NCBI RefSeq assembly: GCF_009753675.1
Contig: NZ_WQLV01000002.1
Span: forward strand, 558,001-622,000
Reading direction: 5' to 3'
From: Parasedimentitalea huanghaiensis
GTDB lineage: Bacteria > Pseudomonadota > Alphaproteobacteria > Rhodobacterales > Rhodobacteraceae
Length of the DNA stretch: 64,000 bases
The stretch's first letter is position 1. The number at the start of each line of letters is the position of its first letter. The translations under genes were made by a program, and so were the position numbers. The notes beneath the pieces were generated by a model. That model saw only the letters and a program-made list of their open reading frames with translations. It made no database searches and was not told the DNA's origin. Shown in pieces: positions 1 through 64,000 of the stretch.

Positions 1-1110
1 GTGTCCCTGCCCTTCAAGTGCGCGCTGCATGACGGCCACATCCGAGCGGTACAACCCACCGACAGCCCCCCAGCGGGCCGAGAAATCACCGACGCCGTAT
101 TGGATGCGGTCCCCAACGTGGCCCACAAACAAAGCATACAGATCGCTTTTGTTATACTCTTTCAGAACATAGAAATTTGGCGTGACGATAAAGGCTGGAC
201 CGCTGCGTCCCGCTGGCATCAAAAGGTATCCCTCACCCTTCAACTCATGCTTGGGAAACGGTCGCCCTGACACACGTGTGATCCCCATCTTCTCCCATTT
301 GGCAATGGACTGCCCCTGATCCGGGCCTTCCAGCGTACAAGACACCGAGGACGGTACGGTGACCTCAAACCCCCAATCGCGGCCACTGACCCAGCCGTGG
401 CGGTCAAGGTAGGTTCCGATTGACGCAATTGTATCAGCTTCGGATCCCCAGATATCAGCGCGACCATCGCCATCGCCATCCGCGGCATATTCCAAGAAAT
501 TTGTCGGCATAAATTGCGGTTGTCCCAGTGCCCCAGCCCAGCTGCTTTTCATGGCGCTCTCGGGCGCATGACCCGCCTGCGCAATCATCAGCGCCGCCAC
601 CAGTTCCTTGGTGAAATAGTCCGCTCGCGTGCTCATAAAGCCTTTGGTGCCCAGAACTTGAAAAACATCGTGCGGAATTGAGACTCGCCCATAGCCACTT
701 TCACGTCCCCAAATCGCCAAAATGATCCGACCCGGCACACCTGTGTCCTGTTCAACCTTAGCCAACGCGGATGCGTGACGCTGCATCATCTGCCGTCCAA
801 CCGAAGTCGCGCCGTCGATTGAGCCTCGGTTGAAGTATTTACCCGGTGAGCCAAACTCCGCCTGACGCTGGCGTTTTGGTGTCTGCGGTTGGGTCCCCGG
901 GGGCACCAGATCCGGCAATTTCCAGTTTAACGTTACGCCTTTGAACGCATTATCGAACGTCCTGCGGGAAACACCCTTGGCCTTGGCTTGAGGCCAAACC
1001 GTCTGCTTCAGCCAGCCTTGGAATTGCCGTTCAACACTGGCGCGATCCTGCGCAAAAGCCGACCCAGAGAGAACAACCAGCGTGGCAAAAATGAAGATTG
1101 CGCGAAACAT
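1..1110 (-). CDS. Lytic murein transglycosylase, MltB/SLT_2 type (partial, C-terminus beyond window)
   Basis: The minus-strand reading frame is open from the ATG at 1110 to base 1, giving 370 residues; the last few tens of residues lie outside the window. A signal peptide (MFRAIFIFATLVVLSGSAFA, then QD) sends the product to the periplasm. The WGRESGYGRVS stretch holds the expected catalytic glutamate (about E137), and GQPQFMPTNF with a following DGDGRADIW segment is typical of SLT_2 enzymes, which cleave the MurNAc-GlcNAc bond to leave 1,6-anhydroMurNAc. A peptidoglycan-binding domain seems to begin near the left edge. An AGGAG lies about 11 bases upstream of the ATG. The gene is divergent from the DMT permease. 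Family assignment is firm; the exact MltB subtype is inferred. Confidence 0.9.
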   Translation of the reverse strand, partial: MFRAIFIFATLVVLSGSAFAQDRASVERQFQGWLKQTVWPQAKAKGVSRRTFDNAFKGVTLNWKLPDLVPPGTQPQTPKRQRQAEFGSPGKYFNRGSIDGATSVGRQMMQRHASALAKVEQDTGVPGRIILAIWGRESGYGRVSIPHDVFQVLGTKGFMSTRADYFTKELVAALMIAQAGHAPESAMKSSWAGALGQPQFMPTNFLEYAADGDGDGRADIWGSEADTIASIGTYLDRHGWVSGRDWGFEVTVPSSVSCTLEGPDQGQSIAKWEKMGITRVSGRPFPKHELKGEGYLLMPAGRSGPAFIVTPNFYVLKEYNKSDLYALFVGHVGDRIQYGVGDFSARWGAVGGLYRSDVAVMQRALEGQGH

Positions 1111-1302
1111 ATTAAATGGGCTCCTGATCGAACTGTCACCGGTATGTCCACTGTACGCTTATGTGTAACTGCAACACCAGTTCCGTTACTCAGGTATGAG
1201 CAGAACATAAATCATCGGTTGAAAAACACACATTCAATTCTCCCCCCCATTGCCCTGCCCCAAAGTTTACGCCACTGATCAACCAATCACTACGCGAGGC
1301 CG

Positions 1303-2268
1303 ATGATGAGCGCACAGGCAAAGGTCAATATCTGGGGCATTTTGGCTGCCCTTGGGGCGGGTGTCGCCTTTTCGATCATCGATACCATTTTCAAGTTTCT
1401 GTCCGGCGACTACCCGCTTTACGAAGTGGTATTGTTTCGATCGATCGTTGCGCTGGCAGTTTTACTGGCAGTGATCGTTCCATTGGAAGGTGGCTTTCAC
1501 CTGCTCCGCACCCATCAACCACGTCTGCATGTGTTGCGTTGCCTGGCGGTGCTATTTGCCAACCTGTGCTTTTTCACCGGTCTGGCGCTAATGCCGCTGG
1601 CGGAAGCCGTGGCCATTGCCTTTGCCACACCGTTGATTGTCACCACCCTGTCCGTCATCTTCCTGAAGGAACACGTTGGGCCGTGGCGCTGGGGGGCCGT
1701 AGCCGTTGGGTTCTTAGGTGTACTGGTGATTATCCGGCCCGGCAGTGACGCATTTCAGCCCATCGCAATACTGCCGTTTCTAGGGGCCTGTGGCTATGCC
1801 ACCCTGCATGTTCTGACCCGCCGCGCTGGGGGTTCTGAATCTGGTTCGACCCTGGCGTTCTATCCGATGTTGGGTTTTCTGGTTGTCAGCGCGCTTGTAG
1901 GGCTCACACTGGGCGATGGCCGGTTTTCTGACGGCAACAGCCCAGCGATTGATTTCATCCTGCGGGCTTGGGTCTGGCCCGCTCCACAAGATTGGCCTCT
2001 GTTCATCGGTGTTGGCATTGCGGGATCTTTCGGTGGTTACCTTGTGGGTCAAGCTTATCGGTTGTGCGAGGCTGGATTGGTCGCCCCGTTTGAATATATC
2101 GCCATGCCAATGGCCGTTTTGTGGGGGGTATTGGTCTTCAATGAATGGCCGGAAACGCCCGTTTGGATCGGCAGTGGTTTAATCATTGGGTCAGGCCTAG
2201 TTTCGGTTTGGCGCGAGACCCGCAACCATCGCCCTACAAGTCGCCCCAGACCCCGTTCCAACGGATAA
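1303..2268 (+). CDS. DMT superfamily permease (EamA family)
   Basis: A 321-residue hydrophobic protein with about ten predicted membrane segments and the two tandem EamA-type halves of the drug/metabolite transporter superfamily. Family hallmarks visible are an early FSIIDTIFKFLS segment, the ALMPLAEAVAIAFATPL helix and the second-half equivalent near EAGLVAPFEYIAMP. It probably exports a small metabolite across the inner membrane, but the substrate cannot be told from sequence. ATG codons at 1303 and 1306 are both possible. The HAD phosphatase starts 14 bases downstream on the same strand, so the genes 1303-3817 may form one transcription unit. Confidence 0.85.
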   Translation: MMSAQAKVNIWGILAALGAGVAFSIIDTIFKFLSGDYPLYEVVLFRSIVALAVLLAVIVPLEGGFHLLRTHQPRLHVLRCLAVLFANLCFFTGLALMPLAEAVAIAFATPLIVTTLSVIFLKEHVGPWRWGAVAVGFLGVLVIIRPGSDAFQPIAILPFLGACGYATLHVLTRRAGGSESGSTLAFYPMLGFLVVSALVGLTLGDGRFSDGNSPAIDFILRAWVWPAPQDWPLFIGVGIAGSFGGYLVGQAYRLCEAGLVAPFEYIAMPMAVLWGVLVFNEWPETPVWIGSGLIIGSGLVSVWRETRNHRPTSRPRPRSNG

Positions 2269-2282
2269 AGAGGACATCAATT

Positions 2283-2903
2283 ATGCCCATCCAAGCTATT
2301 GTATTTGATATCGGAAATGTTTTGCTGGAATGGCACCCTGAGCGATTTTATGACGCTCAGATCGGCCCTGAACGCCGTCGCGCCCTGTTTGCCGAAGTCG
2401 ACCTACACGGCATGAACCTGAACGTGGACCGCGGCCACGACTTTTATACCTCTGTCTACAGTCTGGCCGAGCAACACCCAAAATGGCAGGATGAAATCCG
2501 GCTGTGGCACGACAGTTGGCTCGCCATGGCAACACCTGAAATCCCACATTCCACCCGGTTACTGCGAGCCCTGAAGTCCAACGGTCACCCGGTGTTTGCA
2601 CTCAGCAACTTTGGTGTTGGGACTTTTGAACTGGCCTGCAAGGCCTATCCGGTCCTGACTGAATTCGACCGCAGCTATGTCTCGGGCTATATGCAGGTGA
2701 TCAAACCCGACACAGAAATTTATGCCCAACTGGAATCTGATTGCGGCATCCCCGCTGCTCATTTGCTGTTTGCCGATGACAGGCCAGAAAATATCGAATC
2801 CGCGTCTGATCGCGGCTGGCAGACACATCTTTTCACCTCACCAGAGGGTTGGGCCGAACGGCTTGTCTCTGAGGGGTTGCTAACCAAGGAACAAGCCACA
2901 TGA
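2283..2903 (+). CDS. HAD family hydrolase (phosphatase, haloacid-dehalogenase IA type)
   Basis: A 206-residue HAD-fold protein. Motif I is VFDIGNVLLEW (nucleophile D9; the usual second Asp is replaced by Gly, as in the YihX-like subgroup), motif II is the Ser of FALSNFG, motif III the Lys of VIKPDTEIY and motif IV the FADDRPENI acid pair. The family removes phosphate or halide from small molecules; the substrate is unknown. A longer reading frame extends upstream into the permease gene, but the ATG at 2283 is preceded by AGAGGA at a good distance and begins at the conserved motif, so it is preferred. It overlaps the next gene by four bases (ATGA), which suggests translational coupling. Confidence 0.88.
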   Translation: MPIQAIVFDIGNVLLEWHPERFYDAQIGPERRRALFAEVDLHGMNLNVDRGHDFYTSVYSLAEQHPKWQDEIRLWHDSWLAMATPEIPHSTRLLRALKSNGHPVFALSNFGVGTFELACKAYPVLTEFDRSYVSGYMQVIKPDTEIYAQLESDCGIPAAHLLFADDRPENIESASDRGWQTHLFTSPEGWAERLVSEGLLTKEQAT

Positions 2904-3817
2904 ACATCCCCATCATTTCTTTCGACGAAGGCAATGCCCTGCTGGAATGGGTTGAGTTCACCGAGGCACTGGCCAAAGGACACAGCCTGCCCAAAGCAGA
3001 AATTGGGGACACGTTTTTATACCGCAAGCCTGACACGCTCCTGACCCGTTCGGCCTGGATTGATGGTATGGGACTGGCCGTTAAAACCGCCAATATTTTC
3101 CCCGGCAACCCCAAGGCTGGTAAACCGATGATCAACGGGTCGGTCAGTTTGTATTCTGACAGTGACGGTTCACTCGAGGCATTGGTCGATTTCCATCTGG
3201 TCACCAAATGGAAGACCGCCGGTGACAGCCTGCTGGGGGCGCTGCGATTGGCGAACCCCAATGCCGCAGAAATTTTGATCGTCGGGGCGGGAACCGTTGG
3301 CGGATCTCTGATTGACGCGTTTGCCGCTGGCTTTCCTCAGGCACAAATTCGTGTCTGGAACCGGACCTCCCCCAAAGCAAGTGACCTGGCAGCCAGCCGG
3401 CCCGGCACCCTGACGGCCCCTGATTTGGAATCCGCAGTACGGGCTGCTGATATCATTGTCACTGCTACCATGTCGTCATCTCCGGTTATCAATGGCGACT
3501 GGCTCAGGCCTGGCCAGCACCTGAACATGATCGGCGCCTACCGCCCTGACATGCGCGAAGCAGACGACGTCGCCCTGACCCGTGCGCAGATCTATACCGA
3601 CAGTTTTGACACCACTCTGGACCATATAGGTGAATTCATGATCCCTCTGGCCGCGGGCGTGATCAAACGAGAGGATGTGCTGGCCGATTTTTACCAGCTG
3701 GATCGCTTCCCAGCCTACGATCCGTCCCAGATTACCCTGTTCAAGAATGGCGGCGGTGCACATCTTGACCTGATGACAAGCCATCATGTTTTACAAAAAT
3801 GGAAGGTCAAAGCGTAA
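2900..3817 (+). CDS. Ornithine cyclodeaminase / mu-crystallin family protein
   Basis: A 305-residue protein of the ornithine cyclodeaminase/alanine dehydrogenase family. The Rossmann NAD(P)-binding motif reads VGAGTVGGS, the substrate-side segment contains GMGLAVKTANIFPGNP, and ADIIVTATMSSSPVINGDWLRPG is the usual helix around the adenine-binding edge. Members deaminate cyclising amino acids or reduce imines of them; sequence alone does not decide between ornithine cyclodeaminase, ketimine reductase and alanine dehydrogenase. It starts inside the stop of the HAD gene (ATGA overlap), so the two are probably made together, although I see no obvious shared pathway. Confidence 0.85.
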   Translation: MNIPIISFDEGNALLEWVEFTEALAKGHSLPKAEIGDTFLYRKPDTLLTRSAWIDGMGLAVKTANIFPGNPKAGKPMINGSVSLYSDSDGSLEALVDFHLVTKWKTAGDSLLGALRLANPNAAEILIVGAGTVGGSLIDAFAAGFPQAQIRVWNRTSPKASDLAASRPGTLTAPDLESAVRAADIIVTATMSSSPVINGDWLRPGQHLNMIGAYRPDMREADDVALTRAQIYTDSFDTTLDHIGEFMIPLAAGVIKREDVLADFYQLDRFPAYDPSQITLFKNGGGAHLDLMTSHHVLQKWKVKA

Positions 3818-3933
3818 TCTGGGAACAGCGACCAATTACGCGACACCTGATCCGTTTCTTCATCTAGCCACAAATATCCCGGGGTCCGGGGTTGGCCCCG
3901 GCCTGACGTGAAAAATTAATCAATCCAACGCAA

Positions 3934-5181
3934 TCAGGCAGCCGCTGCCGCAACCTCTTGTTTTGGGTTTTCCCGGATCGGCAAATGCACGATCGCACTG
4001 AATGCACCAATACCCACGCCAATCCACCAAACCATAGTATAATCGCCGTAGATGTCATACATCCGGCCACCCAACCATACACCCAGAAAACTGCCCAACT
4101 GGTGGCTAAAGAACACGATACCATACAACGTTCCCATGTAACGCAGCCCATAGAGATGCGCGACCAACCCTGACGTCAGCGGCACAGTCGCCAACCACAT
4201 CGACCCCATTGCAACCGAAAATATGATCACCGACATTGGCGTGATTGGCATCATGATGAAAACAGCCGCTGCAATCGTCCGGCCAGCGTAAATCCCAGCC
4301 AACAGATATTTCTTGGAATAACGTTTACCAGCCCAACCCGCCAACAATGTGCCACCAACATTGGCCGCACCAATCAGCGAGATAGCAATCGCGCCCAGCG
4401 AAGAGGTTGTTGTGATACCCAGACTGTGAAGCGCGCCTCCGGGCAGGATTGGGCCGCACATTTCGGTGATAAAGGCTGGAAAATGCGCGGTGACAAAGGC
4501 CAGTTGATAGCCGCAGCTGAAAAAACCCAGAAAAATCATCGTATACGAGGGGTCCTTAAAAGCCTTGAGCAGAATTGCCCCCATGCTTTCTTCCAGTTCA
4601 ACCTTTGACGCCACTGCCGGTGCCCTCATCAGGGGTAAGGTCAGGATCAACGCCAAAATCACCCCGGCGAAAACCAGAAATACCTGCTGCCAACTGATAA
4701 ACCCCAGCAGCCATTCCGCGGTTGGCGCACCAAAAATCTGCCCTGCCGAGCCTGCAGCGGTGACGATTGCCAACGACATTGAACGGTTATCGTCAGAACT
4801 GGCCCGTCCCACCACTGCCAAAATCACGCCAAAGCCCGTACCGGCAATGCCAAATCCAACCAGCCATTCATAGCTTTGCATTTCAAAGGCTGTCGTCGCC
4901 CCGGCACTCAACACCAAGCCAGCGGCATAGATCAGTGCACCCAATACGATAGCTTTCCGGTCACCAATCTTCTCAGCAACAGCGCCAAACAGCGGTTGGC
5001 CAATGCCCCAAGCCAAGTTTTGGATCGCAATTGCCAGCGAAAATTCACTGCGCGCCCAGTTGAATTCTTCGGCGATTGGAATCTGGAACACCCCAAATGA
5101 CGCACGCACAGCAAAGCTGACCATGATAATCACGCAGCCGACAATCAAAACCGGTGTAAATAGAGGGGCCTGCCGCTGCAT
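3934..5181 (-). CDS. MFS transporter
   Basis: A 415-residue major facilitator with about twelve membrane segments. It starts MQRQAPLFTPVLIVGCVIIMV and carries the family's loop 2-3 signature as GAVAEKIGDRKAIV. The IPIAEEFNWARSEFSLAIAI segment after helix 1 is characteristic of the monocarboxylate/oxalate-formate-like MFS branch in Proteobacteria, so a small organic acid is the likeliest cargo, by inference. The gene faces away from zapE, with about 160 bases of shared upstream DNA, and converges with the ornithine-cyclodeaminase gene at its 3' side. Confidence 0.85.
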   Translation of the reverse strand: MQRQAPLFTPVLIVGCVIIMVSFAVRASFGVFQIPIAEEFNWARSEFSLAIAIQNLAWGIGQPLFGAVAEKIGDRKAIVLGALIYAAGLVLSAGATTAFEMQSYEWLVGFGIAGTGFGVILAVVGRASSDDNRSMSLAIVTAAGSAGQIFGAPTAEWLLGFISWQQVFLVFAGVILALILTLPLMRAPAVASKVELEESMGAILLKAFKDPSYTMIFLGFFSCGYQLAFVTAHFPAFITEMCGPILPGGALHSLGITTTSSLGAIAISLIGAANVGGTLLAGWAGKRYSKKYLLAGIYAGRTIAAAVFIMMPITPMSVIIFSVAMGSMWLATVPLTSGLVAHLYGLRYMGTLYGIVFFSHQLGSFLGVWLGGRMYDIYGDYTMVWWIGVGIGAFSAIVHLPIRENPKQEVAAAAA

Positions 5182-5339
5182 TGGATTCTCCTGTTAAGCG
5201 TCCGGCGACCCTATCGAAGCCAGCCCGTCTACTCAAATCAGGTTTTTTGCGGTCATGTATTAGAATAACTGATGTGACAGGGGTGGTGGATAAAGTCTCA
5301 GTGCTTTTCAAGGTTTCCGAGGCGCGCTATGGCTGGCTG

Positions 5340-6407
5340 ATGACAAATTTGACCACGCTCTATACCGATAAGATTGCCAAGGGTGAATTGCGCCCGGATC
5401 CCGCGCAAGAGGCTGTGCTGCCACAATTCGACCGGATCAGTGACGGGCTACAGGCGGAACCGATCAAACGCGGGTTGTTCCGCCGTGCGACACCGCCCCC
5501 TCCTCCTAAAGGGCTATATCTGTGGGGTGGCGTAGGTCGCGGCAAGTCGATGCTGATGGATCTGTTTGTCGATAGTCTGGGCGACATTCCGGTGCGGCGG
5601 GTGCATTTCCATGCCTTCATGCAAGAAATTCATGCCGCTATGCACGAGGCGCGCCAAAACGGGGTCGAGGATGCCTTGGCTCCAGTTGCGGCTGACGTAG
5701 TCGCCAGCGTCCGAGTGCTGGCCTTTGACGAAATGCAGATCAGCGACATCACTGATGCAATGATTGTTGGGCGACTGTTCGAGGCACTGTTTGCCGCGGG
5801 TGTGGTTGTTGTCACCACATCAAACAGAGTACCGGATGATTTGTACAAAGACGGATTGAACCGCCAATTGTTCCTTCCGTTTATCGCATTGATCAAAGAA
5901 AAGATGGAACCCTGGGAAATGGTCAGCCCGACCGATTACAGGCAGGACCGGTTGCAGGGGTCGCAGGTCTATTTCACCCCTACCGGACCTGACGCCAGCA
6001 CCGCAATCCAGGCAATATGGCAGGATTTGAGCGGTGGAACCGCGGACCCGCTCGTACTAAAAGTGAAAGGCCGCGATCTGGTACTCCCTGCGTTTCGCAA
6101 CGGCGTAGCAAAGGCAACATTTTATGACCTCTGCGGCAAGATGCTTGGCCCTGGCGACTACCTGGCCATCGCGGCTGAGGTGAAGGTGTTGATTTTGGAA
6201 GACATTCCCAACCTTTCGCGCAGCAATTTCAACGAGGCCAAGCGCTTTGTCACCCTGATTGATGCACTGTACGAGGCAGAGGTGCGACTGATCTGCTCAG
6301 CCGCCTCTGCGCCAGAAATGCTGTATGTCGAAGGCGAAGGTACATTTGAATTTGAACGCACCGCCAGCCGATTGCGTGAAATGCAGGGCGAAGACTGGGG
6401 GACGTAG
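5340..6407 (+). CDS. zapE: Cell division protein ZapE (AFG1-like ATPase)
   Basis: The product from the ATG at 5340 is 355 residues, close to the family's usual length. The Walker A loop is GVGRGKS within LYLWGGVGRGKSML, followed by RVHFHAFMQEIH and the Walker B stretch VLAFDEMQISDITDA, all typical of AFG1/ZapE P-loop ATPases. In E. coli ZapE binds FtsZ and affects the Z-ring; a chaperone or protein-quality role is proposed for mitochondrial AFG1. The frame stays open upstream to 5181, but residues before MTNLTTLYTDKI do not resemble the family. The ribosome-binding site is weak, so an in-frame GTG about 20 codons upstream cannot be excluded. Confidence 0.9.
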   Translation: MTNLTTLYTDKIAKGELRPDPAQEAVLPQFDRISDGLQAEPIKRGLFRRATPPPPPKGLYLWGGVGRGKSMLMDLFVDSLGDIPVRRVHFHAFMQEIHAAMHEARQNGVEDALAPVAADVVASVRVLAFDEMQISDITDAMIVGRLFEALFAAGVVVVTTSNRVPDDLYKDGLNRQLFLPFIALIKEKMEPWEMVSPTDYRQDRLQGSQVYFTPTGPDASTAIQAIWQDLSGGTADPLVLKVKGRDLVLPAFRNGVAKATFYDLCGKMLGPGDYLAIAAEVKVLILEDIPNLSRSNFNEAKRFVTLIDALYEAEVRLICSAASAPEMLYVEGEGTFEFERTASRLREMQGEDWGT

Positions 6408-6636
6408 ATCCGCTACACCTCTTTGCGTTTTTCGATCGCTTTGCTCTCTGACTTAAGGAAACCGGTTGTAGAGCCCATTTTTTCCTCAACGATGTCCAAA
6501 CTTGCTAGAGCGGTCACGATTTTTGGCGTGATGTTGGAACTACCAAAGGAAATGGTTTGTTTGTGAGGCGTCTCACATTCTTGGACTAGGTTGGCGGCAT
6601 TCCTCGGACTTTTGATCAATCACCGCATCAACAAGG

Positions 6637-7911
6637 TCAGCCATTTTCACGCAAGATTGCGCCTGCCAAATACAGCGAGCCACAAATCAGTACTCGGGCT
6701 TGTGGGTCATTGGCGATGATGGTGGACAGCGCTGTGGCAGCGTGTTCAGCCGTTGTCGTTGTCAGCCCAACCTTCACGGCAGCTGCGGCTGTGTCTTCTG
6801 CGGACAATGTGTTGACTTCATCCGGGATCGTGATCGCTGTGAGGCTGTCAGCATGGTCAGCAAGCGGACGCATATAGCCGGTCACGTCCTTGGTGTTCAG
6901 CATACCGCAGATCAAATGTGTTGGACGCTTGGGCAGATTGGCCAGCACCTCTGCCAACGCCAGACCAGCGGCGGCGTTATGGCCTCCATCAAGCCAAAGC
7001 TCGGCCTGTGGCGCTGACTCGACAAGTGGTCCGGATTTTAACCGCTGCATACGGGCGGGCCAATTGGCATCTGTCATTGCGGCCTCACAGGCCACCTCAT
7101 CTGCGCCTAGGTGACGTAAGGCTGCCAGGGCTGCCCCGGCGTTTTGAACCTGATGGGTCCCAAGCAACGCAGGTAGCGGCAGATCCAGCAATCCGTTTTC
7201 ATCTTGGAAGACCAGACGTCCGTGTTCTTCGTATACGTGCCAGTGTTGACCATGGGCAATCAATGGCGCGCCGAGACGGGATGCCGTGGCTTCAATGACA
7301 TCCATGACTTCTTCGGGTTGCGGGCCAACCACACAGGGCACTCCGCGCTTGATAATGCCGGCCTTTTCAGTGGCAATCTTGGCCAGCGTATCCCCCAGGA
7401 ACTGTTCATGATCGATCGAGATCGGAGTGATAACGGTCAACTCGGGTTTGTCGATGACATTGGTGGCATCCAATCGTCCGCCCAGCCCCACTTCGAGCAG
7501 GGTATAATCCGCTGGAGTTCGGGTGAAGGCCAACAGCCCTGCAACCGTTGTGATCTCAAAATAGGTGATGGTTTCACCACCGTTCTTCTCATAACACTCA
7601 TCTAACATTTCGGTCAGGTGCTCTTCGCTGATCAGCTCACCTGCCAAACGGATACGCTCGTGAAACCGTGCAAGATGCGGCGAGGTATAGGCGTGAACTG
7701 ATTTACCGGCCCCCTCTAGCCCGGCGCGGATCATCGCCTGAGTTGAGCCCTTGCCATTGGTACCTGCCAGATGAATGACGGGAGGAAGCTTCTCCTGAGG
7801 ATTATCCAATGCCTCTAGCAACCGCCAAACTCGACCCAGTGTAAGATCCATCAGCTTTGGATGCAGTGCCATCATACGTGTCAGGATGGTATCGGAAGAA
7901 GTATGAGACAT
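6637..7911 (-). CDS. folC: Bifunctional dihydrofolate synthase / folylpolyglutamate synthase
   Basis: A 424-residue Mur-ligase-family protein. The P-loop HLAGTNGKGS lies at about residues 47-56, followed by YTSPHLARFHERIRL and the TYFEITT and LLEVGLGGRLDATN segments typical of FolC; the C-terminal Mur-ligase domain includes WLDGGHNAAAG. The enzyme adds L-glutamate to dihydropteroate and then to folates in an ATP-dependent reaction in the cytoplasm. It lies about 106 bases downstream of accD on the same strand, the arrangement known in many bacteria, but an intrinsic terminator between them (7945-7973) suggests that at least part of accD transcription stops first. Confidence 0.95.
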   Translation of the reverse strand: MSHTSSDTILTRMMALHPKLMDLTLGRVWRLLEALDNPQEKLPPVIHLAGTNGKGSTQAMIRAGLEGAGKSVHAYTSPHLARFHERIRLAGELISEEHLTEMLDECYEKNGGETITYFEITTVAGLLAFTRTPADYTLLEVGLGGRLDATNVIDKPELTVITPISIDHEQFLGDTLAKIATEKAGIIKRGVPCVVGPQPEEVMDVIEATASRLGAPLIAHGQHWHVYEEHGRLVFQDENGLLDLPLPALLGTHQVQNAGAALAALRHLGADEVACEAAMTDANWPARMQRLKSGPLVESAPQAELWLDGGHNAAAGLALAEVLANLPKRPTHLICGMLNTKDVTGYMRPLADHADSLTAITIPDEVNTLSAEDTAAAAVKVGLTTTTAEHAATALSTIIANDPQARVLICGSLYLAGAILRENG

Positions 7912-7944
7912 CGGAGTCTATTCCCTGAGGCAGGTCACTTAAGT

Positions 7945-7973
7945 AAAAACCGCCCGCCGTTTCGGGCAGGCGG
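7945..7973 (-). terminator. Intrinsic terminator after accD
   Basis: Read on the minus strand, bases 7973 to 7950 form a nine-base-pair GC-rich stem with one G-U pair and a six-base loop, followed at once by five T residues (7949-7945). It lies 45 bases past the accD stop and before folC, so it should end or attenuate accD transcription. Confidence 0.8.
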
Positions 7974-8017
7974 CAATTGCAGGTGCGATGTCCTGCAGAT
8001 AGTGCAGATTAATCTGC

Positions 8018-8974
8018 TTAGGTCGCGTCAGCTTTGTCTTCAGCGGCGTCCTGCACATCATTTTCGGCATCCGCAATCGCGTCGTCCAACTGTTCCGGGG
8101 CCGGAAGGTCGCCAACAACCTGCGGCGATTGCCCCATCAACATGCGAATGATCGTCACCAGTTCCTTGCGCATTTCGGTGCGTTTGGTCACCCGATCCAA
8201 GATACCATGATCCAACAGATATTCGGCGCGCTGGAACCCTTCGGGCAGCTTTTCACGGATGGTCTGTTCAATTACACGTGCCCCGGCGAAACCAATCAAA
8301 GCATTGGGTTCGGCAATATGGACATCGCCCAGCATTGCATAAGACGCCGTTACACCACCGGTTGTCGGATGTGTCAGCACCACGATATACGGCAAGCCCG
8401 CCTGCTTCAGCATCTGCACCGCAATGGTGGTGCGCGGCATTTGCATCAGGCCCAGAATGCCTTCCTGCATCCGCGCTCCGCCTGCAGCAGAGAACAGAAC
8501 TAAGGGGCGTTTGAGTTCCACCGCGCGTTCGGCAGCAGCAAGAATGGCGTTTCCGACGTACATGCTCATGGATCCACCCATGAACGAGAAGTCCTGGGCT
8601 GCAGCAACAATTGGGGTGCGACCAATTTCACCTTCAACCACCAGCATGGCTTCTTTTTCGCCGGTTTTCTTCTGTGCCGCTTTCATCCGGTCTGGATAGC
8701 GTTTCTGGTCGCGGAACTTTAGCGGATCTGCCACCGGCTCGGGCACATCAATTTCAACAAAAATGCCGCCATCAAACAACGCATCAAAACGCGCGCGCGG
8801 AGTGATCGCCATGTGATGATCACAGTTGGTGCAGACATTCAAATTGTCGCTCAGCTCTCGGTGAAACAACATGGTGCCGCACTCAGAGCATTTCTGCCAC
8901 AAGTTTTCGGGGACTTCACGGCGCGAGAAGATCGAATTGATCCGCGGCCGGACGTAATTGGTAATCCAGTTCAT
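8018..8974 (-). CDS. accD: Acetyl-CoA carboxylase carboxyltransferase subunit beta
   Basis: A 318-residue AccD. The N-terminal zinc ribbon is clear (C29-x2-C32 and C48-x2-C51 in KCSECG and VCTNCDHH), followed by the crotonase-fold carboxyltransferase core with SAAGGARMQEG, TTGGVTASYAMLGD and the oxyanion segment IGFAGARVIEQTIREKLPEGFQ. With AccA it transfers the carboxyl group from biotin-BCCP to acetyl-CoA, forming malonyl-CoA for fatty-acid synthesis. The acidic, alanine-rich tail of about 25 residues is a common variable extension. The next gene downstream on the same strand is folC. Confidence 0.97.
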   Translation of the reverse strand: MNWITNYVRPRINSIFSRREVPENLWQKCSECGTMLFHRELSDNLNVCTNCDHHMAITPRARFDALFDGGIFVEIDVPEPVADPLKFRDQKRYPDRMKAAQKKTGEKEAMLVVEGEIGRTPIVAAAQDFSFMGGSMSMYVGNAILAAAERAVELKRPLVLFSAAGGARMQEGILGLMQMPRTTIAVQMLKQAGLPYIVVLTHPTTGGVTASYAMLGDVHIAEPNALIGFAGARVIEQTIREKLPEGFQRAEYLLDHGILDRVTKRTEMRKELVTIIRMLMGQSPQVVGDLPAPEQLDDAIADAENDVQDAAEDKADAT

Positions 8975-9036
8975 GATCCAGGCCTCTGCTGGGACGATTT
9001 GTGCACTCAGATAAGGCCCCTTGACGGTAAATGCAA

Positions 9037-9927
9037 TCAGCGGCGTATCGCAAGTCGCGCAACCAGCCAGCCAATGAGCATCAGTGCAAAGTCAACGACC
9101 ATCCAGGGCCTGAGCGCCTGAACATCTGACATCTCGTAAGGCAGTATATATAGGGCCAGCCCATTCAGGCTAGTTGGCGAGGCAAACAAGACAAGAGCTG
9201 TTAGGTTATTGAAAAGATGTACGGCAATTGCCGGTCCGAGTGTCCCAGAACGGGCTGTAAGATCAGCCATGAGGAAGCCGAACAACCCAGCCCAAACTGC
9301 GATTATTACTGCATTTTCACCTGCTTCAGCGGGCAAGTAATGACCTAAGGCAAACAATGCCGACGGTAGAACCAGCCAAATTATAGGGTGACTAAACCGC
9401 GCTGCCAGGGCTTGCTGGATATATCCCCGAAACAAAATTTCTTCGGCACTTGTCTGGATTAGTAGTGCCAACAATGACAGGGGCAGCAGGGCAAGCCAGG
9501 TCAAAGCCGGTAAGTTGGACACCATAGGGGCATCCATTTGATACGGCGGCAACAGCATCAGGACCACAAACAACGCCAAGAGAAAAAGACTAACCCGACC
9601 AAATTGAGAAACCAACAGACGTGGCACTCCGATGATGCTGGTCAACGAACGGTATTGCAGCAATCGCGCCGCTACCGCCACTCCAACAGTAATAAAGCCA
9701 AATCCCCCCAACAATGCTAACATGGCAGCCGGGTTGGAGCCATCTTGCAAACCAGCCACCCAATCGCCTGAAAATGTCCCCAACAGTACCGAGTACATCG
9801 CTGACGACAGCAAATACCCGACGATCACCACCACGACCAAACCTGCAATTAGCCGCCACAGTTGTGGGTGGGTCCGCGCATTGAAAACCAGCGCCTCATG
9901 TGCTGCGTAGCGAAGACTAGGCCGCAT
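9037..9927 (-). CDS. CPBP family intramembrane glutamic endopeptidase
   Basis: A 296-residue multi-pass membrane protein with about eight hydrophobic segments. The abortive-infection/CAAX-protease (CPBP) motifs are present: SAEEILFRGYIQQAL (E162, E163, R167), the FALGHY histidine and a late HLFNN histidine. This family includes Rce1-type prenyl-protein proteases; in bacteria most substrates are unknown, with some roles in bacteriocin immunity. It lies 62 bases upstream of accD on the same strand, with no clear functional link. Catalytic residues look intact, so an active intramembrane protease is likely. Confidence 0.88.
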   Translation of the reverse strand: MRPSLRYAAHEALVFNARTHPQLWRLIAGLVVVVIVGYLLSSAMYSVLLGTFSGDWVAGLQDGSNPAAMLALLGGFGFITVGVAVAARLLQYRSLTSIIGVPRLLVSQFGRVSLFLLALFVVLMLLPPYQMDAPMVSNLPALTWLALLPLSLLALLIQTSAEEILFRGYIQQALAARFSHPIIWLVLPSALFALGHYLPAEAGENAVIIAVWAGLFGFLMADLTARSGTLGPAIAVHLFNNLTALVLFASPTSLNGLALYILPYEMSDVQALRPWMVVDFALMLIGWLVARLAIRR

Positions 9928-10241
9928 TACAGGTCACTCGGAACTAGACACGGCACGATCTTCGCAAAAGTTGGGTATCTCAGTTGATGCACCTGTGGAA
10001 GTGAAGTCATGATCTGCCCTTTTAGAAAAAGTCGTCCAGTTGAAACAGCGACAGTTTTGCTGACGGTATTCACCTACAGGTACAAATTCAAGACAGTGCC
10101 CCTCCTCCTGTCCGCAAACACAAAGGGACCCAACTGCGAAGCAAAACATTGCAACAAAAGCGAATTGCCGGTTTGGGTTACAAACGTTACATTGCAAGTA
10201 AATGCAGGGCAAAATCGCCCGCTGAACAATTTGAGGACAAC
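9928..10241. other. Intergenic region between divergent genes, no gene supported
   Basis: This stretch of 314 bases separates the CPBP protease (minus) and the DUF6478 gene (plus) and must hold both promoters. I see no conserved protein, RNA gene or strong hairpin in it. A minus-strand open frame of 194 codons crosses it but runs antisense into the DUF6478 gene and shows no recognisable domain. Confidence 0.5.
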
Positions 10242-11003
10242 ATGGGCAGGATACTGGACCGGCTGTTACACCGACGTGCCTTGCGCCATTGGCGTCGGGA
10301 TGCACATCTAGCCGACCACGCCCCATTGAGTGACTTGCGAAATCAACGCAACCGCGCCCTCCAGTTGCGTGCCCATCTAAATCAGCTACTGCATGTGGCC
10401 GAAGGGCGGCTGGCGCTGCCACAAATTGGATCATCCTACTTTTCCAAGCCCCAAGGCACTGACTGGTCCTGGCGGCCTGCCTTATGGCGAGGCCCATTGC
10501 CCGAACCTGGTATTTCATCTGTTCCCACCAAATCCAAGTTGGGCGATGAGGTGCAATTGTTCCACGATTGCACCTCTTCCGAGCTAACGCTGCGCCAGCT
10601 GCGCAATACCCGCGAACAAGATTTGGCTCCCTTTGGCCTGCGCATGGATGTGTTTCAATTTGACGGATCGTTTCTGTCGCTGGTCGTAGAATTGCCGCCT
10701 GAAGCTGCTGCGGACATGACCCGCCAGCATCTCTTACGTATCGATGCCATAATTGAGACTGAAAAACCGCAGGAAATATTTGCCCGGCTGAACATCAAGC
10801 ATGGCCCAAACACGGAACAGCTGGTTCGGGAATTGCCGCTGAGCGAACAAAACGTCATGGTCGAGTTCGATCTAGCCTATTCACGTCTCAACGAAAAACG
10901 AATCGAAAAAATCTGGCTCGATCTGATTTTTGAATCACCTGATATGAATCAGGTGATCTTGCGTGACCTTACCTTCTCGCGCCATCTCCGCGCCGCCATC
11001 TGA
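10242..11003 (+). CDS. DUF6478 family protein
   Basis: From the ATG at 10242 the product is 253 residues and soluble. It carries blocks I recognise from a Rhodobacteraceae-restricted family (DUF6478): an N-terminal basic helix (MGRILDRLLHRRALRHWRR), a GTDWSWRPALWRGPLP block, LFHDCTSSELTLRQLRNTREQD, and a C-terminal FARLNIKHGPNTEQLVREL block. No catalytic motif or signal peptide is evident, and the function is not known. The frame is open further upstream, but GAGGA sits about six bases before 10242 and the conserved sequence starts there. A second small gene follows 11 bases downstream and is probably co-transcribed. Confidence 0.85.
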   Translation: MGRILDRLLHRRALRHWRRDAHLADHAPLSDLRNQRNRALQLRAHLNQLLHVAEGRLALPQIGSSYFSKPQGTDWSWRPALWRGPLPEPGISSVPTKSKLGDEVQLFHDCTSSELTLRQLRNTREQDLAPFGLRMDVFQFDGSFLSLVVELPPEAAADMTRQHLLRIDAIIETEKPQEIFARLNIKHGPNTEQLVRELPLSEQNVMVEFDLAYSRLNEKRIEKIWLDLIFESPDMNQVILRDLTFSRHLRAAI

Positions 11004-11014
11004 GGAGTCCAAAT

Positions 11015-11392
11015 ATGAGCGAGCTGATCCTAACCAAAATTCATTTTGGGAATGGCCTGTGGAAGGGCAAAATCAGTAATGTGCCCGACACCGGCGCAAA
11101 GCCCGACATTCAGGTGCGATATCTGGACCAACTGGTGGAAGGCGTGACTGTCAAAGAGGGTAGCAACGGTACTGAATGGGATTTACAAGTACCGGTGCCT
11201 AGCCATGCTGTGGCAGACGGTGTGCATAGCTTTCTGATCCACGACGGTGCGACAGATACAAAGCTGGGCAATTTCACCTTGATTGCCGGTGAAACCGCTA
11301 CTGACAACTTGCTCGCCGAAGTTGAGCTGCTGCGTGCAGAACTGGATATGCTGAAACGCGCCTTTCGTCGCCATTGTCTGGAAACCACTTAG
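11015..11392 (+). CDS. Conserved hypothetical protein, partner of the DUF6478 gene
   Basis: A 125-residue soluble protein with a GAGGAG ribosome-binding site just upstream, inside the short gap after the DUF6478 gene. The N-terminal 90 residues look beta-rich (alternating hydrophobic strands such as IQVRYLDQLVEGVTVKEG and VHSFLIHDGATDTKLGNFTLI), and the last 30 form an amphipathic helix (NLLAEVELLRAELDMLKRAF) that could mediate oligomerisation. I do not recognise a named domain. Tight linkage suggests that it works with the upstream DUF6478 protein. Confidence 0.75.
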   Translation: MSELILTKIHFGNGLWKGKISNVPDTGAKPDIQVRYLDQLVEGVTVKEGSNGTEWDLQVPVPSHAVADGVHSFLIHDGATDTKLGNFTLIAGETATDNLLAEVELLRAELDMLKRAFRRHCLETT

Positions 11393-11473
11393 CAGCGCAT
11401 TTCGAAAAGTCTCTTTCACAGCGACCGGTCTGACCAACACTCTCGGGCCAGACCAGCGGAGCTGCAGGCCAAT

Positions 11474-12226
11474 TTAGCCTAGCGCCTGAAACCTGTCCGT
11501 GATCGCCTGCATTGCGTCAACAAACGGCTGTGGGCCATAGCTGGCACGGGCAACCCCTGCTTTTGCGACCGATTGGCGTGTCATCGTATCACCGCGCATC
11601 ATCACATTGACCGGCAGTGGGCAGGCCTCACATACCTGTGCGATCAGATCCAGATCCGTCAGCCCCGGCACAAAGAAGCCGCTGGCACCAGCTGCAGCAA
11701 AGGCCTGTGATCGTTGCACCGCCTCGTCCAGCAAACCTCCATGCTTGCTACTGTCACGCTCTTTCAGAAACAGATCGGTGCGGGCATTAATAAACAGATC
11801 CGCACCAGTCGCGCGAGCGGCACGCAAGCGTTGGGACTGTTCTTCAATGCTGTACAACCCTGCACCACCAACTATCTGATCCTCGAAATTGATACCAACT
11901 GCGCCGGCGCCAATCACTTGTGCAACATTGGCCGTCAGTTCCGCACCACCAGCAGCATAGCCTCCTTCGAAATCCACACTGAGAGGCACATCGACGCTGT
12001 GTGAAATGCGCGTGGCGATCTGCACAAGCAAAGACAGTGGAATTTGTTCGCCATCCCCATAGCCCTGCGCTCCGGCCACTGACCAGCTGCCTGTGGCGAC
12101 CGCTGTTGCGCCCGCTTTGGCCACAGCCACGGCGCTGCCTGCATCCCAAATGTTGTATAAAACCAGGGGGTTTCCAGATACATGCAGGGCGGCAAAGTCC
12201 TGCGCCTTTTGCGATTGGGTTGTCAT
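11474..12226 (-). CDS. Isocitrate lyase / PEP mutase family protein
   Basis: A 250-residue TIM-barrel protein of the isocitrate lyase/phosphoenolpyruvate mutase superfamily. Typical elements are LYNIWDAGSAVAVAKAG at the N-terminus, SVDFEGGYA (metal-binding acid of the D-x-E/D-x-GYG type), GVGINFEDQ-like GINFEDQ, and NARTDLFL. Family members make or break C-C or P-C bonds next to a carboxylate. The canonical isocitrate lyase KKCGH motif is absent, so a glyoxylate-cycle role is unlikely; the exact substrate is unknown. Its ATG overlaps the stop of the ada gene (ATGA), with TAGGAG inside the ada 3' end, so it is probably co-transcribed with a DNA-repair gene. Confidence 0.82.
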   Translation of the reverse strand: MTTQSQKAQDFAALHVSGNPLVLYNIWDAGSAVAVAKAGATAVATGSWSVAGAQGYGDGEQIPLSLLVQIATRISHSVDVPLSVDFEGGYAAGGAELTANVAQVIGAGAVGINFEDQIVGGAGLYSIEEQSQRLRAARATGADLFINARTDLFLKERDSSKHGGLLDEAVQRSQAFAAAGASGFFVPGLTDLDLIAQVCEACPLPVNVMMRGDTMTRQSVAKAGVARASYGPQPFVDAMQAITDRFQALG

Positions 12227-13281
12227 ATTGCTCTCCTATAACTCTGCTCTATCTCGATCAGCCGCTGCTTGCGCCAAAGCCCGCCGCCATATCCGGTCAA
12301 CGACCCATCGGCCCCCAGCACCCTGTGACAGGGCACGATCAGCGCCAATTGGTTGGTTCCGTTGGCCCGTGCCACTGCCCGCACCGCTGAGGGCCGTCCG
12401 ATGTTTTGGGCCAGTTGCGAATAGCTCCGCGTCCCCCCCGCAGGAATTTCCTGCAAAGCCCGCCAAACCTGCTGCTCAAACTCAGTTCCATGCAGCGCCA
12501 GTGGCGTTGAAAACGACGCGTTTTCACCTGCAAAAAACTGTTCCAGTTCCTCGGCAACCTGTTCGGTTGGTTCCGGACGTCCAAAGCCAATACCGCAGTT
12601 CGAACTCTTTTGCAGTTTTGCCAACTCACGTGGCAACGCCTTGCGGTCAATAAACTCCAGCAGGTGCAGCGCGTGTTGGCAACTGACTGCGATCAAGGAT
12701 CCCAGCGGCGTTTCGATCCAATCTGCCTGCAACAGTGCATCACGATTAAATTGCCCCGGTGGCTTTCCGATCAAACGGGAAAAGGCCGCACGAAAAGCAC
12801 TGGATGATTCAAACCCAGCATCTATTTGCGCGGCAATCACGGGATCCCCGGCACTGAGCGCGGTAAAGCCATCGCGTAGACGGCGCTGACGCGCCATCTC
12901 GAGGAAGGTCATGCCAAAATGGCGTTTGAAACTGCGTCTCACAGTTGAAGCATCCAGCCCCATTGCCGCCATGTCGCCTTCGGACCAGCGATAGCCGGGA
13001 CGTTCTTCGAGGGCTTGCAGCAACCGGTCGACAACGGGATCTGCCTCAGCCATAGGCGCCAGTGGGTGGCACCGTTTGCAAGGCCTGAACCCAGCATCAA
13101 TGCAGGCCCCAACCGAACTATAGAACTGGCAGTTCTCTGATTTGGGTTTACGTGCGGGACAGGTCAGTCGGCAAAAAATACCGGTAGAGGTCACGCCCAC
13201 ATAGGCCTGCCCATCATAGCTGGCATCGCGCGCCACGAGCGCCTCATACAGGGTGTTGGTATCGGGTAAATCAAACATCAT
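12223..13281 (-). CDS. ada: Ada: bifunctional methyl-phosphotriester sensor/AraC regulator and O6-methylguanine-DNA methyltransferase
   Basis: From the ATG at 13281 the product is 352 residues, the usual Ada length. The N-terminal Ada zinc domain has C37 and C41 (GIFCRLTCPARKP) and C68, C71 (RPCKRCHP), matching the four zinc cysteines of E. coli Ada, one of which accepts the phosphotriester methyl. An AraC-type helix-turn-helix follows at about residues 85-175, then a methyltransferase domain with the acceptor cysteine in VPCHRVLGA (about C318). Methylation of the first domain should turn it into an activator of its own operon. The frame extends 30 codons further upstream, but that segment overlaps the ctpA terminator and is not conserved in character. 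Confidence 0.94.
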   Translation of the reverse strand: MMFDLPDTNTLYEALVARDASYDGQAYVGVTSTGIFCRLTCPARKPKSENCQFYSSVGACIDAGFRPCKRCHPLAPMAEADPVVDRLLQALEERPGYRWSEGDMAAMGLDASTVRRSFKRHFGMTFLEMARQRRLRDGFTALSAGDPVIAAQIDAGFESSSAFRAAFSRLIGKPPGQFNRDALLQADWIETPLGSLIAVSCQHALHLLEFIDRKALPRELAKLQKSSNCGIGFGRPEPTEQVAEELEQFFAGENASFSTPLALHGTEFEQQVWRALQEIPAGGTRSYSQLAQNIGRPSAVRAVARANGTNQLALIVPCHRVLGADGSLTGYGGGLWRKQRLIEIEQSYRRAI

Positions 13282-13370
13282 CGCACAGTAATAGCCAATG
13301 CAATCCCACTCCGTCGCCGGAAATCGGGCGTGAATGTAAATTGTGATTGTTTGTGATGGTCGGAAAGACA

Positions 13371-13401
13371 AAAGGGCCGCCCAAACTCGGACGGCCCCTT
13401 T
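13371..13401 (-). terminator. Probable terminator after ctpA
   Basis: Bases 13371-13382 and 13389-13401 pair as a stem of about eleven base pairs (AAAGGG against CCCTTT, then CCG against CGG) with a bulged C, one mismatch and a six-base loop. It lies 20 bases past the ctpA stop, upstream of ada. On the minus strand the stem runs into a short T-rich tail. A similarly short T tract is present on the plus strand, so it might work both ways. Confidence 0.65.
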
Positions 13402-13421
13402 GTTTTACATGCGTAACCTAC

Positions 13422-14753
13422 TTATTTTGCCAGTGCAGACATACCGGTCAAAATATCGATGGCGTAGGCCAACTGATAGTCGTCTTCGCGCAGATCAGCC
13501 GCGGCTTCTGCTTTAGCGCGATCTTCCTCGATCTGACGAATCTCATCGTCGGACAGGCTGTCGTTGTTCAGACTTCCACGCAGATCCGCCTCTGAGCGGG
13601 AACGGCGGGCATTCTCAGCCTCGTCCTCTTCGCCGGCGGCAACACGGCGTGGCTGCTCGACAATAATGTCAGGCGAAACGCCCAGCGCCTGGATCGAACG
13701 ACCGGACGGGGTGTAATAGCGCGCTGTGGTCAGACGCATCGCACCATCGCCGCGCAATGGCATTACCGTCTGCACCGAACCTTTACCAAAGCTCTTGGTT
13801 CCCACCACGATGGCCCGGCGATGATCCTGCAACGCACCGGCAACAATTTCAGAGGCCGACGCGGAACCACCATTGATCAGCACCACAACTGGCAAGCCCT
13901 CGGCCAAATCACCCGGTGTGGCGTTGAAACGCTCGCCATCCTCTGGGTTACGACCACGCGTGGAAACGATCTCGCCACTTTCCAGGAATTCATCCGAAAC
14001 CCGGATTGCCTGATTCAACAAGCCACCCGGATTGTTGCGCAGATCCAGAATCACACCGTTTACATTTTCAATGCCACCAGCAGCCTCAACCTGTTCTTTC
14101 AGGCCTGAAATCAGGTTTGGCGTTGTCTGATCGTTAAAAGTCGAAATCCGCAGGACAACAGAGGAGCCTTCGGTCCGGGCCCGGACCGCAGTCAGTTTGA
14201 TGGTGTCACGGATTATCGAAACATCAAACGGCTCGTCCTCACCTTCGCGGACCACAGTAATGATGATTTCTGACCCCACCGGCCCGCGCATCATATCAAC
14301 CGCTTCGTCCAGCGACAGACCCAACATGCTCTCGCCATCGACGTGGGTGATAAAGTCGCCGGCTTCCATACCAGCCTCATCCGCTGGGGTGCCATCCATC
14401 GGCGAGACGACTTTTACAAAGCCCTCTTCTTGCGTGACCTCGATGCCCAGACCGCCAAACTCGCCACGGGTCTGCACCCGCATCTGCGTTGCATCATCAG
14501 GTGACAGATAGCTTGAATGTGGATCAAGCGAGGCCAGCATGCCGCCAATGGCCGCTTCAATCAGATCGGTTTCATCGACCTCTTCAACATATTGCACGCG
14601 GATGCGTTCAAAAATGTCACCAAACAGATCCAGCTGTTCATATACTGTCGCCGAGCGGGCGTTTTCCTGTGCCAGAAGTGGTCCCGCCACATAGGTGGTC
14701 GCAAGGATTCCCGCCAGCGTTCCGCCGACGGCTGCCATCGCAAACTTTTTCAT
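13422..14753 (-). CDS. ctpA: Carboxy-terminal processing protease CtpA (S41 family)
   Basis: A 443-residue secreted or membrane-anchored serine protease. An N-terminal signal segment (MKKFAMAAVGGTLAGILATT) is followed by a PDZ domain at about residues 90-175 (GEFGGLGIEVTQEEGFVKVV) and the S41 catalytic core. The Ser/Lys dyad is visible: S299 in INGGSASASEI and K324 in GTKSFGKGSVQ, with Q328 four residues on. Ctp proteases trim C-termini of periplasmic proteins and, in several bacteria, control peptidoglycan hydrolases. That fits its place directly downstream of envC (6-base gap) in the gpmI-envC-ctpA operon. The last 80 residues are charged and low-complexity. Confidence 0.94.
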   Translation of the reverse strand: MKKFAMAAVGGTLAGILATTYVAGPLLAQENARSATVYEQLDLFGDIFERIRVQYVEEVDETDLIEAAIGGMLASLDPHSSYLSPDDATQMRVQTRGEFGGLGIEVTQEEGFVKVVSPMDGTPADEAGMEAGDFITHVDGESMLGLSLDEAVDMMRGPVGSEIIITVVREGEDEPFDVSIIRDTIKLTAVRARTEGSSVVLRISTFNDQTTPNLISGLKEQVEAAGGIENVNGVILDLRNNPGGLLNQAIRVSDEFLESGEIVSTRGRNPEDGERFNATPGDLAEGLPVVVLINGGSASASEIVAGALQDHRRAIVVGTKSFGKGSVQTVMPLRGDGAMRLTTARYYTPSGRSIQALGVSPDIIVEQPRRVAAGEEDEAENARRSRSEADLRGSLNNDSLSDDEIRQIEEDRAKAEAAADLREDDYQLAYAIDILTGMSALAK

Positions 14754-14759
14754 ATGCCT

Positions 14760-15893
14760 CTATCCATCCTTGTCGGTGCGGAACCAGATTTCCGGGTCCA
14801 CGGGGCTGTCATTCAATCTAACTTCTATATAGAGCGTTTCTGTCCGGTCAGTTCCAGCCCCTTCACCGCTTAGTGACAAAATCGCACCAACTTCTGGGGT
14901 TACACCGCCCATTAATCCCACTGGAGTGCCTTTGGGGATCACCTGTCCCGCCTCGCCAAACACCTCAGCCAGCCCAGACAGCACAAACAACATGTCTGGC
15001 TGCGGCTCCAGAATCACCACATTACCAAGATCCAGCAAAGGGCCGCGATAGCGAATCGTTGCCGCAGTGGGCGATGCAACCATTGCCCGCGGTCGTGCTG
15101 CAATAAGCAAACCGGGGCGCGAAATGCCGGCCGCGTCTTGTGCCCCATACCCACGCAGTACCAAACCCTGTACCGGCAGGGCGATCTCTCCACGTTGGGC
15201 AGTTATGTCCGCACTGGACTGGGCAATCTCTCCTTCAACGATGTTCGCCAGCCCGCTGGCAAACCCCTCCAATGTTTCGATTGAAGAAATCAGAATTGAT
15301 GTGCGTACAGGATCGTAGGTAAACCGACGCGGTAAATCTGTGCGATCGGCAATTGCCGTAGACAATGCCGCGCGGGCCTGCTGAATGCCTGCCAGACCAG
15401 TATGCAGGGTTCCGGCAGCGTTTTGCTGTAACAGACGAAGCGTCTGCACTTCTTTCAGGTCCCGCTTTAACGCTTCGACCCGGGCCTGTAGCCCAGGTGT
15501 CACTTCGGCCAGCATCATTGCAGAGCGCGCAGATCCTAATGGACCCGATGGATGCAGCAACAAAACCGGCGGCGCTGAGGTTTCAATGGTCTGCAGGATA
15601 CCCAACAGATCTGCCACCTCATCCTCGCGTGACCGCAACTGAGCAATCAGTTGTGTTTCACGGCGGGCCACTCGGCGCAAACCATCGCGCATTGCACCCA
15701 GCCCGGCCTCATAGGCCTGTACTGTGTCTGTTAACGCTTTGACCCTGTCACGGGCACTTTCAGCTTCTTGCAACTGTACCGTCGCCGCTTCCAGCTGATC
15801 GCTAGCAGCGCGAGCGGCGCTCGCCGGGTCCTCGGCAGCAGCCGCAGCACCACTTGCCAAGCATAAGAGCAAGACCGCAATGCATTTCATCAT
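14760..15893 (-). CDS. EnvC-like murein hydrolase activator (degenerate LytM/M23 domain)
   Basis: A 377-residue secreted protein: signal peptide to about residue 20 (LLLCLASGAAAAAEDP), a long coiled coil at about 22-180 (QLEAATVQLQEAESARDRVK and following heptads), then a C-terminal M23/LytM-like beta domain. The M23 zinc ligands are not evident: no HxxxD or HxH is seen around the conserved-looking GNVVILEPQPDMLFVLSGL block. EnvC of E. coli is likewise inactive and activates amidases AmiA/AmiB during septal splitting, so an activator role is inferred. It starts inside the gpmI stop (4-base overlap), and ctpA follows after 6 bases. Confidence 0.87.
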   Translation of the reverse strand: MMKCIAVLLLCLASGAAAAAEDPASAARAASDQLEAATVQLQEAESARDRVKALTDTVQAYEAGLGAMRDGLRRVARRETQLIAQLRSREDEVADLLGILQTIETSAPPVLLLHPSGPLGSARSAMMLAEVTPGLQARVEALKRDLKEVQTLRLLQQNAAGTLHTGLAGIQQARAALSTAIADRTDLPRRFTYDPVRTSILISSIETLEGFASGLANIVEGEIAQSSADITAQRGEIALPVQGLVLRGYGAQDAAGISRPGLLIAARPRAMVASPTAATIRYRGPLLDLGNVVILEPQPDMLFVLSGLAEVFGEAGQVIPKGTPVGLMGGVTPEVGAILSLSGEGAGTDRTETLYIEVRLNDSPVDPEIWFRTDKDG

Positions 15894-17407
15894 GCCAACA
15901 GGCTCTTTCCAGTCATCTCAACAGGTTTTTCCAACCCCATGAGTTCTAACAAGGTTGGAGCAAGGTCAGCTAATCGGCCGTCGCGCAATGTTGCACCCTG
16001 AGGTCCACCAACCAAGGCCAAAGGCACCAAGTTTAGCGTATGCGCGGTATGCGGTTCACCGGTTACCGGGTCCACCATCACTTCGCAATTGCCATGATCC
16101 GCAGTCAACAACATAGCACCACCCACCTTGTTCAGCGCCTCAACGACCTGCGCCAATCCATGATCCACCGCCTCGCAAGCCGCCATAGCTGCCGCCAGAT
16201 CACCCGTATGACCCACCATATCCGGGTTAGCGAAATTGGTCACAATAAGATCATAACCCGCTTCAATCGCCTCAACAAACTTAGCGGTTACTTCGGGTGC
16301 CGACATTTCCGGCTGCAAGTCATAAGTCGCGACATTCGGTGATTTAGGCATAAACCGGTCCTCGCCTGACTCGGGTGCTTCTTTACCACCGTTCAGGAAG
16401 AAGGTCACATGTGGGTATTTTTCAGTCTCCGCCAGTCGAAACTGACGCAACCCCTGTTTGGCAACCCAAGCGCCCAGCGTATTGACAATTTCAGCCTTGG
16501 GATAGGCGGTCGTCATATAAGTGTTGTGGTCGTCCGAATACCCAACCATGCCAAGGAAAGCTGCCAGTTTTGGCCGTTTCCCAACTTCAAACGCTTCAAA
16601 GCCTGGCTGACCAATAGCCGCAAGGATCTCTCGTGCGCGATCAGCGCGGAAGTTCAGACAGACAAATCCGTCACTGTCGCGCATCCCGGGATATTCACCA
16701 ATCACAGTGGCACTAATGAATTCATCTGTCTCCGATCGTGCATATGCTTGTTCGACCGCCGCCTTGGCGTCCATCGCTACGCGGCCGCCGCCGTTAATCA
16801 TTGCAGTATAAGCTTGGCTAACCCGGTTCCAGCGGTTGTCGCGATCCATCGCGAAGTAGCGGCCGGTCACACTGGCGATATCTGCTCCCTCTGGCAGCGC
16901 CGCTTGCAGTGTTTCAAAGTACTCCAACGCTGACTTTGGGGCCACATCGCGCCCGTCGGTGATCGCATGCAACCAGACTGGCACACCGGCATCAGTCACT
17001 GCTTTCACCGCAGCCAAAATATGGTTGATGTGCCCGTGCACTCCACCATCGGACACCAGCCCCATCAAGTGCGCTGCACCGCCAGTGGATTTCAGCTTGT
17101 TGATAAAGTCCTGCAAGGCAGCATTTTCGAAGAAAGAGCCATCCTCGATCGCCAGATCTATCTGCCCCAGATCCATCGCCACAACCCGGCCGGCACCAAT
17201 ATTAGTGTGTCCTACTTCCGAATTGCCCATCTGTCCGCTGGGCAACCCGACATCGGGCCCATGGGTAATCAACCGCGCCTGTGGTCCACTGGCCATAATT
17301 GCATCAAAGGTTGGTGTCTTGGCGAGATGCGGTGCATTCGCAACGCCCGGCACGCCACTGCCCCAGCCATCAAGAATACACAGGACAACAGGTTTCGGCG
17401 TGGGCAT
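15890..17407 (-). CDS. gpmI: 2,3-bisphosphoglycerate-independent phosphoglycerate mutase
   Basis: A 505-residue iPGM of the alkaline phosphatase superfamily. The N-terminal metal site LCILDGWG and the catalytic serine in GNSEVGHTNIGAGR (S63) are intact, as are ITDGRDVAP, the C-terminal TNFANPDMVGHTGD and the ADHGNCE metal-binding motif. It interconverts 3- and 2-phosphoglycerate in the cytoplasm, using two manganese ions. It is the first gene of the gpmI-envC-ctpA operon, an arrangement common in alphaproteobacteria. The upstream intergenic region contains structured repeat copy A. Confidence 0.97.
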   Translation of the reverse strand: MPTPKPVVLCILDGWGSGVPGVANAPHLAKTPTFDAIMASGPQARLITHGPDVGLPSGQMGNSEVGHTNIGAGRVVAMDLGQIDLAIEDGSFFENAALQDFINKLKSTGGAAHLMGLVSDGGVHGHINHILAAVKAVTDAGVPVWLHAITDGRDVAPKSALEYFETLQAALPEGADIASVTGRYFAMDRDNRWNRVSQAYTAMINGGGRVAMDAKAAVEQAYARSETDEFISATVIGEYPGMRDSDGFVCLNFRADRAREILAAIGQPGFEAFEVGKRPKLAAFLGMVGYSDDHNTYMTTAYPKAEIVNTLGAWVAKQGLRQFRLAETEKYPHVTFFLNGGKEAPESGEDRFMPKSPNVATYDLQPEMSAPEVTAKFVEAIEAGYDLIVTNFANPDMVGHTGDLAAAMAACEAVDHGLAQVVEALNKVGGAMLLTADHGNCEVMVDPVTGEPHTAHTLNLVPLALVGGPQGATLRDGRLADLAPTLLELMGLEKPVEMTGKSLLA

Positions 17408-17526
17408 ATCAAAGCTCCGGAGTTTGGTTGTTTGGCAACCTTTTACAACCTATCCCCGGGATGGTGAACAGCCCATATGAGCCGCACCTCTCCACACTGT
17501 GTTTCCTTCGCTGTTGAGCGCAACCT

Positions 17527-17598
17527 GCACCTGGCCCAAGCCAGGTGCCATGCCCAACGGGCGAGGCCCCCATCAGGGGCCGGCAACCGGCGGGAGCC
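17527..17598 (+). repeat. Structured intergenic repeat, copy A
   Basis: Hairpin 1 (17527-17548) has perfect 9-base arms GCACCTGGC/GCCAGGTGC and a 4-base loop. After three bases comes the core GCCCAACGG (17552-17560). Hairpin 2 follows (17565-17581, 6-base arms GGCCCC/GGGGCC, 5-base loop), then GGCGGGAG at 17589-17596. The same order of elements occurs at 24881-24955 and twice around 34006-34135. This copy lies between the divergent gpmI and DUF1203 genes, about 80 bases before the DUF1203 start codon. Confidence 0.75.
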
Positions 17599-17676
17599 TC
17601 TGTCGGATGCGCAACAAACGGGTCGCTTGGGACCACCCAAATGCGCCAGTGTCTGGGCAACCAAAGGAGATATACC

Positions 17677-18141
17677 ATGACCAAATTCAACGCTTTGCCA
17701 ACATCACTCGTCCGCGCCCTGCAAAATGGTGGGCCGGATGCCCACGGACAAACACCAGAACGCACCCTGTCCGACGGTGGTGGCAACCCCTGTCGCCACT
17801 GCCTTCAGTATATCCCAAAGGATGCGGAGATGCTGATACTGGCCCACCGCCCCTTTCCATCCCAACAACCCTATGCAGAAACTGGCCCTATTTTCCTCTG
17901 TGCGGATCAATGCGAAAAGCACCAGGGCGATCAAACTCCCGAGATTTTTGAACGGTCTCCAGACTACCTGATCAAAGGTTACAATCATGAAGACCGCATC
18001 GTTTATGGCACGGGTGTCGTGATTTCCAAGGAACACATGTTGAGTCAAGCTAGTGACATTTTCAACGATGATCGAGTGGCCTATATCCATATCCGGTCTT
18101 CCCGGAACAATTGCTACCAAGCGCGGATTGACCGGGCGTAA
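17677..18141 (+). CDS. DUF1203 domain-containing protein
   Basis: A 154-residue soluble protein. The CRHCLQYIPKDAEMLILAHRPF block, the GPIFLCADQC block and a C-terminal VAYIHIRSSRNNCYQARI block match the DUF1203 family as I know it; the cysteine pairs CRHC and CADQC could bind a metal or form a redox site, though that is inference. The function is not known. AAAGGAGA sits eight bases before the ATG at 17677, which decides the start; an upstream in-frame extension would run through repeat copy A and is rejected. A hairpin 32 bases after the stop may end the transcript. Confidence 0.85.
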   Translation: MTKFNALPTSLVRALQNGGPDAHGQTPERTLSDGGGNPCRHCLQYIPKDAEMLILAHRPFPSQQPYAETGPIFLCADQCEKHQGDQTPEIFERSPDYLIKGYNHEDRIVYGTGVVISKEHMLSQASDIFNDDRVAYIHIRSSRNNCYQARIDRA

Positions 18142-18172
18142 AACGCTACCATTTTTCAGACCCAAACCGCAG

Positions 18173-18209
18173 GTATCTAGCTGGAGAGACTTTCTCTTTG
18201 GCTAGATAC
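18173..18209 (+). terminator. Hairpin after the DUF1203 gene, stable only in plus-strand RNA
   Basis: Bases 18173-18189 and 18193-18209 can form a continuous 17-pair stem with a 3-base loop. Nine outer and five inner pairs are Watson-Crick; the three between them are G-U in the plus-strand RNA but would be A-C mismatches in the minus-strand RNA. That polarity points to a structure used in rightward transcripts. The downstream T tract is weak (ACTTTCC), so termination is inferred. Confidence 0.55.
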
Positions 18210-18240
18210 TTTCCGGTGCTGGTGTCTCATCCTGAACTTT

Positions 18241-18531
18241 GATTTTGATGACACTGGCGCCGGACCTGTTCTGCTTTTTCTCCCTGGTTCGCACAGCACA
18301 CCCGCGGCTTGGAAGGGTGTACAACACTCACTTAAAGGGAAATATCGCCTGATCTCGACCAGCCAACCCGGTTTCTTTCAATCTATGCCCAAGCAGGTCC
18401 AACAGTAATGCCGCCAAACAGCGGTTCCAATAGGTTCAAAACACGTTGTGAATGGATCCGGTCATTTCTTGTTGTCCATTCATGAATTCAAGAATGAGTT
18501 GCCACTATTGTTTCATACATGGACACCCTGA
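18241..18531 (+). pseudogene. Remnant of an alpha/beta hydrolase gene
   Basis: Plus-strand translation from 18241 reads DFDDTGAGPVLLFLPGSHST and continues PAAWKGVQHSLKGKYRLIST, the unmistakable N-terminal strand-loop region of an alpha/beta hydrolase. It ends at a TAA (18406-18408) after 55 codons. In the same frame, from 18424, VPIGSKHVVNGSGHFLLSIH resembles the C-terminal catalytic-histidine strand (GxGHFLL), ending at 18529-18531. The middle of the gene, including the nucleophile elbow, is missing, and no start codon or ribosome-binding site is visible. A large internal deletion plus decay explains this best. Confidence 0.65.
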
Positions 18532-18568
18532 TCGGGGTCTAATGGCTCACAAAACCAAAGGCCCAATC

Positions 18569-18871
18569 TTACCTGTCCGGGTCGCCAGACGATTCTGCTC
18601 GAATTGCTGTGTGAAACGTCTGTTGGAACGCTGGAACCGATATATAGCCACCATTTTGAATTGACCCAGCTGGAGGGCGAACCGGTACACGGCCTGACAA
18701 TTGAAATGACCCATGCCGCGAATTGAACCGCATACATTGGTTATCCCAACAGTTCCGACCATCTTGCAATTGGATTTGCATACTGCCGCTTGCCCCTACC
18801 TGTGTGGAATTGTTTGGGACGTCGCAGGCTGCAACGGCAAAGAATACTGGGACGATGCAAAGTGCTTTCAT
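18569..18871 (-). CDS. Small putative lipoprotein
   Basis: A 100-residue product with a lipoprotein signal peptide (MKALCIVPVFFAVAAC, cleavage before the lipobox cysteine C16) preceded by CGGAGG about five bases before the ATG. The mature part has a cysteine pair in LQDGRNCWDNQCMRF that could form a disulfide, and a basic, proline-containing middle. No domain is recognised; it is probably anchored to the periplasmic side of a membrane. It lies alone between the hydrolase remnant and the DUF6428 gene, and the last 25 residues overlap no other gene. Evidence rests on the signal peptide and ribosome-binding site. Confidence 0.6.
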   Translation of the reverse strand: MKALCIVPVFFAVAACDVPNNSTQVGASGSMQIQLQDGRNCWDNQCMRFNSRHGSFQLSGRVPVRPPAGSIQNGGYISVPAFQQTFHTAIRAESSGDPDR

Positions 18872-19055
18872 GTGGCCTCCGATCTGCCGGATTCTCTTGA
18901 TGGGATGCGTCTCCCCATATGTGCCTTCACATTAACCTGCCAGCAAGTATCGGTAGAACATATTTAAGTGTACGCCGTTCTCACCTGCACGCTCTTAAGG
19001 GTAGCCAATGCCTCCACCTGGCGAAAAGACGCAGCCAAGTAGAGGTATGATCCGT

Positions 19056-19547
19056 TTATGTGCAGCAGGCCGATTTGGAGCTATTTGAGCTGCAGCACCC
19101 GTTGGCAGTTTCCACCGCTTTGCCCGCAGCAGCGGGCTTACACACAGCCCGCCCTTCAGTAAGCAAAACTATGATCTTTGATGCGTCGGGTGTCAGCGCC
19201 TCTATTTGGTAGCGCCGAAGCCCATTATTTTTCAGGGCAAATTCAAAATACAAAGGCGCCTCACCCAGATGTTGTACCTTGGCCATGCTTTTGTCCGCTA
19301 TGGCAGCAAACTTACCAACGCTCATGTGCTCTCCGGTTTGCCCGTCTAACAGTTGAACATGCGTTTCACGCCAGTCATCGATGTTTCCGCCACAATCGAT
19401 ACTCGTGATGATCGCCTGTTTCAGTTCGGTCACGTGATAGCCACCGCCTATCTCACCCTCATTCGTTTCAAACACCAGCGGCGCATATGCATTCTGTAGC
19501 TTAAGCAGAGTCACCACGCTGTTCAGCGTTGTTGTTTCATGTGTCAT
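19056..19547 (-). CDS. DUF6428 family protein, divergent from arsR
   Basis: A 163-residue protein from the ATG at 19547, which has GGAGA eight bases upstream; an in-frame ATG at 19562 is less well placed. The block EIGGGYHVTELKQAIITSID followed by CGG is the recognisable core of DUF6428, a family I know beside arsR-type regulators in alphaproteobacterial arsenic loci. The C-terminus is cysteine-rich, with two CC pairs (NGCCSS and SACCT), suggesting metalloid or metal binding. It is divergent from arsR and shares a 69-base control region with two palindromic operators, so induction by the ArsR ligand is likely. The molecular function is unknown. Confidence 0.82.
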   Translation of the reverse strand: MTHETTTLNSVVTLLKLQNAYAPLVFETNEGEIGGGYHVTELKQAIITSIDCGGNIDDWRETHVQLLDGQTGEHMSVGKFAAIADKSMAKVQHLGEAPLYFEFALKNNGLRRYQIEALTPDASKIIVLLTEGRAVCKPAAAGKAVETANGCCSSNSSKSACCT

Positions 19548-19575
19548 CGTGTATTTCTCCATGATATCTCAACGT

Positions 19576-19591
19576 TTCAAGTATTATTGAA
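19576..19591. promoter_or_regulatory. Candidate ArsR operator 1 (TTCAA-N6-TTGAA)
   Basis: A 16-base inverted repeat, TTCAA, GTATTA, TTGAA, in the arsR/DUF6428 divergent region. It lies 29-44 bases upstream of the DUF6428 start codon, where a bound repressor would cover its promoter. It matches operator 2 in arm sequence and spacing. Confidence 0.65.
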
Positions 19592-19613
19592 ATAATGGGG
19601 AGTCAACGAATAC

Positions 19614-19629
19614 TTCAATAGGAGTTGAA
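19614..19629. promoter_or_regulatory. Candidate ArsR operator 2 (TTCAA-N6-TTGAA), overlapping the arsR ribosome-binding site
   Basis: The second 16-base inverted repeat, TTCAA, TAGGAG, TTGAA, has the same arms and the same six-base spacer length as operator 1; the centres are 38 bases apart. Its spacer contains AGGAG, the ribosome-binding site of arsR (ATG at 19632), so protein bound here would block elongation into arsR or its initiation rather than act upstream. Confidence 0.65.
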
Positions 19630-19631
19630 AT

Positions 19632-19958
19632 ATGGATGAAAGCCAAGTCATAGACGCGTTAGGCGCGCTTGCGCAGGAAACACGGCTGCGCATTCTAAGG
19701 TTTCTGGTCACCAAAGGCAGCGATGGCGCTTCAGCCGGAGAGATCGGTGAGGCCGTTGATGCTGCCTCGTCGAGGGCCTCTTTTCACCTGTCGACCCTTG
19801 CCAATGCCGGGCTGGTGACGGCAGAGCGTAAGTCACGCCACATCATCTATCGCGTCAATTTTGATGCTGTGGGGGGCATGATTGGCTATCTGATCAATGA
19901 TTGCTGTGGCAATCATCAAGCTGTGATCGCGTGTTGTCAGATCCCAGGTAAGTGTTGA
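19632..19958 (+). CDS. ArsR/SmtB family metalloregulatory repressor
   Basis: A 108-residue winged-helix protein: LGALAQETRLRILRFLVTKG is the standard ArsR opening, and the recognition helix lies in VDAASSRASFHLSTLANAGL, followed by a beta-hairpin wing (VTAERKSRHIIYRVN). The canonical alpha-3 CVC arsenic site is missing; instead cysteines cluster at the C-terminus (C91-C92, C101-C102, C108), a different sensing site as in other type ArsR proteins that bind As(III) at C-terminal cysteines. It should repress itself and the divergent DUF6428 gene through two TTCAA-N6-TTGAA sites. No arsB, acr3 or arsC gene is nearby, so the inducer is uncertain. Confidence 0.88.
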   Translation: MDESQVIDALGALAQETRLRILRFLVTKGSDGASAGEIGEAVDAASSRASFHLSTLANAGLVTAERKSRHIIYRVNFDAVGGMIGYLINDCCGNHQAVIACCQIPGKC

Positions 19959-19995
19959 TCCAGCGAACCGCGCTGCAGTTCCTCCACAATCTGCA

Positions 19996-20925
19996 TTAGC
20001 GGGATGAAGTCAGCGACAAGAACACATCTTCCAGATCCGCCTCCTCCGTTTTGACATCGCGAATGGTGATCCCGGCTGACCGAACAGCTGCCAGAACCTG
20101 TTCGGCGCTGGTAGAATTGGTGTGATAACGCAGTACAACGGCGCCATCGCCGCGCAGCTCAGCAGCGATCCCTTCTGCGTCAGGCAATGCCGACACAGGT
20201 GAATCTGGGTGCACAACCATGGCTTTGGCATCCAGCCGTCCCAATAGATTGGCCGTGCTGTCGCGCACAACCACTTCACCTTGGTTGATGATGGCAATCT
20301 CGTCACACATCTCTTCGGCTTCTTCTAGGTAATGAGTAGTCAGGATGATGGTCATTCCCTGCTCATTCAGCTTGCGGATATTGGTCCACAACATCTGGCG
20401 CAGCTCGATATCAACTCCGGCGGTTGGTTCGTCCAGCACCAAAATATTAGGACGATGCACCAGTGCCTTGCCCAGCAATAACCGCCGCTGCATCCCGCCA
20501 GACAGGGTACGGGCATAGGCCTCAGCTTTGTCCTCTAACCCGATCATCGCCAGAATTTCATTGCTACGACGCTCTGATTTTGGGACGCCATATAACCCGG
20601 CCTGCACCTCCAACGCCCCACGGGGCGTGAAGAATGGGTCAAGGTTCAACTCTTGTGGCATTACACCGATAGCCGCCCGTGACTGGCGCGGATTGGTGTC
20701 CTGATCAAAGCCCCAGATATCAACCTTGCCAGCGGTCTTGAGCACCAATCCAGCCAGAATGTTGATCATCGTCGATTTGCCCGCCCCGTTGGGACCCAAC
20801 AATCCAAACACCGATCCACGCGGCACCGTCAAATCAACGCTTTTCAACGCGTGTTTTTCAGGCTGACCACGTTTACCGCGATAGGTTTTGCTCAAACCAG
20901 TCAATCGGATTGCATCCTGTGTCAT
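19996..20925 (-). CDS. ABC transporter ATP-binding protein (ABC-2 export type)
   Basis: A 309-residue ATPase with Walker A GPNGAGKST, signature LSGGMQRRLLLGKAL, Walker B ILVLDEPTAGVD and the H-loop TTHYLEEAEEM. This layout and the C-terminal domain of about 80 residues fit the drug/polysaccharide exporter ATPases that pair with ABC-2 permeases. No permease gene lies next to it: the gene to the right is a divergent small zinc-finger protein and the gene to the left is arsR, so its membrane partner must be elsewhere. It is convergent with arsR. Confidence 0.9.
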   Translation of the reverse strand: MTQDAIRLTGLSKTYRGKRGQPEKHALKSVDLTVPRGSVFGLLGPNGAGKSTMINILAGLVLKTAGKVDIWGFDQDTNPRQSRAAIGVMPQELNLDPFFTPRGALEVQAGLYGVPKSERRSNEILAMIGLEDKAEAYARTLSGGMQRRLLLGKALVHRPNILVLDEPTAGVDIELRQMLWTNIRKLNEQGMTIILTTHYLEEAEEMCDEIAIINQGEVVVRDSTANLLGRLDAKAMVVHPDSPVSALPDAEGIAAELRGDGAVVLRYHTNSTSAEQVLAAVRSAGITIRDVKTEEADLEDVFLSLTSSR

Positions 20926-20996
20926 CGCAGCTCTTGCCCCCAGTTTTGCCTTAGCTCATAAAAGCCCCTAATGGATTAGCAAGAGGACTGCCAGCG

Positions 20997-21176
20997 ATGA
21001 CCATCCAAGCGCCGGAAACCAAAATCGTCGACAGCTATAAAGTTGTCTGTGACGGCAGCGAAGGCGCATTGGGTCATCCCCGCGTCTATCTGCAGATCCC
21101 CGAGGATCAGGGTTGGGTTGAATGCGGCTACTGTGATTGCAAGTTTGTGCACAAGGATCACGCTGGGAAGGCATAG
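20997..21176 (+). CDS. CHCC-type zinc-finger protein
   Basis: A 59-residue protein that is easily missed because of its size. It carries a CHCC zinc-finger pattern: C18 in KVVCDG, H27 in [10 protein letters not shown], and the CGYCDC cluster near residue 43-48 followed by KFVHKD. The fold is the same as in the NDUFS6-like subunit family (zf-CHCC). Its job in bacteria is not established; a link to respiratory complex I is inferred from the mitochondrial relative. AGAGGA precedes the ATG at 20997. It is divergent from the ABC ATPase and is followed by a 10-base-arm hairpin. Confidence 0.85.
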
Positions 21177-21200
21177 TAAGATTGTTATGTCGCCAATTTG

Positions 21201-21233
21201 GATAAGCGCCTCGGGTATCTGGCGGCGCTTATC
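21201..21233 (+). terminator. Perfect hairpin after the zinc-finger gene
   Basis: Arms GATAAGCGCC (21201-21210) and GGCGCTTATC (21224-21233) pair perfectly across a 13-base loop, 25 bases past the stop codon. There is no T run on either strand, so this may be a Rho-dependent end or an RNA-stabilising hairpin. Confidence 0.5.
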
Positions 21234-21281
21234 TGGTCCCTGCAGAAAAGCCTGCGGTGAAAACTACGTGTTACGATCACG

Positions 21282-21746
21282 TCAGTACGAACAAGGGCCG
21301 TCCATCAACAGCTGTCCGGTCTGAACATCAATATGATCCTGAGCGGCGTAGCCAGATGCCCAGTGAACAATCCCGCCATCAACAGTATTTCCCATGCCAT
21401 TGGGAAAACCAACTGAACCAATGACGGGGTCCATCACAACGATCTTAGTCTCTAAACCATCGGCACAGGATAAGGTCGCGATCCTCGTAAAATCGTCATC
21501 GCCGAGTATCTTACCTGTGCAAATCGTACCGTCGTTCAGATTGCCACTGATAGTACTGTCTTTGATACCAATTACAGTCCCTACGAACCAACGTGTTGTT
21601 TCGGCGCTGATACAGGCAAAAGCACGTTGGCAGTGGAATTTGTCAGAACTCATTGGGCAATTAGGCGCGCCATAGGTTTCGGCCTGGATGGTGGTTGTTA
21701 CCAATGTAAGGGCACAAACAACGGCTGGCAGGTGAAGAACATTCAT
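21282..21746 (-). CDS. Secreted hypothetical protein
   Basis: A 154-residue product from the ATG at 21746, which has AAGGAA nine bases upstream; the frame runs much further upstream antisense to polA, but that part is rejected. A signal peptide (MNVLHLPAVVCALTLVTTTI, then QAET) directs it to the periplasm. The mature region has several cysteines (PNCPMSS, HCQRAFACI, TICTG, LSCADG), enough for two or three disulfides, and a beta-rich middle. I recognise no domain. It is divergent from polA, with only 42 bases between the two start codons. Confidence 0.72.
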   Translation of the reverse strand: MNVLHLPAVVCALTLVTTTIQAETYGAPNCPMSSDKFHCQRAFACISAETTRWFVGTVIGIKDSTISGNLNDGTICTGKILGDDDFTRIATLSCADGLETKIVVMDPVIGSVGFPNGMGNTVDGGIVHWASGYAAQDHIDVQTGQLLMDGPCSY

Positions 21747-21788
21747 GCGATGTATTCCTTCGAAAACGCGATCCGAGGAGCAGTAGAT

Positions 21789-24590
21789 ATGGACGGAACT
21801 TTTGGCAAAGGATGCCATCTGCATCTGATCGACGGCTCTGCCTTTATCTTTCGCGCCTATCACGCGTTGCCGCCGCTGACGCGTAAATCCGACGGGTTGC
21901 CGATTGGCGCCGTGGCTGGGTTTTGCAACATGCTGCAGCGTTATGTCGAGGGCAACACAGGCCCCGATGCGCCAACCCATGTGGCGGTGATCTTTGACCA
22001 TTCGGGCAAGACGTTCCGCAACGACCTGTATGACCAATACAAGGCCAACCGTCCCCCTGCCCCCGAAGACCTGCGCCCGCAGTTCCCACTGACCCGCGAC
22101 GCCACCCGCGCGTTCAATATCGCCTGCAAAGAGGTAGAGGGGTTTGAGGCCGACGACATCATGGCCACACTTGCTTGTCAGGCGCGTGACGCTGGCGGGC
22201 GCTGTACCATTATTAGTTCTGACAAAGACTTGATGCAGCTGGTTGGCGGCGGCGTTGAAATGCTGGATGCGATGAAGAATAAACGCATCGACCGCGATGG
22301 TGTGATCGAAAAATTCGGGGTTGGCCCGGAGCGAGTGGTCGATGTACAAGCGCTGGCTGGCGATAGCGTTGATAACGTGCCCGGTGCGCCCGGAATTGGT
22401 ATCAAGACTGCCGCCCTGTTGATCAATGAATATGGCTCACTTGAAGAACTGTTGGACCGCGCCGAAGAGATCAAACAGCCCAAGCGTCGACAGACCCTGA
22501 TCGACAAGCGCGAGCAGATCGAAATGTCCAAAACGCTGGTGCAGTTGGACTGCAACATGGAGCTGGACTTCACCATCGAAGATCTTGAGGTTCTGGACCC
22601 GGACCCTGAGGTGCTGCTGGCTTTCCTTGCCGAAATGGAATTCCGCACTCTGACAAAGCGGATGGCGGATCAACTGGGGCAAGAGGCTCCGGTCATCCCC
22701 GAGGCATCACCTCAGGCAGCCGAAGTTGCCGCACCCGAAGCTGTTCCGTTTGATCGTAACGCATACACCTGCGTGACCAGTGCCGAAGAGTTGCAGCCTT
22801 GGATCGACCAAATTCAACAGCGTGGCTGGGTGGCTGTGGATACTGAAACCACGGGCCTCGATTCAATGGTTGTGGATCTCGTTGGTATCTCGCTTTGTGT
22901 GGAACCTGGCCAGGCCTGCTATATTCCGCTGACGCACCGCGAGGCTGCGGCAGATGATCTGTTTGGCAGCGACGAGCTGGCCAAGGATCAGATGCCTTTG
23001 GCGCAAGCTCTGGAGATGCTGAAATCCGTTCTGGAAGACCCAGCGATCATGAAGATCGGCCAGAACATGAAGTACGACGCCAAGATTTTTGCTCGCCAAG
23101 ACATCGCAGTAGCGCCGATTGATGACACCATGCTGATGTCTTACGCGCTGAACGGTGGTAAACATAACCACGGCATGGATACCCTGTCGGAACGCTATTT
23201 GGACCACACTCCAATCCCGATCAAACCCTTGCTGGGCACTGGCAAGTCCGCGATCACCTTTGACAAGGTGCCGGTCATTGACGCAGTCCCCTATGCCGCC
23301 GAGGATGCCGATATCACCCTGCGCCTGTGGCAGCTGTTCAAGCCGCAACTGCATCAGGAAAAAGTCACCACCGTCTATGAAACACTGGAACGTCCGCTTG
23401 TTCCGGTTCTGACAAAGATGGAAATGGACGGCATTAAGGTCGACCGCGACACCCTCAGCCGCATGTCCAATGCCTTTGCGCAGAAGATGGCGGGACTTGA
23501 GGATGAGATTTATGAGCTGGCTGGGGAAACCTTCAACGTTGGTTCGCCCAAACAGTTGGGTGAGATCCTGTTCGGCAAGCTGGAGCTACCCGGCGGTAAA
23601 AAGGGTAAGACTGGCGCCTATGCGACAGGGGCCGACATTTTGGAAGATCTGGCCACCGAACACGACTTGCCAGCGCGGGTGTTGGACTGGCGGCAGCTGT
23701 CCAAGTTGAAGTCGACCTATACCGACGCGCTACAGGACCACATCAACGCCGACACCGGTCGCGTACACACCTCGTACATCCAGACCGGCGCCAATACCGG
23801 CCGCATGGCCTCGTCCGATCCCAACCTACAGAACATTCCAGTACGATCCGAGGAAGGCCGTCGCATTCGCGAGGCCTTTATTCCCGAAGAAGGCAATGTG
23901 CTATTGTCGCTCGACTACAGCCAGATCGAACTGCGCATTCTGGCCCATATCGCAGGCATCGATGCGCTGAAACAGGCCTTTGCGGATGGCATCGACATTC
24001 ACGCGATGACCGCATCAGAGATGTTCGGCGTGCCACTGGACGAAATGACCCCGGACATCCGCCGACAGGCCAAGGGCATCAACTTTGGTGTCATCTACGG
24101 GATTTCCGGCTTTGGTCTGGCGCGCAATCTGCGTATTCCAAGGGCCGAGGCGCAGGGCTTTATTGACCGCTATTTCGAACGCTTCCCAGGCATCCGCAAA
24201 TACATGGACAACACGGTGGAGTTCGCCAAGGAGCACGGCTATGTGCAGACGCTGTTTGGACGCAAGATCCACACGCCGGAAATTTCTGCCAAGGGGCCGC
24301 GCGCCGGGTTTGCCAAACGTGCCGCGATCAACGCGCCAATTCAGGGCACGGCAGCCGACGTGATCCGCCGCGCTATGATCCGGATGCCGGATGCCATCGC
24401 CCACCTGCCAGCGCGCATGTTGTTGCAGGTACATGATGAACTACTGTTCGAAGTTCCCGAGAATGCAGTCGATGACACCATCGCCACCGCAAAATCGGTT
24501 ATGGAGAACGCCGCCGATCCAGCGGTACATCTGGACGTGAAGCTGATCGTTGATGCAGGTCGTGGGGCCAACTGGGCCGAGGCGCACTAG
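21789..24590 (+). CDS. polA: DNA polymerase I
   Basis: From the ATG at 21789 (GAGGAG nine bases upstream) the protein is 933 residues, a full-length Pol I. The 5'-3' exonuclease domain covers about residues 1-290 (HLIDGSAFIFRAYHALPPL, GFEADDIMATLA), and the 3'-5' proofreading domain starts near 340 with the intact Exo I motif AVDTETTGLD. The polymerase domain has motif A (DYSQIELRILAHIA), motif B (RRQAKGINFGVIYGISGFG) and motif C (VHDELLFEV). It removes RNA primers and fills gaps in replication and repair. A longer upstream open frame overlaps the divergent secreted-protein gene and is not used. Confidence 0.96.
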   Translation: MDGTFGKGCHLHLIDGSAFIFRAYHALPPLTRKSDGLPIGAVAGFCNMLQRYVEGNTGPDAPTHVAVIFDHSGKTFRNDLYDQYKANRPPAPEDLRPQFPLTRDATRAFNIACKEVEGFEADDIMATLACQARDAGGRCTIISSDKDLMQLVGGGVEMLDAMKNKRIDRDGVIEKFGVGPERVVDVQALAGDSVDNVPGAPGIGIKTAALLINEYGSLEELLDRAEEIKQPKRRQTLIDKREQIEMSKTLVQLDCNMELDFTIEDLEVLDPDPEVLLAFLAEMEFRTLTKRMADQLGQEAPVIPEASPQAAEVAAPEAVPFDRNAYTCVTSAEELQPWIDQIQQRGWVAVDTETTGLDSMVVDLVGISLCVEPGQACYIPLTHREAAADDLFGSDELAKDQMPLAQALEMLKSVLEDPAIMKIGQNMKYDAKIFARQDIAVAPIDDTMLMSYALNGGKHNHGMDTLSERYLDHTPIPIKPLLGTGKSAITFDKVPVIDAVPYAAEDADITLRLWQLFKPQLHQEKVTTVYETLERPLVPVLTKMEMDGIKVDRDTLSRMSNAFAQKMAGLEDEIYELAGETFNVGSPKQLGEILFGKLELPGGKKGKTGAYATGADILEDLATEHDLPARVLDWRQLSKLKSTYTDALQDHINADTGRVHTSYIQTGANTGRMASSDPNLQNIPVRSEEGRRIREAFIPEEGNVLLSLDYSQIELRILAHIAGIDALKQAFADGIDIHAMTASEMFGVPLDEMTPDIRRQAKGINFGVIYGISGFGLARNLRIPRAEAQGFIDRYFERFPGIRKYMDNTVEFAKEHGYVQTLFGRKIHTPEISAKGPRAGFAKRAAINAPIQGTAADVIRRAMIRMPDAIAHLPARMLLQVHDELLFEVPENAVDDTIATAKSVMENAADPAVHLDVKLIVDAGRGANWAEAH

Positions 24591-25029
24591 ACACTTGCAT
24601 GCCCCTCAGGGACCACCAAACACTACCGCGCCTGTTTGGTGAACCGGCTGCGCCGCTCACACCAAAACAGTCTTGGGCCAGGCACCGCGCCTTGCGCGGT
24701 GCTGTTGCGAGACCAAGCCAGCACAGTAGTATTTCGATTCGGTCGCAGCCCATTTCCTGACCCATTGCACAGGCAGCTCCCAACCCATCTGCGCGGTACC
24801 GCGCCTCGCAACCTGTTTTTGCAGCATTCCTTAAAAGGACTATCGTTAACGAAAGGGTTTCGACCTTGGCTATGCAGCCACCTGTGCCGTAAGCGGCACA
24901 GGCTACGCCCAACGGAAAGAGTGCCTCTGCCAAGAGGCCGATGACGGGCGGGAGACCACCATTGTCCCATTTTAAACACCTTGCGAGAACGCAACCACTG
25001 AGAAACTATAAAGATGGGAGGTTTAAATC
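24591..25029 (+). other. Hairpin-rich intergenic region downstream of polA
   Basis: These 439 bases hold no supported gene but at least four inverted repeats apart from repeat copy B: CACCAAACA/TGTTTGGTG (24614-24641, 10-base loop), GCACCGCG/CGCGGTGC (24682-24702, 5-base loop), the perfect 14-base palindrome GCGCGGTACCGCGC (24791-24804), and a CGTTAACG palindrome near 24844. The first lies 24 bases after the polA stop and could act as its 3' end, though it has no T tract. The density of hairpins suggests a mosaic of repeat units. Confidence 0.6.
24881..24955 (+). repeat. Structured intergenic repeat, copy B
   Basis: Hairpin 1 (24881-24902): perfect 9-base arms CCTGTGCCG/CGGCACAGG, loop TAAG. 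The core GCCCAACGG is at 24907-24915. Hairpin 2 (24923-24938): 6-base arms GCCTCT/AGAGGC, loop of four. GGCGGGAG ends the unit at 24947-24954. Arm sequences differ entirely from copy A while both linking motifs are identical, so base pairing, not sequence, is kept in the hairpins. It lies 75 bases upstream of the secreted-protein gene at 25030. Confidence 0.75.
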
Positions 25030-25401
25030 ATGAAAAATCTGTTTGCAGTGGCTGCTGTCATTCTGACCACAAACCAACCAATTATGGCATTGGCTCAGAT
25101 GGAACTGATCTATGTTTCATCCGAAGGCCATCAGTACAGGTTCAGCAACAACCCAGATGGTGCCGTACTGGAATCGCTGTATCCGGTGGCACGTTTTACT
25201 GGCACTGGGGCAATGACACAGGTCATCACAGGCATCGAAACGCTGTATCTAGGGCGCGATTGTGACGCCTTTGCCAAAATGCTCGGTAACGGAACATGGT
25301 CTTGGGCAAATGGCGGCTTTGTTGTGGAGTTGGGCGCGGGTAGAATTGGATTTCCACGCCAGGAGATCGATGCCAACAATGATCTTCGCTGCGCTATGTA
25401 A
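25030..25401 (+). CDS. Small secreted hypothetical protein
   Basis: A 123-residue product with GGGAGG about seven bases before the ATG and a likely signal peptide (MKNLFAVAAVILTTNQPIMA, then LAQ). The mature region contains an aromatic and glycine-rich stretch (NGTWSWANGGFVVELG) and two cysteines (GRDCDAF and DLRCAM) that may form a disulfide. I do not recognise a family. It stands alone between repeat copy B and the DUF2798 gene on the other strand, so context gives no clue to function. Confidence 0.68.
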   Translation: MKNLFAVAAVILTTNQPIMALAQMELIYVSSEGHQYRFSNNPDGAVLESLYPVARFTGTGAMTQVITGIETLYLGRDCDAFAKMLGNGTWSWANGGFVVELGAGRIGFPRQEIDANNDLRCAM

Positions 25402-25433
25402 TCATAGAGTGCAAGCCCATATAACCTGCAAAT

Positions 25434-25670
25434 CTAACTTTCGATGGGTTGCTTCACCAATTTCCCTACCAGCCTCCGCACCAGTGGCGCCACGACCAGC
25501 ACCACTGCAAATGCAATTGGCCAGCTAAAGCTCCACGATGCGACCCAAGATGAAAACATCGGGGCCTCAAAACCGAAATTCTTGATCGAAACCACCAGCG
25601 TCACGATACAAGACATAATTCCAGACAAGATTAGGCCAAACAAAATGGGAGCAAAGCGAGCTGGGATCAT
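25434..25670 (-). CDS. DUF2798 family small membrane protein
   Basis: A 78-residue protein with two membrane segments. The pattern MIPARFAPILFGLILSGIMS, then SWVASWSFSWPIAFAVVLVV and the ending APLVRRLVGKLV is the characteristic DUF2798 layout (two helices joined by a short FGFEAPMFSSW loop, basic C-terminus inside). The function is unknown. It ends 32 bases from the convergent secreted-protein gene. Confidence 0.85.
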   Translation of the reverse strand: MIPARFAPILFGLILSGIMSCIVTLVVSIKNFGFEAPMFSSWVASWSFSWPIAFAVVLVVAPLVRRLVGKLVKQPIES

Positions 25671-25763
25671 GTCAACGTCTCATGGTTATCTGTGATGCAT
25701 GTTCACATGCAATAAACGGAATGGAAAGACCAGTGCGCTGCTGCACAGCCCATGTGAATACCG

Positions 25764-26516
25764 CTACGACATCCAGCCCAGACTGTCCTCGGTGCGCGCC
25801 GTTGATGGGTTATATTCTGCACTGACCCATCCGTCATAGGCACTGGCGTCAATAGCCGCGAACAGCGCGTCAAAATCGACCGGACCGCTGCCCGGTTCAC
25901 TTCGGGATGGGGCCGCGCCAATTTGCACATGGACAGTGTTGGCAGAAAATTCGTCCCAAACCTTGGCCGCGTCACCGTGGATCAACTGGGCATGATAAGC
26001 ATCATATTGCAGCCCCACATTAGGCCGCTCCACAGCAGCTAAAATTTCCCGCGCCAGATTAAAATCATCCAGAAAATATCCAGGCTGGTCCCCACTATTT
26101 AGCGGTTCGATAGTGAACTGCTGCTGTGGCGCTTGATCCGCAGCCCACTTCAGATTGCGGACAAAAGTTTGCAGAGCCTCTTCGCCCTTTTCATATCCTG
26201 CCATCACATGGATAATTCCTGGCCGCAGGACGTCTGCGTACCGCAACACTCGTCGAATATCGCGCTGGAACCGATCTTCACCACCCGGAATGGCAGCGTA
26301 TCCCGGTTCACCACCCGTATAATTCGGAGGCGGCGCATTTATAAGCAGCAGTTCCAAACCATTGGCCAGCAGTGCTCGCTGAGTCTCCTTTGCAGCGGTT
26401 TCGTAGGGAAACAATATTTCTACAGCTTCGAATCCAGCTGCGGCGGCGGCCTGAAAACGATCCAGATAGGGCAGTTCAGAAAACAAGAGCGAGATATTGG
26501 CTGCGAATTTAGGCAT
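25764..26516 (-). CDS. Hydroxypyruvate isomerase family protein (TIM barrel)
   Basis: A 250-residue protein of the xylose-isomerase-like TIM-barrel superfamily, closest in pattern to hydroxypyruvate isomerase Hyi/OtnI: ANISLLFSELPYLDRFQAA at the N-terminus, EAVEILFPYE, a GGEDRFQRDIRRVLRYAD segment, the metal-binding FTIEPLN glutamate, QYDAYHAQLIHGD and the late SAEYNP glutamate. These enzymes interconvert hydroxypyruvate and tartronate semialdehyde, or isomerise related 3-oxo acids. No glyoxylate carboligase or tartronate semialdehyde reductase gene is adjacent, so the pathway is not fixed by context. Confidence 0.85.
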   Translation of the reverse strand: MPKFAANISLLFSELPYLDRFQAAAAAGFEAVEILFPYETAAKETQRALLANGLELLLINAPPPNYTGGEPGYAAIPGGEDRFQRDIRRVLRYADVLRPGIIHVMAGYEKGEEALQTFVRNLKWAADQAPQQQFTIEPLNSGDQPGYFLDDFNLAREILAAVERPNVGLQYDAYHAQLIHGDAAKVWDEFSANTVHVQIGAAPSRSEPGSGPVDFDALFAAIDASAYDGWVSAEYNPSTARTEDSLGWMS

Positions 26517-26564
26517 CAGAAATCTTTCGCGGTTACGGTTGGCTCATCCGGAATTCAGCGACCG

Positions 26565-26576
26565 AATTGATCAATT
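26565..26576. promoter_or_regulatory. Perfect 12-base palindrome upstream of the isomerase gene
   Basis: AATTGATCAATT lies about 50 bases upstream of the isomerase-family start codon at 26516, a typical operator position. No regulator gene is adjacent, so binding by a transcription factor is only a suggestion. Confidence 0.3.
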
Positions 26577-26642
26577 ACTGCCATACCAGTGTGAAAATGT
26601 AGTGTGAGTATTGGTTCAAATTTTGCATATTTGACCGGGCCG

Positions 26643-27236
26643 CTAAATGCCTTCCAGGTCTGCAGAAGGAATCACCGGGAAAAACTCTCCTGAAGACCAG
26701 AGCCCAAACCAGCCTTCATGATGTGTGCCTAGATCCACCAACCGGTAAAAACTTTTGCGATCTATCAACGCCTCAAGGTCTGCGCGTATCAACACATATG
26801 GTGACGGTTCACCAGTTTCAGAATCACGCACCACGCGGATCGGGTGGTCTGTCCCTGCGACAGCTTTGTCTCCAACATGAGTTTCGAATGTCAAAACCTG
26901 CTGATCACCGTTGCCACTGCTTTCGAAATCCACTGCAACAAATGGCGCGTCATCAACGGTGATGCCGACCTTTTCAACCGGAGTGACAAGGAAGTATTTG
27001 CCGTCTTCACGTTTTAGAATCGACGAGAACAGTTTGACCAATTCGAAGCGACCGATCGGTGTACCAAGGTAAAACCAGGTGCCATCGCGCGCAATCCGCA
27101 TGTCCAGATCGCCGCAAAACGGCGGATTCCACAGGTGCACAGGCGGTAATCCACCGCTCTTGGCAGCTTTGACCGATGCGGCAATGCCTTCGGCGGATGG
27201 ACTCACGTCTTTTTGTTTGCTCATTACTTTTGCCAT
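26643..27236 (-). CDS. DUF1285 domain-containing protein
   Basis: A 197-residue soluble protein. PPVHLWNPPFCGDLDMRIAR then DGTWFYLGTPIGR and LVKLFSSILKREDGKYFLVTPVEKVGI is the hallmark N-terminal block of DUF1285; the C-terminal half (SPYVLIRADLEALIDRKSFY) completes the family pattern. The function is unknown. It is divergent from the MoxR operon with 52 bases between start codons. An in-frame ATG at 27224 (MSKQKD) is an alternative start. Confidence 0.88.
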   Translation of the reverse strand: MAKVMSKQKDVSPSAEGIAASVKAAKSGGLPPVHLWNPPFCGDLDMRIARDGTWFYLGTPIGRFELVKLFSSILKREDGKYFLVTPVEKVGITVDDAPFVAVDFESSGNGDQQVLTFETHVGDKAVAGTDHPIRVVRDSETGEPSPYVLIRADLEALIDRKSFYRLVDLGTHHEGWFGLWSSGEFFPVIPSADLEGI

Positions 27237-27288
27237 TTCCCCTCAGCACGATACAGTGTCACCATATATCCGCGACAAGGGGAATGTC

Positions 27289-28296
27289 ATGTCCGAACCC
27301 GACGACCTGCTGATCGAAATTGAAGCTCTGCAAAAGAAGCTGCAACAGGCACGGGATTCGATCACCCGGCAATTTATAGGCCAGGAACGGGTGGTGGATC
27401 TGACGCTCAGCACATTGCTCTGCGGTGGCCATGGCCTGCTCATCGGATTGCCCGGTCTGGGCAAGACTTTGCTTGTGGAAACTTTGTCCACAGTGATGGG
27501 TCTGGATGGCAACCGCATTCAGTTCACTCCTGACCTGATGCCCGCCGACATCCTTGGCTCTGAGGTGCTAGATACCGACACAGATGGCCACCGGTCGTTC
27601 CGATTTGTACCCGGCCCGGTGTTTTGTCAGTTGCTGATGGCGGATGAGATTAACCGCGCCAGCCCGCGCACTCAGTCGGCATTGTTACAGGCAATGCAGG
27701 AGAAAACCGTCACTGTCGCTGGTGAGGACCGGCCTCTTGGCGCACCTTTCCATGTGTTGGCTACCCAAAACCCGATTGAACAAGAGGGCACCTATCCCTT
27801 GCCCGAGGCCCAGCTGGACAGGTTCTTGCTGAAGATCGACGTGGATTACCCTAACCGAGATACCGAACGTGAGATCCTGTTGGCCACCACCGGCACCATC
27901 GACACCAAGGCGGTGCAGGTGTTCACAGGGGAGGAACTGATTGCCGCACAAACCCTGCTGCGCAGGATGCCTGTAGGCGAGTCAATTGTTGAACTGATCC
28001 TTGATCTTGTTCGTGCCTTCCGCCCGGATGAACCCGGAGCTTCAGAGCAGGTCGCACAGACTGTTGCCTGGGGGCCGGGTCCACGCGCGGCACAGGCTTT
28101 GATGCTGGCAGTACGGGCACGCGCTGTTTTGCAAGGCCATATGGTGCCCAGCGCCGAAGATGTAATTGACATGGCACACCCCGTTCTTAGCCATCGTATG
28201 GCGCTGAATTTCGCCGCCCGTGCACGCGGTGACAGTTTGGCCGACCTGATCAACGACACTGTCACCTCACTGACCCGGGCCAAGGCGGCAGCGTGA
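27289..28296 (+). CDS. MoxR family AAA+ ATPase
   Basis: From the ATG at 27289 (AAGGGGA upstream) the protein has 335 residues. It shows Walker A GLPGLGKTLLVETL, the MoxR-type PDLMPADILGSEV block, Walker B/sensor LLMADEINRASPRTQSALLQ and sensor 1 FHVLATQNPIEQEGTYPLPEAQLDRF. MoxR proteins act as chaperones that load cofactors or mature complexes, usually with VWA-domain partners. Its GTGA overlap with the DUF58 gene and the two further coupled genes define a four-gene operon. A longer upstream frame overlaps the DUF1285 gene and is rejected. Confidence 0.94.
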   Translation: MSEPDDLLIEIEALQKKLQQARDSITRQFIGQERVVDLTLSTLLCGGHGLLIGLPGLGKTLLVETLSTVMGLDGNRIQFTPDLMPADILGSEVLDTDTDGHRSFRFVPGPVFCQLLMADEINRASPRTQSALLQAMQEKTVTVAGEDRPLGAPFHVLATQNPIEQEGTYPLPEAQLDRFLLKIDVDYPNRDTEREILLATTGTIDTKAVQVFTGEELIAAQTLLRRMPVGESIVELILDLVRAFRPDEPGASEQVAQTVAWGPGPRAAQALMLAVRARAVLQGHMVPSAEDVIDMAHPVLSHRMALNFAARARGDSLADLINDTVTSLTRAKAAA

Positions 28297-29183
28297 CCAC
28301 CACTGCTCCCTCCAACGCCACGGACCTCAGACATCGCGCTGAGGTCGAAGCCGACAGCTTGCCACCTTTGTTGGTGCAGGCTGAACAGTTGGCTGGATCG
28401 GTGCTATTGGGCGAACATGGTCGCAGGCGCGCTGGAATGGGTGATGACTTCTGGCAATACCGCCCGGCCCAGCCGGGCGACAGCCGTCGTCTGGTCGACC
28501 ACCGCCGTTCGGCACGGGGTGATCAGCAATTCATCCGTGAACGCGAATGGCAGATCGCCCAGACTGTACACATCTGGGTAGATCAGGGTGGTTCAATGCG
28601 CTTTGCATCAAACCCCAATCTGCCACAGAAAATTGACCGGGCCCGCAAGCTGGCGCTGGCCGCGTCTATCCTGATGGTGCGCGCGGGTGAACGGGTTGGG
28701 TTGACGGGGACCACGCTGCCGCCGCGCAGTGGTAATATGCAGATCCTGCGTCTGGCTGAGGCCCTAAGCCACGACGACAGTACCGATTACGCCCCGCCTG
28801 AGCACCACGCGATGATCCCACATGCACGCGGATTGTTCATCTCTGATTTTCTTGGCCCTTTTGACGAGTTGCAACTGGCCCTTACCAAGGCAGCAGATCG
28901 CGGATTGCGCGGGGTATTGCTGCAGATACTAGATCCCAGTGAAGAGCAGTTTCCCTTCACCGGTCGCACAGTTTTTGAAAGCGTCACAGGTCAGCTGCGA
29001 CATGAAACGCTCAAGGCCTCGGCATTGCGGGATCGTTATCTTGAACGCCTGGCAGAGCGGCGCGATGCTCTCGATCAGCTGTGCCGGGCTACCGGATGGC
29101 GGATGGGGCTGCATCACACCGGCGACAGCGCTCAGACAGCGCTGCTATGGCTGTATCATGCACTGGAGAACTCAACCTCATGA
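28293..29183 (+). CDS. DUF58 domain-containing protein
   Basis: A 296-residue protein starting with GTG inside the MoxR stop (GTGA). The DUF58 signature is clear: LAGSVLLGEHGRRRAGMGDDF, WQYRPAQPGDSRRLVDHRRSARGDQQFIREREW, and the VWA-like HIWVDQGGSMRFAS with a DxGxS metal-ion-dependent adhesion motif. DUF58 proteins are encoded with MoxR ATPases and are thought to be their VWA-type partners. No membrane segment is evident in this copy, so it should be cytoplasmic. The stop overlaps the next start (ATGA). Confidence 0.92.
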   Translation: MTTTAPSNATDLRHRAEVEADSLPPLLVQAEQLAGSVLLGEHGRRRAGMGDDFWQYRPAQPGDSRRLVDHRRSARGDQQFIREREWQIAQTVHIWVDQGGSMRFASNPNLPQKIDRARKLALAASILMVRAGERVGLTGTTLPPRSGNMQILRLAEALSHDDSTDYAPPEHHAMIPHARGLFISDFLGPFDELQLALTKAADRGLRGVLLQILDPSEEQFPFTGRTVFESVTGQLRHETLKASALRDRYLERLAERRDALDQLCRATGWRMGLHHTGDSAQTALLWLYHALENSTS

Positions 29184-31951
29184 CCACATTGGCAGGCATT
29201 GGATTTACCACGCCCTGGCTTTTGCTGGGATTGCTAGCACTGCCTATTCTGTGGCTGTTGCTAAGGGCCGTGCCACCTGCACCAGTGCGGCGGGTATTCC
29301 CGGCTGTGACGCTTTTGTTGGGGCTGAATGATGACGACAGCCTATCAGACCGCACTCCCTGGTGGTTGTTACTTTTGCGTTTGCTGGCGGTTGCGGCAGC
29401 TATCATCGGATTGTCAGGACCTGTGTTGAACCCCACACAGGGCAATACAGGTAACGGACCACTGTTGCTGGTGCTGGATGCCAGTTGGGCGGGTGCCGAT
29501 CACTGGACCCAGACCAGTGACCAGATTACTGCGCAGCTAAACGAAGCAGGCCGTGCCGGGCGCACTGTGGCAGTGATACGGCTAACGACGCCTGAGCCGC
29601 TGCAGTTCCTGTCAGCTGATGTCTGGCGCAAGCGGGTGGCAGGACTGTTGCCGCAACCCTGGCAGCCAAGTCCAGACCAGATCACTGCTACACTGGATTA
29701 CATCGTCGCGAGCGAGGTTGAATTTGACACCCTGTGGTTTAGCGACGGGTTAGACTACTCCAATCGCGATCAACTGACAGCAACCTTGCGCGATCGCGGC
29801 GAGCTGAAAATATATCAAACCGCCATAAATACACTGGGGCTGCTGCCTGCAAAATTCGCCGATGGCGCTATCGAATTGCAGGTTATCCGCAGTACACCCG
29901 GTTCAGCTGAACAAGTCACCGTTCTGGCTCAGGGGCGTGACCCCGGCGGTACCAAAAGAGTACTCGCCTCTGCCACCGCAGAGTTTTCTCCGGACGCAGA
30001 AGCTGCCTCGGCCAAGCTGATCCTGCCCTCAGAGCTACGCGCCCGCATTACCCGGTTTGAACTGAAAGGCGCACGATCTGCTGGTATGGTCGCCCTGACC
30101 GACGACAGCCTGCGCCGACGCGAAGTTGCACTGATTTCGTCGCAGACTGACAACGAGGGATTGGTATTACTATCACCGCTGCATTACCTGCGTCAGGCTC
30201 TGGCCCCCACTGCTGAGCTGTACGAAGGCGCACTGGGCGATCTGCTGCCCGCCAACCCTGATGTAATCATATTAGCAGATGTGGCACAGCTGGCGTCGGA
30301 TGAAGAACAAAAACTCACTGACTGGGTTGAACAAGGCGGCATGCTGTTGCGATTTGCCGGGCCTCGGCTTGCAGCCAGCGACATTTCCCGCTCTGAAGAG
30401 CACCCGCTGATGCCCGTACGGCTGCGTAGCGGTGGCCGCAGCCTAGGTGGCGCAATGAGTTGGGGCGAACCCAAAACCTTGGCTCCCTTTGTCGAGGATT
30501 CTCCCTTTTATGGTTTGGCCATCCCGGACGAGGTTACAGTCAGCGCTCAGGTCATGGCCCAACCAGACCCGAATCTGGCAGTACGGGTGATTGCCGAATT
30601 GGGTGATGGCACCCCGTTGGTCACCCGCAAGACCCTGGGACAGGGTCAGATTGTCCTGTTCCACGTCACAGCCAATGCCGAATGGACCACCCTGCCTCTC
30701 TCTGGCTTGTTCGTTGATATGTTGGAACGGCTGGCTGTTTCAACCGCTGCCAAACCTCCAAGCCTTGCTGAGATGGAAGGAACAACCTGGACACCAATTG
30801 GTATTCTGGATGGGTTTGGTCGTCTCAGCGACGCAGGCACCCTGTCAGGTGTGGACGGGCCAAAATTGATGACTGAGCTTGTCGGCCCTGATCTGCGTCC
30901 AGGACTTTATGACAGCGGCAGCCGGAAACTGGCGCGGAATGTGCTACGACCCGATGATGTTCTGCGTCCTTCGGCCTGGCCTGCGGGTGTACCGGTTATC
31001 GGAACAGTTGCGGCTCCGGAACGGGCTTTGGGTGGAATATTGTTAAGCTTGGCATTGGTCTTGCTGGCGTTGGATGTGGCGGCTTCATTGTTGGTTTCCG
31101 GCCTGTTGCATCGATCGCGCAGCGCCGCCATGATCTTAGTCCTTGTCCTAGCTGGCGGACTGGGCCTTCCAGCGTATCAGGCACAGGCACAACAGGATCA
31201 GGGTCTGCTAGGCCTCAGCTCTGAGCTTGCACTGGCACATGTGTTGACCGGAGTTGATCAGGTGGATGGAATTGCCCACGACGGGTTACGCGGGCTGTCC
31301 AGCACATTGAGATTTCGGACATCAATCGAGCCGTCAGAACCGGTAGGGGTAAATCTGGAACGCGACGAGCTAGCCTATTATCCGTTACTGTATTGGCCAA
31401 TCACTACCGATCAGCCGATCCCCTCCGTCGAGGCCTATGCCAAGCTGAACGCTTACCTTCGCGCCGGCGGTATGGTGTTGTTCGACACGCGGGATGCAAA
31501 CCTTGCCGGATCAGGTGCCAACAGCCCCAACGCCCGCAAACTGCAACAACTGGCACGCCCATTGGATATTCCGCCTCTGGAACCTCTACCGGCAGATCAT
31601 GTGTTGACCCGCGCCTTTTATCTACTGCAAGACTTTCCCGGCCGTCACCAGCGGGGCGAGCTTTGGGTCGAAGCAGCACCAGCTGATGCAGAACAGATAG
31701 AAGGCATGCCATTTCGCAATCTTAACGACGGGGTGACACCGGTAGTGATCGGCGGCAATGACTGGGGTGCGGCCTGGGCGGTAGACGGCAACGGGCGACC
31801 ACTTTTGCCAGTGGGACGTGGCTTTGCCGGCGAACGTCAGCGCGAGCTGGCCTATCGCTTTGGTGTCAATCTGGTGATGCATGTGCTGACCGGAAACTAC
31901 AAATCCGATCAGGTACATGTACCTGCACTGCTGGACAGGTTGGGACAATGA
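29180..31951 (+). CDS. DUF4159 domain-containing membrane protein with BatA-like N-terminus
   Basis: A 923-residue protein. The first 100 residues form the BatA/aerotolerance-type N-terminal region: a helix at FTTPWLLLGLLALPILWLLL, a PVRRVFPAVTLLLGL link and a second helix near WWLLLLRLLAVAAAIIGLSG. A long VWA/glutamine-amidotransferase-like periplasmic or cytoplasmic middle follows (LLVLDASWAGAD; GLVLLSPLHYLRQAL), with two more helices at about 630-680. The C-terminal DUF4159 domain begins near ELALAHVLTGVDQVDGIAHD and ends FGVNLVMHVLTGNYKSDQ. Function is inferred only from the operon: a MoxR/DUF58-linked envelope maintenance system. Confidence 0.88.
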   Translation: MTTLAGIGFTTPWLLLGLLALPILWLLLRAVPPAPVRRVFPAVTLLLGLNDDDSLSDRTPWWLLLLRLLAVAAAIIGLSGPVLNPTQGNTGNGPLLLVLDASWAGADHWTQTSDQITAQLNEAGRAGRTVAVIRLTTPEPLQFLSADVWRKRVAGLLPQPWQPSPDQITATLDYIVASEVEFDTLWFSDGLDYSNRDQLTATLRDRGELKIYQTAINTLGLLPAKFADGAIELQVIRSTPGSAEQVTVLAQGRDPGGTKRVLASATAEFSPDAEAASAKLILPSELRARITRFELKGARSAGMVALTDDSLRRREVALISSQTDNEGLVLLSPLHYLRQALAPTAELYEGALGDLLPANPDVIILADVAQLASDEEQKLTDWVEQGGMLLRFAGPRLAASDISRSEEHPLMPVRLRSGGRSLGGAMSWGEPKTLAPFVEDSPFYGLAIPDEVTVSAQVMAQPDPNLAVRVIAELGDGTPLVTRKTLGQGQIVLFHVTANAEWTTLPLSGLFVDMLERLAVSTAAKPPSLAEMEGTTWTPIGILDGFGRLSDAGTLSGVDGPKLMTELVGPDLRPGLYDSGSRKLARNVLRPDDVLRPSAWPAGVPVIGTVAAPERALGGILLSLALVLLALDVAASLLVSGLLHRSRSAAMILVLVLAGGLGLPAYQAQAQQDQGLLGLSSELALAHVLTGVDQVDGIAHDGLRGLSSTLRFRTSIEPSEPVGVNLERDELAYYPLLYWPITTDQPIPSVEAYAKLNAYLRAGGMVLFDTRDANLAGSGANSPNARKLQQLARPLDIPPLEPLPADHVLTRAFYLLQDFPGRHQRGELWVEAAPADAEQIEGMPFRNLNDGVTPVVIGGNDWGAAWAVDGNGRPLLPVGRGFAGERQRELAYRFGVNLVMHVLTGNYKSDQVHVPALLDRLGQ

Positions 31952-33990
31952 CTCAGACAATCCTTTTTGATCCGCTGGTCCCTTGGGTGGTAATCTGGGT
32001 ACTTACTGCAATTACACTGCTCAGCATCGTGGCAGCCCTATGGCGGGGATTGTCCGGTTGGGCGCTTCGCGCTCTGTCTGCTTTGGTTCTGCTCGCCGCG
32101 TTGTCGGGACCTGTCTATCAGGTCGAGGATCGTGCACCACTGAGCGATATCGTTCTCGTGGTTACAGATGAAACAGCCAGCAACCAACTCTCAGATCGAG
32201 CCACCCAACTGGCCGATGCCAAACAGGAACTGACCGAGCATCTGACAGATCGCCCCAATACCGAGACCCGCTGGATCTCGCTCGCAGACGGTGAAGGAGA
32301 CACCGGCTCGCAGCTAATGACCGCAATCTCCGAAGCTTTGGCCGAAGAACCCCGCGCCCGGATCGCAGGCATCATTGCACTGTCGGATGGTCAGGTTCAC
32401 GATGTTCAAGATGCGCCGGCCCTACCAGCGCCACTCCACCTGTTGATGACCGGCAAAGAAACCGATTGGGATCGCCGTTTGATCGTTCGAAACGCGCCAG
32501 GGTTTGCGATCATCGGGGAGCCTGTAACCCTGACCCTGCGCATCGAGGATCAGGGCGCCGCACCAGAGAACACGCCTCTGGCACCTTTAGAGATCTCAAT
32601 CGACGGGGAACCCCCGCAACGTTTTACTTTGCCGATTGGCACCGACATTGATCTACCGCTGACCCTGCCTCACGGGGGGCGCAACGTCATTCAGTTTACG
32701 GTACCCGAAGAAGCGGGCGAGCTGACCGCGCGAAACAACACTGCTCTGGTACAGATCAACGGAGTGCGTGACCGGCTGCGCGTATTGCTTGTGTCAGGTG
32801 AACCTCATCCCGGTAGCCGCACTTGGCGCAACCTTCTCAAATCCGACAGTGCTGTGGATCTGGTCCATTTCACCATTTTGCGCCCTCCCGAAAAACAAGA
32901 TGGGGTGCCGGTGGACGAGCTGTCTCTGATCGCTTTCCCCACTCGTGAGCTGTTTCTGGAAAAGATCGACGATTTTGACCTGATCATTTTTGATCGTTAT
33001 CAGCGGCGCGGAATATTGCCCGCGATCTATCTGGACAATGTCGCCGATTACGTGGCCAAGGGGGGCGCTGTTTTGGTGGCCGCCGGGCCCGATTTCGCCA
33101 CTGCCGACAGCATCTATCGCTCCCCCCTATCCACCGTCCTTCCTGCACGCCCAACCGCGCGGGTTATTGAACTGCCCTATCAGCCTTCCGTGACCGATCT
33201 TGGACAACGACATCCCGTGACCGCTGATCTAGGTGACGTCAGCACCTGGGGACGTTGGCTGCGTCAAATAGAGATAGATCAACCACAGGGGCATGTGGTC
33301 ATGTCAGGCTTGGAAGATCGCCCATTACTGGTACTGAACCGAGTGGGTGAAGGTCGGGTAGCCCTATTGGGCTCGGATCATGCCTGGCTCTGGAGTCGTG
33401 GCTACGAAGGCGGCGGGCCACAACTGGAATTACTGCGTCGACTGGCACACTGGATGATGAAAGAACCGGAGCTGGAAGAGGAAGCACTCTGGGCCGAGGC
33501 CACGGGTCAACGTATGCGCATCCTACGCCGCACGCTGGACGACACTATCGGCCCGGTCACAATCACCCAACCCGACGGCGCCACAGTAGAACTTACCCTG
33601 GCCGAACGTGTTCCGGGGCTATGGGAGACCAGTTTTGAAGGGCCTGAAATCGGACTGTATCGTCTCAGCGAGGGAAACCAATCCGCCGTCATTGGTCTGG
33701 GCCCTGCCGCCCCACGCGAGTTCGAGGAAACCATGGCCACGGCAGACGTCTTGCAGCCCGTGATCAAACCCACCCGTGGTGGTCTATTGCGACTGCAAGA
33801 TGGTGTTCCTGTCCTGCGCAACATCCGCGCCGGACGGCCGGCGGCAGGAAGAGGCTGGATCGGATTAACGCCGCGTGATGCCTATGAAACCTTGTCAGTG
33901 GTGCAATCACAGTTGATGCCACCGTGGCTAGTGCTATTGCTGGCGTCTTTCTTCATCACGGTTGCCTGGATGCGCGAAGGTCGGCGATGA
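31948..33990 (+). CDS. Membrane-anchored protein of the MoxR/DUF58 operon (glutamine amidotransferase-like)
   Basis: A 680-residue protein that starts within the DUF4159 gene stop (ATGA). Two N-terminal helices (LVPWVVIWVLTAITLLSIVA and ALRALSALVLLAALSGPVY) and one at the extreme C-terminus (PPWLVLLLASFFITVAWMRE) bracket a large soluble region. The early DIVLVVTDETASNQLSDR stretch resembles a degenerate VWA start. The part around FDLIIFDRYQRRGILPAIYLDN with VAKGGAVLVAAGPDFA and VGEGRVALLGSDHAWLWSRG resembles class I glutamine-amidotransferase-like folds seen in these operons, without a clear catalytic Cys. The role is unknown; it probably forms a membrane complex with its three neighbours. 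Confidence 0.8.
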   Translation: MTQTILFDPLVPWVVIWVLTAITLLSIVAALWRGLSGWALRALSALVLLAALSGPVYQVEDRAPLSDIVLVVTDETASNQLSDRATQLADAKQELTEHLTDRPNTETRWISLADGEGDTGSQLMTAISEALAEEPRARIAGIIALSDGQVHDVQDAPALPAPLHLLMTGKETDWDRRLIVRNAPGFAIIGEPVTLTLRIEDQGAAPENTPLAPLEISIDGEPPQRFTLPIGTDIDLPLTLPHGGRNVIQFTVPEEAGELTARNNTALVQINGVRDRLRVLLVSGEPHPGSRTWRNLLKSDSAVDLVHFTILRPPEKQDGVPVDELSLIAFPTRELFLEKIDDFDLIIFDRYQRRGILPAIYLDNVADYVAKGGAVLVAAGPDFATADSIYRSPLSTVLPARPTARVIELPYQPSVTDLGQRHPVTADLGDVSTWGRWLRQIEIDQPQGHVVMSGLEDRPLLVLNRVGEGRVALLGSDHAWLWSRGYEGGGPQLELLRRLAHWMMKEPELEEEALWAEATGQRMRILRRTLDDTIGPVTITQPDGATVELTLAERVPGLWETSFEGPEIGLYRLSEGNQSAVIGLGPAAPREFEETMATADVLQPVIKPTRGGLLRLQDGVPVLRNIRAGRPAAGRGWIGLTPRDAYETLSVVQSQLMPPWLVLLLASFFITVAWMREGRR

Positions 33991-34005
33991 TTTTCAAATC
34001 CACCA

Positions 34006-34080
34006 CTCCCGCCCGTCGCTCACCTCCTATCGGAGGCTGACCTCCCGTTGGGCGTAGCGCCGCGCAACGCGCGGCGCTAC
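34006..34080 (-). repeat. Structured intergenic repeat, copy C (minus orientation)
   Basis: Read on the minus strand: hairpin 1 (34080-34054) has perfect 12-base arms GTAGCGCCGCGC/GCGCGGCGCTAC with a 3-base loop; the core GCCCAACGG follows at 34053-34045; hairpin 2 (34036-34023) has arms CCTCC/GGAGG and a 4-base loop; GGCGGGAG ends the unit at 34013-34006. The order and spacing match copies A and B. It lies between the convergent MoxR operon and pbpC. Confidence 0.75.
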
Positions 34081-34135
34081 GCCCAAATCCGCAAGGGGTA
34101 CCGGCACTAGCCGGTGGCTCGCGCGGGTGCGGGAG
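34054..34135 (+). repeat. Structured intergenic repeat, copy D (plus orientation, shares hairpin 1 with copy C)
   Basis: The same 12-base-arm hairpin (34054-34080) is followed on the plus strand by GCCCAA (34081-34086), a second hairpin ACCGGC/GCCGGT with loop ACTA (34100-34115), and TGCGGGAG (34128-34135), a one-base variant of the terminal motif. The locus therefore looks like two units joined head to head around one shared hairpin. The core is degenerate after its first six bases, so this copy is less certain. Confidence 0.6.
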
Positions 34136-34159
34136 ATCATCAATACTAGCATGACAGAG

Positions 34160-36286
34160 CTATTCCACGCGCACCCTTGTGCGGGCAGATTGGCCCTCAC
34201 TGTCCACCACCACCAATGCAGAAAACCCCTGCCCCGGATTTGGGATTTCGAACTCACGTAAATGCTGTCCCTGCGCCACCGGTAACCCATTTGCCAGCAC
34301 CAGAAACGGGGCTGCGCCTCCGCGAAGTTTTAGGGTCAAGGGGCCATCCCTCAGTGCCAGCCGGGCTCCATTTGGTGGAAATAGCAGTTGCGGCGCACCT
34401 GCTGGTTCTTCAAAAGCCGCAGTGCGGGGACGAAAACGACGCAGCGGCTGCGGCAATTCCGCCGAACTGACAATCAGCGTTGCGGGAGGTGGCGGTGGTA
34501 ACGGTTCAAACTCAGGCTTCAACCGGCCAAAAGCCTCAAACAACACAGGTGCGGCCAAACTGCCACCAAACACCCCGGGCACCGGCGTCCCATCGGCGCG
34601 TCCCACCCAAACGCCAATTACATGACGCCCATCCCAGCCCAAAGCCCAAGCATCACGATGCCCATAAGATGTCCCGGTTTTATAGGCCAACACACCTGCA
34701 CGCGCACCCGGTGGTGGCGCCAACCCGCGTAGAATGTCCATCACCTGCCAAGCCGCCACGTCTGAGATTAACCGACCCTGATTTTGCAGCTCGGCGTCAA
34801 GCCGCAACCGCAACACCGGCCCCTGACCTCCAGCACCCAATCCAGCGTACAATTGAACCAAATCCTGTAAACTGACGCCAACCCCACCCAATGCAATGGC
34901 CAGTCCCGGTACTCCACCGGGGAGTTTGGGCGTGGCACCTGCCCGGCGCAAGGCCGCCATAATTCTGGGTGCACCTAACTCATTTGTCAGTTTCACCACC
35001 GGGATATTGCGCGACTGTTGCAGCGCCTCACGCACCCGCAGATCTCCGCGAAATTCGCCGTCAAAATTCTGCGGTGCATAGCCATCAAAGTTGACGGGGC
35101 CGTCATGGATCAAACTTTCGGGGTGCACCAACCCCTGATCAAAGGCCAACCCGTAGATAAGAGGTTTCAAAGTAGATCCGGGAGAGCGCAGCGCCTGGGT
35201 CATATCTACATAGCCAAGCCGGCTCCCATCGCGGTAGCCTGGTGAGCCAACCGAGGTAAGGATATCTCCGGTTTGGACATCTGCCACGATTAGTGCCGCT
35301 GACATCTGTGCGCCGCCCTGTTGGGCCGCATTGTGCAACAGCTGCTCCATGCGCTCCTGCACACCTGCGTCAACCGTTAGATCAATTTGCGTCGTTGTCG
35401 GGTCTTCGGCCCGCATCCGGTCAGACAGATGTGGCGCCAATTGAGCAAACGGCAACATTTGGCGTGGAACTGGTGCGCGCTGTGCCACCATCATCTCTTC
35501 GTCGTCGATCACCTGTTGACCTGCCATACGGACCAGCACCCTGTCACGCGCGCGTTGTGCTGTTTCAACTGCCCGGTCGGGGCGACGGCGCTCGGGCGAT
35601 TGTGGTAGGGCCACCAACAATGCTGACTCAGAAGGCGTTAGCCGGTTCGGCTCTTTACCAAACCATGCCAACGTTGCTGCGCGGATACCTTCCAGATTCC
35701 CGCCATAAGGCGCGTGGGTCAGATAGAGGGTCAGAATTTGCTGTTTGGTCAGTTGCCGTTCCAATGCCAGAGCCAACCGCGCTTGACGTAGCTTACCTGA
35801 CCAGCGTCCGGTGCTGCCATCCTCTAGCAGCCGCGCCACCTGCATGGTCAGCGTAGATCCCCCCGATACAGCCCGACCATTCCACACGGCTTGCCCAACC
35901 GCCCGCGCCATCGCTCTGAGATCCACACCAGAGTGTGACCAGAATCGCTTGTCTTCGTAGCGGACCAACATCGTCAGATATTCGGGATCCACCTGATCAG
36001 GGTGTACAGCCAACCGCCATATACCTGTCCCAACCGGGTAAGCGCGCAACAATGCTCCATTGCGATCCCGGATCTCGGTCGATGTTTCAGCCAACGTGAC
36101 AGGCAATTCGGTACGATCAACCCAGCTATTAAAGGCATGACTGCCAATGAAGGCGAGAAAAAGAAGTAATATTGCAGATCCGACCGCCCACCTTTTCCAT
36201 TTTTTTAGTGAACGATAACTCGGGCTGCGTCTTACCTCCCCCAGTGAGGTGGAGGCATTCTTCGAATATTGCTGTTCAGGTTTCAC
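34160..36286 (-). CDS. pbpC: Penicillin-binding protein 1C
   Basis: A 708-residue class A PBP. One membrane helix lies at about residues 33-50 (WAVGSAILLLFLAFIGSHAF). The GT51 glycosyltransferase has its catalytic glutamate in YEDKRFWSHSGVD (E111) and GGSTLTMQVARLL. The transpeptidase has all three motifs: SPGSTLKP (S371, K374), SRN (S425-N427) and KTGTSYGHRD (K536). The C-terminal PbpC-specific domain (about 600-708) includes PQLLFPPNGARLAL. It polymerises and crosslinks peptidoglycan, possibly as a repair enzyme. Its ATG overlaps the stop of the alpha-2-macroglobulin gene by four bases, a pairing known in many Gram-negative bacteria. Confidence 0.96.
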   Translation of the reverse strand: MKPEQQYSKNASTSLGEVRRSPSYRSLKKWKRWAVGSAILLLFLAFIGSHAFNSWVDRTELPVTLAETSTEIRDRNGALLRAYPVGTGIWRLAVHPDQVDPEYLTMLVRYEDKRFWSHSGVDLRAMARAVGQAVWNGRAVSGGSTLTMQVARLLEDGSTGRWSGKLRQARLALALERQLTKQQILTLYLTHAPYGGNLEGIRAATLAWFGKEPNRLTPSESALLVALPQSPERRRPDRAVETAQRARDRVLVRMAGQQVIDDEEMMVAQRAPVPRQMLPFAQLAPHLSDRMRAEDPTTTQIDLTVDAGVQERMEQLLHNAAQQGGAQMSAALIVADVQTGDILTSVGSPGYRDGSRLGYVDMTQALRSPGSTLKPLIYGLAFDQGLVHPESLIHDGPVNFDGYAPQNFDGEFRGDLRVREALQQSRNIPVVKLTNELGAPRIMAALRRAGATPKLPGGVPGLAIALGGVGVSLQDLVQLYAGLGAGGQGPVLRLRLDAELQNQGRLISDVAAWQVMDILRGLAPPPGARAGVLAYKTGTSYGHRDAWALGWDGRHVIGVWVGRADGTPVPGVFGGSLAAPVLFEAFGRLKPEFEPLPPPPPATLIVSSAELPQPLRRFRPRTAAFEEPAGAPQLLFPPNGARLALRDGPLTLKLRGGAAPFLVLANGLPVAQGQHLREFEIPNPGQGFSALVVVDSEGQSARTRVRVE

Positions 36287-39200
36287 CGGACTGTAACGCG
36301 ACCAGTCGCCGTGCGGGCACGGTAGGCTGGGCGGTACATGTCCTCGACCGAGGCTGCAGGGTGGTGAAAGCTACCCGGCGTCACGGCACGGGCAATATAA
36401 CCAAGTGTCACCCGCCCTGTACCACGCAAATCAACCGCTGCAAGAAACCGGTCTGACCGGAATTCTGCATGTTCTGCTTCGGCCAGTTTCAACCAGTCCA
36501 GATCGCGCAGATCGCCGGAGCGCAGCAGGTTGGGGTTGTCGATTTCAAAGCCGGCAGGCAACGGGTCGTTGATCATCAACCGTGCACCCAGATCCTCATG
36601 CGGGATGACCCGCAACACCGTGACAAACCGCTCACCTATGGCAAAATCACTGCGTTCAATCGGCGTGCCGTCCAGTTCGTAGTAAAGACGCTGCAGCGTG
36701 AAGCCCGCGCCTCCAGCTTCGGGTGCTATTTCTGGCACACCCAAGGTGGTCAGGGTGATATCGGTGCTACGACCGGATGCCGCAGAGATTTCAATAGCTT
36801 GCCCGCTTGCATCACCTTCCAACACCTGCACAAAGGCGCCGGGAACTGGTTGACCATCGACCAGAAGTCCCGAGTTCTCAGGTGTGGTTATGAGTGCCTG
36901 CGCCGCCATCAGCGTCCATGCAGCCTCTTGTGTGGACCGCTGAGTGCTGGCGCGCACGATGCGATTGCTCAGGTCATCGCGATTGATTGCATCGCTGCCA
37001 GCCTCAACTGCTAAGGCCAGAACACCAGCTATATCGCGTTGATTACTGCCAAAATCTGCGCGCCACAGTGAGGCTTCGGGGGTGAAACGGCCAAGTTTGT
37101 AAGCCGCCCGTGCGAACATTTTGTCGGCGCGATTCTGATCACCATAAGCTGCCAAGGCCGCCCCCAATTGTGCCGCCGCCAGAGCAGAGCCGAAATCCTC
37201 GCCTTTTACATCAGCATAGTAGCGCAGATCCCCCATTGCTGCCGCGCCTTCACGCGCTAATACCAGTAGGGCATAAGCCAGGTCTTCGCCGCCATGGTCA
37301 AAGTCCGAAGCATAGTTCACACGATTACGCAGGTTATCCATCGCTTGGCGAAAGGCCTGTTCAGGCACATCATACCCCTGTGCCCGCGCCCGGCTGAGGA
37401 AGTCACTGGCATAGGCATCCAGCCAGAAGTAACCACTTTCAGCACGCCATAATCCAAAGGCACCGTTGCTGGCCTGACGGGTCAGCACCTTGGCGATTGC
37501 ATCCTGCACCCGCGCCTTGACAGCCGGGCCATCACCCAGCCCTGACGCCTGCGCAACAGACGATAGATAAAGCAAAGGCATCGCCTTGGAGGTCACTTGC
37601 TCAGTGCAGCCATAGGGATACTGATCCAAGGAGCTGAGCAGTCCCGGCACATCAAATTTTGCCAATGGCCCAGCTGACATAACCGCCCGTCCAGTACCCG
37701 CTCGCAAACCCGAGAAGACATCGCTGCTGAACCTGAAAGTACTCCCCGATGCAAGCGAGAACCGCCGTGTCTGTGACACCATTGGATCATTGGCACGAAC
37801 CGGCAGACGCAGATTTTGTACCAGCTCCTGCCCACCTGGCGTGGTCAGTGTCAATTCAATCTCTGGATTTCCGACCTGTATAGCTGTCACCGGTAGCTCC
37901 AGCGTGAGTTTTCCCTGATCAGCAAGTGCCACCGAACTGGGCAATTGGCCAAGTTGTAGCCCTTCACCCAAGATCTGCGCAGAAAGGGCCATTTCACCAC
38001 TTGGTCCATCAGCATGGACAATTTCCAGCAACACCCGGCTGGTATCGTCGGGCGCCAGGAACCGAGGGGCTGAGGCCGTAACCACCACTGGATCGCGCAC
38101 CAGCATATCCTGTTCCGCCTGACCAACAGCACGGCCAGACCAAGCCACCACCATCAGCCGAACGGTGCCATTAAAGGCAGGCAGGTCGATCGGAAAATCA
38201 ACCTCACCATTGGCATCCACCTGAACGGGACCAGAAAACACCGACATCAAATCTTGCGTCGGTGGCGGCGATTGCATGGCAAGGCCAGTATCAGCGTCAC
38301 CACCGGACCGAACCTGTCCCAATGCACCGTTTTGACCATCAATCAGGCGGCCATAGACGTCCCGCAGCTCCATTCCCAAACGATGCTGACCATAGAAATA
38401 TGCGCTGGGATCTGGGCTCTTAAAACCTGTGAGGTTGAGGATACCTAAATCCACCGCTGCAACACTCAACCAGACTTCATCCCCGGCAGTTGCGCCATCG
38501 ACGTGGATTTTGGCAGTTTCGGTCCCGCGTGGGCGCGCGACCTCTGGAACGTCAACGGTGACGATCAACTGCTGACCAGGTTGGGTGACACTGGCATGCG
38601 CCAGTCCTAATGCCCGCGCTGGGATTTTATCCGTTGCGCCTTCCATTGGTTTGATCACCATGGCGCTGACATAGGCACCACTGCCCCAGTCCTCGGTCAC
38701 GGTGAGCGGAATGACCGAAGCCCCAGCAGGGACCTCTACTGCGTGGCGTTCAATCAACTGGTTCGACATCACCGATATCAGGGCGGTTCCTGCCGCGCGT
38801 GGCACGATGCGCAGCTGGGCGGTATCGCCGGGCTGATAGGTTTTACTATCGAGTGACAGCTCCAGTTTATCTGGCGTCGAAGATCCATCTGCCGGAGCAT
38901 ACCAGCCGGCGTAAAAGTCCAGCGCAGCCGAAACATGTTCAGTCCCATCCAGCCGTTCGATCACCAGCTCATACCGGCCCCAGTCCACTGGTTGGGACAG
39001 CGCCAATGGTACCTCAGACAGCATGGCCTCACCGGTGGCAATGCGGGTACGTCGGGTGGTTGGTTCCCAGTTCCAGTTGCCATAGAGCTGGTACCACTGG
39101 TAGTGGGTCCGGACCCGATTCACAGTCCATTTCACCGGCATCGACATCGCCTGCAGATCCGGACTGAGGGCCACCACCTCAAACGCGGCCTCGCTGCCTT

Positions 39201-41721
39201 CGCTCACTTCGTCCTCGAACAAAGGTTTAATTCCGATGACGGGTCCATCTGGCCGCACAGGAACGGAAAGCCGGCGTTCAACGGGGCGAGCGGCGCCATC
39301 TGCAATGCGCGTGGTGACCGTTGCCGTCATTGGTTTGCCTTCGGCTGCGCCGGTGGGGATTTCAATGGCAACGCTGGCCAGTCCGGCAGCGTCAGTTTTG
39401 TCACCGCCGAAATAGCTGGTCTGAGTGGTGCTACGCCCATCATAGCGGCCAAAGCGGTAACCCGGCCAACCCTCAACCGTCGCAGCAGCCCGGAGGCTGA
39501 CTTCACCCTCGATCTTAAGATCTCCACCGGGTGCACCAAACAGATAACGCGCCTCAATATTTAGCGGTGGGCTGTCACCTGGACGTAGGGTAGCAGTGGG
39601 AAGTGTTTGGGTGAAATCAATGCGTTCAGGTAAGAAATCTTCGACCAAAATTTGACGACTGGTCAAAGCAGGGGCTTTGGGGTCGTTCTTGATATCCAAC
39701 CGCCAAGTGCCACGCGGCGCGGACACTCCAACCGGAAGGGCAAAAACATGCCCGCCCATCTGACCACCGTCCGAGATATGTCGGCTGTACTCCACCCCAT
39801 CAGGACGGGACAGAATAGCAATCAATGGCAGTCCTTCAATTGCTCGCGCCTTGCTGTCGCGAGCCAAAGCAGTGACATTGATCACCTCACCCGCGCGATA
39901 GGCTCCGCGATCAGTCGCCAGGAACACATCAACAGGACCGGGAGCAGCCCGTCCCTCGACTCCACGGTCGGACAGGTCAAAACCAGGATCGGTCAGCGAC
40001 AGAAAGCCAAAATCCGTATCATTTTGCTGCGCCAAAAGCATTGCGGGCGCAGAGGCCCCAAGACCACGGGCCAGACCCGGCGCAAAACTGGCATATCCGG
40101 TTTCATCGGTTTCAGCAGTGCCCAGCACCGCATTGGCACGTGACACCAGAGTAATCTTGACCCCGGATTTGGCAGCGGCATCAGAAAGCCCGTTCACCTG
40201 CACATGCAGACCGTCCGAACCAGACATCGAACTGATGCCCAGATCTGACAGTACAAACCATTGGGTTGCTGCCGGATTGTCATAGGGATCAGCACCGGGA
40301 ATGCGTGCGCTTAGCGCGTAGATGCCAACCGGCTGCCCTGCGATCGCCTCGGCCAATGGCAGCCTGGTTGTCATATCGCGATTCAAGTCCCCTTGGACCT
40401 CGGCAGAGCCAGTCCAGACTTCCTGGGCGATATCCTTGGAAAAATACTCGTCCTGCCACTGTGATAGTGGGCGGCCAAACAACCCGTCTTGCACTGCACG
40501 CAGTAGGTTTCGATCACTGACCCGGCGCAGGCGTAGGTCGACCTCTGTCAGGTTCACGGTTTCAATGGGCAACGCCGCCAGATCAGATTTAGGCAGCAGA
40601 TACGAACGACCAGGAAAGCGGACTGCAGGGCTGCGATCCCGAACATAATGAGTCAGTTCAATATCTCGAAACAACATCTCACCGCTCGCAGCAGGCAGTC
40701 CCCGACGCAGAGTAAGACGATAGCGCTGACCATGTTCGGCACCGTCAATGCACAGCTGTTTTCCATCGGCCTCTGCCACCATACGGGTGTCCGGCAATTT
40801 GAGATAATCACTGTAGTCAACACCAGTTTTAACCAGCATCTCTGAGAACTCTATGCAAATGCGCGGTGCTGCGCTGTCGCTTTCAATTGTGCTGTCGCTA
40901 ACTCTGAAACCATACTTAGCAATTGCATCATCCAACATTTCTGAAGTGGATTGGCGGGGTTGGATATCTTCGGCAAGACGCAGGACAGGCAACATGTCTC
41001 GTCCACGACCCAGTTTTTTCAGGGCTTTGGCAGTGGTGATCAATGCTGTGACCCTGCCCCCTTCCGTTTCGCTACGAAGGTAACTGTTTAGTGCTGCCGA
41101 AAGAGCGCGCTCTCGGTATTCGCGCTGGCGGCCACTTACGTTATCTAGGCGCAGCAGGTATCCGGCATATTCCTCCCATAGCTCCGCTTGATCCCCTAGC
41201 GAAATCGCGGAGCCCATCCAACGCATCGCGGCTTGATAATCCCCAACACGCGCCCGGTTGTGGGCGGCTTCGATCATCCGATCCTGTCGGCGGGTTCCTG
41301 CCGGATGACGCAACCCAATGTCGCGCGCCAAATCACGGGCGCGGTTCAGATCTCTGGGTTTGACGAACGATAGCTCCGAAGCCCTCAACTCGCCCCTTGC
41401 GCGAATCACCGATGGGATTTGCTGCTTAAACGCGGAGAACGCCCCTTCATAGGCCGTGGAGTCCCCTATTTCACTCTTAGGGAAGCAAGAATTCGACCTG
41501 GAATTGAAGGAAAAGCCCGCACAATTGTCTTGATTTACGCAGACGCGGATACAGGACTTGAGGTCGGTATCGAAAATCGCTTGTAAATCAGAGCCATAAA
41601 AATCGACATCTTTGGTTGCTACAAAGCGGAATGGAGGAACAAGCGAGTCGGCTTTCGCCGCGGGAGTTTGAGATAACCCGATGAAAAATAAAGCGAATAG
41701 ACCAAAAACAACTCGTAACAT
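36283..41721 (-). CDS. Bacterial alpha-2-macroglobulin family protein with N-terminal PAN domain
   Basis: A 1812-residue exported protein. The start at 41721 is preceded by TTGGAGGG at good spacing and begins with a signal peptide (MLRVVFGLFALFFIGLSQTP, then AAKADS); an upstream in-frame ATG at 41757 is less likely. A PAN/Apple-like cysteine-rich domain comes first (SCIRVCVNQDNCAGFSFNSR, SNSCFP), then helical repeats, a series of macroglobulin domains (VFLATDRGAYRAGEVINVTA) and the thioester domain, whose CTEQ motif is intact in YPYGCTEQ (C1372, Q1375). It should trap proteases covalently in the periplasm, alongside PbpC as a repair partner after envelope breach. No lipobox is seen. Confidence 0.95.
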   Translation of the reverse strand: MLRVVFGLFALFFIGLSQTPAAKADSLVPPFRFVATKDVDFYGSDLQAIFDTDLKSCIRVCVNQDNCAGFSFNSRSNSCFPKSEIGDSTAYEGAFSAFKQQIPSVIRARGELRASELSFVKPRDLNRARDLARDIGLRHPAGTRRQDRMIEAAHNRARVGDYQAAMRWMGSAISLGDQAELWEEYAGYLLRLDNVSGRQREYRERALSAALNSYLRSETEGGRVTALITTAKALKKLGRGRDMLPVLRLAEDIQPRQSTSEMLDDAIAKYGFRVSDSTIESDSAAPRICIEFSEMLVKTGVDYSDYLKLPDTRMVAEADGKQLCIDGAEHGQRYRLTLRRGLPAASGEMLFRDIELTHYVRDRSPAVRFPGRSYLLPKSDLAALPIETVNLTEVDLRLRRVSDRNLLRAVQDGLFGRPLSQWQDEYFSKDIAQEVWTGSAEVQGDLNRDMTTRLPLAEAIAGQPVGIYALSARIPGADPYDNPAATQWFVLSDLGISSMSGSDGLHVQVNGLSDAAAKSGVKITLVSRANAVLGTAETDETGYASFAPGLARGLGASAPAMLLAQQNDTDFGFLSLTDPGFDLSDRGVEGRAAPGPVDVFLATDRGAYRAGEVINVTALARDSKARAIEGLPLIAILSRPDGVEYSRHISDGGQMGGHVFALPVGVSAPRGTWRLDIKNDPKAPALTSRQILVEDFLPERIDFTQTLPTATLRPGDSPPLNIEARYLFGAPGGDLKIEGEVSLRAAATVEGWPGYRFGRYDGRSTTQTSYFGGDKTDAAGLASVAIEIPTGAAEGKPMTATVTTRIADGAARPVERRLSVPVRPDGPVIGIKPLFEDEVSEGSEAAFEVVALSPDLQAMSMPVKWTVNRVRTHYQWYQLYGNWNWEPTTRRTRIATGEAMLSEVPLALSQPVDWGRYELVIERLDGTEHVSAALDFYAGWYAPADGSSTPDKLELSLDSKTYQPGDTAQLRIVPRAAGTALISVMSNQLIERHAVEVPAGASVIPLTVTEDWGSGAYVSAMVIKPMEGATDKIPARALGLAHASVTQPGQQLIVTVDVPEVARPRGTETAKIHVDGATAGDEVWLSVAAVDLGILNLTGFKSPDPSAYFYGQHRLGMELRDVYGRLIDGQNGALGQVRSGGDADTGLAMQSPPPTQDLMSVFSGPVQVDANGEVDFPIDLPAFNGTVRLMVVAWSGRAVGQAEQDMLVRDPVVVTASAPRFLAPDDTSRVLLEIVHADGPSGEMALSAQILGEGLQLGQLPSSVALADQGKLTLELPVTAIQVGNPEIELTLTTPGGQELVQNLRLPVRANDPMVSQTRRFSLASGSTFRFSSDVFSGLRAGTGRAVMSAGPLAKFDVPGLLSSLDQYPYGCTEQVTSKAMPLLYLSSVAQASGLGDGPAVKARVQDAIAKVLTRQASNGAFGLWRAESGYFWLDAYASDFLSRARAQGYDVPEQAFRQAMDNLRNRVNYASDFDHGGEDLAYALLVLAREGAAAMGDLRYYADVKGEDFGSALAAAQLGAALAAYGDQNRADKMFARAAYKLGRFTPEASLWRADFGSNQRDIAGVLALAVEAGSDAINRDDLSNRIVRASTQRSTQEAAWTLMAAQALITTPENSGLLVDGQPVPGAFVQVLEGDASGQAIEISAASGRSTDITLTTLGVPEIAPEAGGAGFTLQRLYYELDGTPIERSDFAIGERFVTVLRVIPHEDLGARLMINDPLPAGFEIDNPNLLRSGDLRDLDWLKLAEAEHAEFRSDRFLAAVDLRGTGRVTLGYIARAVTPGSFHHPAASVEDMYRPAYRARTATGRVTVR

Positions 41722-41868
41722 GATACCCTCCAAATTCTCAATCAGGCTGTCACGCAATTAACCACATGGCAAGGACGACAACGTAGCTAGAGCTTAAGTG
41801 CTTTTTCACGTTCTGAATTGATCTTGGGTATTCCAACACCCGTGTCGTCGCATCTGGAGCCCGTAGGG

Positions 41869-44286
41869 ATGCCTATTGCTAACAAACTTGCTGAAGAGCG
41901 GCGTGCCCGCTTAGCTGCTGAACGCCTGCTTGAACTAAAGCAGGCGGAGCTTTCGGCAGCCAACCGCAAGTTGGGGCGTCATGCACTGGCCTTGACCAAA
42001 CAAATTGGGGCCACTCAAGCCGAGGTTGCGACGTTTAGAGATGAAGTTGCCTCTGTCAGAGGTGAAAATGAAAAGGTCAAATCTGACCTGCACGTGGCCA
42101 ACGAAAAAATTGAAGTTGCAGAACGCCGTCTCTGGCATTCAATCCAAACGATTCAAGACGGCTTTGCCTTTTTTGGTGCTGATAGCACGCTGATTGGCGC
42201 CAACACTGCCTATCTGAATACATTTGATGGTCTGGAAGAGGTGACCCCCGGCGTCTCCTATATGCGCATCCTGCAAATTCTGACTGACGAAGGATTGGTC
42301 AACACTGGGCGGATGAGCACAAATGAATGGCGCGAGATGATGGCCACCAGGTGGACATCACCAACACCAGAACCCGTGGTCATTCGCCTGTGGAACAACA
42401 GTTACCTTAAACTGATTGACCAACGCGGCCACGGTGGTGACGTGGTTAGTCTGGCGTTGGATATTACGTCCACAGTTCAATATGAGGAAGAACTACGCAC
42501 TTCACGCGAACGTGCCGAAGCCGCCAACCGTGCAAAATCCGCATTCTTGGCCAATATGTCCCATGAAATCCGCACTCCAATGAATGGGGTTGTTGGCATG
42601 GCTGAACTGCTGAACGACACCAGTTTGACCAATGAACAGCGGCTTTATGCTGACACCATCAAAAACTCTGGTGAAGCGCTGCTGGTTATCATCAATGACG
42701 TGCTCGACTATTCCAAGATCGAGGCCGACAAGCTGGTGTTGCACAGTGAAGATTTTGATCTGGAACGCTGCATCCACGAAGTGGTGATGTTGCTACAACC
42801 CACTGCGCGCGACAAAGGGATCGCGATGGTGGTGGATTATGACTTGTTCCTGCCTACACGCTATCTAGGGGACCCTGGCCGTATTCGACAGGTGTTGACC
42901 AATCTCGTCGGCAATGCGGTCAAATTCACCAAAGAGGGTCATGTTGTTTTGCGCATAACTGGTGTCCCCAATACGGACGGCGGTAACAGCGCTATTCACG
43001 TTGCGATCGAAGACACTGGTATCGGGATTCCCGAAGAAAAAATTCAACATATCTTTGGTGAATTCAACCAGGTCGAAGACGAGAGAAACCGCCAGTTCGA
43101 AGGCACGGGTTTGGGCCTGGCCATTTCGAAGCGCTTGATCGAGATGATGGGTGGATCGGTTTGGGTTGAAAGCGAAGAAGGGCAAGGGTCTTGTTTCGGA
43201 TTTCAAATCCCACTGCCCATGGCCGAGGGACCACAACCCAATGCGGAAATTCTGCCAGCCGCGCTGCAACACGTAATGGTTGTCGATGACTTGCCAGTAA
43301 ATCGCGACATTCTGCAAAGGCAAATGCAGGTACTTGGGGCTAAAGTGACCGCAGTTGGATCAGGTGCTGAAGTCTTGCAGCAGATGGACAACACGGTCGA
43401 CCTTCTGATCAGCGATCATAATATGCCCGATATGGATGGTGTTGAACTGGCAAGCGCATTGCGGAAGGGCGACTGGCCGGATGTGCCATTCCTGCTGATC
43501 AGCTCAAACTCAAATTTCGCGATGGACGATTCTACCCGCGATATGATCCAGGGTATTTTGCAAAAGCCCGTGCTTCGGGCTGATCTGTTTGCCAAGCTGT
43601 CCGCCATGGGGGCAATGGTTCCAGCGAAAAGGCATGAGAGTGCGACCGAGGACACACCACCCTCCGGCGAAGACAATAGCATTACACAGACCTCTCCTGC
43701 GGAAATCGCGGTCTTGCCCAGTTTTCGGTCCCATCGCCGCGACAGCATCACAGCCACCGACCCCGCCAAGGTTGAGCCTGACTTAGAGGTCAAAGCACCT
43801 GTTGTGGAACCCGAAGTCGAGACCACAGACAGCGCCCCAGTTGTGGAGGCTCAACCGGAGCCGGAGCCACAACCCGAAGCCAACACCCTGCGCCGAATGC
43901 GTATTTTGGCCGCCGAAGACAACAAGACCAACCAGCTGGTATTTCGTAAGATGATCAAAGATCTGAACATCGAAATTCGCTTTGCCAACAACGGGCTTGA
44001 AGCGGTTGAGGCCTATTCAGATTTTGACCCTGATCTCATTTTCATGGATATCTCCATGCCAAAAATGGATGGCAAGCAAGCCACCGGTGAAATTCGTAAG
44101 CTCGAAGCTAGTTCGGGTCGTCATGTCCCCATCGTTGCACTCACCGCTCACGCCATGGACGGTGACTCCGAAGGTATTCTGGCTGCAGGCTTAGACTTTT
44201 ATCTGACCAAGCCACTCCGCAAAGCGGTTATTCACGAACGCATCGCGTTGCACGTCCCAGAAGAAACACAGCAAGTTCAGCCCTAA
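41869..44286 (+). CDS. Hybrid sensor histidine kinase with two receiver domains
   Basis: An 805-residue soluble hybrid kinase. The layout is: coiled coil about 10-85 (LAEERRARLAAERLLELKQ), PAS-like sensor about 95-205, HisKA with H232 in LANMSHEIRTPMNG, HATPase_c with LVGNAVKFTKEGH, EDTGIGIPEE and FEGTGLGLAISKRL, receiver 1 (D516 in LISDHNMPDMDG), a proline/glutamate-rich linker, and receiver 2 (D727 in IFMDISMPKMDG; K in LTKPL). No transmembrane segment is present, so the signal is intracellular. The start with GGAG nine bases upstream is preferred to a TTG 17 codons earlier. No histidine phosphotransfer or output gene is adjacent. Confidence 0.92.
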   Translation: MPIANKLAEERRARLAAERLLELKQAELSAANRKLGRHALALTKQIGATQAEVATFRDEVASVRGENEKVKSDLHVANEKIEVAERRLWHSIQTIQDGFAFFGADSTLIGANTAYLNTFDGLEEVTPGVSYMRILQILTDEGLVNTGRMSTNEWREMMATRWTSPTPEPVVIRLWNNSYLKLIDQRGHGGDVVSLALDITSTVQYEEELRTSRERAEAANRAKSAFLANMSHEIRTPMNGVVGMAELLNDTSLTNEQRLYADTIKNSGEALLVIINDVLDYSKIEADKLVLHSEDFDLERCIHEVVMLLQPTARDKGIAMVVDYDLFLPTRYLGDPGRIRQVLTNLVGNAVKFTKEGHVVLRITGVPNTDGGNSAIHVAIEDTGIGIPEEKIQHIFGEFNQVEDERNRQFEGTGLGLAISKRLIEMMGGSVWVESEEGQGSCFGFQIPLPMAEGPQPNAEILPAALQHVMVVDDLPVNRDILQRQMQVLGAKVTAVGSGAEVLQQMDNTVDLLISDHNMPDMDGVELASALRKGDWPDVPFLLISSNSNFAMDDSTRDMIQGILQKPVLRADLFAKLSAMGAMVPAKRHESATEDTPPSGEDNSITQTSPAEIAVLPSFRSHRRDSITATDPAKVEPDLEVKAPVVEPEVETTDSAPVVEAQPEPEPQPEANTLRRMRILAAEDNKTNQLVFRKMIKDLNIEIRFANNGLEAVEAYSDFDPDLIFMDISMPKMDGKQATGEIRKLEASSGRHVPIVALTAHAMDGDSEGILAAGLDFYLTKPLRKAVIHERIALHVPEETQQVQP

Positions 44287-44298
44287 TTTCCCAGCCAA

Positions 44299-45099
44299 CT
44301 ACTTGTTGACGTAGGGCCTCAGGAAGACCGGTTTTTCTGGCGTAGAAAGTTTGGGCTGATAGGCATACCCACCGCTATCAAATTCAAGCAGGCCTTCCGG
44401 GTCTCTCAACCGGTTTTGGATGATGTAGCGCGCCATCGCACCGCGTGCACGTTTGGCAAAGAAGCTGACCACTTTGGGTTGACCGTCCTTGTCCTCCATG
44501 AACACTGGAGTGATCAGTTTCAGCTTTAGCGCCTTGGGGGCAACCGCACCGAAGTATTCCTGGCTGGCGCAGTTTACCAGAACCTGACAGTTGGTCGCTT
44601 CACCCTGTGCATTCAACGCCTTACTGAGCTGGTCACGCCAGTATTCGTACAGGTTCTTACCGCGTCGTGTCTTTAACCGGCTGCCCATCTCAAGACGGTA
44701 CGGTTGCATGGCATCCAGAGGTCGCAAAACACCATAGAGACCCGACAGAATTCGCAAATGGTCCTGTGCCCAGGTCATCTCCTCAGCGTCCAGTGATCCC
44801 GCTTCAAGACCCTGATAGGTATCACCAGCAAAAGCTAATGCTGCCGGGCGGGTAACGTCCGCAGCGGGCTCATCTGCAAAGACACGAAACCGGTCGCGGT
44901 TCAGCCGAGCCAGATCATCGCTCAGATCCATCAGTTTTTTCAGATCGCCCAGTGTCAGGTTGCGCGCAGTGCGGGCCAAACGGATCGCATCATCCTGAAA
45001 ATCCGGCTGTGTTTCCGCGACATCACGCACCGCCCAATCCAGCTTTTTCGCTGGCGAAATGACTACCAACATACCAGATCCATTGTTTACATCCGACAT
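44299..45099 (-). CDS. yaaA: Peroxide stress protein YaaA (DUF328/UPF0246)
   Basis: A 266-residue member of the YaaA family: VVISPAKKLDWAVR at the N-terminus, LRILSGLYGVLRPLDAMQPYRLEMG, VNCASQEYFGAV and KPVVSFFAKRARGAMARYI-like VVSFFAKRARGAMARYIIQN match it throughout. In E. coli YaaA lowers intracellular iron and protects DNA from peroxide damage; it also binds unusual DNA structures. AGAGGA eight bases upstream supports the start at 45099 over the internal MLVV at 45072. It starts three bases after the recQ stop, so a DNA-repair/stress operon recQ-yaaA is likely. Confidence 0.92.
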   Translation of the reverse strand: MSDVNNGSGMLVVISPAKKLDWAVRDVAETQPDFQDDAIRLARTARNLTLGDLKKLMDLSDDLARLNRDRFRVFADEPAADVTRPAALAFAGDTYQGLEAGSLDAEEMTWAQDHLRILSGLYGVLRPLDAMQPYRLEMGSRLKTRRGKNLYEYWRDQLSKALNAQGEATNCQVLVNCASQEYFGAVAPKALKLKLITPVFMEDKDGQPKVVSFFAKRARGAMARYIIQNRLRDPEGLLEFDSGGYAYQPKLSTPEKPVFLRPYVNK

Positions 45100-45102
45100 T
45101 CT

Positions 45103-47151
45103 CTAATCCTCTGCCCGCAGCACATCCAAAAAGGCCGCTGAAAATCTTTCGGCCCGCCGTTCACCCAATAACCGGATAAGGCCCGTCTCGTCACCCGACC
45201 GCATTTGCGCCACTTTGGCTAACAGGCTGGCAGAACAGCTGAGCGGTTTATCAGTGCCCTCGGCACCACGAGCCAGTTTAGACTGCGCCTCAAGAAGCGC
45301 ATCATACAGCGATCCGGCGGATCGACCAGCCAGCTTGCGCCGGGCGGGATGGACCTCTTCGACTGCACCGTTGATCACTTCTAGGAACATGTCGCCATAG
45401 CGCTCCAATTTCTTGGCTCCCACCCCGCCAACATGGGCCATACCGTCCAGTGTTGTTGGTCGCGTTTCTGCCATTTCGATCAGGGTACGATCAGGAAAAA
45501 TAACATAAGCCGGTACCTTTTGCGCCTCTGCCAGTGCCCGACGTTTGGCCTTTAGCGCAGACAACAGTGGCGCGTCTTCCTCGCTTACCAATGTCTTGAT
45601 CGCGGGACGACGGTTGGCTTTTTTGATAGAGTCCTTGCGCAGCGAAATCTGGGCCTCGCCCTTTAGCACCGGCAAGGCCGCCTCGGTCATTTTTAGCGCA
45701 CCGTGGCGTTCGGGATCAGGGCGCACCAGATCATGCCCCATCATCTGCCGGAACACGGCCTGCCATTGTCGTTTATCATATTCGCCACCACAGCCATAAA
45801 CCGATAGCTGATCATGGCGGCGCGTGCGGATCTTCTCCGTTTCGGTGCCCGTCAAAATATCGATCAGGTGTCCCGCCCCAAACCATTCCTCGGTCCGCAA
45901 TATCGCAGACAGCGCCTTGCGCACTGCGGTAGTGCCATCAAAGACTTCGGCTGGACTGTCACACAAATCACAATGCCCGCAAGGCTCAGTGGTTTCTCCA
46001 AAATACCCCAGCAGGTTTTTACGTCGGCAGTGCAGCGCCTCAGCAAGCCCCAACAATGAGTTCAACCGGGCATGATCGGCTGCGCGGCGTTCAGGCGGGG
46101 CCAATCCTTCGTCAATCTGGCTGCGGCGCAGGCGGATATCATCAGGTCCAAACAGGGTCATCGTTTCGGCCGGGGCACCGTCTCGCCCCGCCCGGCCGAT
46201 TTCCTGATAGTAGGATTCGATGCTTTTGGGCAGGTCAGCGTGGGCGACCCAGCGGATGTCCGGTTTGTCGATCCCCATGCCAAAGGCAACAGTGGCAACT
46301 ACAATCAACCCATCCTCACGGGCAAACCGGGTTTCGACAACGCGCCGGTCCTCGGCCATCATGCCACCGTGATAGTGACACGCGGTATGGCCGTCATCCC
46401 GCAGCGCCTTGGCCAATGCCTCTGTCTTGGCACGGGTGCCACAGTAGACAATGCCCGATTGCCCCTTGCGCGCAGAGGCAAAGGACAGGACTTGCCGCCG
46501 AGGCCCATCCTTGGCCGCAAAGGCAAGGTGGATGTTTGGGCGATCAAACCCGCGCAAAAAGGCACGCGGAGGCTGCCCGTCGAAAAGCTTTTGAACAATT
46601 TCATCACGGGTTTCTGCGTCAGCAGTGGCGGTAAAAGCCGCCAACGGCACGTCCAACGCCTGTCGCAACTCACCAATGCGCAGATAATCAGGTCGGAAAT
46701 CATGGCCCCATTGGCTGACGCAGTGGGCCTCGTCCACCGCGATCATACTAACTCCGATACGTCGCAACATGCCCATTGCGGCCCCCGATGCCAGACGTTC
46801 AGGGGCCATATACAACAGCTTAAGCCGCCCGGCCTCTAGAGCTTCCCAGACTGCATCGGTTTCTTCTTGGGTATTGCCTGATGTCAGCGCCCCAGCAGCG
46901 ACACCCGCCTCTTGCAGCCCGCGCACCTGGTCTCGCATCAATGCGATGAGCGGTGAAATCACCACTGTCACGCCATCTCGTATCAGTGCAGGCAGCTGAA
47001 AACAAAGAGATTTACCGCCACCTGTTGGCATGATTGCCAGAACATTTTCACCGGCAGTCACGGCATCAACGATTTCTTCCTGCCCGGGGCGGAAGTCGTC
47101 AAAACCAAATACATCGCGCAAAAGCGGGGAAGCGCCTGGCAGGGCGGTCAT
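45103..47151 (-). CDS. recQ: ATP-dependent DNA helicase RecQ
   Basis: A 682-residue superfamily 2 helicase. Domains in order: helicase core with Q-motif region FGFDDFRPGQEEIV, Walker A MPTGGGKSLCFQLP, DEAH box AVDEAHCVSQWGHDFRP and motif VI QEIGRAGRDG; a zinc-binding RQC region (CRRKNLLGYFGE with CGHCDLCDSP); and an HRDC domain near ARRALAEAQKVPAYVIFPDR-like LAEAQKVPAYVIFPD. RecQ unwinds DNA 3' to 5' in the RecF pathway. The ATG at 47151, with GAGGG nine bases upstream, is preferred to a TTG two codons earlier. Confidence 0.96.
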   Translation of the reverse strand: MTALPGASPLLRDVFGFDDFRPGQEEIVDAVTAGENVLAIMPTGGGKSLCFQLPALIRDGVTVVISPLIALMRDQVRGLQEAGVAAGALTSGNTQEETDAVWEALEAGRLKLLYMAPERLASGAAMGMLRRIGVSMIAVDEAHCVSQWGHDFRPDYLRIGELRQALDVPLAAFTATADAETRDEIVQKLFDGQPPRAFLRGFDRPNIHLAFAAKDGPRRQVLSFASARKGQSGIVYCGTRAKTEALAKALRDDGHTACHYHGGMMAEDRRVVETRFAREDGLIVVATVAFGMGIDKPDIRWVAHADLPKSIESYYQEIGRAGRDGAPAETMTLFGPDDIRLRRSQIDEGLAPPERRAADHARLNSLLGLAEALHCRRKNLLGYFGETTEPCGHCDLCDSPAEVFDGTTAVRKALSAILRTEEWFGAGHLIDILTGTETEKIRTRRHDQLSVYGCGGEYDKRQWQAVFRQMMGHDLVRPDPERHGALKMTEAALPVLKGEAQISLRKDSIKKANRRPAIKTLVSEEDAPLLSALKAKRRALAEAQKVPAYVIFPDRTLIEMAETRPTTLDGMAHVGGVGAKKLERYGDMFLEVINGAVEEVHPARRKLAGRSAGSLYDALLEAQSKLARGAEGTDKPLSCSASLLAKVAQMRSGDETGLIRLLGERRAERFSAAFLDVLRAED

Positions 47152-47275
47152 GGGCAATGGCCCTCATCGTGGGAGTGGTGCTGCTCGTCTTGGCGGCACA
47201 ATCTCACATGCGGAATCGGGCGGCAAGAGGGTAAGGTCCGCGCCCGATGATACAATCGGACACGTCCCGAGTTTC

Positions 47276-47563
47276 TTACATAAAGCCGAACATTGTCGGG
47301 AGGATGTAGGCACGCAACGAAATGACGATCAGAATTGCCACCAGCGGAGCCAGATCCAGCGGGCCGGTATTGGGCAGAATGTTCCGGATGGGTTGATAAA
47401 TCGGCTGCAACAACCGGTTCAGGCCATCCCAGATCTGCCCAACCAATTGCTGGTGCAGGTTCAACACCTGAAAATTGATCAGCCAGCTCATGATGATATG
47501 TGCGATCATCACAAAATAAACCACGCTCAGGATCAGATCCAGAGGTCCGTAGATTGCCATCAT
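47276..47563 (-). CDS. YggT family membrane protein
   Basis: A 95-residue protein with two or three membrane segments. DLILSVVYFVMIAHIIMSWL, the conserved LNRLLQPIYQPIRNILPNTGPLD-type segment (RLLQPIYQPIRNILP), and LAPLVAILIVISLRAYILP match the YggT family, implicated in osmotic tolerance or membrane protein organisation next to cell-division genes in other bacteria. AAAGGA nine bases upstream sets the start at 47563; a 33-codon upstream extension is rejected. It lies 124 bases upstream of recQ on the same strand. Confidence 0.9.
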   Translation of the reverse strand: MMAIYGPLDLILSVVYFVMIAHIIMSWLINFQVLNLHQQLVGQIWDGLNRLLQPIYQPIRNILPNTGPLDLAPLVAILIVISLRAYILPTMFGFM

Positions 47564-47757
47564 TTGCACAAGTCCTTTCTCGTTTGAGTCACAGGTAAGC
47601 AGCAAGGAGCCAAAGCGCAAGTCTTGCACGGGTTTGTGGTTGACGCGAGGTTTCGATGACACATGAAAAGTTCACATCAGCCCGCCGCCCTCAGGATGGG
47701 CTTGCCTAGGGGCAACCGCCCCTGTCATACCGGGTAAAAGATATTTTAGGGGCAGGT

Positions 47758-49122
47758 ATGCAAGAGATTTCAACGCGCAAGCGCATTTGGGGCTGGTACT
47801 TCTTTGATTGGGCCAGCCAACCCTATCATACTCTGCTTGTCACCTTTGTTTTTGGCCCGTTCTTTGCGGCCGTCGCGGCTGATTTCTTTATGGGACAGGG
47901 TCTGGAAGACGAAGCCGCCAAGGCACAGGCTCAGACAATCTGGTCACTGTGCCTGACAGTCACCGGGCTGATTATCGGATTCGGTGGTCCGGTATTGGGG
48001 GCTTTGGCCGATATTTCGGGGCGACGCACGCGGTGGGTTCTCGGGTTTTCGATCATGTATGTGATCGGCGCTGGTGGGTTATGGTTCATGGATCCGGAGG
48101 GATCTAACCTGTGGTGGATGTTAGGCAGTTTTGGCTTTGGCTTTATCGGCGCTGAATTTGCACTGATTTTTATCAACTCTCAGCTACCATCCCTGTGCGG
48201 TAAAGACGACGTTGGGAAAATATCCGGGTCCGGGTTTGCCTTTGGCTATCTGGGCGGTGTGATTTCGCTGTTTATTCTGTTGCTGCTGTTTGTCGAACAA
48301 AGCAACGGCAAAACTTTGATCGGGCTGGACCCGGCATTTGGACTGGATGCAACTGCCCGTGAAGGCACTCGCGCTGTTGGTCCAATCACCGCCATTTGGT
48401 TTGCAGCGTTCATGATTCCCTACTTCCTGTGGGTGCGCGATGGCAAAAGCACGGGCCAACGCGGCAGTTTTGGCGACGCGATCCGGCTGGTAGTTCAATC
48501 TATCGCCAATCTACGCAACCGCCTGAGCCTAGCCAGTTACCTCGGTTCTTCCATGCTGTATCGCGACGCATTGAATGGGCTGTATGGATTTGGTGGCGTC
48601 TATGCCCGTCTCGTACTGGGCTGGGAAATAACCTCGATTGGGATTTTTGGCATCGTTGCGGCGATTTCTTCGGCTGTGTTCAGCTGGTTCGGGGGCCATC
48701 TAGACCGTCGCCTTGGCCCCAAGCCGGTAATCATTGCGTCGATCGTTGTGCTGACTTTGGTCTGCATTACCGTAGTGGGGATGTCGCGCGAACAGCTGTT
48801 TGGGGTTCCGCTGGCTGAGGGATCTACGCTGCCCGACACGATTTTCTTTGGTTGCGGCGTATTGATTGGTGGGTTCGGCGGAATCTTGCAAGCCGCCAGC
48901 CGCAGCCTGATGGTGCGCCATACCAACCCTGAACGCCCCACTGAGAGCTTTGGCCTATATGGATTATCGGGTCGCGCCACCGCGTTTTTGGCCCCTGCCC
49001 TGATTGGGGTTGCCACAACCGTTACCGGTAGCGCACGCTTGGGCATATCACCAGTCGTCTTCCTGTTTATACTGGGACTGATTCTTTTGATTTGGGTACG
49101 TGCCGAGGGAGATCAGGAGTGA
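47758..49122 (+). CDS. MFS transporter, UMF1 (Atg22-like) family
   Basis: A 454-residue MFS protein with about twelve membrane segments. The opening RIWGWYFFDWASQPYHTLLV followed by TFVFGPFFAA is the hallmark of the UMF1/Atg22-like family, as is GFGGPVLGALADISGRRTRW. In fungi Atg22 exports amino acids from the vacuole; bacterial members are probably efflux or uptake permeases of unknown substrate. The stop overlaps the GTG start of mepA, making a probable operon with mepA and the esterase-like gene. An AGGGGC/GCCCCT hairpin (47708-47723) lies in the leader. Confidence 0.87.
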   Translation: MQEISTRKRIWGWYFFDWASQPYHTLLVTFVFGPFFAAVAADFFMGQGLEDEAAKAQAQTIWSLCLTVTGLIIGFGGPVLGALADISGRRTRWVLGFSIMYVIGAGGLWFMDPEGSNLWWMLGSFGFGFIGAEFALIFINSQLPSLCGKDDVGKISGSGFAFGYLGGVISLFILLLLFVEQSNGKTLIGLDPAFGLDATAREGTRAVGPITAIWFAAFMIPYFLWVRDGKSTGQRGSFGDAIRLVVQSIANLRNRLSLASYLGSSMLYRDALNGLYGFGGVYARLVLGWEITSIGIFGIVAAISSAVFSWFGGHLDRRLGPKPVIIASIVVLTLVCITVVGMSREQLFGVPLAEGSTLPDTIFFGCGVLIGGFGGILQAASRSLMVRHTNPERPTESFGLYGLSGRATAFLAPALIGVATTVTGSARLGISPVVFLFILGLILLIWVRAEGDQE

Positions 49123-49988
49123 AACACCTAATTGCCAGTTTGGTTTTAGTTTTCTGCGTTACGAGTATGGCAAATGCCGAGACACCGGCCAAGCAGCTGT
49201 TTGGGGCTAAATCTGATGGCTCGGAACAGCAACCAGCCCCTTTCGGATCATATGCCAAGGGATGCGTGGCTGGCGCTGTGCAACTGCCTGAAACCGGCCC
49301 CACCTGGCAAGCGATGCGGCTTTCGCGCAATCGCAATTGGGGGCACCCCGAGACGATTAGTTTTATCGAAAAGCTCAGCCGATTTGCGGCCAAGCAACGC
49401 GGCTGGGACGGGTTGTATATCGGTGATATCAGCCAACCGCGAGGCGGCCCGATGTTGTCCGGCCATCGCAGCCATCAAGTTGGTCTTGATATTGATATCT
49501 GGATGCTGGCCCCTGACCGTTTGGATCTAAGCCCCAAGCAACGCGAGAATATTTCATCCATCTCGATGCGGCGAAATAACGGTGCGTTTGTAAATTCTAA
49601 ATGGACGTCGCAACACCACGCCATTTTGCGCGCAGCCGCCAAAGACAAACGCGTTGCGCGGATTTTTGTGTTTCCGGGCGCCAAGGTCCAGATGTGCAAG
49701 GATGAAACCGGTGACCGTCGCTGGCTGCGCAAAATCCGGCCTTGGTGGGGACATCACTATCACTTCCACGTCCGGTTAAAATGCCCCAAAGGTGCGCGCG
49801 GTTGTACCAACCAAGCAGCCCCCCCCAAAGGTGACGGCTGTGAGGCAGCGCAGACATGGGTGAACGACATTTTAAACCCACCAAAGCCAAAGCCGGTTGA
49901 CCCCAACGCGCCAAAGCCTAAACCTCGCCGCGAATACACACTCTCGGATCTGCCCAAACAATGCGCCTCGGTTCTACAATCAAACTAA
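49119..49988 (+). CDS. mepA: Penicillin-insensitive murein endopeptidase
   Basis: A 289-residue LAS-type (M74) zinc peptidase. It starts with GTG overlapping the MFS stop (GTGA), preceded by CAGGA. A signal peptide (MKHLIASLVLVFCVTSMANA, then ET) exports it. Metal and catalytic residues are visible in LSGHRSHQVGLDIDIW (H and D ligands) and the C-terminal WGHHYHFHVRL (HxH). CKxxC-type cysteines (QMCKDE, LKCPKGARGCTNQ) probably form disulfides. It cleaves D-Ala-mesoDAP crosslinks in peptidoglycan. The 3' end overlaps the next gene by 28 bases. Confidence 0.94.
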   Translation: MKHLIASLVLVFCVTSMANAETPAKQLFGAKSDGSEQQPAPFGSYAKGCVAGAVQLPETGPTWQAMRLSRNRNWGHPETISFIEKLSRFAAKQRGWDGLYIGDISQPRGGPMLSGHRSHQVGLDIDIWMLAPDRLDLSPKQRENISSISMRRNNGAFVNSKWTSQHHAILRAAAKDKRVARIFVFPGAKVQMCKDETGDRRWLRKIRPWWGHHYHFHVRLKCPKGARGCTNQAAPPKGDGCEAAQTWVNDILNPPKPKPVDPNAPKPKPRREYTLSDLPKQCASVLQSN

Positions 49989-50869
49989 CACTTGGCCTGC
50001 TGATTGCCGCGACCATGGCAGTTGTTGCCTATGCAGCAAACCTGCCGGCCGCCCCCAGTAGCGCACGCTATTTGGGCAGCTATGTCTGGGATATGAACGA
50101 CAGTTGGTTTGGCGGGTTTTCGGCGCTGTCGCTTGGCAGGGATGGCCGTTCAATGACCGTTCTCAGCGATCGTGCCACCCTGGCCACTGCACGCATTCGC
50201 CGCCAGGGTGGGCAAATTTCAAGTATTGAAGTCAAAACCACCCGACCGCTTCAGTCGTCTTCCGGAAAAATTTTAAAAGGCCGCATCGTTGACAGCGAAG
50301 GTCTGGCAATTGCTCGTGACGGAACAATTTACATTTCGTTTGAAGGCATTTCACGCGTGGTTAAGCACCGTAAGGCCAGCAGCCGCGCTCAGGTACTGCC
50401 ACGCCCAAGCGAGTTTCGAAGCCTGCCGATCAACAAAGCGCTGGAAGCTTTGGCCATTGATAGCCGTGGACGGCTGTACACTCTGCCCGAACGCGCCTTA
50501 AACGACGACGGTCAGATCCCAGTCTGGCGTTGGAATGGTAGAACATGGTCCACCCCATTCACTCTGCCCCCATTGGGAAATTTTTTGCCCGTCAGTGCTG
50601 ATTTCGGCCCTGACGGTCGGCTATACCTACTGGAACGGGATTTTGGCTTGTTTGGCTTTCGCAGCCGGTTGCGGCGTTGGGATATCACAGCTGAGGGTCC
50701 GGCTAACGAGAAGATCCTGCTTAAAACAACATTTGGCACTCATGACAATCTGGAAGGCCTGTCAGTTTGGCGTGATGACAGTGGCACGCTGCGTGCAACC
50801 ATGATTTCCGACGACAACTTCTATTCCATCCAACGTACCGAGCTAGTGGAATACGCCTTGCCGCGCTGA
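49961..50869 (+). CDS. Esterase-like activity of phytase family protein (secreted)
   Basis: A 302-residue protein with an N-terminal signal or anchor (IKLTLGLLIAATMAVVAYAA). The body reads as a beta-propeller-like phytase-esterase domain: SWFGGFSALSLGRDGRSMTVLSD near the N-terminus, IVDSEGLAIARDGTIYISFEG, EALAIDSRGRLYTLPER, and DNLEGLSVWRDDSGTLRATMISDDNF at the end. The acidic residues in EGLA and NLEGLS are the family's usual metal-site positions. Substrate is unknown; a phosphoester is possible. It overlaps mepA, so translation is probably coupled. Confidence 0.85.
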   Translation: MRLGSTIKLTLGLLIAATMAVVAYAANLPAAPSSARYLGSYVWDMNDSWFGGFSALSLGRDGRSMTVLSDRATLATARIRRQGGQISSIEVKTTRPLQSSSGKILKGRIVDSEGLAIARDGTIYISFEGISRVVKHRKASSRAQVLPRPSEFRSLPINKALEALAIDSRGRLYTLPERALNDDGQIPVWRWNGRTWSTPFTLPPLGNFLPVSADFGPDGRLYLLERDFGLFGFRSRLRRWDITAEGPANEKILLKTTFGTHDNLEGLSVWRDDSGTLRATMISDDNFYSIQRTELVEYALPR

Positions 50870-50924
50870 CGCCGTTTATCAGAACACTTGCCAAATGAGG
50901 TCAACACGGCTAACTGGGCCGGTC

Positions 50925-50943
50925 TTCTGCGTTTCGCGCAGAA
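50925..50943 (+). other. Leader hairpin before the queuosine-precursor transporter
   Basis: Arms TTCTGCG (50925-50931) and CGCAGAA (50937-50943) pair perfectly over a 5-base loop, 36 bases before the transporter ATG and 56 bases after the preceding gene. It has no T tract. I looked for preQ1 riboswitch features and did not find them. Confidence 0.4.
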
Positions 50944-50978
50944 CAAGTCGCCGCTACCTTGTAAAAACGGGCTCAAAA

Positions 50979-51611
50979 ATGACACGTATACATCTCCCTG
51001 GCATTCTTGCCATGGCCACGATTGTGGTCGCTTCCAATATTCTGGTGCAATTTCTGTTCGGCCAATGGCTGACCTGGGGCGCCTTTACTTATCCATTCGC
51101 CTTTCTGGTAACCGACGTGATGAACCGCGTTTATGGGGCCGGGCCTGCACGCAAAGTCGTGTTTGTCGGCTTCATTGTCGGCGTCATCTGCTCGCTGATT
51201 GGCACCCAAATCATGGGCGAGTTCGGCCCGCTGGTCACTCTGCGTATTGCCATCGGCTCTGGCTTGGCATTCCTCACCGCGCAAATGCTGGATGTGTCGA
51301 TCTTTTCGGCTCTTCGTCAGGGCGCATGGTGGCGTGCACCGCTGGCCTCCACTCTGGTTGGCTCGGCGGTTGATACCACCATCTTCTTTAGCATTGCTTT
51401 TTCCGGTGCGTTGACCTGGATCGAACCAGGAAACGACGTTTCCTGGGCTGGTGAGATGCTGCCATTGCTGGGTACTGGCCCTGTAGCCCCATTGTGGGTC
51501 TCACTGGCCGTTGCTGACTGGATGGTGAAACTGTCGCTGGCTCTGTTGGCGCTGGTGCCGTTCCGTATCATTGTCAATCGCTTGATGGCGGGACAACAAT
51601 CCCACAGCTAG
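50979..51611 (+). CDS. Queuosine precursor transporter (YhhQ/VUT family)
   Basis: A 210-residue membrane protein with about six helices. The segment TYPFAFLVTDVMNRVYGAGPARKVVFVGF is the defining YhhQ/DUF165 motif (conserved Asp, Asn and Arg after helix 2), with SIFSALRQGAWWRAPLAST and SAVDTTIFFSIAF in the second half. The family takes up preQ0/preQ1 or queuine for tRNA queuosine synthesis. The ATG at 50979 begins the conserved sequence; a 28-codon upstream extension lacks family resemblance. The ribosome-binding site is weak. No other que gene is in the window. Confidence 0.88.
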   Translation: MTRIHLPGILAMATIVVASNILVQFLFGQWLTWGAFTYPFAFLVTDVMNRVYGAGPARKVVFVGFIVGVICSLIGTQIMGEFGPLVTLRIAIGSGLAFLTAQMLDVSIFSALRQGAWWRAPLASTLVGSAVDTTIFFSIAFSGALTWIEPGNDVSWAGEMLPLLGTGPVAPLWVSLAVADWMVKLSLALLALVPFRIIVNRLMAGQQSHS

Positions 51612-51612
51612 G

Positions 51613-51649
51613 AAAAAACTGCGGGCGCACTCTTTGCCAGTGCGCCCGC
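51613..51649 (-). terminator. Strong intrinsic terminator oriented leftward
   Basis: Perfect 11-base arms GCGGGCGCACT (51621-51631) and AGTGCGCCCGC (51639-51649) with a 7-base loop. The T run is on the minus-strand side (GTTTTTTCC after one base, from A residues at 51613-51618); on the plus strand the hairpin is followed by TCACG. Both flanking genes run rightward, so its orientation is unexpected. Confidence 0.6.
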
Positions 51650-51668
51650 TCACGTTACGACGCCACTC

Positions 51669-52088
51669 ATGTTGCGTATCAATGACTCCATCACCCTGCA
51701 GGACTGGGAACTAAGCGAAAGCTTCATGCGCGCTTCGGGCCCCGGTGGTCAGAATGTGAATAAAGTATCTTCGGCTGTTGAACTTCGGTTTGAAGCTGAA
51801 CGCTCACCCTCGCTAAGTAGTCCGGTCAAGAATCGTTTGAAACGACTTGCAGGTCGCCGCTGGAACAAAGACGGTGCGCTGATTTTGCAGTGTGATGAAA
51901 CCCGTTCACAACAGCGCAACCGTGACCTAGTGAGGGAGCGTCTGGTGGAACTGATCCGCAAATCGCTAACCGCCCCAAAACGCCGCATCGCCACCAAACC
52001 CACCCGTGGTTCAGTGCAACGCCGTATCACCGCTAAAAAACAACGCAGTGAATTGAAAGCGACGCGTGGTAAATTCGGCGACGACTAG
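51669..52088 (+). CDS. arfB: Alternative ribosome-rescue factor (peptidyl-tRNA hydrolase) ArfB
   Basis: A 139-residue protein with the release-factor catalytic loop ASGPGGQNVNKVSSAVEL (GGQ at about residues 26-28) and a basic C-terminal tail (KKQRSELKATRGK after PTRGSVQRRITAK). The absence of codon-recognition domains and the short length separate it from RF1/RF2. ArfB enters the empty mRNA channel of stalled ribosomes with its tail and hydrolyses the peptidyl-tRNA ester. The start at 51669 gives the standard MLRINDSITL opening. It stands after the leftward terminator and before the SDR operon. Confidence 0.93.
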   Translation: MLRINDSITLQDWELSESFMRASGPGGQNVNKVSSAVELRFEAERSPSLSSPVKNRLKRLAGRRWNKDGALILQCDETRSQQRNRDLVRERLVELIRKSLTAPKRRIATKPTRGSVQRRITAKKQRSELKATRGKFGDD

Positions 52089-52151
52089 AACCTCTGATTG
52101 CGCCTGCCAATTACGCTGCTACCTTGCGGCCGAACTAATTGGGAGAAGATC

Positions 52152-52898
52152 ATGCGGCTGAACGGAAAAACTGCCATTGTCACCGGTGGAGCCTCGGGGT
52201 TTGGGGCTGGTATTGTTGAAAAGTTTCTGGCCGAGGGCGCCCGGGTTATGGTTGCCGACATCAACGGCGATGCCGCTGCTAAGATGGCAGAAACCTGCGG
52301 AGAAAATGCAATTGCGCAAACCGTTGACGTGGCAGATGCTGCATCGGTTGATGCCATGGCGCAGGCCGCAATCGCCACATTTGGTCATGTCGATATCCTG
52401 ATCAACAACGCTGGTGTGACTCATTTGCCAACACCATTGGACGAGGTCAGCGAGGATGATTTTGACCGGGTATTCAACGTGAACATGAAGTCCGTTTATC
52501 TGACTGCTCGTGCATTGGTCCCCCACATGAAGAGCCGCCAATCTGGCGCGATTCTAAATGTTGCCTCTACCGCTGGTGTCAGCCCGCGTCCCAACCTGAA
52601 CTGGTACAATGCTTCTAAGGGCTGGATGATCACCGCCACCAAGGCCATGGCAGTGGAACTGGCACCGCAGGGTATTCGTGTGAACGCAATCAACCCTGTT
52701 GCGGGCGAAACACCGTTGCTGAAATCCTTCATGGGGGAAGACACGCCTGAAATCCGCGCCAAATTTATCTCGACCATTCCAATCGGGCGGTTCTCTACCC
52801 CAGAAGACATGGGCAACGCAGCCTGTTTCTTATGCTCGGATGAGGCCAGCATGGTGACAGGTGTCGCAATGGAAGTAGACGGAGGACGTTGCATATGA
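52152..52898 (+). CDS. SDR family oxidoreductase (glucose 1-dehydrogenase type)
   Basis: A 248-residue classical short-chain dehydrogenase. It has the TGGASGFGAG cofactor loop, the ADINGD acidic NAD-binding position, INNAGVTHLP, catalytic Ser in LNVASTAG and YNASK (Tyr/Lys), and the C-terminal MVTGVAMEVDGGRCI. The Asp after the second strand suggests NAD(H) preference. Substrate is unknown. GGGAG eight bases upstream sets the start at 52152. It overlaps the cupin gene (ATGA) and probably belongs to an operon with the P1 peptidase. Confidence 0.9.
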   Translation: MRLNGKTAIVTGGASGFGAGIVEKFLAEGARVMVADINGDAAAKMAETCGENAIAQTVDVADAASVDAMAQAAIATFGHVDILINNAGVTHLPTPLDEVSEDDFDRVFNVNMKSVYLTARALVPHMKSRQSGAILNVASTAGVSPRPNLNWYNASKGWMITATKAMAVELAPQGIRVNAINPVAGETPLLKSFMGEDTPEIRAKFISTIPIGRFSTPEDMGNAACFLCSDEASMVTGVAMEVDGGRCI

Positions 52899-53254
52899 GC
52901 CGTGTAAATTTGGTAGAGAAATTAGCCCTATTCAGCTCTCATTGGGATCCCAAAGTTATTGCAGACTATAATGACAACGACGTTATGGTGGTTAAATTCC
53001 AAGGCGAGTATCCGTATCATTTTCATGCCGACACCGACGACTTCTTTCTCGTTCTCGAAGGAGAGATGGTGATGGACATTGAAGGCGAACCCTCGGAAAC
53101 CGTGCGGGCGGGCGAATTATATATCGTCCCCAAAGGTGTGACCCATCGTCCCCGAGCTGAGAATGAATGCAAAGTATTGTTGATCGAACCTAAGGGCGAA
53201 CCCAACTCTGGTTCCGGTGACCCGGCCACTGCTGCCCCCAAGCCAAGGATCTGA
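52895..53254 (+). CDS. Cupin domain-containing protein
   Basis: A 119-residue single-domain cupin. Motif 1 is YPYHFHADTDDFFLVLEGEMVMDI (two histidines and a glutamate/aspartate for a metal) and motif 2 is GELYIVPKGVTHRP (third histidine). Small cupins of this type bind a divalent metal and act as isomerases, dioxygenases or sensors; the specific role is unknown. Its start overlaps the SDR stop, and the P1 peptidase GTG follows the cupin stop after three bases, so the three genes are tightly coupled. Confidence 0.88.
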   Translation: MSRVNLVEKLALFSSHWDPKVIADYNDNDVMVVKFQGEYPYHFHADTDDFFLVLEGEMVMDIEGEPSETVRAGELYIVPKGVTHRPRAENECKVLLIEPKGEPNSGSGDPATAAPKPRI

Positions 53255-53257
53255 AAC

Positions 53258-54283
53258 GTGATCCCCGGCCCCAAAAACCTGATCACTGACGTTCCAGGTC
53301 TAAAAGTCGGCAACGCCCATGATGATGCGTTGAAATCTGGCGCAACCGTCTTGACTGCCGACCAGCCATTTACTGCGTCGGTGCATGTCATGGGCGGTGC
53401 CCCGGGCACGCGGGAAACCGATCTGCTTGCCCCCGACAAATCTGCGGGAGGCGTTGACGCGTTGGTTCTGTCAGGTGGATCGGCCTATGGGCTGGATGCC
53501 TGTTCCGGCGTAGTTGACGGATTGCGCGCGCAAGGGCGGGGTTTCAAATTGGGGCCTGCCATCATCCCACTGGTTCCTGGTGCCATACTGTTTGACCTTC
53601 TAAATGGCGGTGACAAAAGCTGGCTGAACAACCCGTACCGTGATTTGGGTCGCGCAGCCTATGACGCCGCAGATGAAGATTTTGAAATCGGGACGGTAGG
53701 AGCAGGCACAGGTGCGCTGACTTCAATGCTGAAAGGCGGGTTAGGATCAGCTTCTTTGGTTCTGGACGATGGTACAACTGTCGGCGCATTGGTCGCAGCC
53801 AACCCTTTGGGAGCAGTGACCACGCCCGGTGACCGCCATTTTTGGGCCGCCCCGTTTGAAATTGACGATGAATTTGGCGGATTGGGTCCTGATCCAACGG
53901 CTGGTCTGGTTGCGCCACAAGAAAGCCGCAAGAAGCAACAGATGTTGCGGCAGGCCGCAAATTTACCGCTGAGAGATGAGCGTGGGAATACCACAATTGC
54001 GATCGTAGCTACTGACGCGCCGCTCACCAAGGCGCAATGTCAACGATTGGCGACCGCCGCACATGACGGCATTGGACGGGCTACGGTTCCAGCACACACC
54101 CCGTGGGACGGAGACTTGGTGTTTGGCCTGAGCACCTCAGAGCAAACAACACCAGGTGGCGAGCCAGATCTTGCCCTGATTGGGCACGCCGCCGCTGTTT
54201 GCCTGAGCAGGGCCATCGCCCGGGCGGTATATCTCGCAAAACCCGCACCCGGCGACTTACTGCCATGTTGGAAAAACTCTTGA
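53258..54283 (+). CDS. P1 family peptidase (DmpA/L-aminopeptidase type, Ntn hydrolase)
   Basis: A 341-residue protein from a GTG start three bases after the cupin stop. Family blocks are LITDVPGLKVGNAHD at the N-terminus, VLSGGSAYGLDACSGV, the EIGTVGAGTGA block and the autocleavage site region ERGNTTIAIVATDAPLTKAQ, where processing between the Asn and Thr would expose the catalytic threonine. These enzymes are self-processing aminopeptidases or beta-peptidases, some acting on D-amino-acid or aminohexanoate substrates. The tight link with an SDR and a cupin suggests a small catabolic operon. Confidence 0.88.
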   Translation: MIPGPKNLITDVPGLKVGNAHDDALKSGATVLTADQPFTASVHVMGGAPGTRETDLLAPDKSAGGVDALVLSGGSAYGLDACSGVVDGLRAQGRGFKLGPAIIPLVPGAILFDLLNGGDKSWLNNPYRDLGRAAYDAADEDFEIGTVGAGTGALTSMLKGGLGSASLVLDDGTTVGALVAANPLGAVTTPGDRHFWAAPFEIDDEFGGLGPDPTAGLVAPQESRKKQQMLRQAANLPLRDERGNTTIAIVATDAPLTKAQCQRLATAAHDGIGRATVPAHTPWDGDLVFGLSTSEQTTPGGEPDLALIGHAAAVCLSRAIARAVYLAKPAPGDLLPCWKNS

Positions 54284-54308
54284 ATTGACAACTTTCGCGA
54301 CATTTTAG

Positions 54309-54322
54309 CTGATATAGATCAA
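54309..54322 (+). promoter_or_regulatory. Candidate FNR/FnrL-type box upstream of the cytochrome c gene
   Basis: CTGAT, ATAG, ATCAA matches the FNR consensus TTGAT-N4-ATCAA at nine of ten positions. A -10-like TATTGT lies at 54344-54349, which predicts a start near 54356 and centres the box at about -41, the usual place for class II activation. FnrL control of soluble cytochromes is established in relatives such as Rhodobacter. Confidence 0.5.
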
Positions 54323-54397
54323 ACTCGCAGCCTGACAGTTGACTATTGTGCAGCCAAGGCTCGTATTGCCAACAGCCACATGAACCGGAGCAAAAAT

Positions 54398-54859
54398 ATG
54401 AAAACACTTATTGCAACTGCATTTATTGGCCTGCTGGCCGTGCCGGCATTTGCCGAAGGTGACATTGCCAAGGGCGAGAAAGCCTTTAAAAAATGTAAGG
54501 CCTGCCACAGCGTGACATCCGCAGACGGCGAAGCGATTGTCAAAGGCGGCAAGACTGGCCCGAACCTATTTGGACTTCCTGGCCGCGCCGCAGGTACGGT
54601 TGAAGGATTCAAATACGGCAAGGATATAGTTGCCGCCGGTGAAGGAGGCCTGGTCTGGTCCGAAGAAACGTTTGTTGGCTTTGTAACCGATCCCAAAGGA
54701 TACCTGCGCGAAGTCACAGGAGATGGTAAAGCCAAATCAAAAATGTCCTTTAAGCTGAAAAAAGGTGGCGAAGACATTTTTGCCTTCCTGGCCAGCGTTA
54801 GCCCTGCTCCCGTAGCGGAAGAAACTGAAGAAGCTGCTGAAGCACCCGCCAGCAACTAA
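54398..54859 (+). CDS. Soluble c-type cytochrome (cytochrome c2/c550 class)
   Basis: A 153-residue periplasmic cytochrome c. The signal peptide (MKTLIATAFIGLLAVPAFA, then EG) is followed by the haem site CKACH (C33, C36, H37), a GPNLFGLPGRAAG block and the distal ligand methionine in SKMSFKLK. A long insertion (PKGYLREVTGDGKAKSKM region) and an acidic tail (PVAEETEEAAEAPASN) fit the cytochrome c550/c2 class of alphaproteobacteria. It carries electrons from the bc1 complex to terminal oxidases or reductases. GGAG eight bases upstream favours 54398 over the ATG at 54380. A perfect 13-base-arm terminator follows the gene. Confidence 0.92.
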   Translation: MKTLIATAFIGLLAVPAFAEGDIAKGEKAFKKCKACHSVTSADGEAIVKGGKTGPNLFGLPGRAAGTVEGFKYGKDIVAAGEGGLVWSEETFVGFVTDPKGYLREVTGDGKAKSKMSFKLKKGGEDIFAFLASVSPAPVAEETEEAAEAPASN

Positions 54860-54880
54860 GATAACACTCTTCGAGTAAGT

Positions 54881-54911
54881 GAAAGGCCGCAGCTCGTTGC
54901 TGCGGCCTTTC
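54881..54911 (+). terminator. Intrinsic terminator after the cytochrome c gene
   Basis: Perfect 13-base arms GAAAGGCCGCAGC and GCTGCGGCCTTTC enclose a 5-base loop, 22 bases after the stop codon, and are followed by GTTCTATT. The A-run and T-run ends of the arms could make it work in both directions. Confidence 0.85.
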
Positions 54912-55005
54912 GTTCTATTGCAATCACGGTCACCTGATATTAGCGATTAACTTCGACGATGCCCTTGGTGGGCCTGACCCGACTCGTAACAATCGTGGAC
55001 CCGGT

Positions 55006-55548
55006 ATGAACACAATGATTCCAGCCTGGATTGACGGCACTCTGACCCCAACGGACAAGCTGCTGGCCCATAAAAAAGGCCTGAAACACAAGGCGGTATC
55101 GGTATTTGTTGTAAAAGGGCTGGATATCCTGCTGCAACGCCGAGCTCTTGGCAAATATCATACCCCTGGTCTGTGGGCGAACACCTGCTGCACCCATCCG
55201 ATGTGGGACGAGCAGGCCTCTGCCTGTGCAGTACGCCGAATGCAGGAAGAGCTTGGAATTACGGGACTTTACCCAGAGTACCGACATCGCCTGGAGTACC
55301 GCGCTGATGTCGGCAACGACCTGATCGAGCACGAAGTTGTAGATATATTCTTGGCCCATGTGCATCGCCCCCTGAACCTGAAGGTAAACCCGGATGAGGT
55401 CATGGACACCCGTTGGGTAAACTACCACGATTTGATTGCCGAAGTTGCCCGACATCCCGAGCGGTTCACCCCTTGGTTAAAAATCTACCTGCAAAATTAT
55501 GCCGACACAATTTTTGGCCCAGACTTAATCATCGCATCCAAGAGCTGA
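55006..55548 (+). CDS. idi: Isopentenyl-diphosphate delta-isomerase, type I
   Basis: A 180-residue Nudix-fold enzyme. The active-site cysteine is in LWANTCCTHP (C62 by alignment with the E. coli motif), followed by the Nudix-like RRMQEELGI and the active glutamate in EHEVVDIFLAH. It isomerises isopentenyl to dimethylallyl diphosphate for isoprenoid and quinone synthesis. ATG codons at 55006 and 55015 are both possible. It is a single gene here, with no carotenoid or bacteriochlorophyll gene nearby. Confidence 0.94.
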   Translation: MNTMIPAWIDGTLTPTDKLLAHKKGLKHKAVSVFVVKGLDILLQRRALGKYHTPGLWANTCCTHPMWDEQASACAVRRMQEELGITGLYPEYRHRLEYRADVGNDLIEHEVVDIFLAHVHRPLNLKVNPDEVMDTRWVNYHDLIAEVARHPERFTPWLKIYLQNYADTIFGPDLIIASKS

Positions 55549-55628
55549 ACCGAGAGCGGGTCTATCTGCCGTCTTGCCCTGCTTTGTCCAATGTGCTTCC
55601 TAGATGCCCATAACTAGGAGGTATACTT

Positions 55629-56885
55629 ATGACTATTCTCATCGCGGGTGGCGGCATCGCAGGACTGACGCTTGGGCTGACCCTACATCAGATTGGTGTG
55701 CCTTTTCATATTTATGAGGCCACCGCCGAGATTAAACCGATGGGAGTTGGCATCAACCTTCAACCCAATGCAGTGCGCGAGTTGCTGGATCTTGATCTTG
55801 CTGACGAGCTCGACGCGATTGGGGTAAAGACCAAGCAATATGGGTTTTATTCAAAACTTGGGAAAACCATCTGGGAGGAACCGCGCGGAACTTGGGCTGG
55901 CTATGCCTGGCCGCAATACTCTGTCCACCGCGGTGCGCTGCAAATGATGCTGTACCATGTTTTGCTGGATCGTGCGGGTCCAGACTGTATCACCACCGGA
56001 GCGCGGGCTGCAGGGTTTGAAAATACCGAAACCGGCGCTGCATTATTACTGGCAGATGGTCGTCGAGTTGAGGGAAACTTGGTTATCGCCGCCGATGGCA
56101 TTCATTCCGCCCTGCGGGCCCAGATTGCACCTGATGAAGGAGCGCCAATCTGGAATGGCCGCATCCTTTGGCGCGCCACCACCCGCGCCAAAGCGCTATT
56201 GGGCGGTGCTGCCATGGTGATGATTGGCCATGACCACGTTCGGCTGGTAGCCTATCCAATTTCGGAACCCGATGAAAATGGCATCGCAACGATTAACTGG
56301 ATTGCCGAGAAGAGCTTTGATCCATCAGCACCGTGGAAGAAAGAAGACTGGAACCGAGCAGCCGATATCAACGATTTCCTACCGGATTTTTCCGATTGGA
56401 AGTTTAACTGGATCGACGTACCCGCCCTGATCAAAGGGGCTGAAGTGGTTTATGAATATCCGATGGTTGACCGCGATCCGTTGGATCAATGGACTTTTGG
56501 CAATGTCACCTTGATGGGTGATGCAGCACACCCAACCTATCCGGTTGGATCCAACGGAGCAGGACAGGCTATCCTTGATGCTCGTATCATCGGTGCGCGT
56601 CTGATCGAGCACGGTATCACAGCACAGGCACTGCAAGCATTTGAAGACGAAGTCCGCCCCATCGCTACCGGGGTTGGTAATGCCAATCGGTCAGGCAACG
56701 GCCCCGATGGGGTGTTGCAACAGGTCGAAGATTTATGTGGTGGCGATTTTGAAGATATCGGCAGCGTGATATCTTTGGACGATCTGGCTGCACATGCCGA
56801 AAAATACAAAACCTTGGCCGGGTTTTCCATTGAAACGCTGAATGCCAAACCGCGCATCATCGCCGAAGGGGCGCGGGTCAGCTAA
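55629..56885 (+). CDS. FAD-dependent monooxygenase (UbiH/salicylate hydroxylase-like)
   Basis: A 418-residue group A flavoprotein monooxygenase. It has the N-terminal dinucleotide-binding loop LIAGGGIAGLTLGL, the DG motif VIAADGIHSALR and the GD motif LMGDAAHPTYPVGSNGAGQAI. PHBH-like members hydroxylate aromatic rings with NAD(P)H and O2. AGGAGG upstream of the ATG at 55629 is strong. The protein converges with glpK, and no ring-cleavage or transport gene adjoins it, so the substrate is unknown. Confidence 0.9.
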   Translation: MTILIAGGGIAGLTLGLTLHQIGVPFHIYEATAEIKPMGVGINLQPNAVRELLDLDLADELDAIGVKTKQYGFYSKLGKTIWEEPRGTWAGYAWPQYSVHRGALQMMLYHVLLDRAGPDCITTGARAAGFENTETGAALLLADGRRVEGNLVIAADGIHSALRAQIAPDEGAPIWNGRILWRATTRAKALLGGAAMVMIGHDHVRLVAYPISEPDENGIATINWIAEKSFDPSAPWKKEDWNRAADINDFLPDFSDWKFNWIDVPALIKGAEVVYEYPMVDRDPLDQWTFGNVTLMGDAAHPTYPVGSNGAGQAILDARIIGARLIEHGITAQALQAFEDEVRPIATGVGNANRSGNGPDGVLQQVEDLCGGDFEDIGSVISLDDLAAHAEKYKTLAGFSIETLNAKPRIIAEGARVS

Positions 56886-56922
56886 ACAAAACGCGCCTGA
56901 CCCGATATTGTAGGTCAGGCGC
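56884..56922 (-). terminator. Intrinsic terminator between the monooxygenase gene and glpK
   Basis: Arms GCGCCTGACC (56893-56902) and GGTCAGGCGC (56913-56922) pair perfectly over a 10-base loop. On the minus strand the stem is followed by GTTTTGTTT, so it is best placed to end glpK transcripts. It may also stop the convergent monooxygenase mRNA. Confidence 0.8.
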
Positions 56923-56951
56923 CTGCCTATTTCGCGCAAGGCGAAGCGGGA

Positions 56952-58436
56952 CTACACCCCGATCACAGCCTGTACCGCCCGTTGCCAGCGGGCGTATGCC
57001 GCCTCGCGCGGGGCGGTGTCCAATTGTGGTGTGAACTGACGGTCCAGCGCCCAAGTCTCTGCAAACCCATCCTGGTCAGGATAGATTCCAGCCCACATCC
57101 CGGCCAACCAGGCTGCGCCCAGCGCGGTGGTTTCCTGCATTACCGGCCGATCAACCGCAGCACCCAATAGGTCGGAGAGGCTCTGCATGGTCCAATTGCT
57201 GGCGCTCATTCCGCCATCAACGCGCAGGGTGACATGGGTATCTCCGCCCCAATCGGCGCGCATTGCCTCCCAGAGATCACGGGTCTGATAACCAACACTT
57301 TGCAATGCAGCACGGGCGACTTCCGCCGGCCCTGAATTGCGGGTCAAGCCAAACACGGCGCCGCGACATTCGGGCTGCCAATAGGGCGCGCCCAAACCAG
57401 TAAACGCGGGCACTAACAACACATCCTGACCAGGATCAGCCTGTGGAGCCAGATCGCCCGTTTGCGCTGCATTTTCAATCACGCCCAACCCGTCGCGCAG
57501 CCATTGCACCGCAGCACCGGCGATAAAGATGGAACCTTCCAGAGCATAGGTTGGCTTGCCGTTCAGCTGATAGGCGATGGTCGTCAACATTCGATTTTTA
57601 GACACCACTGGAGTTTCCCCAGTGTTGAGCAGGGCAAAACATCCTGTGCCATAAGTAGATTTCATCATGCCGGGTTGGAAACAGGCCTGCCCGATCGTCG
57701 CTGCATGTTGGTCACCAGCTACACCCAGAATGGCAATCTCTTTACCCAAAATATCAGCACGGGTGGTGCCAAAATCAGCTGCACAATCTTTGACCTCGGG
57801 CAGCATAGCCATCGGTACATCCAGCAAGTCGCAGATCTCAGCGCTCCACTGACCTTCGCGGATGTCGTACATTAGCGTTCGCGCTGCATTGGTGGCATCA
57901 GTCACATGCGAGGTGCCGCCAGACAATCGCCAGATCAAAAAGCTATCCACGGTGCCAAACAGCAACATTCCATTCGCCGCCCGTTCACGACTGCCGGGTA
58001 CAGAGTCGAGGATCCATTTGAGTTTGGTACCCGAAAAATAGGGGTCAAGCAGCAAGCCTGTCTGATGGCTGATCGACGCCTCATGACCTGCATCACGCAG
58101 ATCTTCACATATCCCGGTGGTCCGCCGATCCTGCCAGACAATGGCGTTGTGGATGGGTTTGCCGGTTTCACGATCCCACACAACGGTGGTTTCACGCTGG
58201 TTGGTTATACCAATACCCGCGATTTGGGATGCCGTGATCTCGTTTTCAGCCATCACCTGCCGACAGGTTTCAACCGTTGTATTCCACAGATCTTCGGGAT
58301 CATGTTCAACCCAACCCGCCTGAGGGAAGTGCTGCGTAAATTCCTGCTGAGCGCTACCAACAACCTGCATCTGAGCATCAAACAAAATTGCCCGTGTCGA
58401 TGTGGTGCCCTGATCGATTGCCAGAATATTGCTCAT
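56952..58436 (-). CDS. glpK: Glycerol kinase
   Basis: A 494-residue FGGY-family kinase with the standard opening [59 protein letters not shown] and the C-terminal [20 protein letters not shown]. Length and motifs match GlpK throughout. It phosphorylates glycerol to sn-glycerol 3-phosphate. GGAGGGGC precedes the ATG. It lies 65 bases after panC on the same strand, with no glpF or glpD neighbour in the window; read-through from panBC is possible. Confidence 0.96.
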
Positions 58437-58501
58437 GTCCGCCCCTCCAAAACGTTTAGAGTGGACACTAGCCGTAAATCCGCTACCGCTACCAGTCCTT
58501 A

Positions 58502-59359
58502 CTAATCATTTAGTACAGGAACTTCGATATTGTCGATCAAGCGAATGCCATCCATCCATGCCGCCACTAGCAAACGGCCGGGGCGGGTTGGTGTTTGCAA
58601 CAATTGCAGGCGATCCTCGCAACGCAGGTCAAAGTATTCGATATCGGCAAAACCCAATGCTTCCAATTTACTCCGGGCTTCATCCGCCAAGGGGCCAAAC
58701 CCTTCCCCCCCAGCCAACCGCGCAGCTACTTGTTGCATGACCGGATACAAGCCGGCCGCCCGATCCAGTCCTTCGGCAGAAAGACGCAGATTGCGCGAAG
58801 ACATTGCAAGGCCAGATGGTTCGCGCACTGTGGGGCAACCGATTACCTCAATCGGGATATCCAGATCCCGCGCCATGCGTTTGACAACCATCAATTGTTG
58901 AAAATCCTTTTGACCAAAATAGGCCCGGTGCGCCCCGGTTTGCAGGAATAGCTTAGCCACCACAGTTGCCACACCATCAAAATGCCCGGCGCGGAACTCA
59001 CCCTCTAGCACATCGCTCACACCTGAGACCGACACGTTAGTGGCGTAACCATCTGGATAGATCTGGCTGCCGTCAGGAACATAGATCACGTCCACATCAA
59101 GCCCGGCCAGCTTCTCGGCATCTTGATGTTCGGTACGCGGGTAGTTGGCCAAATCCGCTGCATTGTTAAATTGCCGCGGATTGACAAAAATGGTCACGAC
59201 CACACGATCACAATCAATACAAGCCGCCTCAACAAGTGACAAATGACCAGCATGCAACGCCCCCATTGTAGGAACCACTGCCACGCTCTCACCCGCACGG
59301 ACCCACGATGCATGTTTAGCGCGCAACTCGTTCAGATTGCGCAAAATAGGTACTGTCAT
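58502..59359 (-). CDS. panC: Pantoate-beta-alanine ligase (pantothenate synthetase)
   Basis: A 285-residue PanC. The nucleotide-binding [13 protein letters not shown] motif (HxGH) is intact, with [23 protein letters not shown]-type [10 protein letters not shown], the [13 protein letters not shown] block and the C-terminal substrate segment [14 protein letters not shown]. It joins pantoate and beta-alanine with ATP to form pantothenate. It starts 11 bases after the panB stop, so panB-panC is an operon. Confidence 0.96.
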
Positions 59360-59370
59360 TTCTTGATACT

Positions 59371-60195
59371 CTACTTAGGGGTCTGATCGCCAAATACATG
59401 TTCAGCCGCAGGGAACTCCCGCGCCCGAACTTCGGCGGCATATTCGGCAATAGCGGCTTCGGCTGATTCGCCAAGGTCGGCATATCGTTTTACAAATTTC
59501 GCTTTGAATGCAGTGAAGAAACCCAGCATGTCATCTACCACCAAGATTTGCCCGTCGCATCCAGCGGACGCCCCAATGCCAATGGTTGGGATTGAAACCT
59601 CACCTGTAATTTGGTCAGCCAAACGTTGGGGAATCTTTTCAAGCACCACCGAAAACGCCCCGGCATCGGCCACCGCTTGGGCATCGGCCAGTACCAAAGC
59701 ACCCTGCTCGTCTCGGCCTTGCACCTTGTATCCACCTAGCGCGTTGACGGATTGCGGAGTCAAACCAACATGCGCCATGACTGGAATTCCTCGCGCGACC
59801 AAAAACCGGATGGTTTCTGCCATCTCCACTCCGCCCTCCAGTTTCACGGCTGCAGCCCCAGTTTCTGCCATCAATCGGGCAGCATTGCGGAACGCCTGTT
59901 GCGGGCCCTCTTCGTACGAACCAAACGGCATATCTATGACTAACATTGCATGATCCAAACCGCGTGATACCGCCTGACCGTGCAGGATCATCATCTCCAT
60001 CGTCACACCCAGTGTCGAAGGCAACCCATGCAGCACCATGCCTAGGCTATCGCCGACCAACACAAAATCACAGTGACGGTCCATCAACCGTGCCATGGGA
60101 GTCGTATAAGCCGTTAGGCTGACGATAGGTTGGTTGCCCTTGCGGGCACGAATATCATCGGCTGTCATAGCTGATTGTTTGGATGTCGCACTCAT
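59371..60195 (-). CDS. panB: 3-methyl-2-oxobutanoate hydroxymethyltransferase
   Basis: A 274-residue PanB. Family elements: [32 protein letters not shown] (metal-binding Asp), [30 protein letters not shown] and [23 protein letters not shown]. It forms ketopantoate from 2-oxoisovalerate and methylene-tetrahydrofolate, the first step of pantothenate synthesis. panC follows 11 bases later. It is divergent from the ABC binding-protein gene. Confidence 0.96.
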
Positions 60196-60359
60196 TAGCA
60201 GTCGCCCCCGTTCGAATAGCGCACGACTAGCAAGTAACGCGGCGTGCTTCTAGTGCGCCAAATGAACCCATGGTCTTGATTACCTATCGCAAAGCGGGAA
60301 CACTCAACGTCAAAGCGCCGGGATTAAACGGTGCGAGCAACCAAACGGGGAGTTTTGTT

Positions 60360-61838
60360 ATGTCATTCAGATCCATCATACTTGCGGCCAGTTCGGCCTT
60401 GGCGCTGACCGCAGGTGCAGCCGCCGCGAAAGACTCGATTATTGTAGCCATGCAGTTGGAGCCACCCCACTTGGACCCGACCAGTGCAGCAGCTGGCGCA
60501 ATTGACTCGGTGCTCTATTCCAATGTTTTCGAAGGTCTGACCCGGTTTATGGGCGATGGGGCTGTGGTGCCCGGACTGGCCGAAAGCTGGGAGATTTCCA
60601 GCGATGGGTTAACCTATACCTTCAAATTACATTCTGATGTCATGTTCCACGATGGTACTGCCATGGACAGTGAGGATGTAAAATTCAGCCTGGATCGCGC
60701 ACGCGCTGAAGACAGCACCAACGCACAAAAGGCACTGTTCGCAGGTATCACCGATGTTTCGGTTGTCGACCCGCAGACCGTCACGGTCACCTTGGCCGAG
60801 CCAAATGGCAACTTCCTTTTCAATCTGGCCTGGGGGGACGCGGTTATCGTCGCACCTGAGAGCATCGACGACATCAAAACCAATCCGGTTGGCACAGGAG
60901 CTTTCAAGTTTGCCAACTGGGTTCAGGGTGACAAAATTGAACTGGCCAAAAATGGCGACTACTGGGGCACCCCCGCAGTTCTAAACAGCGCAACTTTCAA
61001 ATTCATCAGCGATCCGACTGCGGCCTTTGCAGCTGTCATGGCCGAAGATGTCGACGTGTTCAGTGGTTTCCCTGCTCCAGAAAACCTGCCCCAGTTTGAA
61101 GCCGATCCCCGGTTTCAGGTTCTGGTCGGCTCGACCGAGGGTGAAACCATCCTGTCGACCAACAACCAGCAGCCCCCCTTTGATGATGTCCGCATCCGTC
61201 AAGCTGTGGCCCATGCTATCGACCGTCAGGCAATTATCGACGGCGCTATGTTTGGATATGGCACTCCAATCGGTAGCCACTTTGCGCCACACAACCCGGC
61301 CTATGTCGATCTGACCGGCAACTCTGCCTATGACCCAGCGAAGGCAAAGGCATTGCTGGCCGAAGCGGGTATGGCCGATGGGTTTGAAACCACACTGCAC
61401 TTGCCACCGCCCTCCTATGCGCGTCGCGGCGGAGAGATCATTGCGGCACAGCTGGCCCAAGTCGGTATCAAAGCTGAGATCATCAATGTGGAATGGGCCC
61501 AATGGCTGGAAACAGTATTCCGCGGCAAAGATTTTGGCCTGACCATTGTCAGTCACACTGAACCGATGGATATCAATATCTATGCCCGGCCCGACTACTA
61601 CTTTCAGTATGACAACAAGGGTTTCCAGGAGTTGATGACAGGCCTGAATGCCACCACTGATCCCGGCAAGCGGATTGACCTGATGCAGCAGGCGCAAACC
61701 ATCCTATCCGAAGATTACGTGAACGGATACTTGTTCCAACTTGCCCAACTGAGTGTGGCGAAAGCCGACGTTCAGGGGTTGTGGACCAATGCGCCCACTC
61801 AGGCCACAGACCTGACAGCTGTAAGCTGGGCCAAGTAA
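60360..61838 (+). CDS. ABC transporter substrate-binding protein, family 5 (peptide/nickel type)
   Basis: A 492-residue periplasmic binding protein. A signal peptide (MSFRSIILAASSALALTAGA, then AAAK) is followed by the SBP_bac_5 pattern: MQLEPPHLDPTSAAAGAI, VVPGLAESWEISSDGLTYTF, VMFHDGTAMDSEDVKFSLDR and NPVGTGAFKF. Cargo is probably a short peptide or similar compound. GGGGAG about eight bases upstream decides the start at 60360, not the upstream frame opening. A strong terminator follows, and the permease-like gene at the window edge is 2 kb away, beyond an inverted ECF41 operon. Confidence 0.93.
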   Translation: MSFRSIILAASSALALTAGAAAAKDSIIVAMQLEPPHLDPTSAAAGAIDSVLYSNVFEGLTRFMGDGAVVPGLAESWEISSDGLTYTFKLHSDVMFHDGTAMDSEDVKFSLDRARAEDSTNAQKALFAGITDVSVVDPQTVTVTLAEPNGNFLFNLAWGDAVIVAPESIDDIKTNPVGTGAFKFANWVQGDKIELAKNGDYWGTPAVLNSATFKFISDPTAAFAAVMAEDVDVFSGFPAPENLPQFEADPRFQVLVGSTEGETILSTNNQQPPFDDVRIRQAVAHAIDRQAIIDGAMFGYGTPIGSHFAPHNPAYVDLTGNSAYDPAKAKALLAEAGMADGFETTLHLPPPSYARRGGEIIAAQLAQVGIKAEIINVEWAQWLETVFRGKDFGLTIVSHTEPMDINIYARPDYYFQYDNKGFQELMTGLNATTDPGKRIDLMQQAQTILSEDYVNGYLFQLAQLSVAKADVQGLWTNAPTQATDLTAVSWAK

Positions 61839-61856
61839 TACCTTTAGAAGCTGTTC

Positions 61857-61880
61857 AAGGCCCCGGAAACGGGGCCTTTT
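61857..61880 (+). terminator. Intrinsic terminator after the binding-protein gene
   Basis: Arms AAGGCCCCG and CGGGGCCTT pair perfectly over a GAAA tetraloop (61857-61878), followed by TTTTC. Since the ECF41 sigma gene ends at 61880 on the other strand, it may serve both convergent genes. It should limit expression of any distal permease genes from the binding-protein promoter. Confidence 0.85.
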
Positions 61881-62758
61881 CAATTCAATGCAGCCAGTTT
61901 TTCGGGTGCGCGCATAAAGTACATCCACGCCACCTGTCCCTGCGCGTCGGGCAGCAATGTAATGATATCCTCGATCCTGTCGCCTACGAGATACATGAGA
62001 GCTGGAAGACTATTGGCAAAACAGGGGAAGATCCGCCCACCAGGTTGTCCCAACGTTTTGGCCGCAACTGACAACATGACCAGTCCGATTTCCTCTGGCC
62101 CAAGCAGCGGCCGACGAGCGGCGCGCACAGATGGGCCTCCGTCCGTTATCGCAACCGCATCCGCTGCCAGCAATTTGGTGACAGCATCAAAGTCTCCGTT
62201 AGAAGCCGCCGTAAAAAATTCCCCGATCAGAGTTGAGATTTGAACGTTGGACACATCAAATCGTGGCCCGCTGTTGTGAACACGTTTACGGGCGCGACTA
62301 ACCAACTGACGGCAGGCGACCTCGGACTTACCCAAGGTTCGAGCCAGATCAATATAGGCCACATCAAAAGCCTCGCGCAGGATAAACGCCGCCCGTTCTG
62401 TCGCATCCAACCGCTCCATTGCCCAAAGCAGCGCCAATCCACAGTCCTGAGCTTGAATAAAATTTGCTTCAACCGAATGCTCAGCTGTCACGACCAGTGG
62501 TTCGGGCAACCATGGACCGACATAGGTTTCCCGCCGCCGCTGTGCCACGCGCAAGGCATCTATGGCGATGCGAGTGGCCACTCGTGTTAGCCAGGCTTCG
62601 GGGTTCCTCACCGCATCCTGGTCTGTACCAGCCCACCGCAGCCAAGTGTCTTGTACAACATCTTCGGATGCCGCACGTTCACCTAACATACGATAACAAA
62701 TCGAAATGAGGCGTGGCCGATGTCGTTCGAACTCCCGAGCTGCCACATCACTACTCAT
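61880..62758 (-). CDS. RNA polymerase sigma factor, ECF41 (SigJ-like) with fused SnoaL-like domain
   Basis: A 292-residue ECF sigma factor. Region 2 lies at about residues 8-75 (RLISICYRMLGERAASEDVVQDTWLRW) and region 4 at about 108-160 (DATERAAFILREAFDVAYIDLARTL). The linker motif ETYVGPWLPEPLV is the ECF41 fingerprint. A SnoaL/NTF2-like C-terminal domain (about 170-290) replaces a separate anti-sigma factor; the family's usual DGGGK motif appears as DGGPS here, so regulation may differ. It is the last gene of a three-gene operon headed by an ECF41-type promoter and overlaps its upstream neighbour by eight bases. Confidence 0.92.
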   Translation of the reverse strand: MSSDVAAREFERHRPRLISICYRMLGERAASEDVVQDTWLRWAGTDQDAVRNPEAWLTRVATRIAIDALRVAQRRRETYVGPWLPEPLVVTAEHSVEANFIQAQDCGLALLWAMERLDATERAAFILREAFDVAYIDLARTLGKSEVACRQLVSRARKRVHNSGPRFDVSNVQISTLIGEFFTAASNGDFDAVTKLLAADAVAITDGGPSVRAARRPLLGPEEIGLVMLSVAAKTLGQPGGRIFPCFANSLPALMYLVGDRIEDIITLLPDAQGQVAWMYFMRAPEKLAALN

Positions 62759-63290
62759 TCAGAACCAGCTCCTCTTGCTCACCAAACCTTAGACGACTGC
62801 AGGTCGCTCCGTGCCCCAATGACTTTTTGAAAACAGGGTAGAACCGCCCCGATGCCGAAGCATAAGCAACCGCAACAAGCCCTTTGCGCCCAAACTTCTT
62901 TGTAATCTCTTGTGCCATTCGGTCAGTTTCTAAATCGCCAGCGATGGCAGACACGGCGAACCTATATCCCAGCCCCACATCCCCGGCCAGTTCGCTGTAC
63001 CCATCTGCACAGGACCGCAATTTTTCTGATGACACACCAGCATCGATCCACATGTCGATCACCAGCTGCGTACAGGGTCCACAATCCCCGTCCAATGTCG
63101 AGGCCAAGAGCGCACCTGCAATCACCTCATCAGCATTTTTCAAACCGCGATAGCCAATTACCGCCGGATACAAAGCCAGTCGCGCTCCGGCAGATCTAGA
63201 CACGTCAATCACATCTAACATGTAGGAAACATCATATTGGTACTTCCGACCAAAGGCACGCGTTGCGCGTTGCAGGAACCAGCGGATCAT
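62751..63290 (-). CDS. Carboxymuconolactone decarboxylase/AhpD-like protein of the ECF41 operon
   Basis: A 179-residue soluble protein. The CxxC motif in LDGDCGPCTQLVIDMWIDAG, preceded by a helical ADEVIAGALLAST segment, resembles the redox site of carboxymuconolactone decarboxylase/AhpD-like proteins, the kind of product commonly encoded with ECF41 sigma factors. The histidine usually found four residues after the second cysteine is not present (Val), so it is a divergent member. A peroxidase-like or redox role is inferred. It overlaps both neighbours (four and eight bases), indicating one translationally coupled operon. Confidence 0.68.
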   Translation of the reverse strand: MIRWFLQRATRAFGRKYQYDVSYMLDVIDVSRSAGARLALYPAVIGYRGLKNADEVIAGALLASTLDGDCGPCTQLVIDMWIDAGVSSEKLRSCADGYSELAGDVGLGYRFAVSAIAGDLETDRMAQEITKKFGRKGLVAVAYASASGRFYPVFKKSLGHGATCSRLRFGEQEELVLNE

Positions 63291-63673
63291 CGGTTCACCT
63301 CCTTATTACGGAGGCGCACAATCATAGTCACGGCCAACCACGCTGGGAGCTGAATCCCGATCAAGTTACTCAAGGCGATCATATCCATGGGACCGCCCCG
63401 CGCACCCCAGATCCAAAAATGAAACACAGCATGCATCACTGGCCAAGCAACCCCAAACACACATGCGGTTTGATCCTGTCGCAGAGCGCCCCAGATCAAT
63501 CCACTGCCCGATACCAAAAAAATCATAGCAATGTCGCGGACGAAATGCAGGTTGAATGGCCCCGTCATTCCCACTCCGGGGGTCAACTCGTACCAGAGTT
63601 CTGGTGTCAGCCACATCAACACCCCTAACCCCCCAAAATATGCCCCAATTACTAGCAGTACAGATCGCACCAT
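63287..63673 (-). CDS. Four-helix membrane protein, first gene of the ECF41 operon
   Basis: A 128-residue protein with four predicted membrane segments (VRSVLLVIGAYFGGLGVLMW; AMIFLVSGSGLIWGAL; VFGVAWPVMHAVFHFWIWGA; LIGIQLPAWLAVTMIV). The conserved-looking NLHFVRDIAMIF and HAVFHFW histidines recall small DoxX/DUF4345-like membrane proteins, but I cannot assign a family firmly. AAAAGGAGA lies close upstream of the ATG at 63673. A TGTCACA-N16-CGTC promoter about 25 bases upstream makes it the first gene transcribed by the ECF41 sigma factor encoded two genes later. Confidence 0.72.
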   Translation of the reverse strand: MVRSVLLVIGAYFGGLGVLMWLTPELWYELTPGVGMTGPFNLHFVRDIAMIFLVSGSGLIWGALRQDQTACVFGVAWPVMHAVFHFWIWGARGGPMDMIALSNLIGIQLPAWLAVTMIVRLRNKEVNR

Positions 63674-63697
63674 CAGATCTCTCCTTTTTGCCAGTTA

Positions 63698-63724
63698 GAC
63701 GAGGGAGAACCTGCTTCTGTGACA
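63698..63724 (-). promoter_or_regulatory. ECF41-type promoter (TGTCACA-N16-CGTC)
   Basis: On the minus strand TGTCACA (63724-63718) is followed after exactly 16 bases by CGTC (63701-63698). This is the bipartite -35/-10 motif I recall as reported for ECF41 targets. It predicts transcription starting about 7 bases further on, near 63690, leaving a leader of under 20 bases that just contains the ribosome-binding site of the first gene. Confidence 0.75.
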
Positions 63725-63868
63725 GCAAAGTCAAAAAAATGATAAAGGCGCGTATCACGCACCAAACATCCCTTAAACCGTTAACAATATACAGTTTTCA
63801 TAAGTGCCCTTACGTTTCTTCCTTCATAACTCTGGACGTTGGCAAAACCCGCTCCTAACGTGACTGTA

Positions 63869-64000
63869 ATGTTACGCTATTCCATCAAACGTCTCTTCTC
63901 CCTAATCCTCAGTCTGGCCGTTGCCTCACTGGTGATTTTCTTTGTCATCGAAATCGCGCCCGGCGATCCGGCTTCCTTTATGCTGGGTATCAACGCACAG
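63869..64000 (+). CDS. ABC transporter permease, peptide type (partial, N-terminus only)
   Basis: The last 132 bases encode 44 residues of an open frame that leaves the window: MLRYSIKRLFSLILSLAVAS followed by LVIFFVIEIAPGDPASFML. The first membrane helix and the APGDPA motif just after it are typical of DppB/OppB-type permeases of family 5 binding-protein systems. It most likely works with the binding protein at 60360-61838. An in-frame GTG at 63860 is an alternative start, and no strong ribosome-binding site is seen for either. Confidence 0.8.
   Translation, partial: MLRYSIKRLFSLILSLAVASLVIFFVIEIAPGDPASFMLGINAQ

Follow-up and report, generated by a model that had tools for sequence, protein, structure and literature searches.

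The described ECF41 systems with which the present locus can best be compared are those of R. sphaeroides and B. licheniformis, in which the ECF41 promoter motif has been mapped by experiment (Wecke 2012, PMC3426412), its consensus and spacing having been derived from 285 sequences and the transcription starts mapped in two bacteria. The mapped start of the R. sphaeroides promoter is a G that leaves a leader of 22/23 nt, while the ydfG promoter of B. licheniformis has TGTT as its -10 element. According to the sections of that paper considered here, both systems have an effector gene for a carboxymuconolactone decarboxylase (CMD) beside the sigma gene, no anti-sigma gene, a C-terminal extension of the sigma factor and a short leader, an arrangement also seen at the locus described below. 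The same sections name WLPEP as an ECF41 motif, ascribe three conserved motifs to the extension and call the signal of these systems unknown. Published truncations, also treated in a review, reveal an extension that holds the sigma factor back yet is required for its activity, and a review states that some ECF41 members protect against oxidative stress and others do not. Single ECF41 targets have been reported in R. sphaeroides and B. licheniformis (PMC3426412) and in S. meliloti (PMC6180224), where the same motif precedes the ECF41 operon SMb20029-rpoE9 (RpoE9). Wider ECF41 regulons exist nevertheless, since an Azospirillum ECF41 factor controlling motility is among the references of a review.

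Here we analyse a window of 64,000 nt (the whole stretch of DNA under study) from the marine bacterium Parasedimentitalea huanghaiensis, in which TGTCACA-N16-CGTC stands at 63724-63698 on the minus strand, 24 nt ahead of a three-gene operon whose last gene encodes an ECF41 sigma factor. The -35 element, TGTCACA (63718..63724), is kept in relatives, and the -10 element, CGTC (63698..63701), begins 16 nt past it, with the consensus and 16-nt spacing of the RSP_0606 promoter of R. sphaeroides and the ydfG promoter of B. licheniformis (PMC3426412). Judged by its letters, the site is an exact match to the published ECF41 promoter type, TGTCACA-N16(+/-1)-CGTC. A preliminary description of this DNA had placed both elements, exactly 16 nt apart, just upstream of the ECF41 operon, followed by a predicted short leader and a good ribosome-binding site, and all of this was found as described: the ATG of the first gene lies at 63673, 24 nt after CGTC, and AAGGAG occupies 63686-63681, 7 nt ahead of that ATG. 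If the start is placed as in the mapped R. sphaeroides promoter, transcription would begin at the G 7 nt past CGTC, giving a predicted leader of about 18 nt (63674..63691, minus strand) that contains the AAGGAG. The motif has no other match within the window, even with spacers of 15-17 permitted, and shuffled versions of the window (n=100) held a mean of 0.15 matches, 15 of the 100 having at least one.

The surroundings of the promoter were also inspected. A terminator-like hairpin lies directly upstream of it on the operon strand (63747-63763, minus strand) and may block read-through; such hairpins are not enriched in the window (4 matches vs 2.7 in shuffles). A sigma70-like promoter was considered as the source of basal operon expression and set aside, none having been found in 61800-63900. 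At the other end, the inverted repeat GGCCCCGGAAACGGGGCC (61859-61876) lies where the sigma gene and a gene for a peptide-binding protein converge, between their ends; it resembles a shared terminator and is missing from the terminator-scan list.

The first gene (63287..63673, minus strand) encodes a 128-aa predicted four-helix membrane protein, for which Pfam and NCBIfam returned no match at E 0.001. Its AlphaFold2 model (pLDDT 94.9) consists of four long helices, and N41, H43, H81 and H85 are invariant in 50 aligned sequences. No fold family is assigned to it: tetraspanins came first (Z 12.1) and NACHO/TMEM35A next (Z 9.9), values that helical bundles reach by chance, and Foldseek alone gave no match to the model under E 0.001. 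A second copy, 55% identical, is encoded elsewhere in the same genome (L053, C23:335857-336186).

The second gene (62751..63290, minus strand), which overlaps the first by 4 nt, encodes a 179-aa protein with a CGPC motif and, likewise, no match at E 0.001 in Pfam or NCBIfam. When its AlphaFold2 model (pLDDT 91.2) was submitted to VIA-align, AhpD-type structures filled the first 18 rows at Z 5.2-11.6 and the next, unrelated row had Z 3.2, to be read with the caution that helical bundles may reach Z values below about 13 by chance; the best row gave 3.7 Å over 169 residues. The titles of these 18 comprise AhpD, CMD, peroxidase-related and antioxidant proteins, the debrominase Bmp8 and proteins of unknown function, the last of which we take to be AhpD-type as well. 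Foldseek alone gave a best E of 0.36, with none below 0.001. Furthermore, hhalign places CGPC on the CxxC found in classical CMDs from other ECF41 operons (E 5.8e-6, probability 85%), and the Pfam CMD model matches 4 of 11 AhpD-like members (best E 0.0068), the window protein not being among them. On its predicted structure, the second gene product is taken as a divergent AhpD-like protein with the AhpD fold. Throughout the 79 readable AhpD-like sequences (L096 is cut short), which were retrieved with two patterns, one of them CGPC, the CxxC is CGPC in 77 and CGSC in 2, and the place of the following His is taken by V in 66 and I in 13, so that CxxCxxxH is absent. All 12 AhpD-like proteins reached via the sigma factor also carry CGPC. 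Among the other ECF41 loci, 16 of 19 have a classical CMD as judged by HMM, and all 16 carry CxxCxxxH. The third cysteine of the window protein, C164, is invariant in 72 aligned sequences.

The third gene (61880..62758, minus strand), with an 8-nt overlap with the second, encodes the 292-aa sigma factor. Its ECF41 identity is borne out by the Pfam domains sigma2 (PF04542, E 2.4e-15) and sigma4 (PF08281, E 7.2e-9), by the NCBIfam model PRK09636 of the SigJ subfamily, which is above its cut-off (TIGR02957, SigX4, falls below), and by WLPEP in the linker between sigma2 and sigma4. The fused SnoaL-like extension that had been proposed finds support in the family profile, which aligns to the SigJ structure 5xe7 over positions 3-287 of 292; alone, the window sigma factor matches Pfam SnoaL weakly and below cut-off (E 0.0084 and 0.039), and 33 of the 41 family members aligned show SnoaL_2 with E values up to 0.1. 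The operon was also said to contain no anti-sigma gene, and in agreement with this none of its three proteins has a recognised anti-sigma match in Pfam or NCBIfam, an unrecognised one being possible.

The extension carries DGGPS where DGGGK had been expected, together with APEKL. The substitution is real, yet an alignment reveals that it is not a lone change. In the clade of the window sigma factor (45 rows, tree support 100/98), DGGGK is kept in only 4 and 41 have no Gly at the fourth position, the commonest forms being DGGAK (15), DGGKK (8) and DGGRK (5), whereas DGGG is found in every one of the remaining 16 CGPC-type sigma factors and is part of DGGGK in 10. DGGPS itself is shared with Zongyanglinia marina (L054), whose sigma factor is 93% identical, and DGGPT occurs in L055. 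The APEKL of the window corresponds to an NPDKL-type motif, A replacing N in 5 of the 45 clade members. Since none of the 61 aligned CGPC-type sigma factors has lost WLPEP or DGG, we read DGGPS as the far end of a clade-wide retuning rather than as the sign of a broken domain, although the working of the extension could be altered; in one wider relative (L039) the motif is DSGGK. The label DGGGK derives from the preliminary description and from the alignments made here, a search for "DGGG" in the main text of PMC3426412 having given no match. A single origin of the CGPC-type ECF41 group was not taken as settled: the tree needs 3 label changes, and one origin stays possible.

Conservation across relatives was assessed in loci retrieved through the AhpD-like gene, for which 147 stretches matched the patterns, 138 were confirmed and 80 loci were kept. 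An ECF41 gene lies just downstream in 60 of the 80, and the membrane gene is also in front in 52 of these 60. Upstream regions of sufficient length were available for 59 ECF41-adjacent loci (in L096 a contig end interrupts the locus); the exact site with spacing 16 is present in 47 of them and a site with at most one mismatch in 58, counts which, these loci being kin to each other, are not independent tests. Mononucleotide shuffles of the same regions (n=200) gave a mean of 0.14 and a maximum of 2 for at most one mismatch at spacing 16. When spacings of 10-22 were compared, 16 returned the 47 exact matches, 13 returned one, and no other spacing returned any. By contrast, the 20 loci without an adjacent ECF41 gene hold no exact site, and only one has a site within one mismatch: GGTCACA-N16-CGTC ahead of the AhpD-like gene of Marinobacter xestospongiae (L106:3422-3448). 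The operon is present without a site, to within one mismatch, in L088, from the same record as L016.

A separate family survey of 394 genomes points the same way. It counted 31 ECF41-like loci (30 plus L009; one further full-length match, in G295, is outside the count), of which 28 hold the motif with at most one mismatch, spacers of 15-17, on either strand and anywhere in the locus, 23 of them as the exact motif at spacing 16; L016, L028 and L040 do not. As a positive control, the scan recovers the published R. sphaeroides site without a single differing letter (L024). In a five-sequence promoter alignment that includes two near-copies, both elements are invariant, as are 2 of the 16 spacer columns. 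Across species, the presence of the predicted promoter tracks that of an adjacent ECF41 gene.

Altogether, we consider it highly likely that the site is a real ECF41-dependent promoter driving one three-gene transcript, through which the sigma factor would raise its own level along with that of two effectors. By analogy with the described systems, the extension would restrain the sigma factor until a signal arrives; the signal would be sensed by the SnoaL-like extension, allowing the sigma factor to bind RNA polymerase and to read TGTCACA-N16-CGTC upstream of its own operon. A single transcript would then cover the three overlapping genes, for the membrane protein, the AhpD-like protein and the sigma factor, and sigma level and effectors would rise together, the latter probably acting in membrane thiol or metal redox chemistry. 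Promoter use, single transcript, feedback, signal and effector function are what we infer from sequence, and on that footing autoregulation appears well supported. The locus had been presented as a self-amplifying switch; positive feedback by itself, however, is no proof of a bistable one. The claim that the operon carries its own ECF41-type promoter stands as regards the site in front, but is too narrow in two respects: the sigma gene comes third, so that the membrane and AhpD-like genes would be driven too, and a second ECF41 factor may read the same promoter.

This second factor belongs to an operon that the scan of the whole genome (40 contigs, 4.86 Mb) also picks out. The scan gives 7 sites for the exact motif vs 3 for a reversed control pattern, so that by itself the motif is weak evidence, and it is position and conservation that carry the case. 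Two of the 7 sites stand at the head of ECF41 operons, and five fall inside open reading frames of 188-826 aa. A pattern shortened by the first base of the -35 element (GTCACA-N16-CGTC) matches 12 sites, the five extra ones all being inside frames of 348-987 aa, so that 10 of the 12 fall within frames of 188-987 aa and the remaining two are again the heads of the ECF41 operons. With one mismatch, 324 sites were found, below the 428 of the reversed control. The frame lists being mechanical, both operon sites are themselves crossed by frames of 100-153 aa, which we read as spurious because they overlap operon genes. The preliminary description had envisaged such a scan as a way to define the regulon; it does recover two ECF41 operons headed by TGTCACA-N16-CGTC, but with 10 of 12 sites inside frames and a one-mismatch count below control the motif alone cannot serve as the definition. 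As only the two ECF41 operon sites are outside long frames of other genes, we predict a core regulon made up of this operon and the second one, to which one-mismatch sites may add weak targets. The gene for the second membrane-protein copy was weighed as a further target and rejected, all sites within 260 nt upstream of it having at least 4 mismatches.

The same promoter core in front of two ECF41 operons means that the window promoter may answer to either sigma factor, and it might be read mainly by the second (C23:409727-410554), in which case there would be no simple self-loop. The gene of this factor (39% identity to the local one) is preceded by an exact TGTCACA-N16-CGTC and a classical CMD gene, and the spacers of the two operon types differ only modestly in composition, the cores being alike by construction because the sites were chosen by motif. 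Against it, 11 other genomes with the CGPC operon gave no second full-length ECF41 match among the candidates scored in a first look (at most 6 per genome), and 10 of the 11 nevertheless have the motif (L037 with a spacer of 15; L016 lacks it). The sigma type found locally must therefore be able to use the motif, and we regard control mainly by the second factor as unlikely. Autoregulation by the local sigma factor is thus retained, with crosstalk between the two ECF41 factors possible, and what results is a predicted core regulon of two ECF41 operons within one genome that lends itself to testing.

A different kind of doubt concerns the membrane protein, which could be a sensor or anti-sigma-type partner of the sigma factor. 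It is the product of the first gene in 52 of the 60 ECF41-containing loci, and its three invariant histidines are what a sensor might have. However, 12 of the 20 loci that have no adjacent ECF41 gene pair it with the AhpD-like gene, and 8 of the 60 that have one show no copy in front (one of these, L096, ends at a contig end), so that its tie to the AhpD-like protein is no weaker than its tie to ECF41; moreover, its predicted model is almost entirely helix, with no soluble domain. A further argument comes from the context of the ECF41-less loci. In twelve of the 20 (L105, L106, L107, L112, L113, L115, L123-L126, L129 and L132), which come from 11 gammaproteobacterial records and one Rhodobiaceae MAG, the AhpD-like gene is preceded by an MFS-type gene and a divergent LysR-type gene. 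The genes were grouped by BLAST clusters; Pfam bore out the MFS assignment in 5 of the 12 loci and the LysR assignment in the single case tested. The membrane gene follows the AhpD-like gene in 10 of these 12 loci, and a SCO1/SenC-type gene follows in 6 (Pfam confirmed 4 of 4 tested). From this arrangement the AhpD-like protein and the membrane protein would seem to make up a redox or metal-chemistry unit that can do without ECF41, which argues against the membrane protein being an anti-sigma factor only, and we hold such a role to be very unlikely. In L126 (2250-4070) the MFS and AhpD-like regions share a single open frame, which may be a natural fusion. That the motif is a chance match without function, as the genome-wide counts taken alone would allow (7 exact sites vs 3 in the reversed control; 324 vs 428 with one mismatch), is hardly credible given the position of the site, its exact spacing and its conservation across species.

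Returning to the self-controlled three-gene operon, its two effectors could belong to a portable membrane redox module, composed of the CGPC AhpD-like disulfide protein and the four-helix protein with three His, that would have come under two unrelated kinds of control, ECF41 self-control and LysR with an MFS gene, and would handle thiol or copper stress, the extension of the clade having been retuned to match (DGGGK to mostly DGG[A/K/R]K). We advance this reading tentatively, as one that may well prove wrong. The ECF41-linked module is found mostly in alphaproteobacteria, plus some gamma-, beta- and deltaproteobacterial records, and the split between classes is unclean, the gammaproteobacterial L101, L104, L118, L121 and L133 having ECF41. 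The linkage to LysR, MFS and SCO1 provides leads for the signal, namely thiol or copper stress, or an exported compound.

Compared with the known systems, the self-promoted wiring is already familiar in the ECF41 family, and what sets the present case apart is its cargo, the altered motif of its clade and a second operon with a shared core. Where R. sphaeroides and B. licheniformis have a CMD with a CxxC as partner, the window has a four-helix membrane protein together with an AhpD-like protein whose CGPC lacks the His behind it; the DGG motif of its sigma factor differs as well. The portion of PMC6180224 that deals with SMb20029-rpoE9 of S. meliloti does not mention a membrane gene, and a search of titles and abstract openings in the literature met with no description of an ECF41 operon that includes this membrane protein or CGPC. 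M. tuberculosis SigJ (PDB 5xe7), likened to the window sigma factor by sequence match and molecule name, agrees with the family profile over nearly its full length, whereas a single-sequence search aligns it only with residues 6-230 of the window protein. The nearest comparison is furnished by the genome itself, since its second ECF41 operon (C23:409187-410554) has the same -35 element, spacing and -10 element, its site (C23:409187-409213) being followed by an AhpD/CMD-type gene and then the sigma gene. It differs in that its classical CMD carries CAYCIHMH, in that DGGGK is kept and in that no membrane gene stands between promoter and CMD. The promoter described here agrees with the published ECF41 rule and is not an exception to it, and what it adds is a clade in which the same rule is joined to a different cargo.
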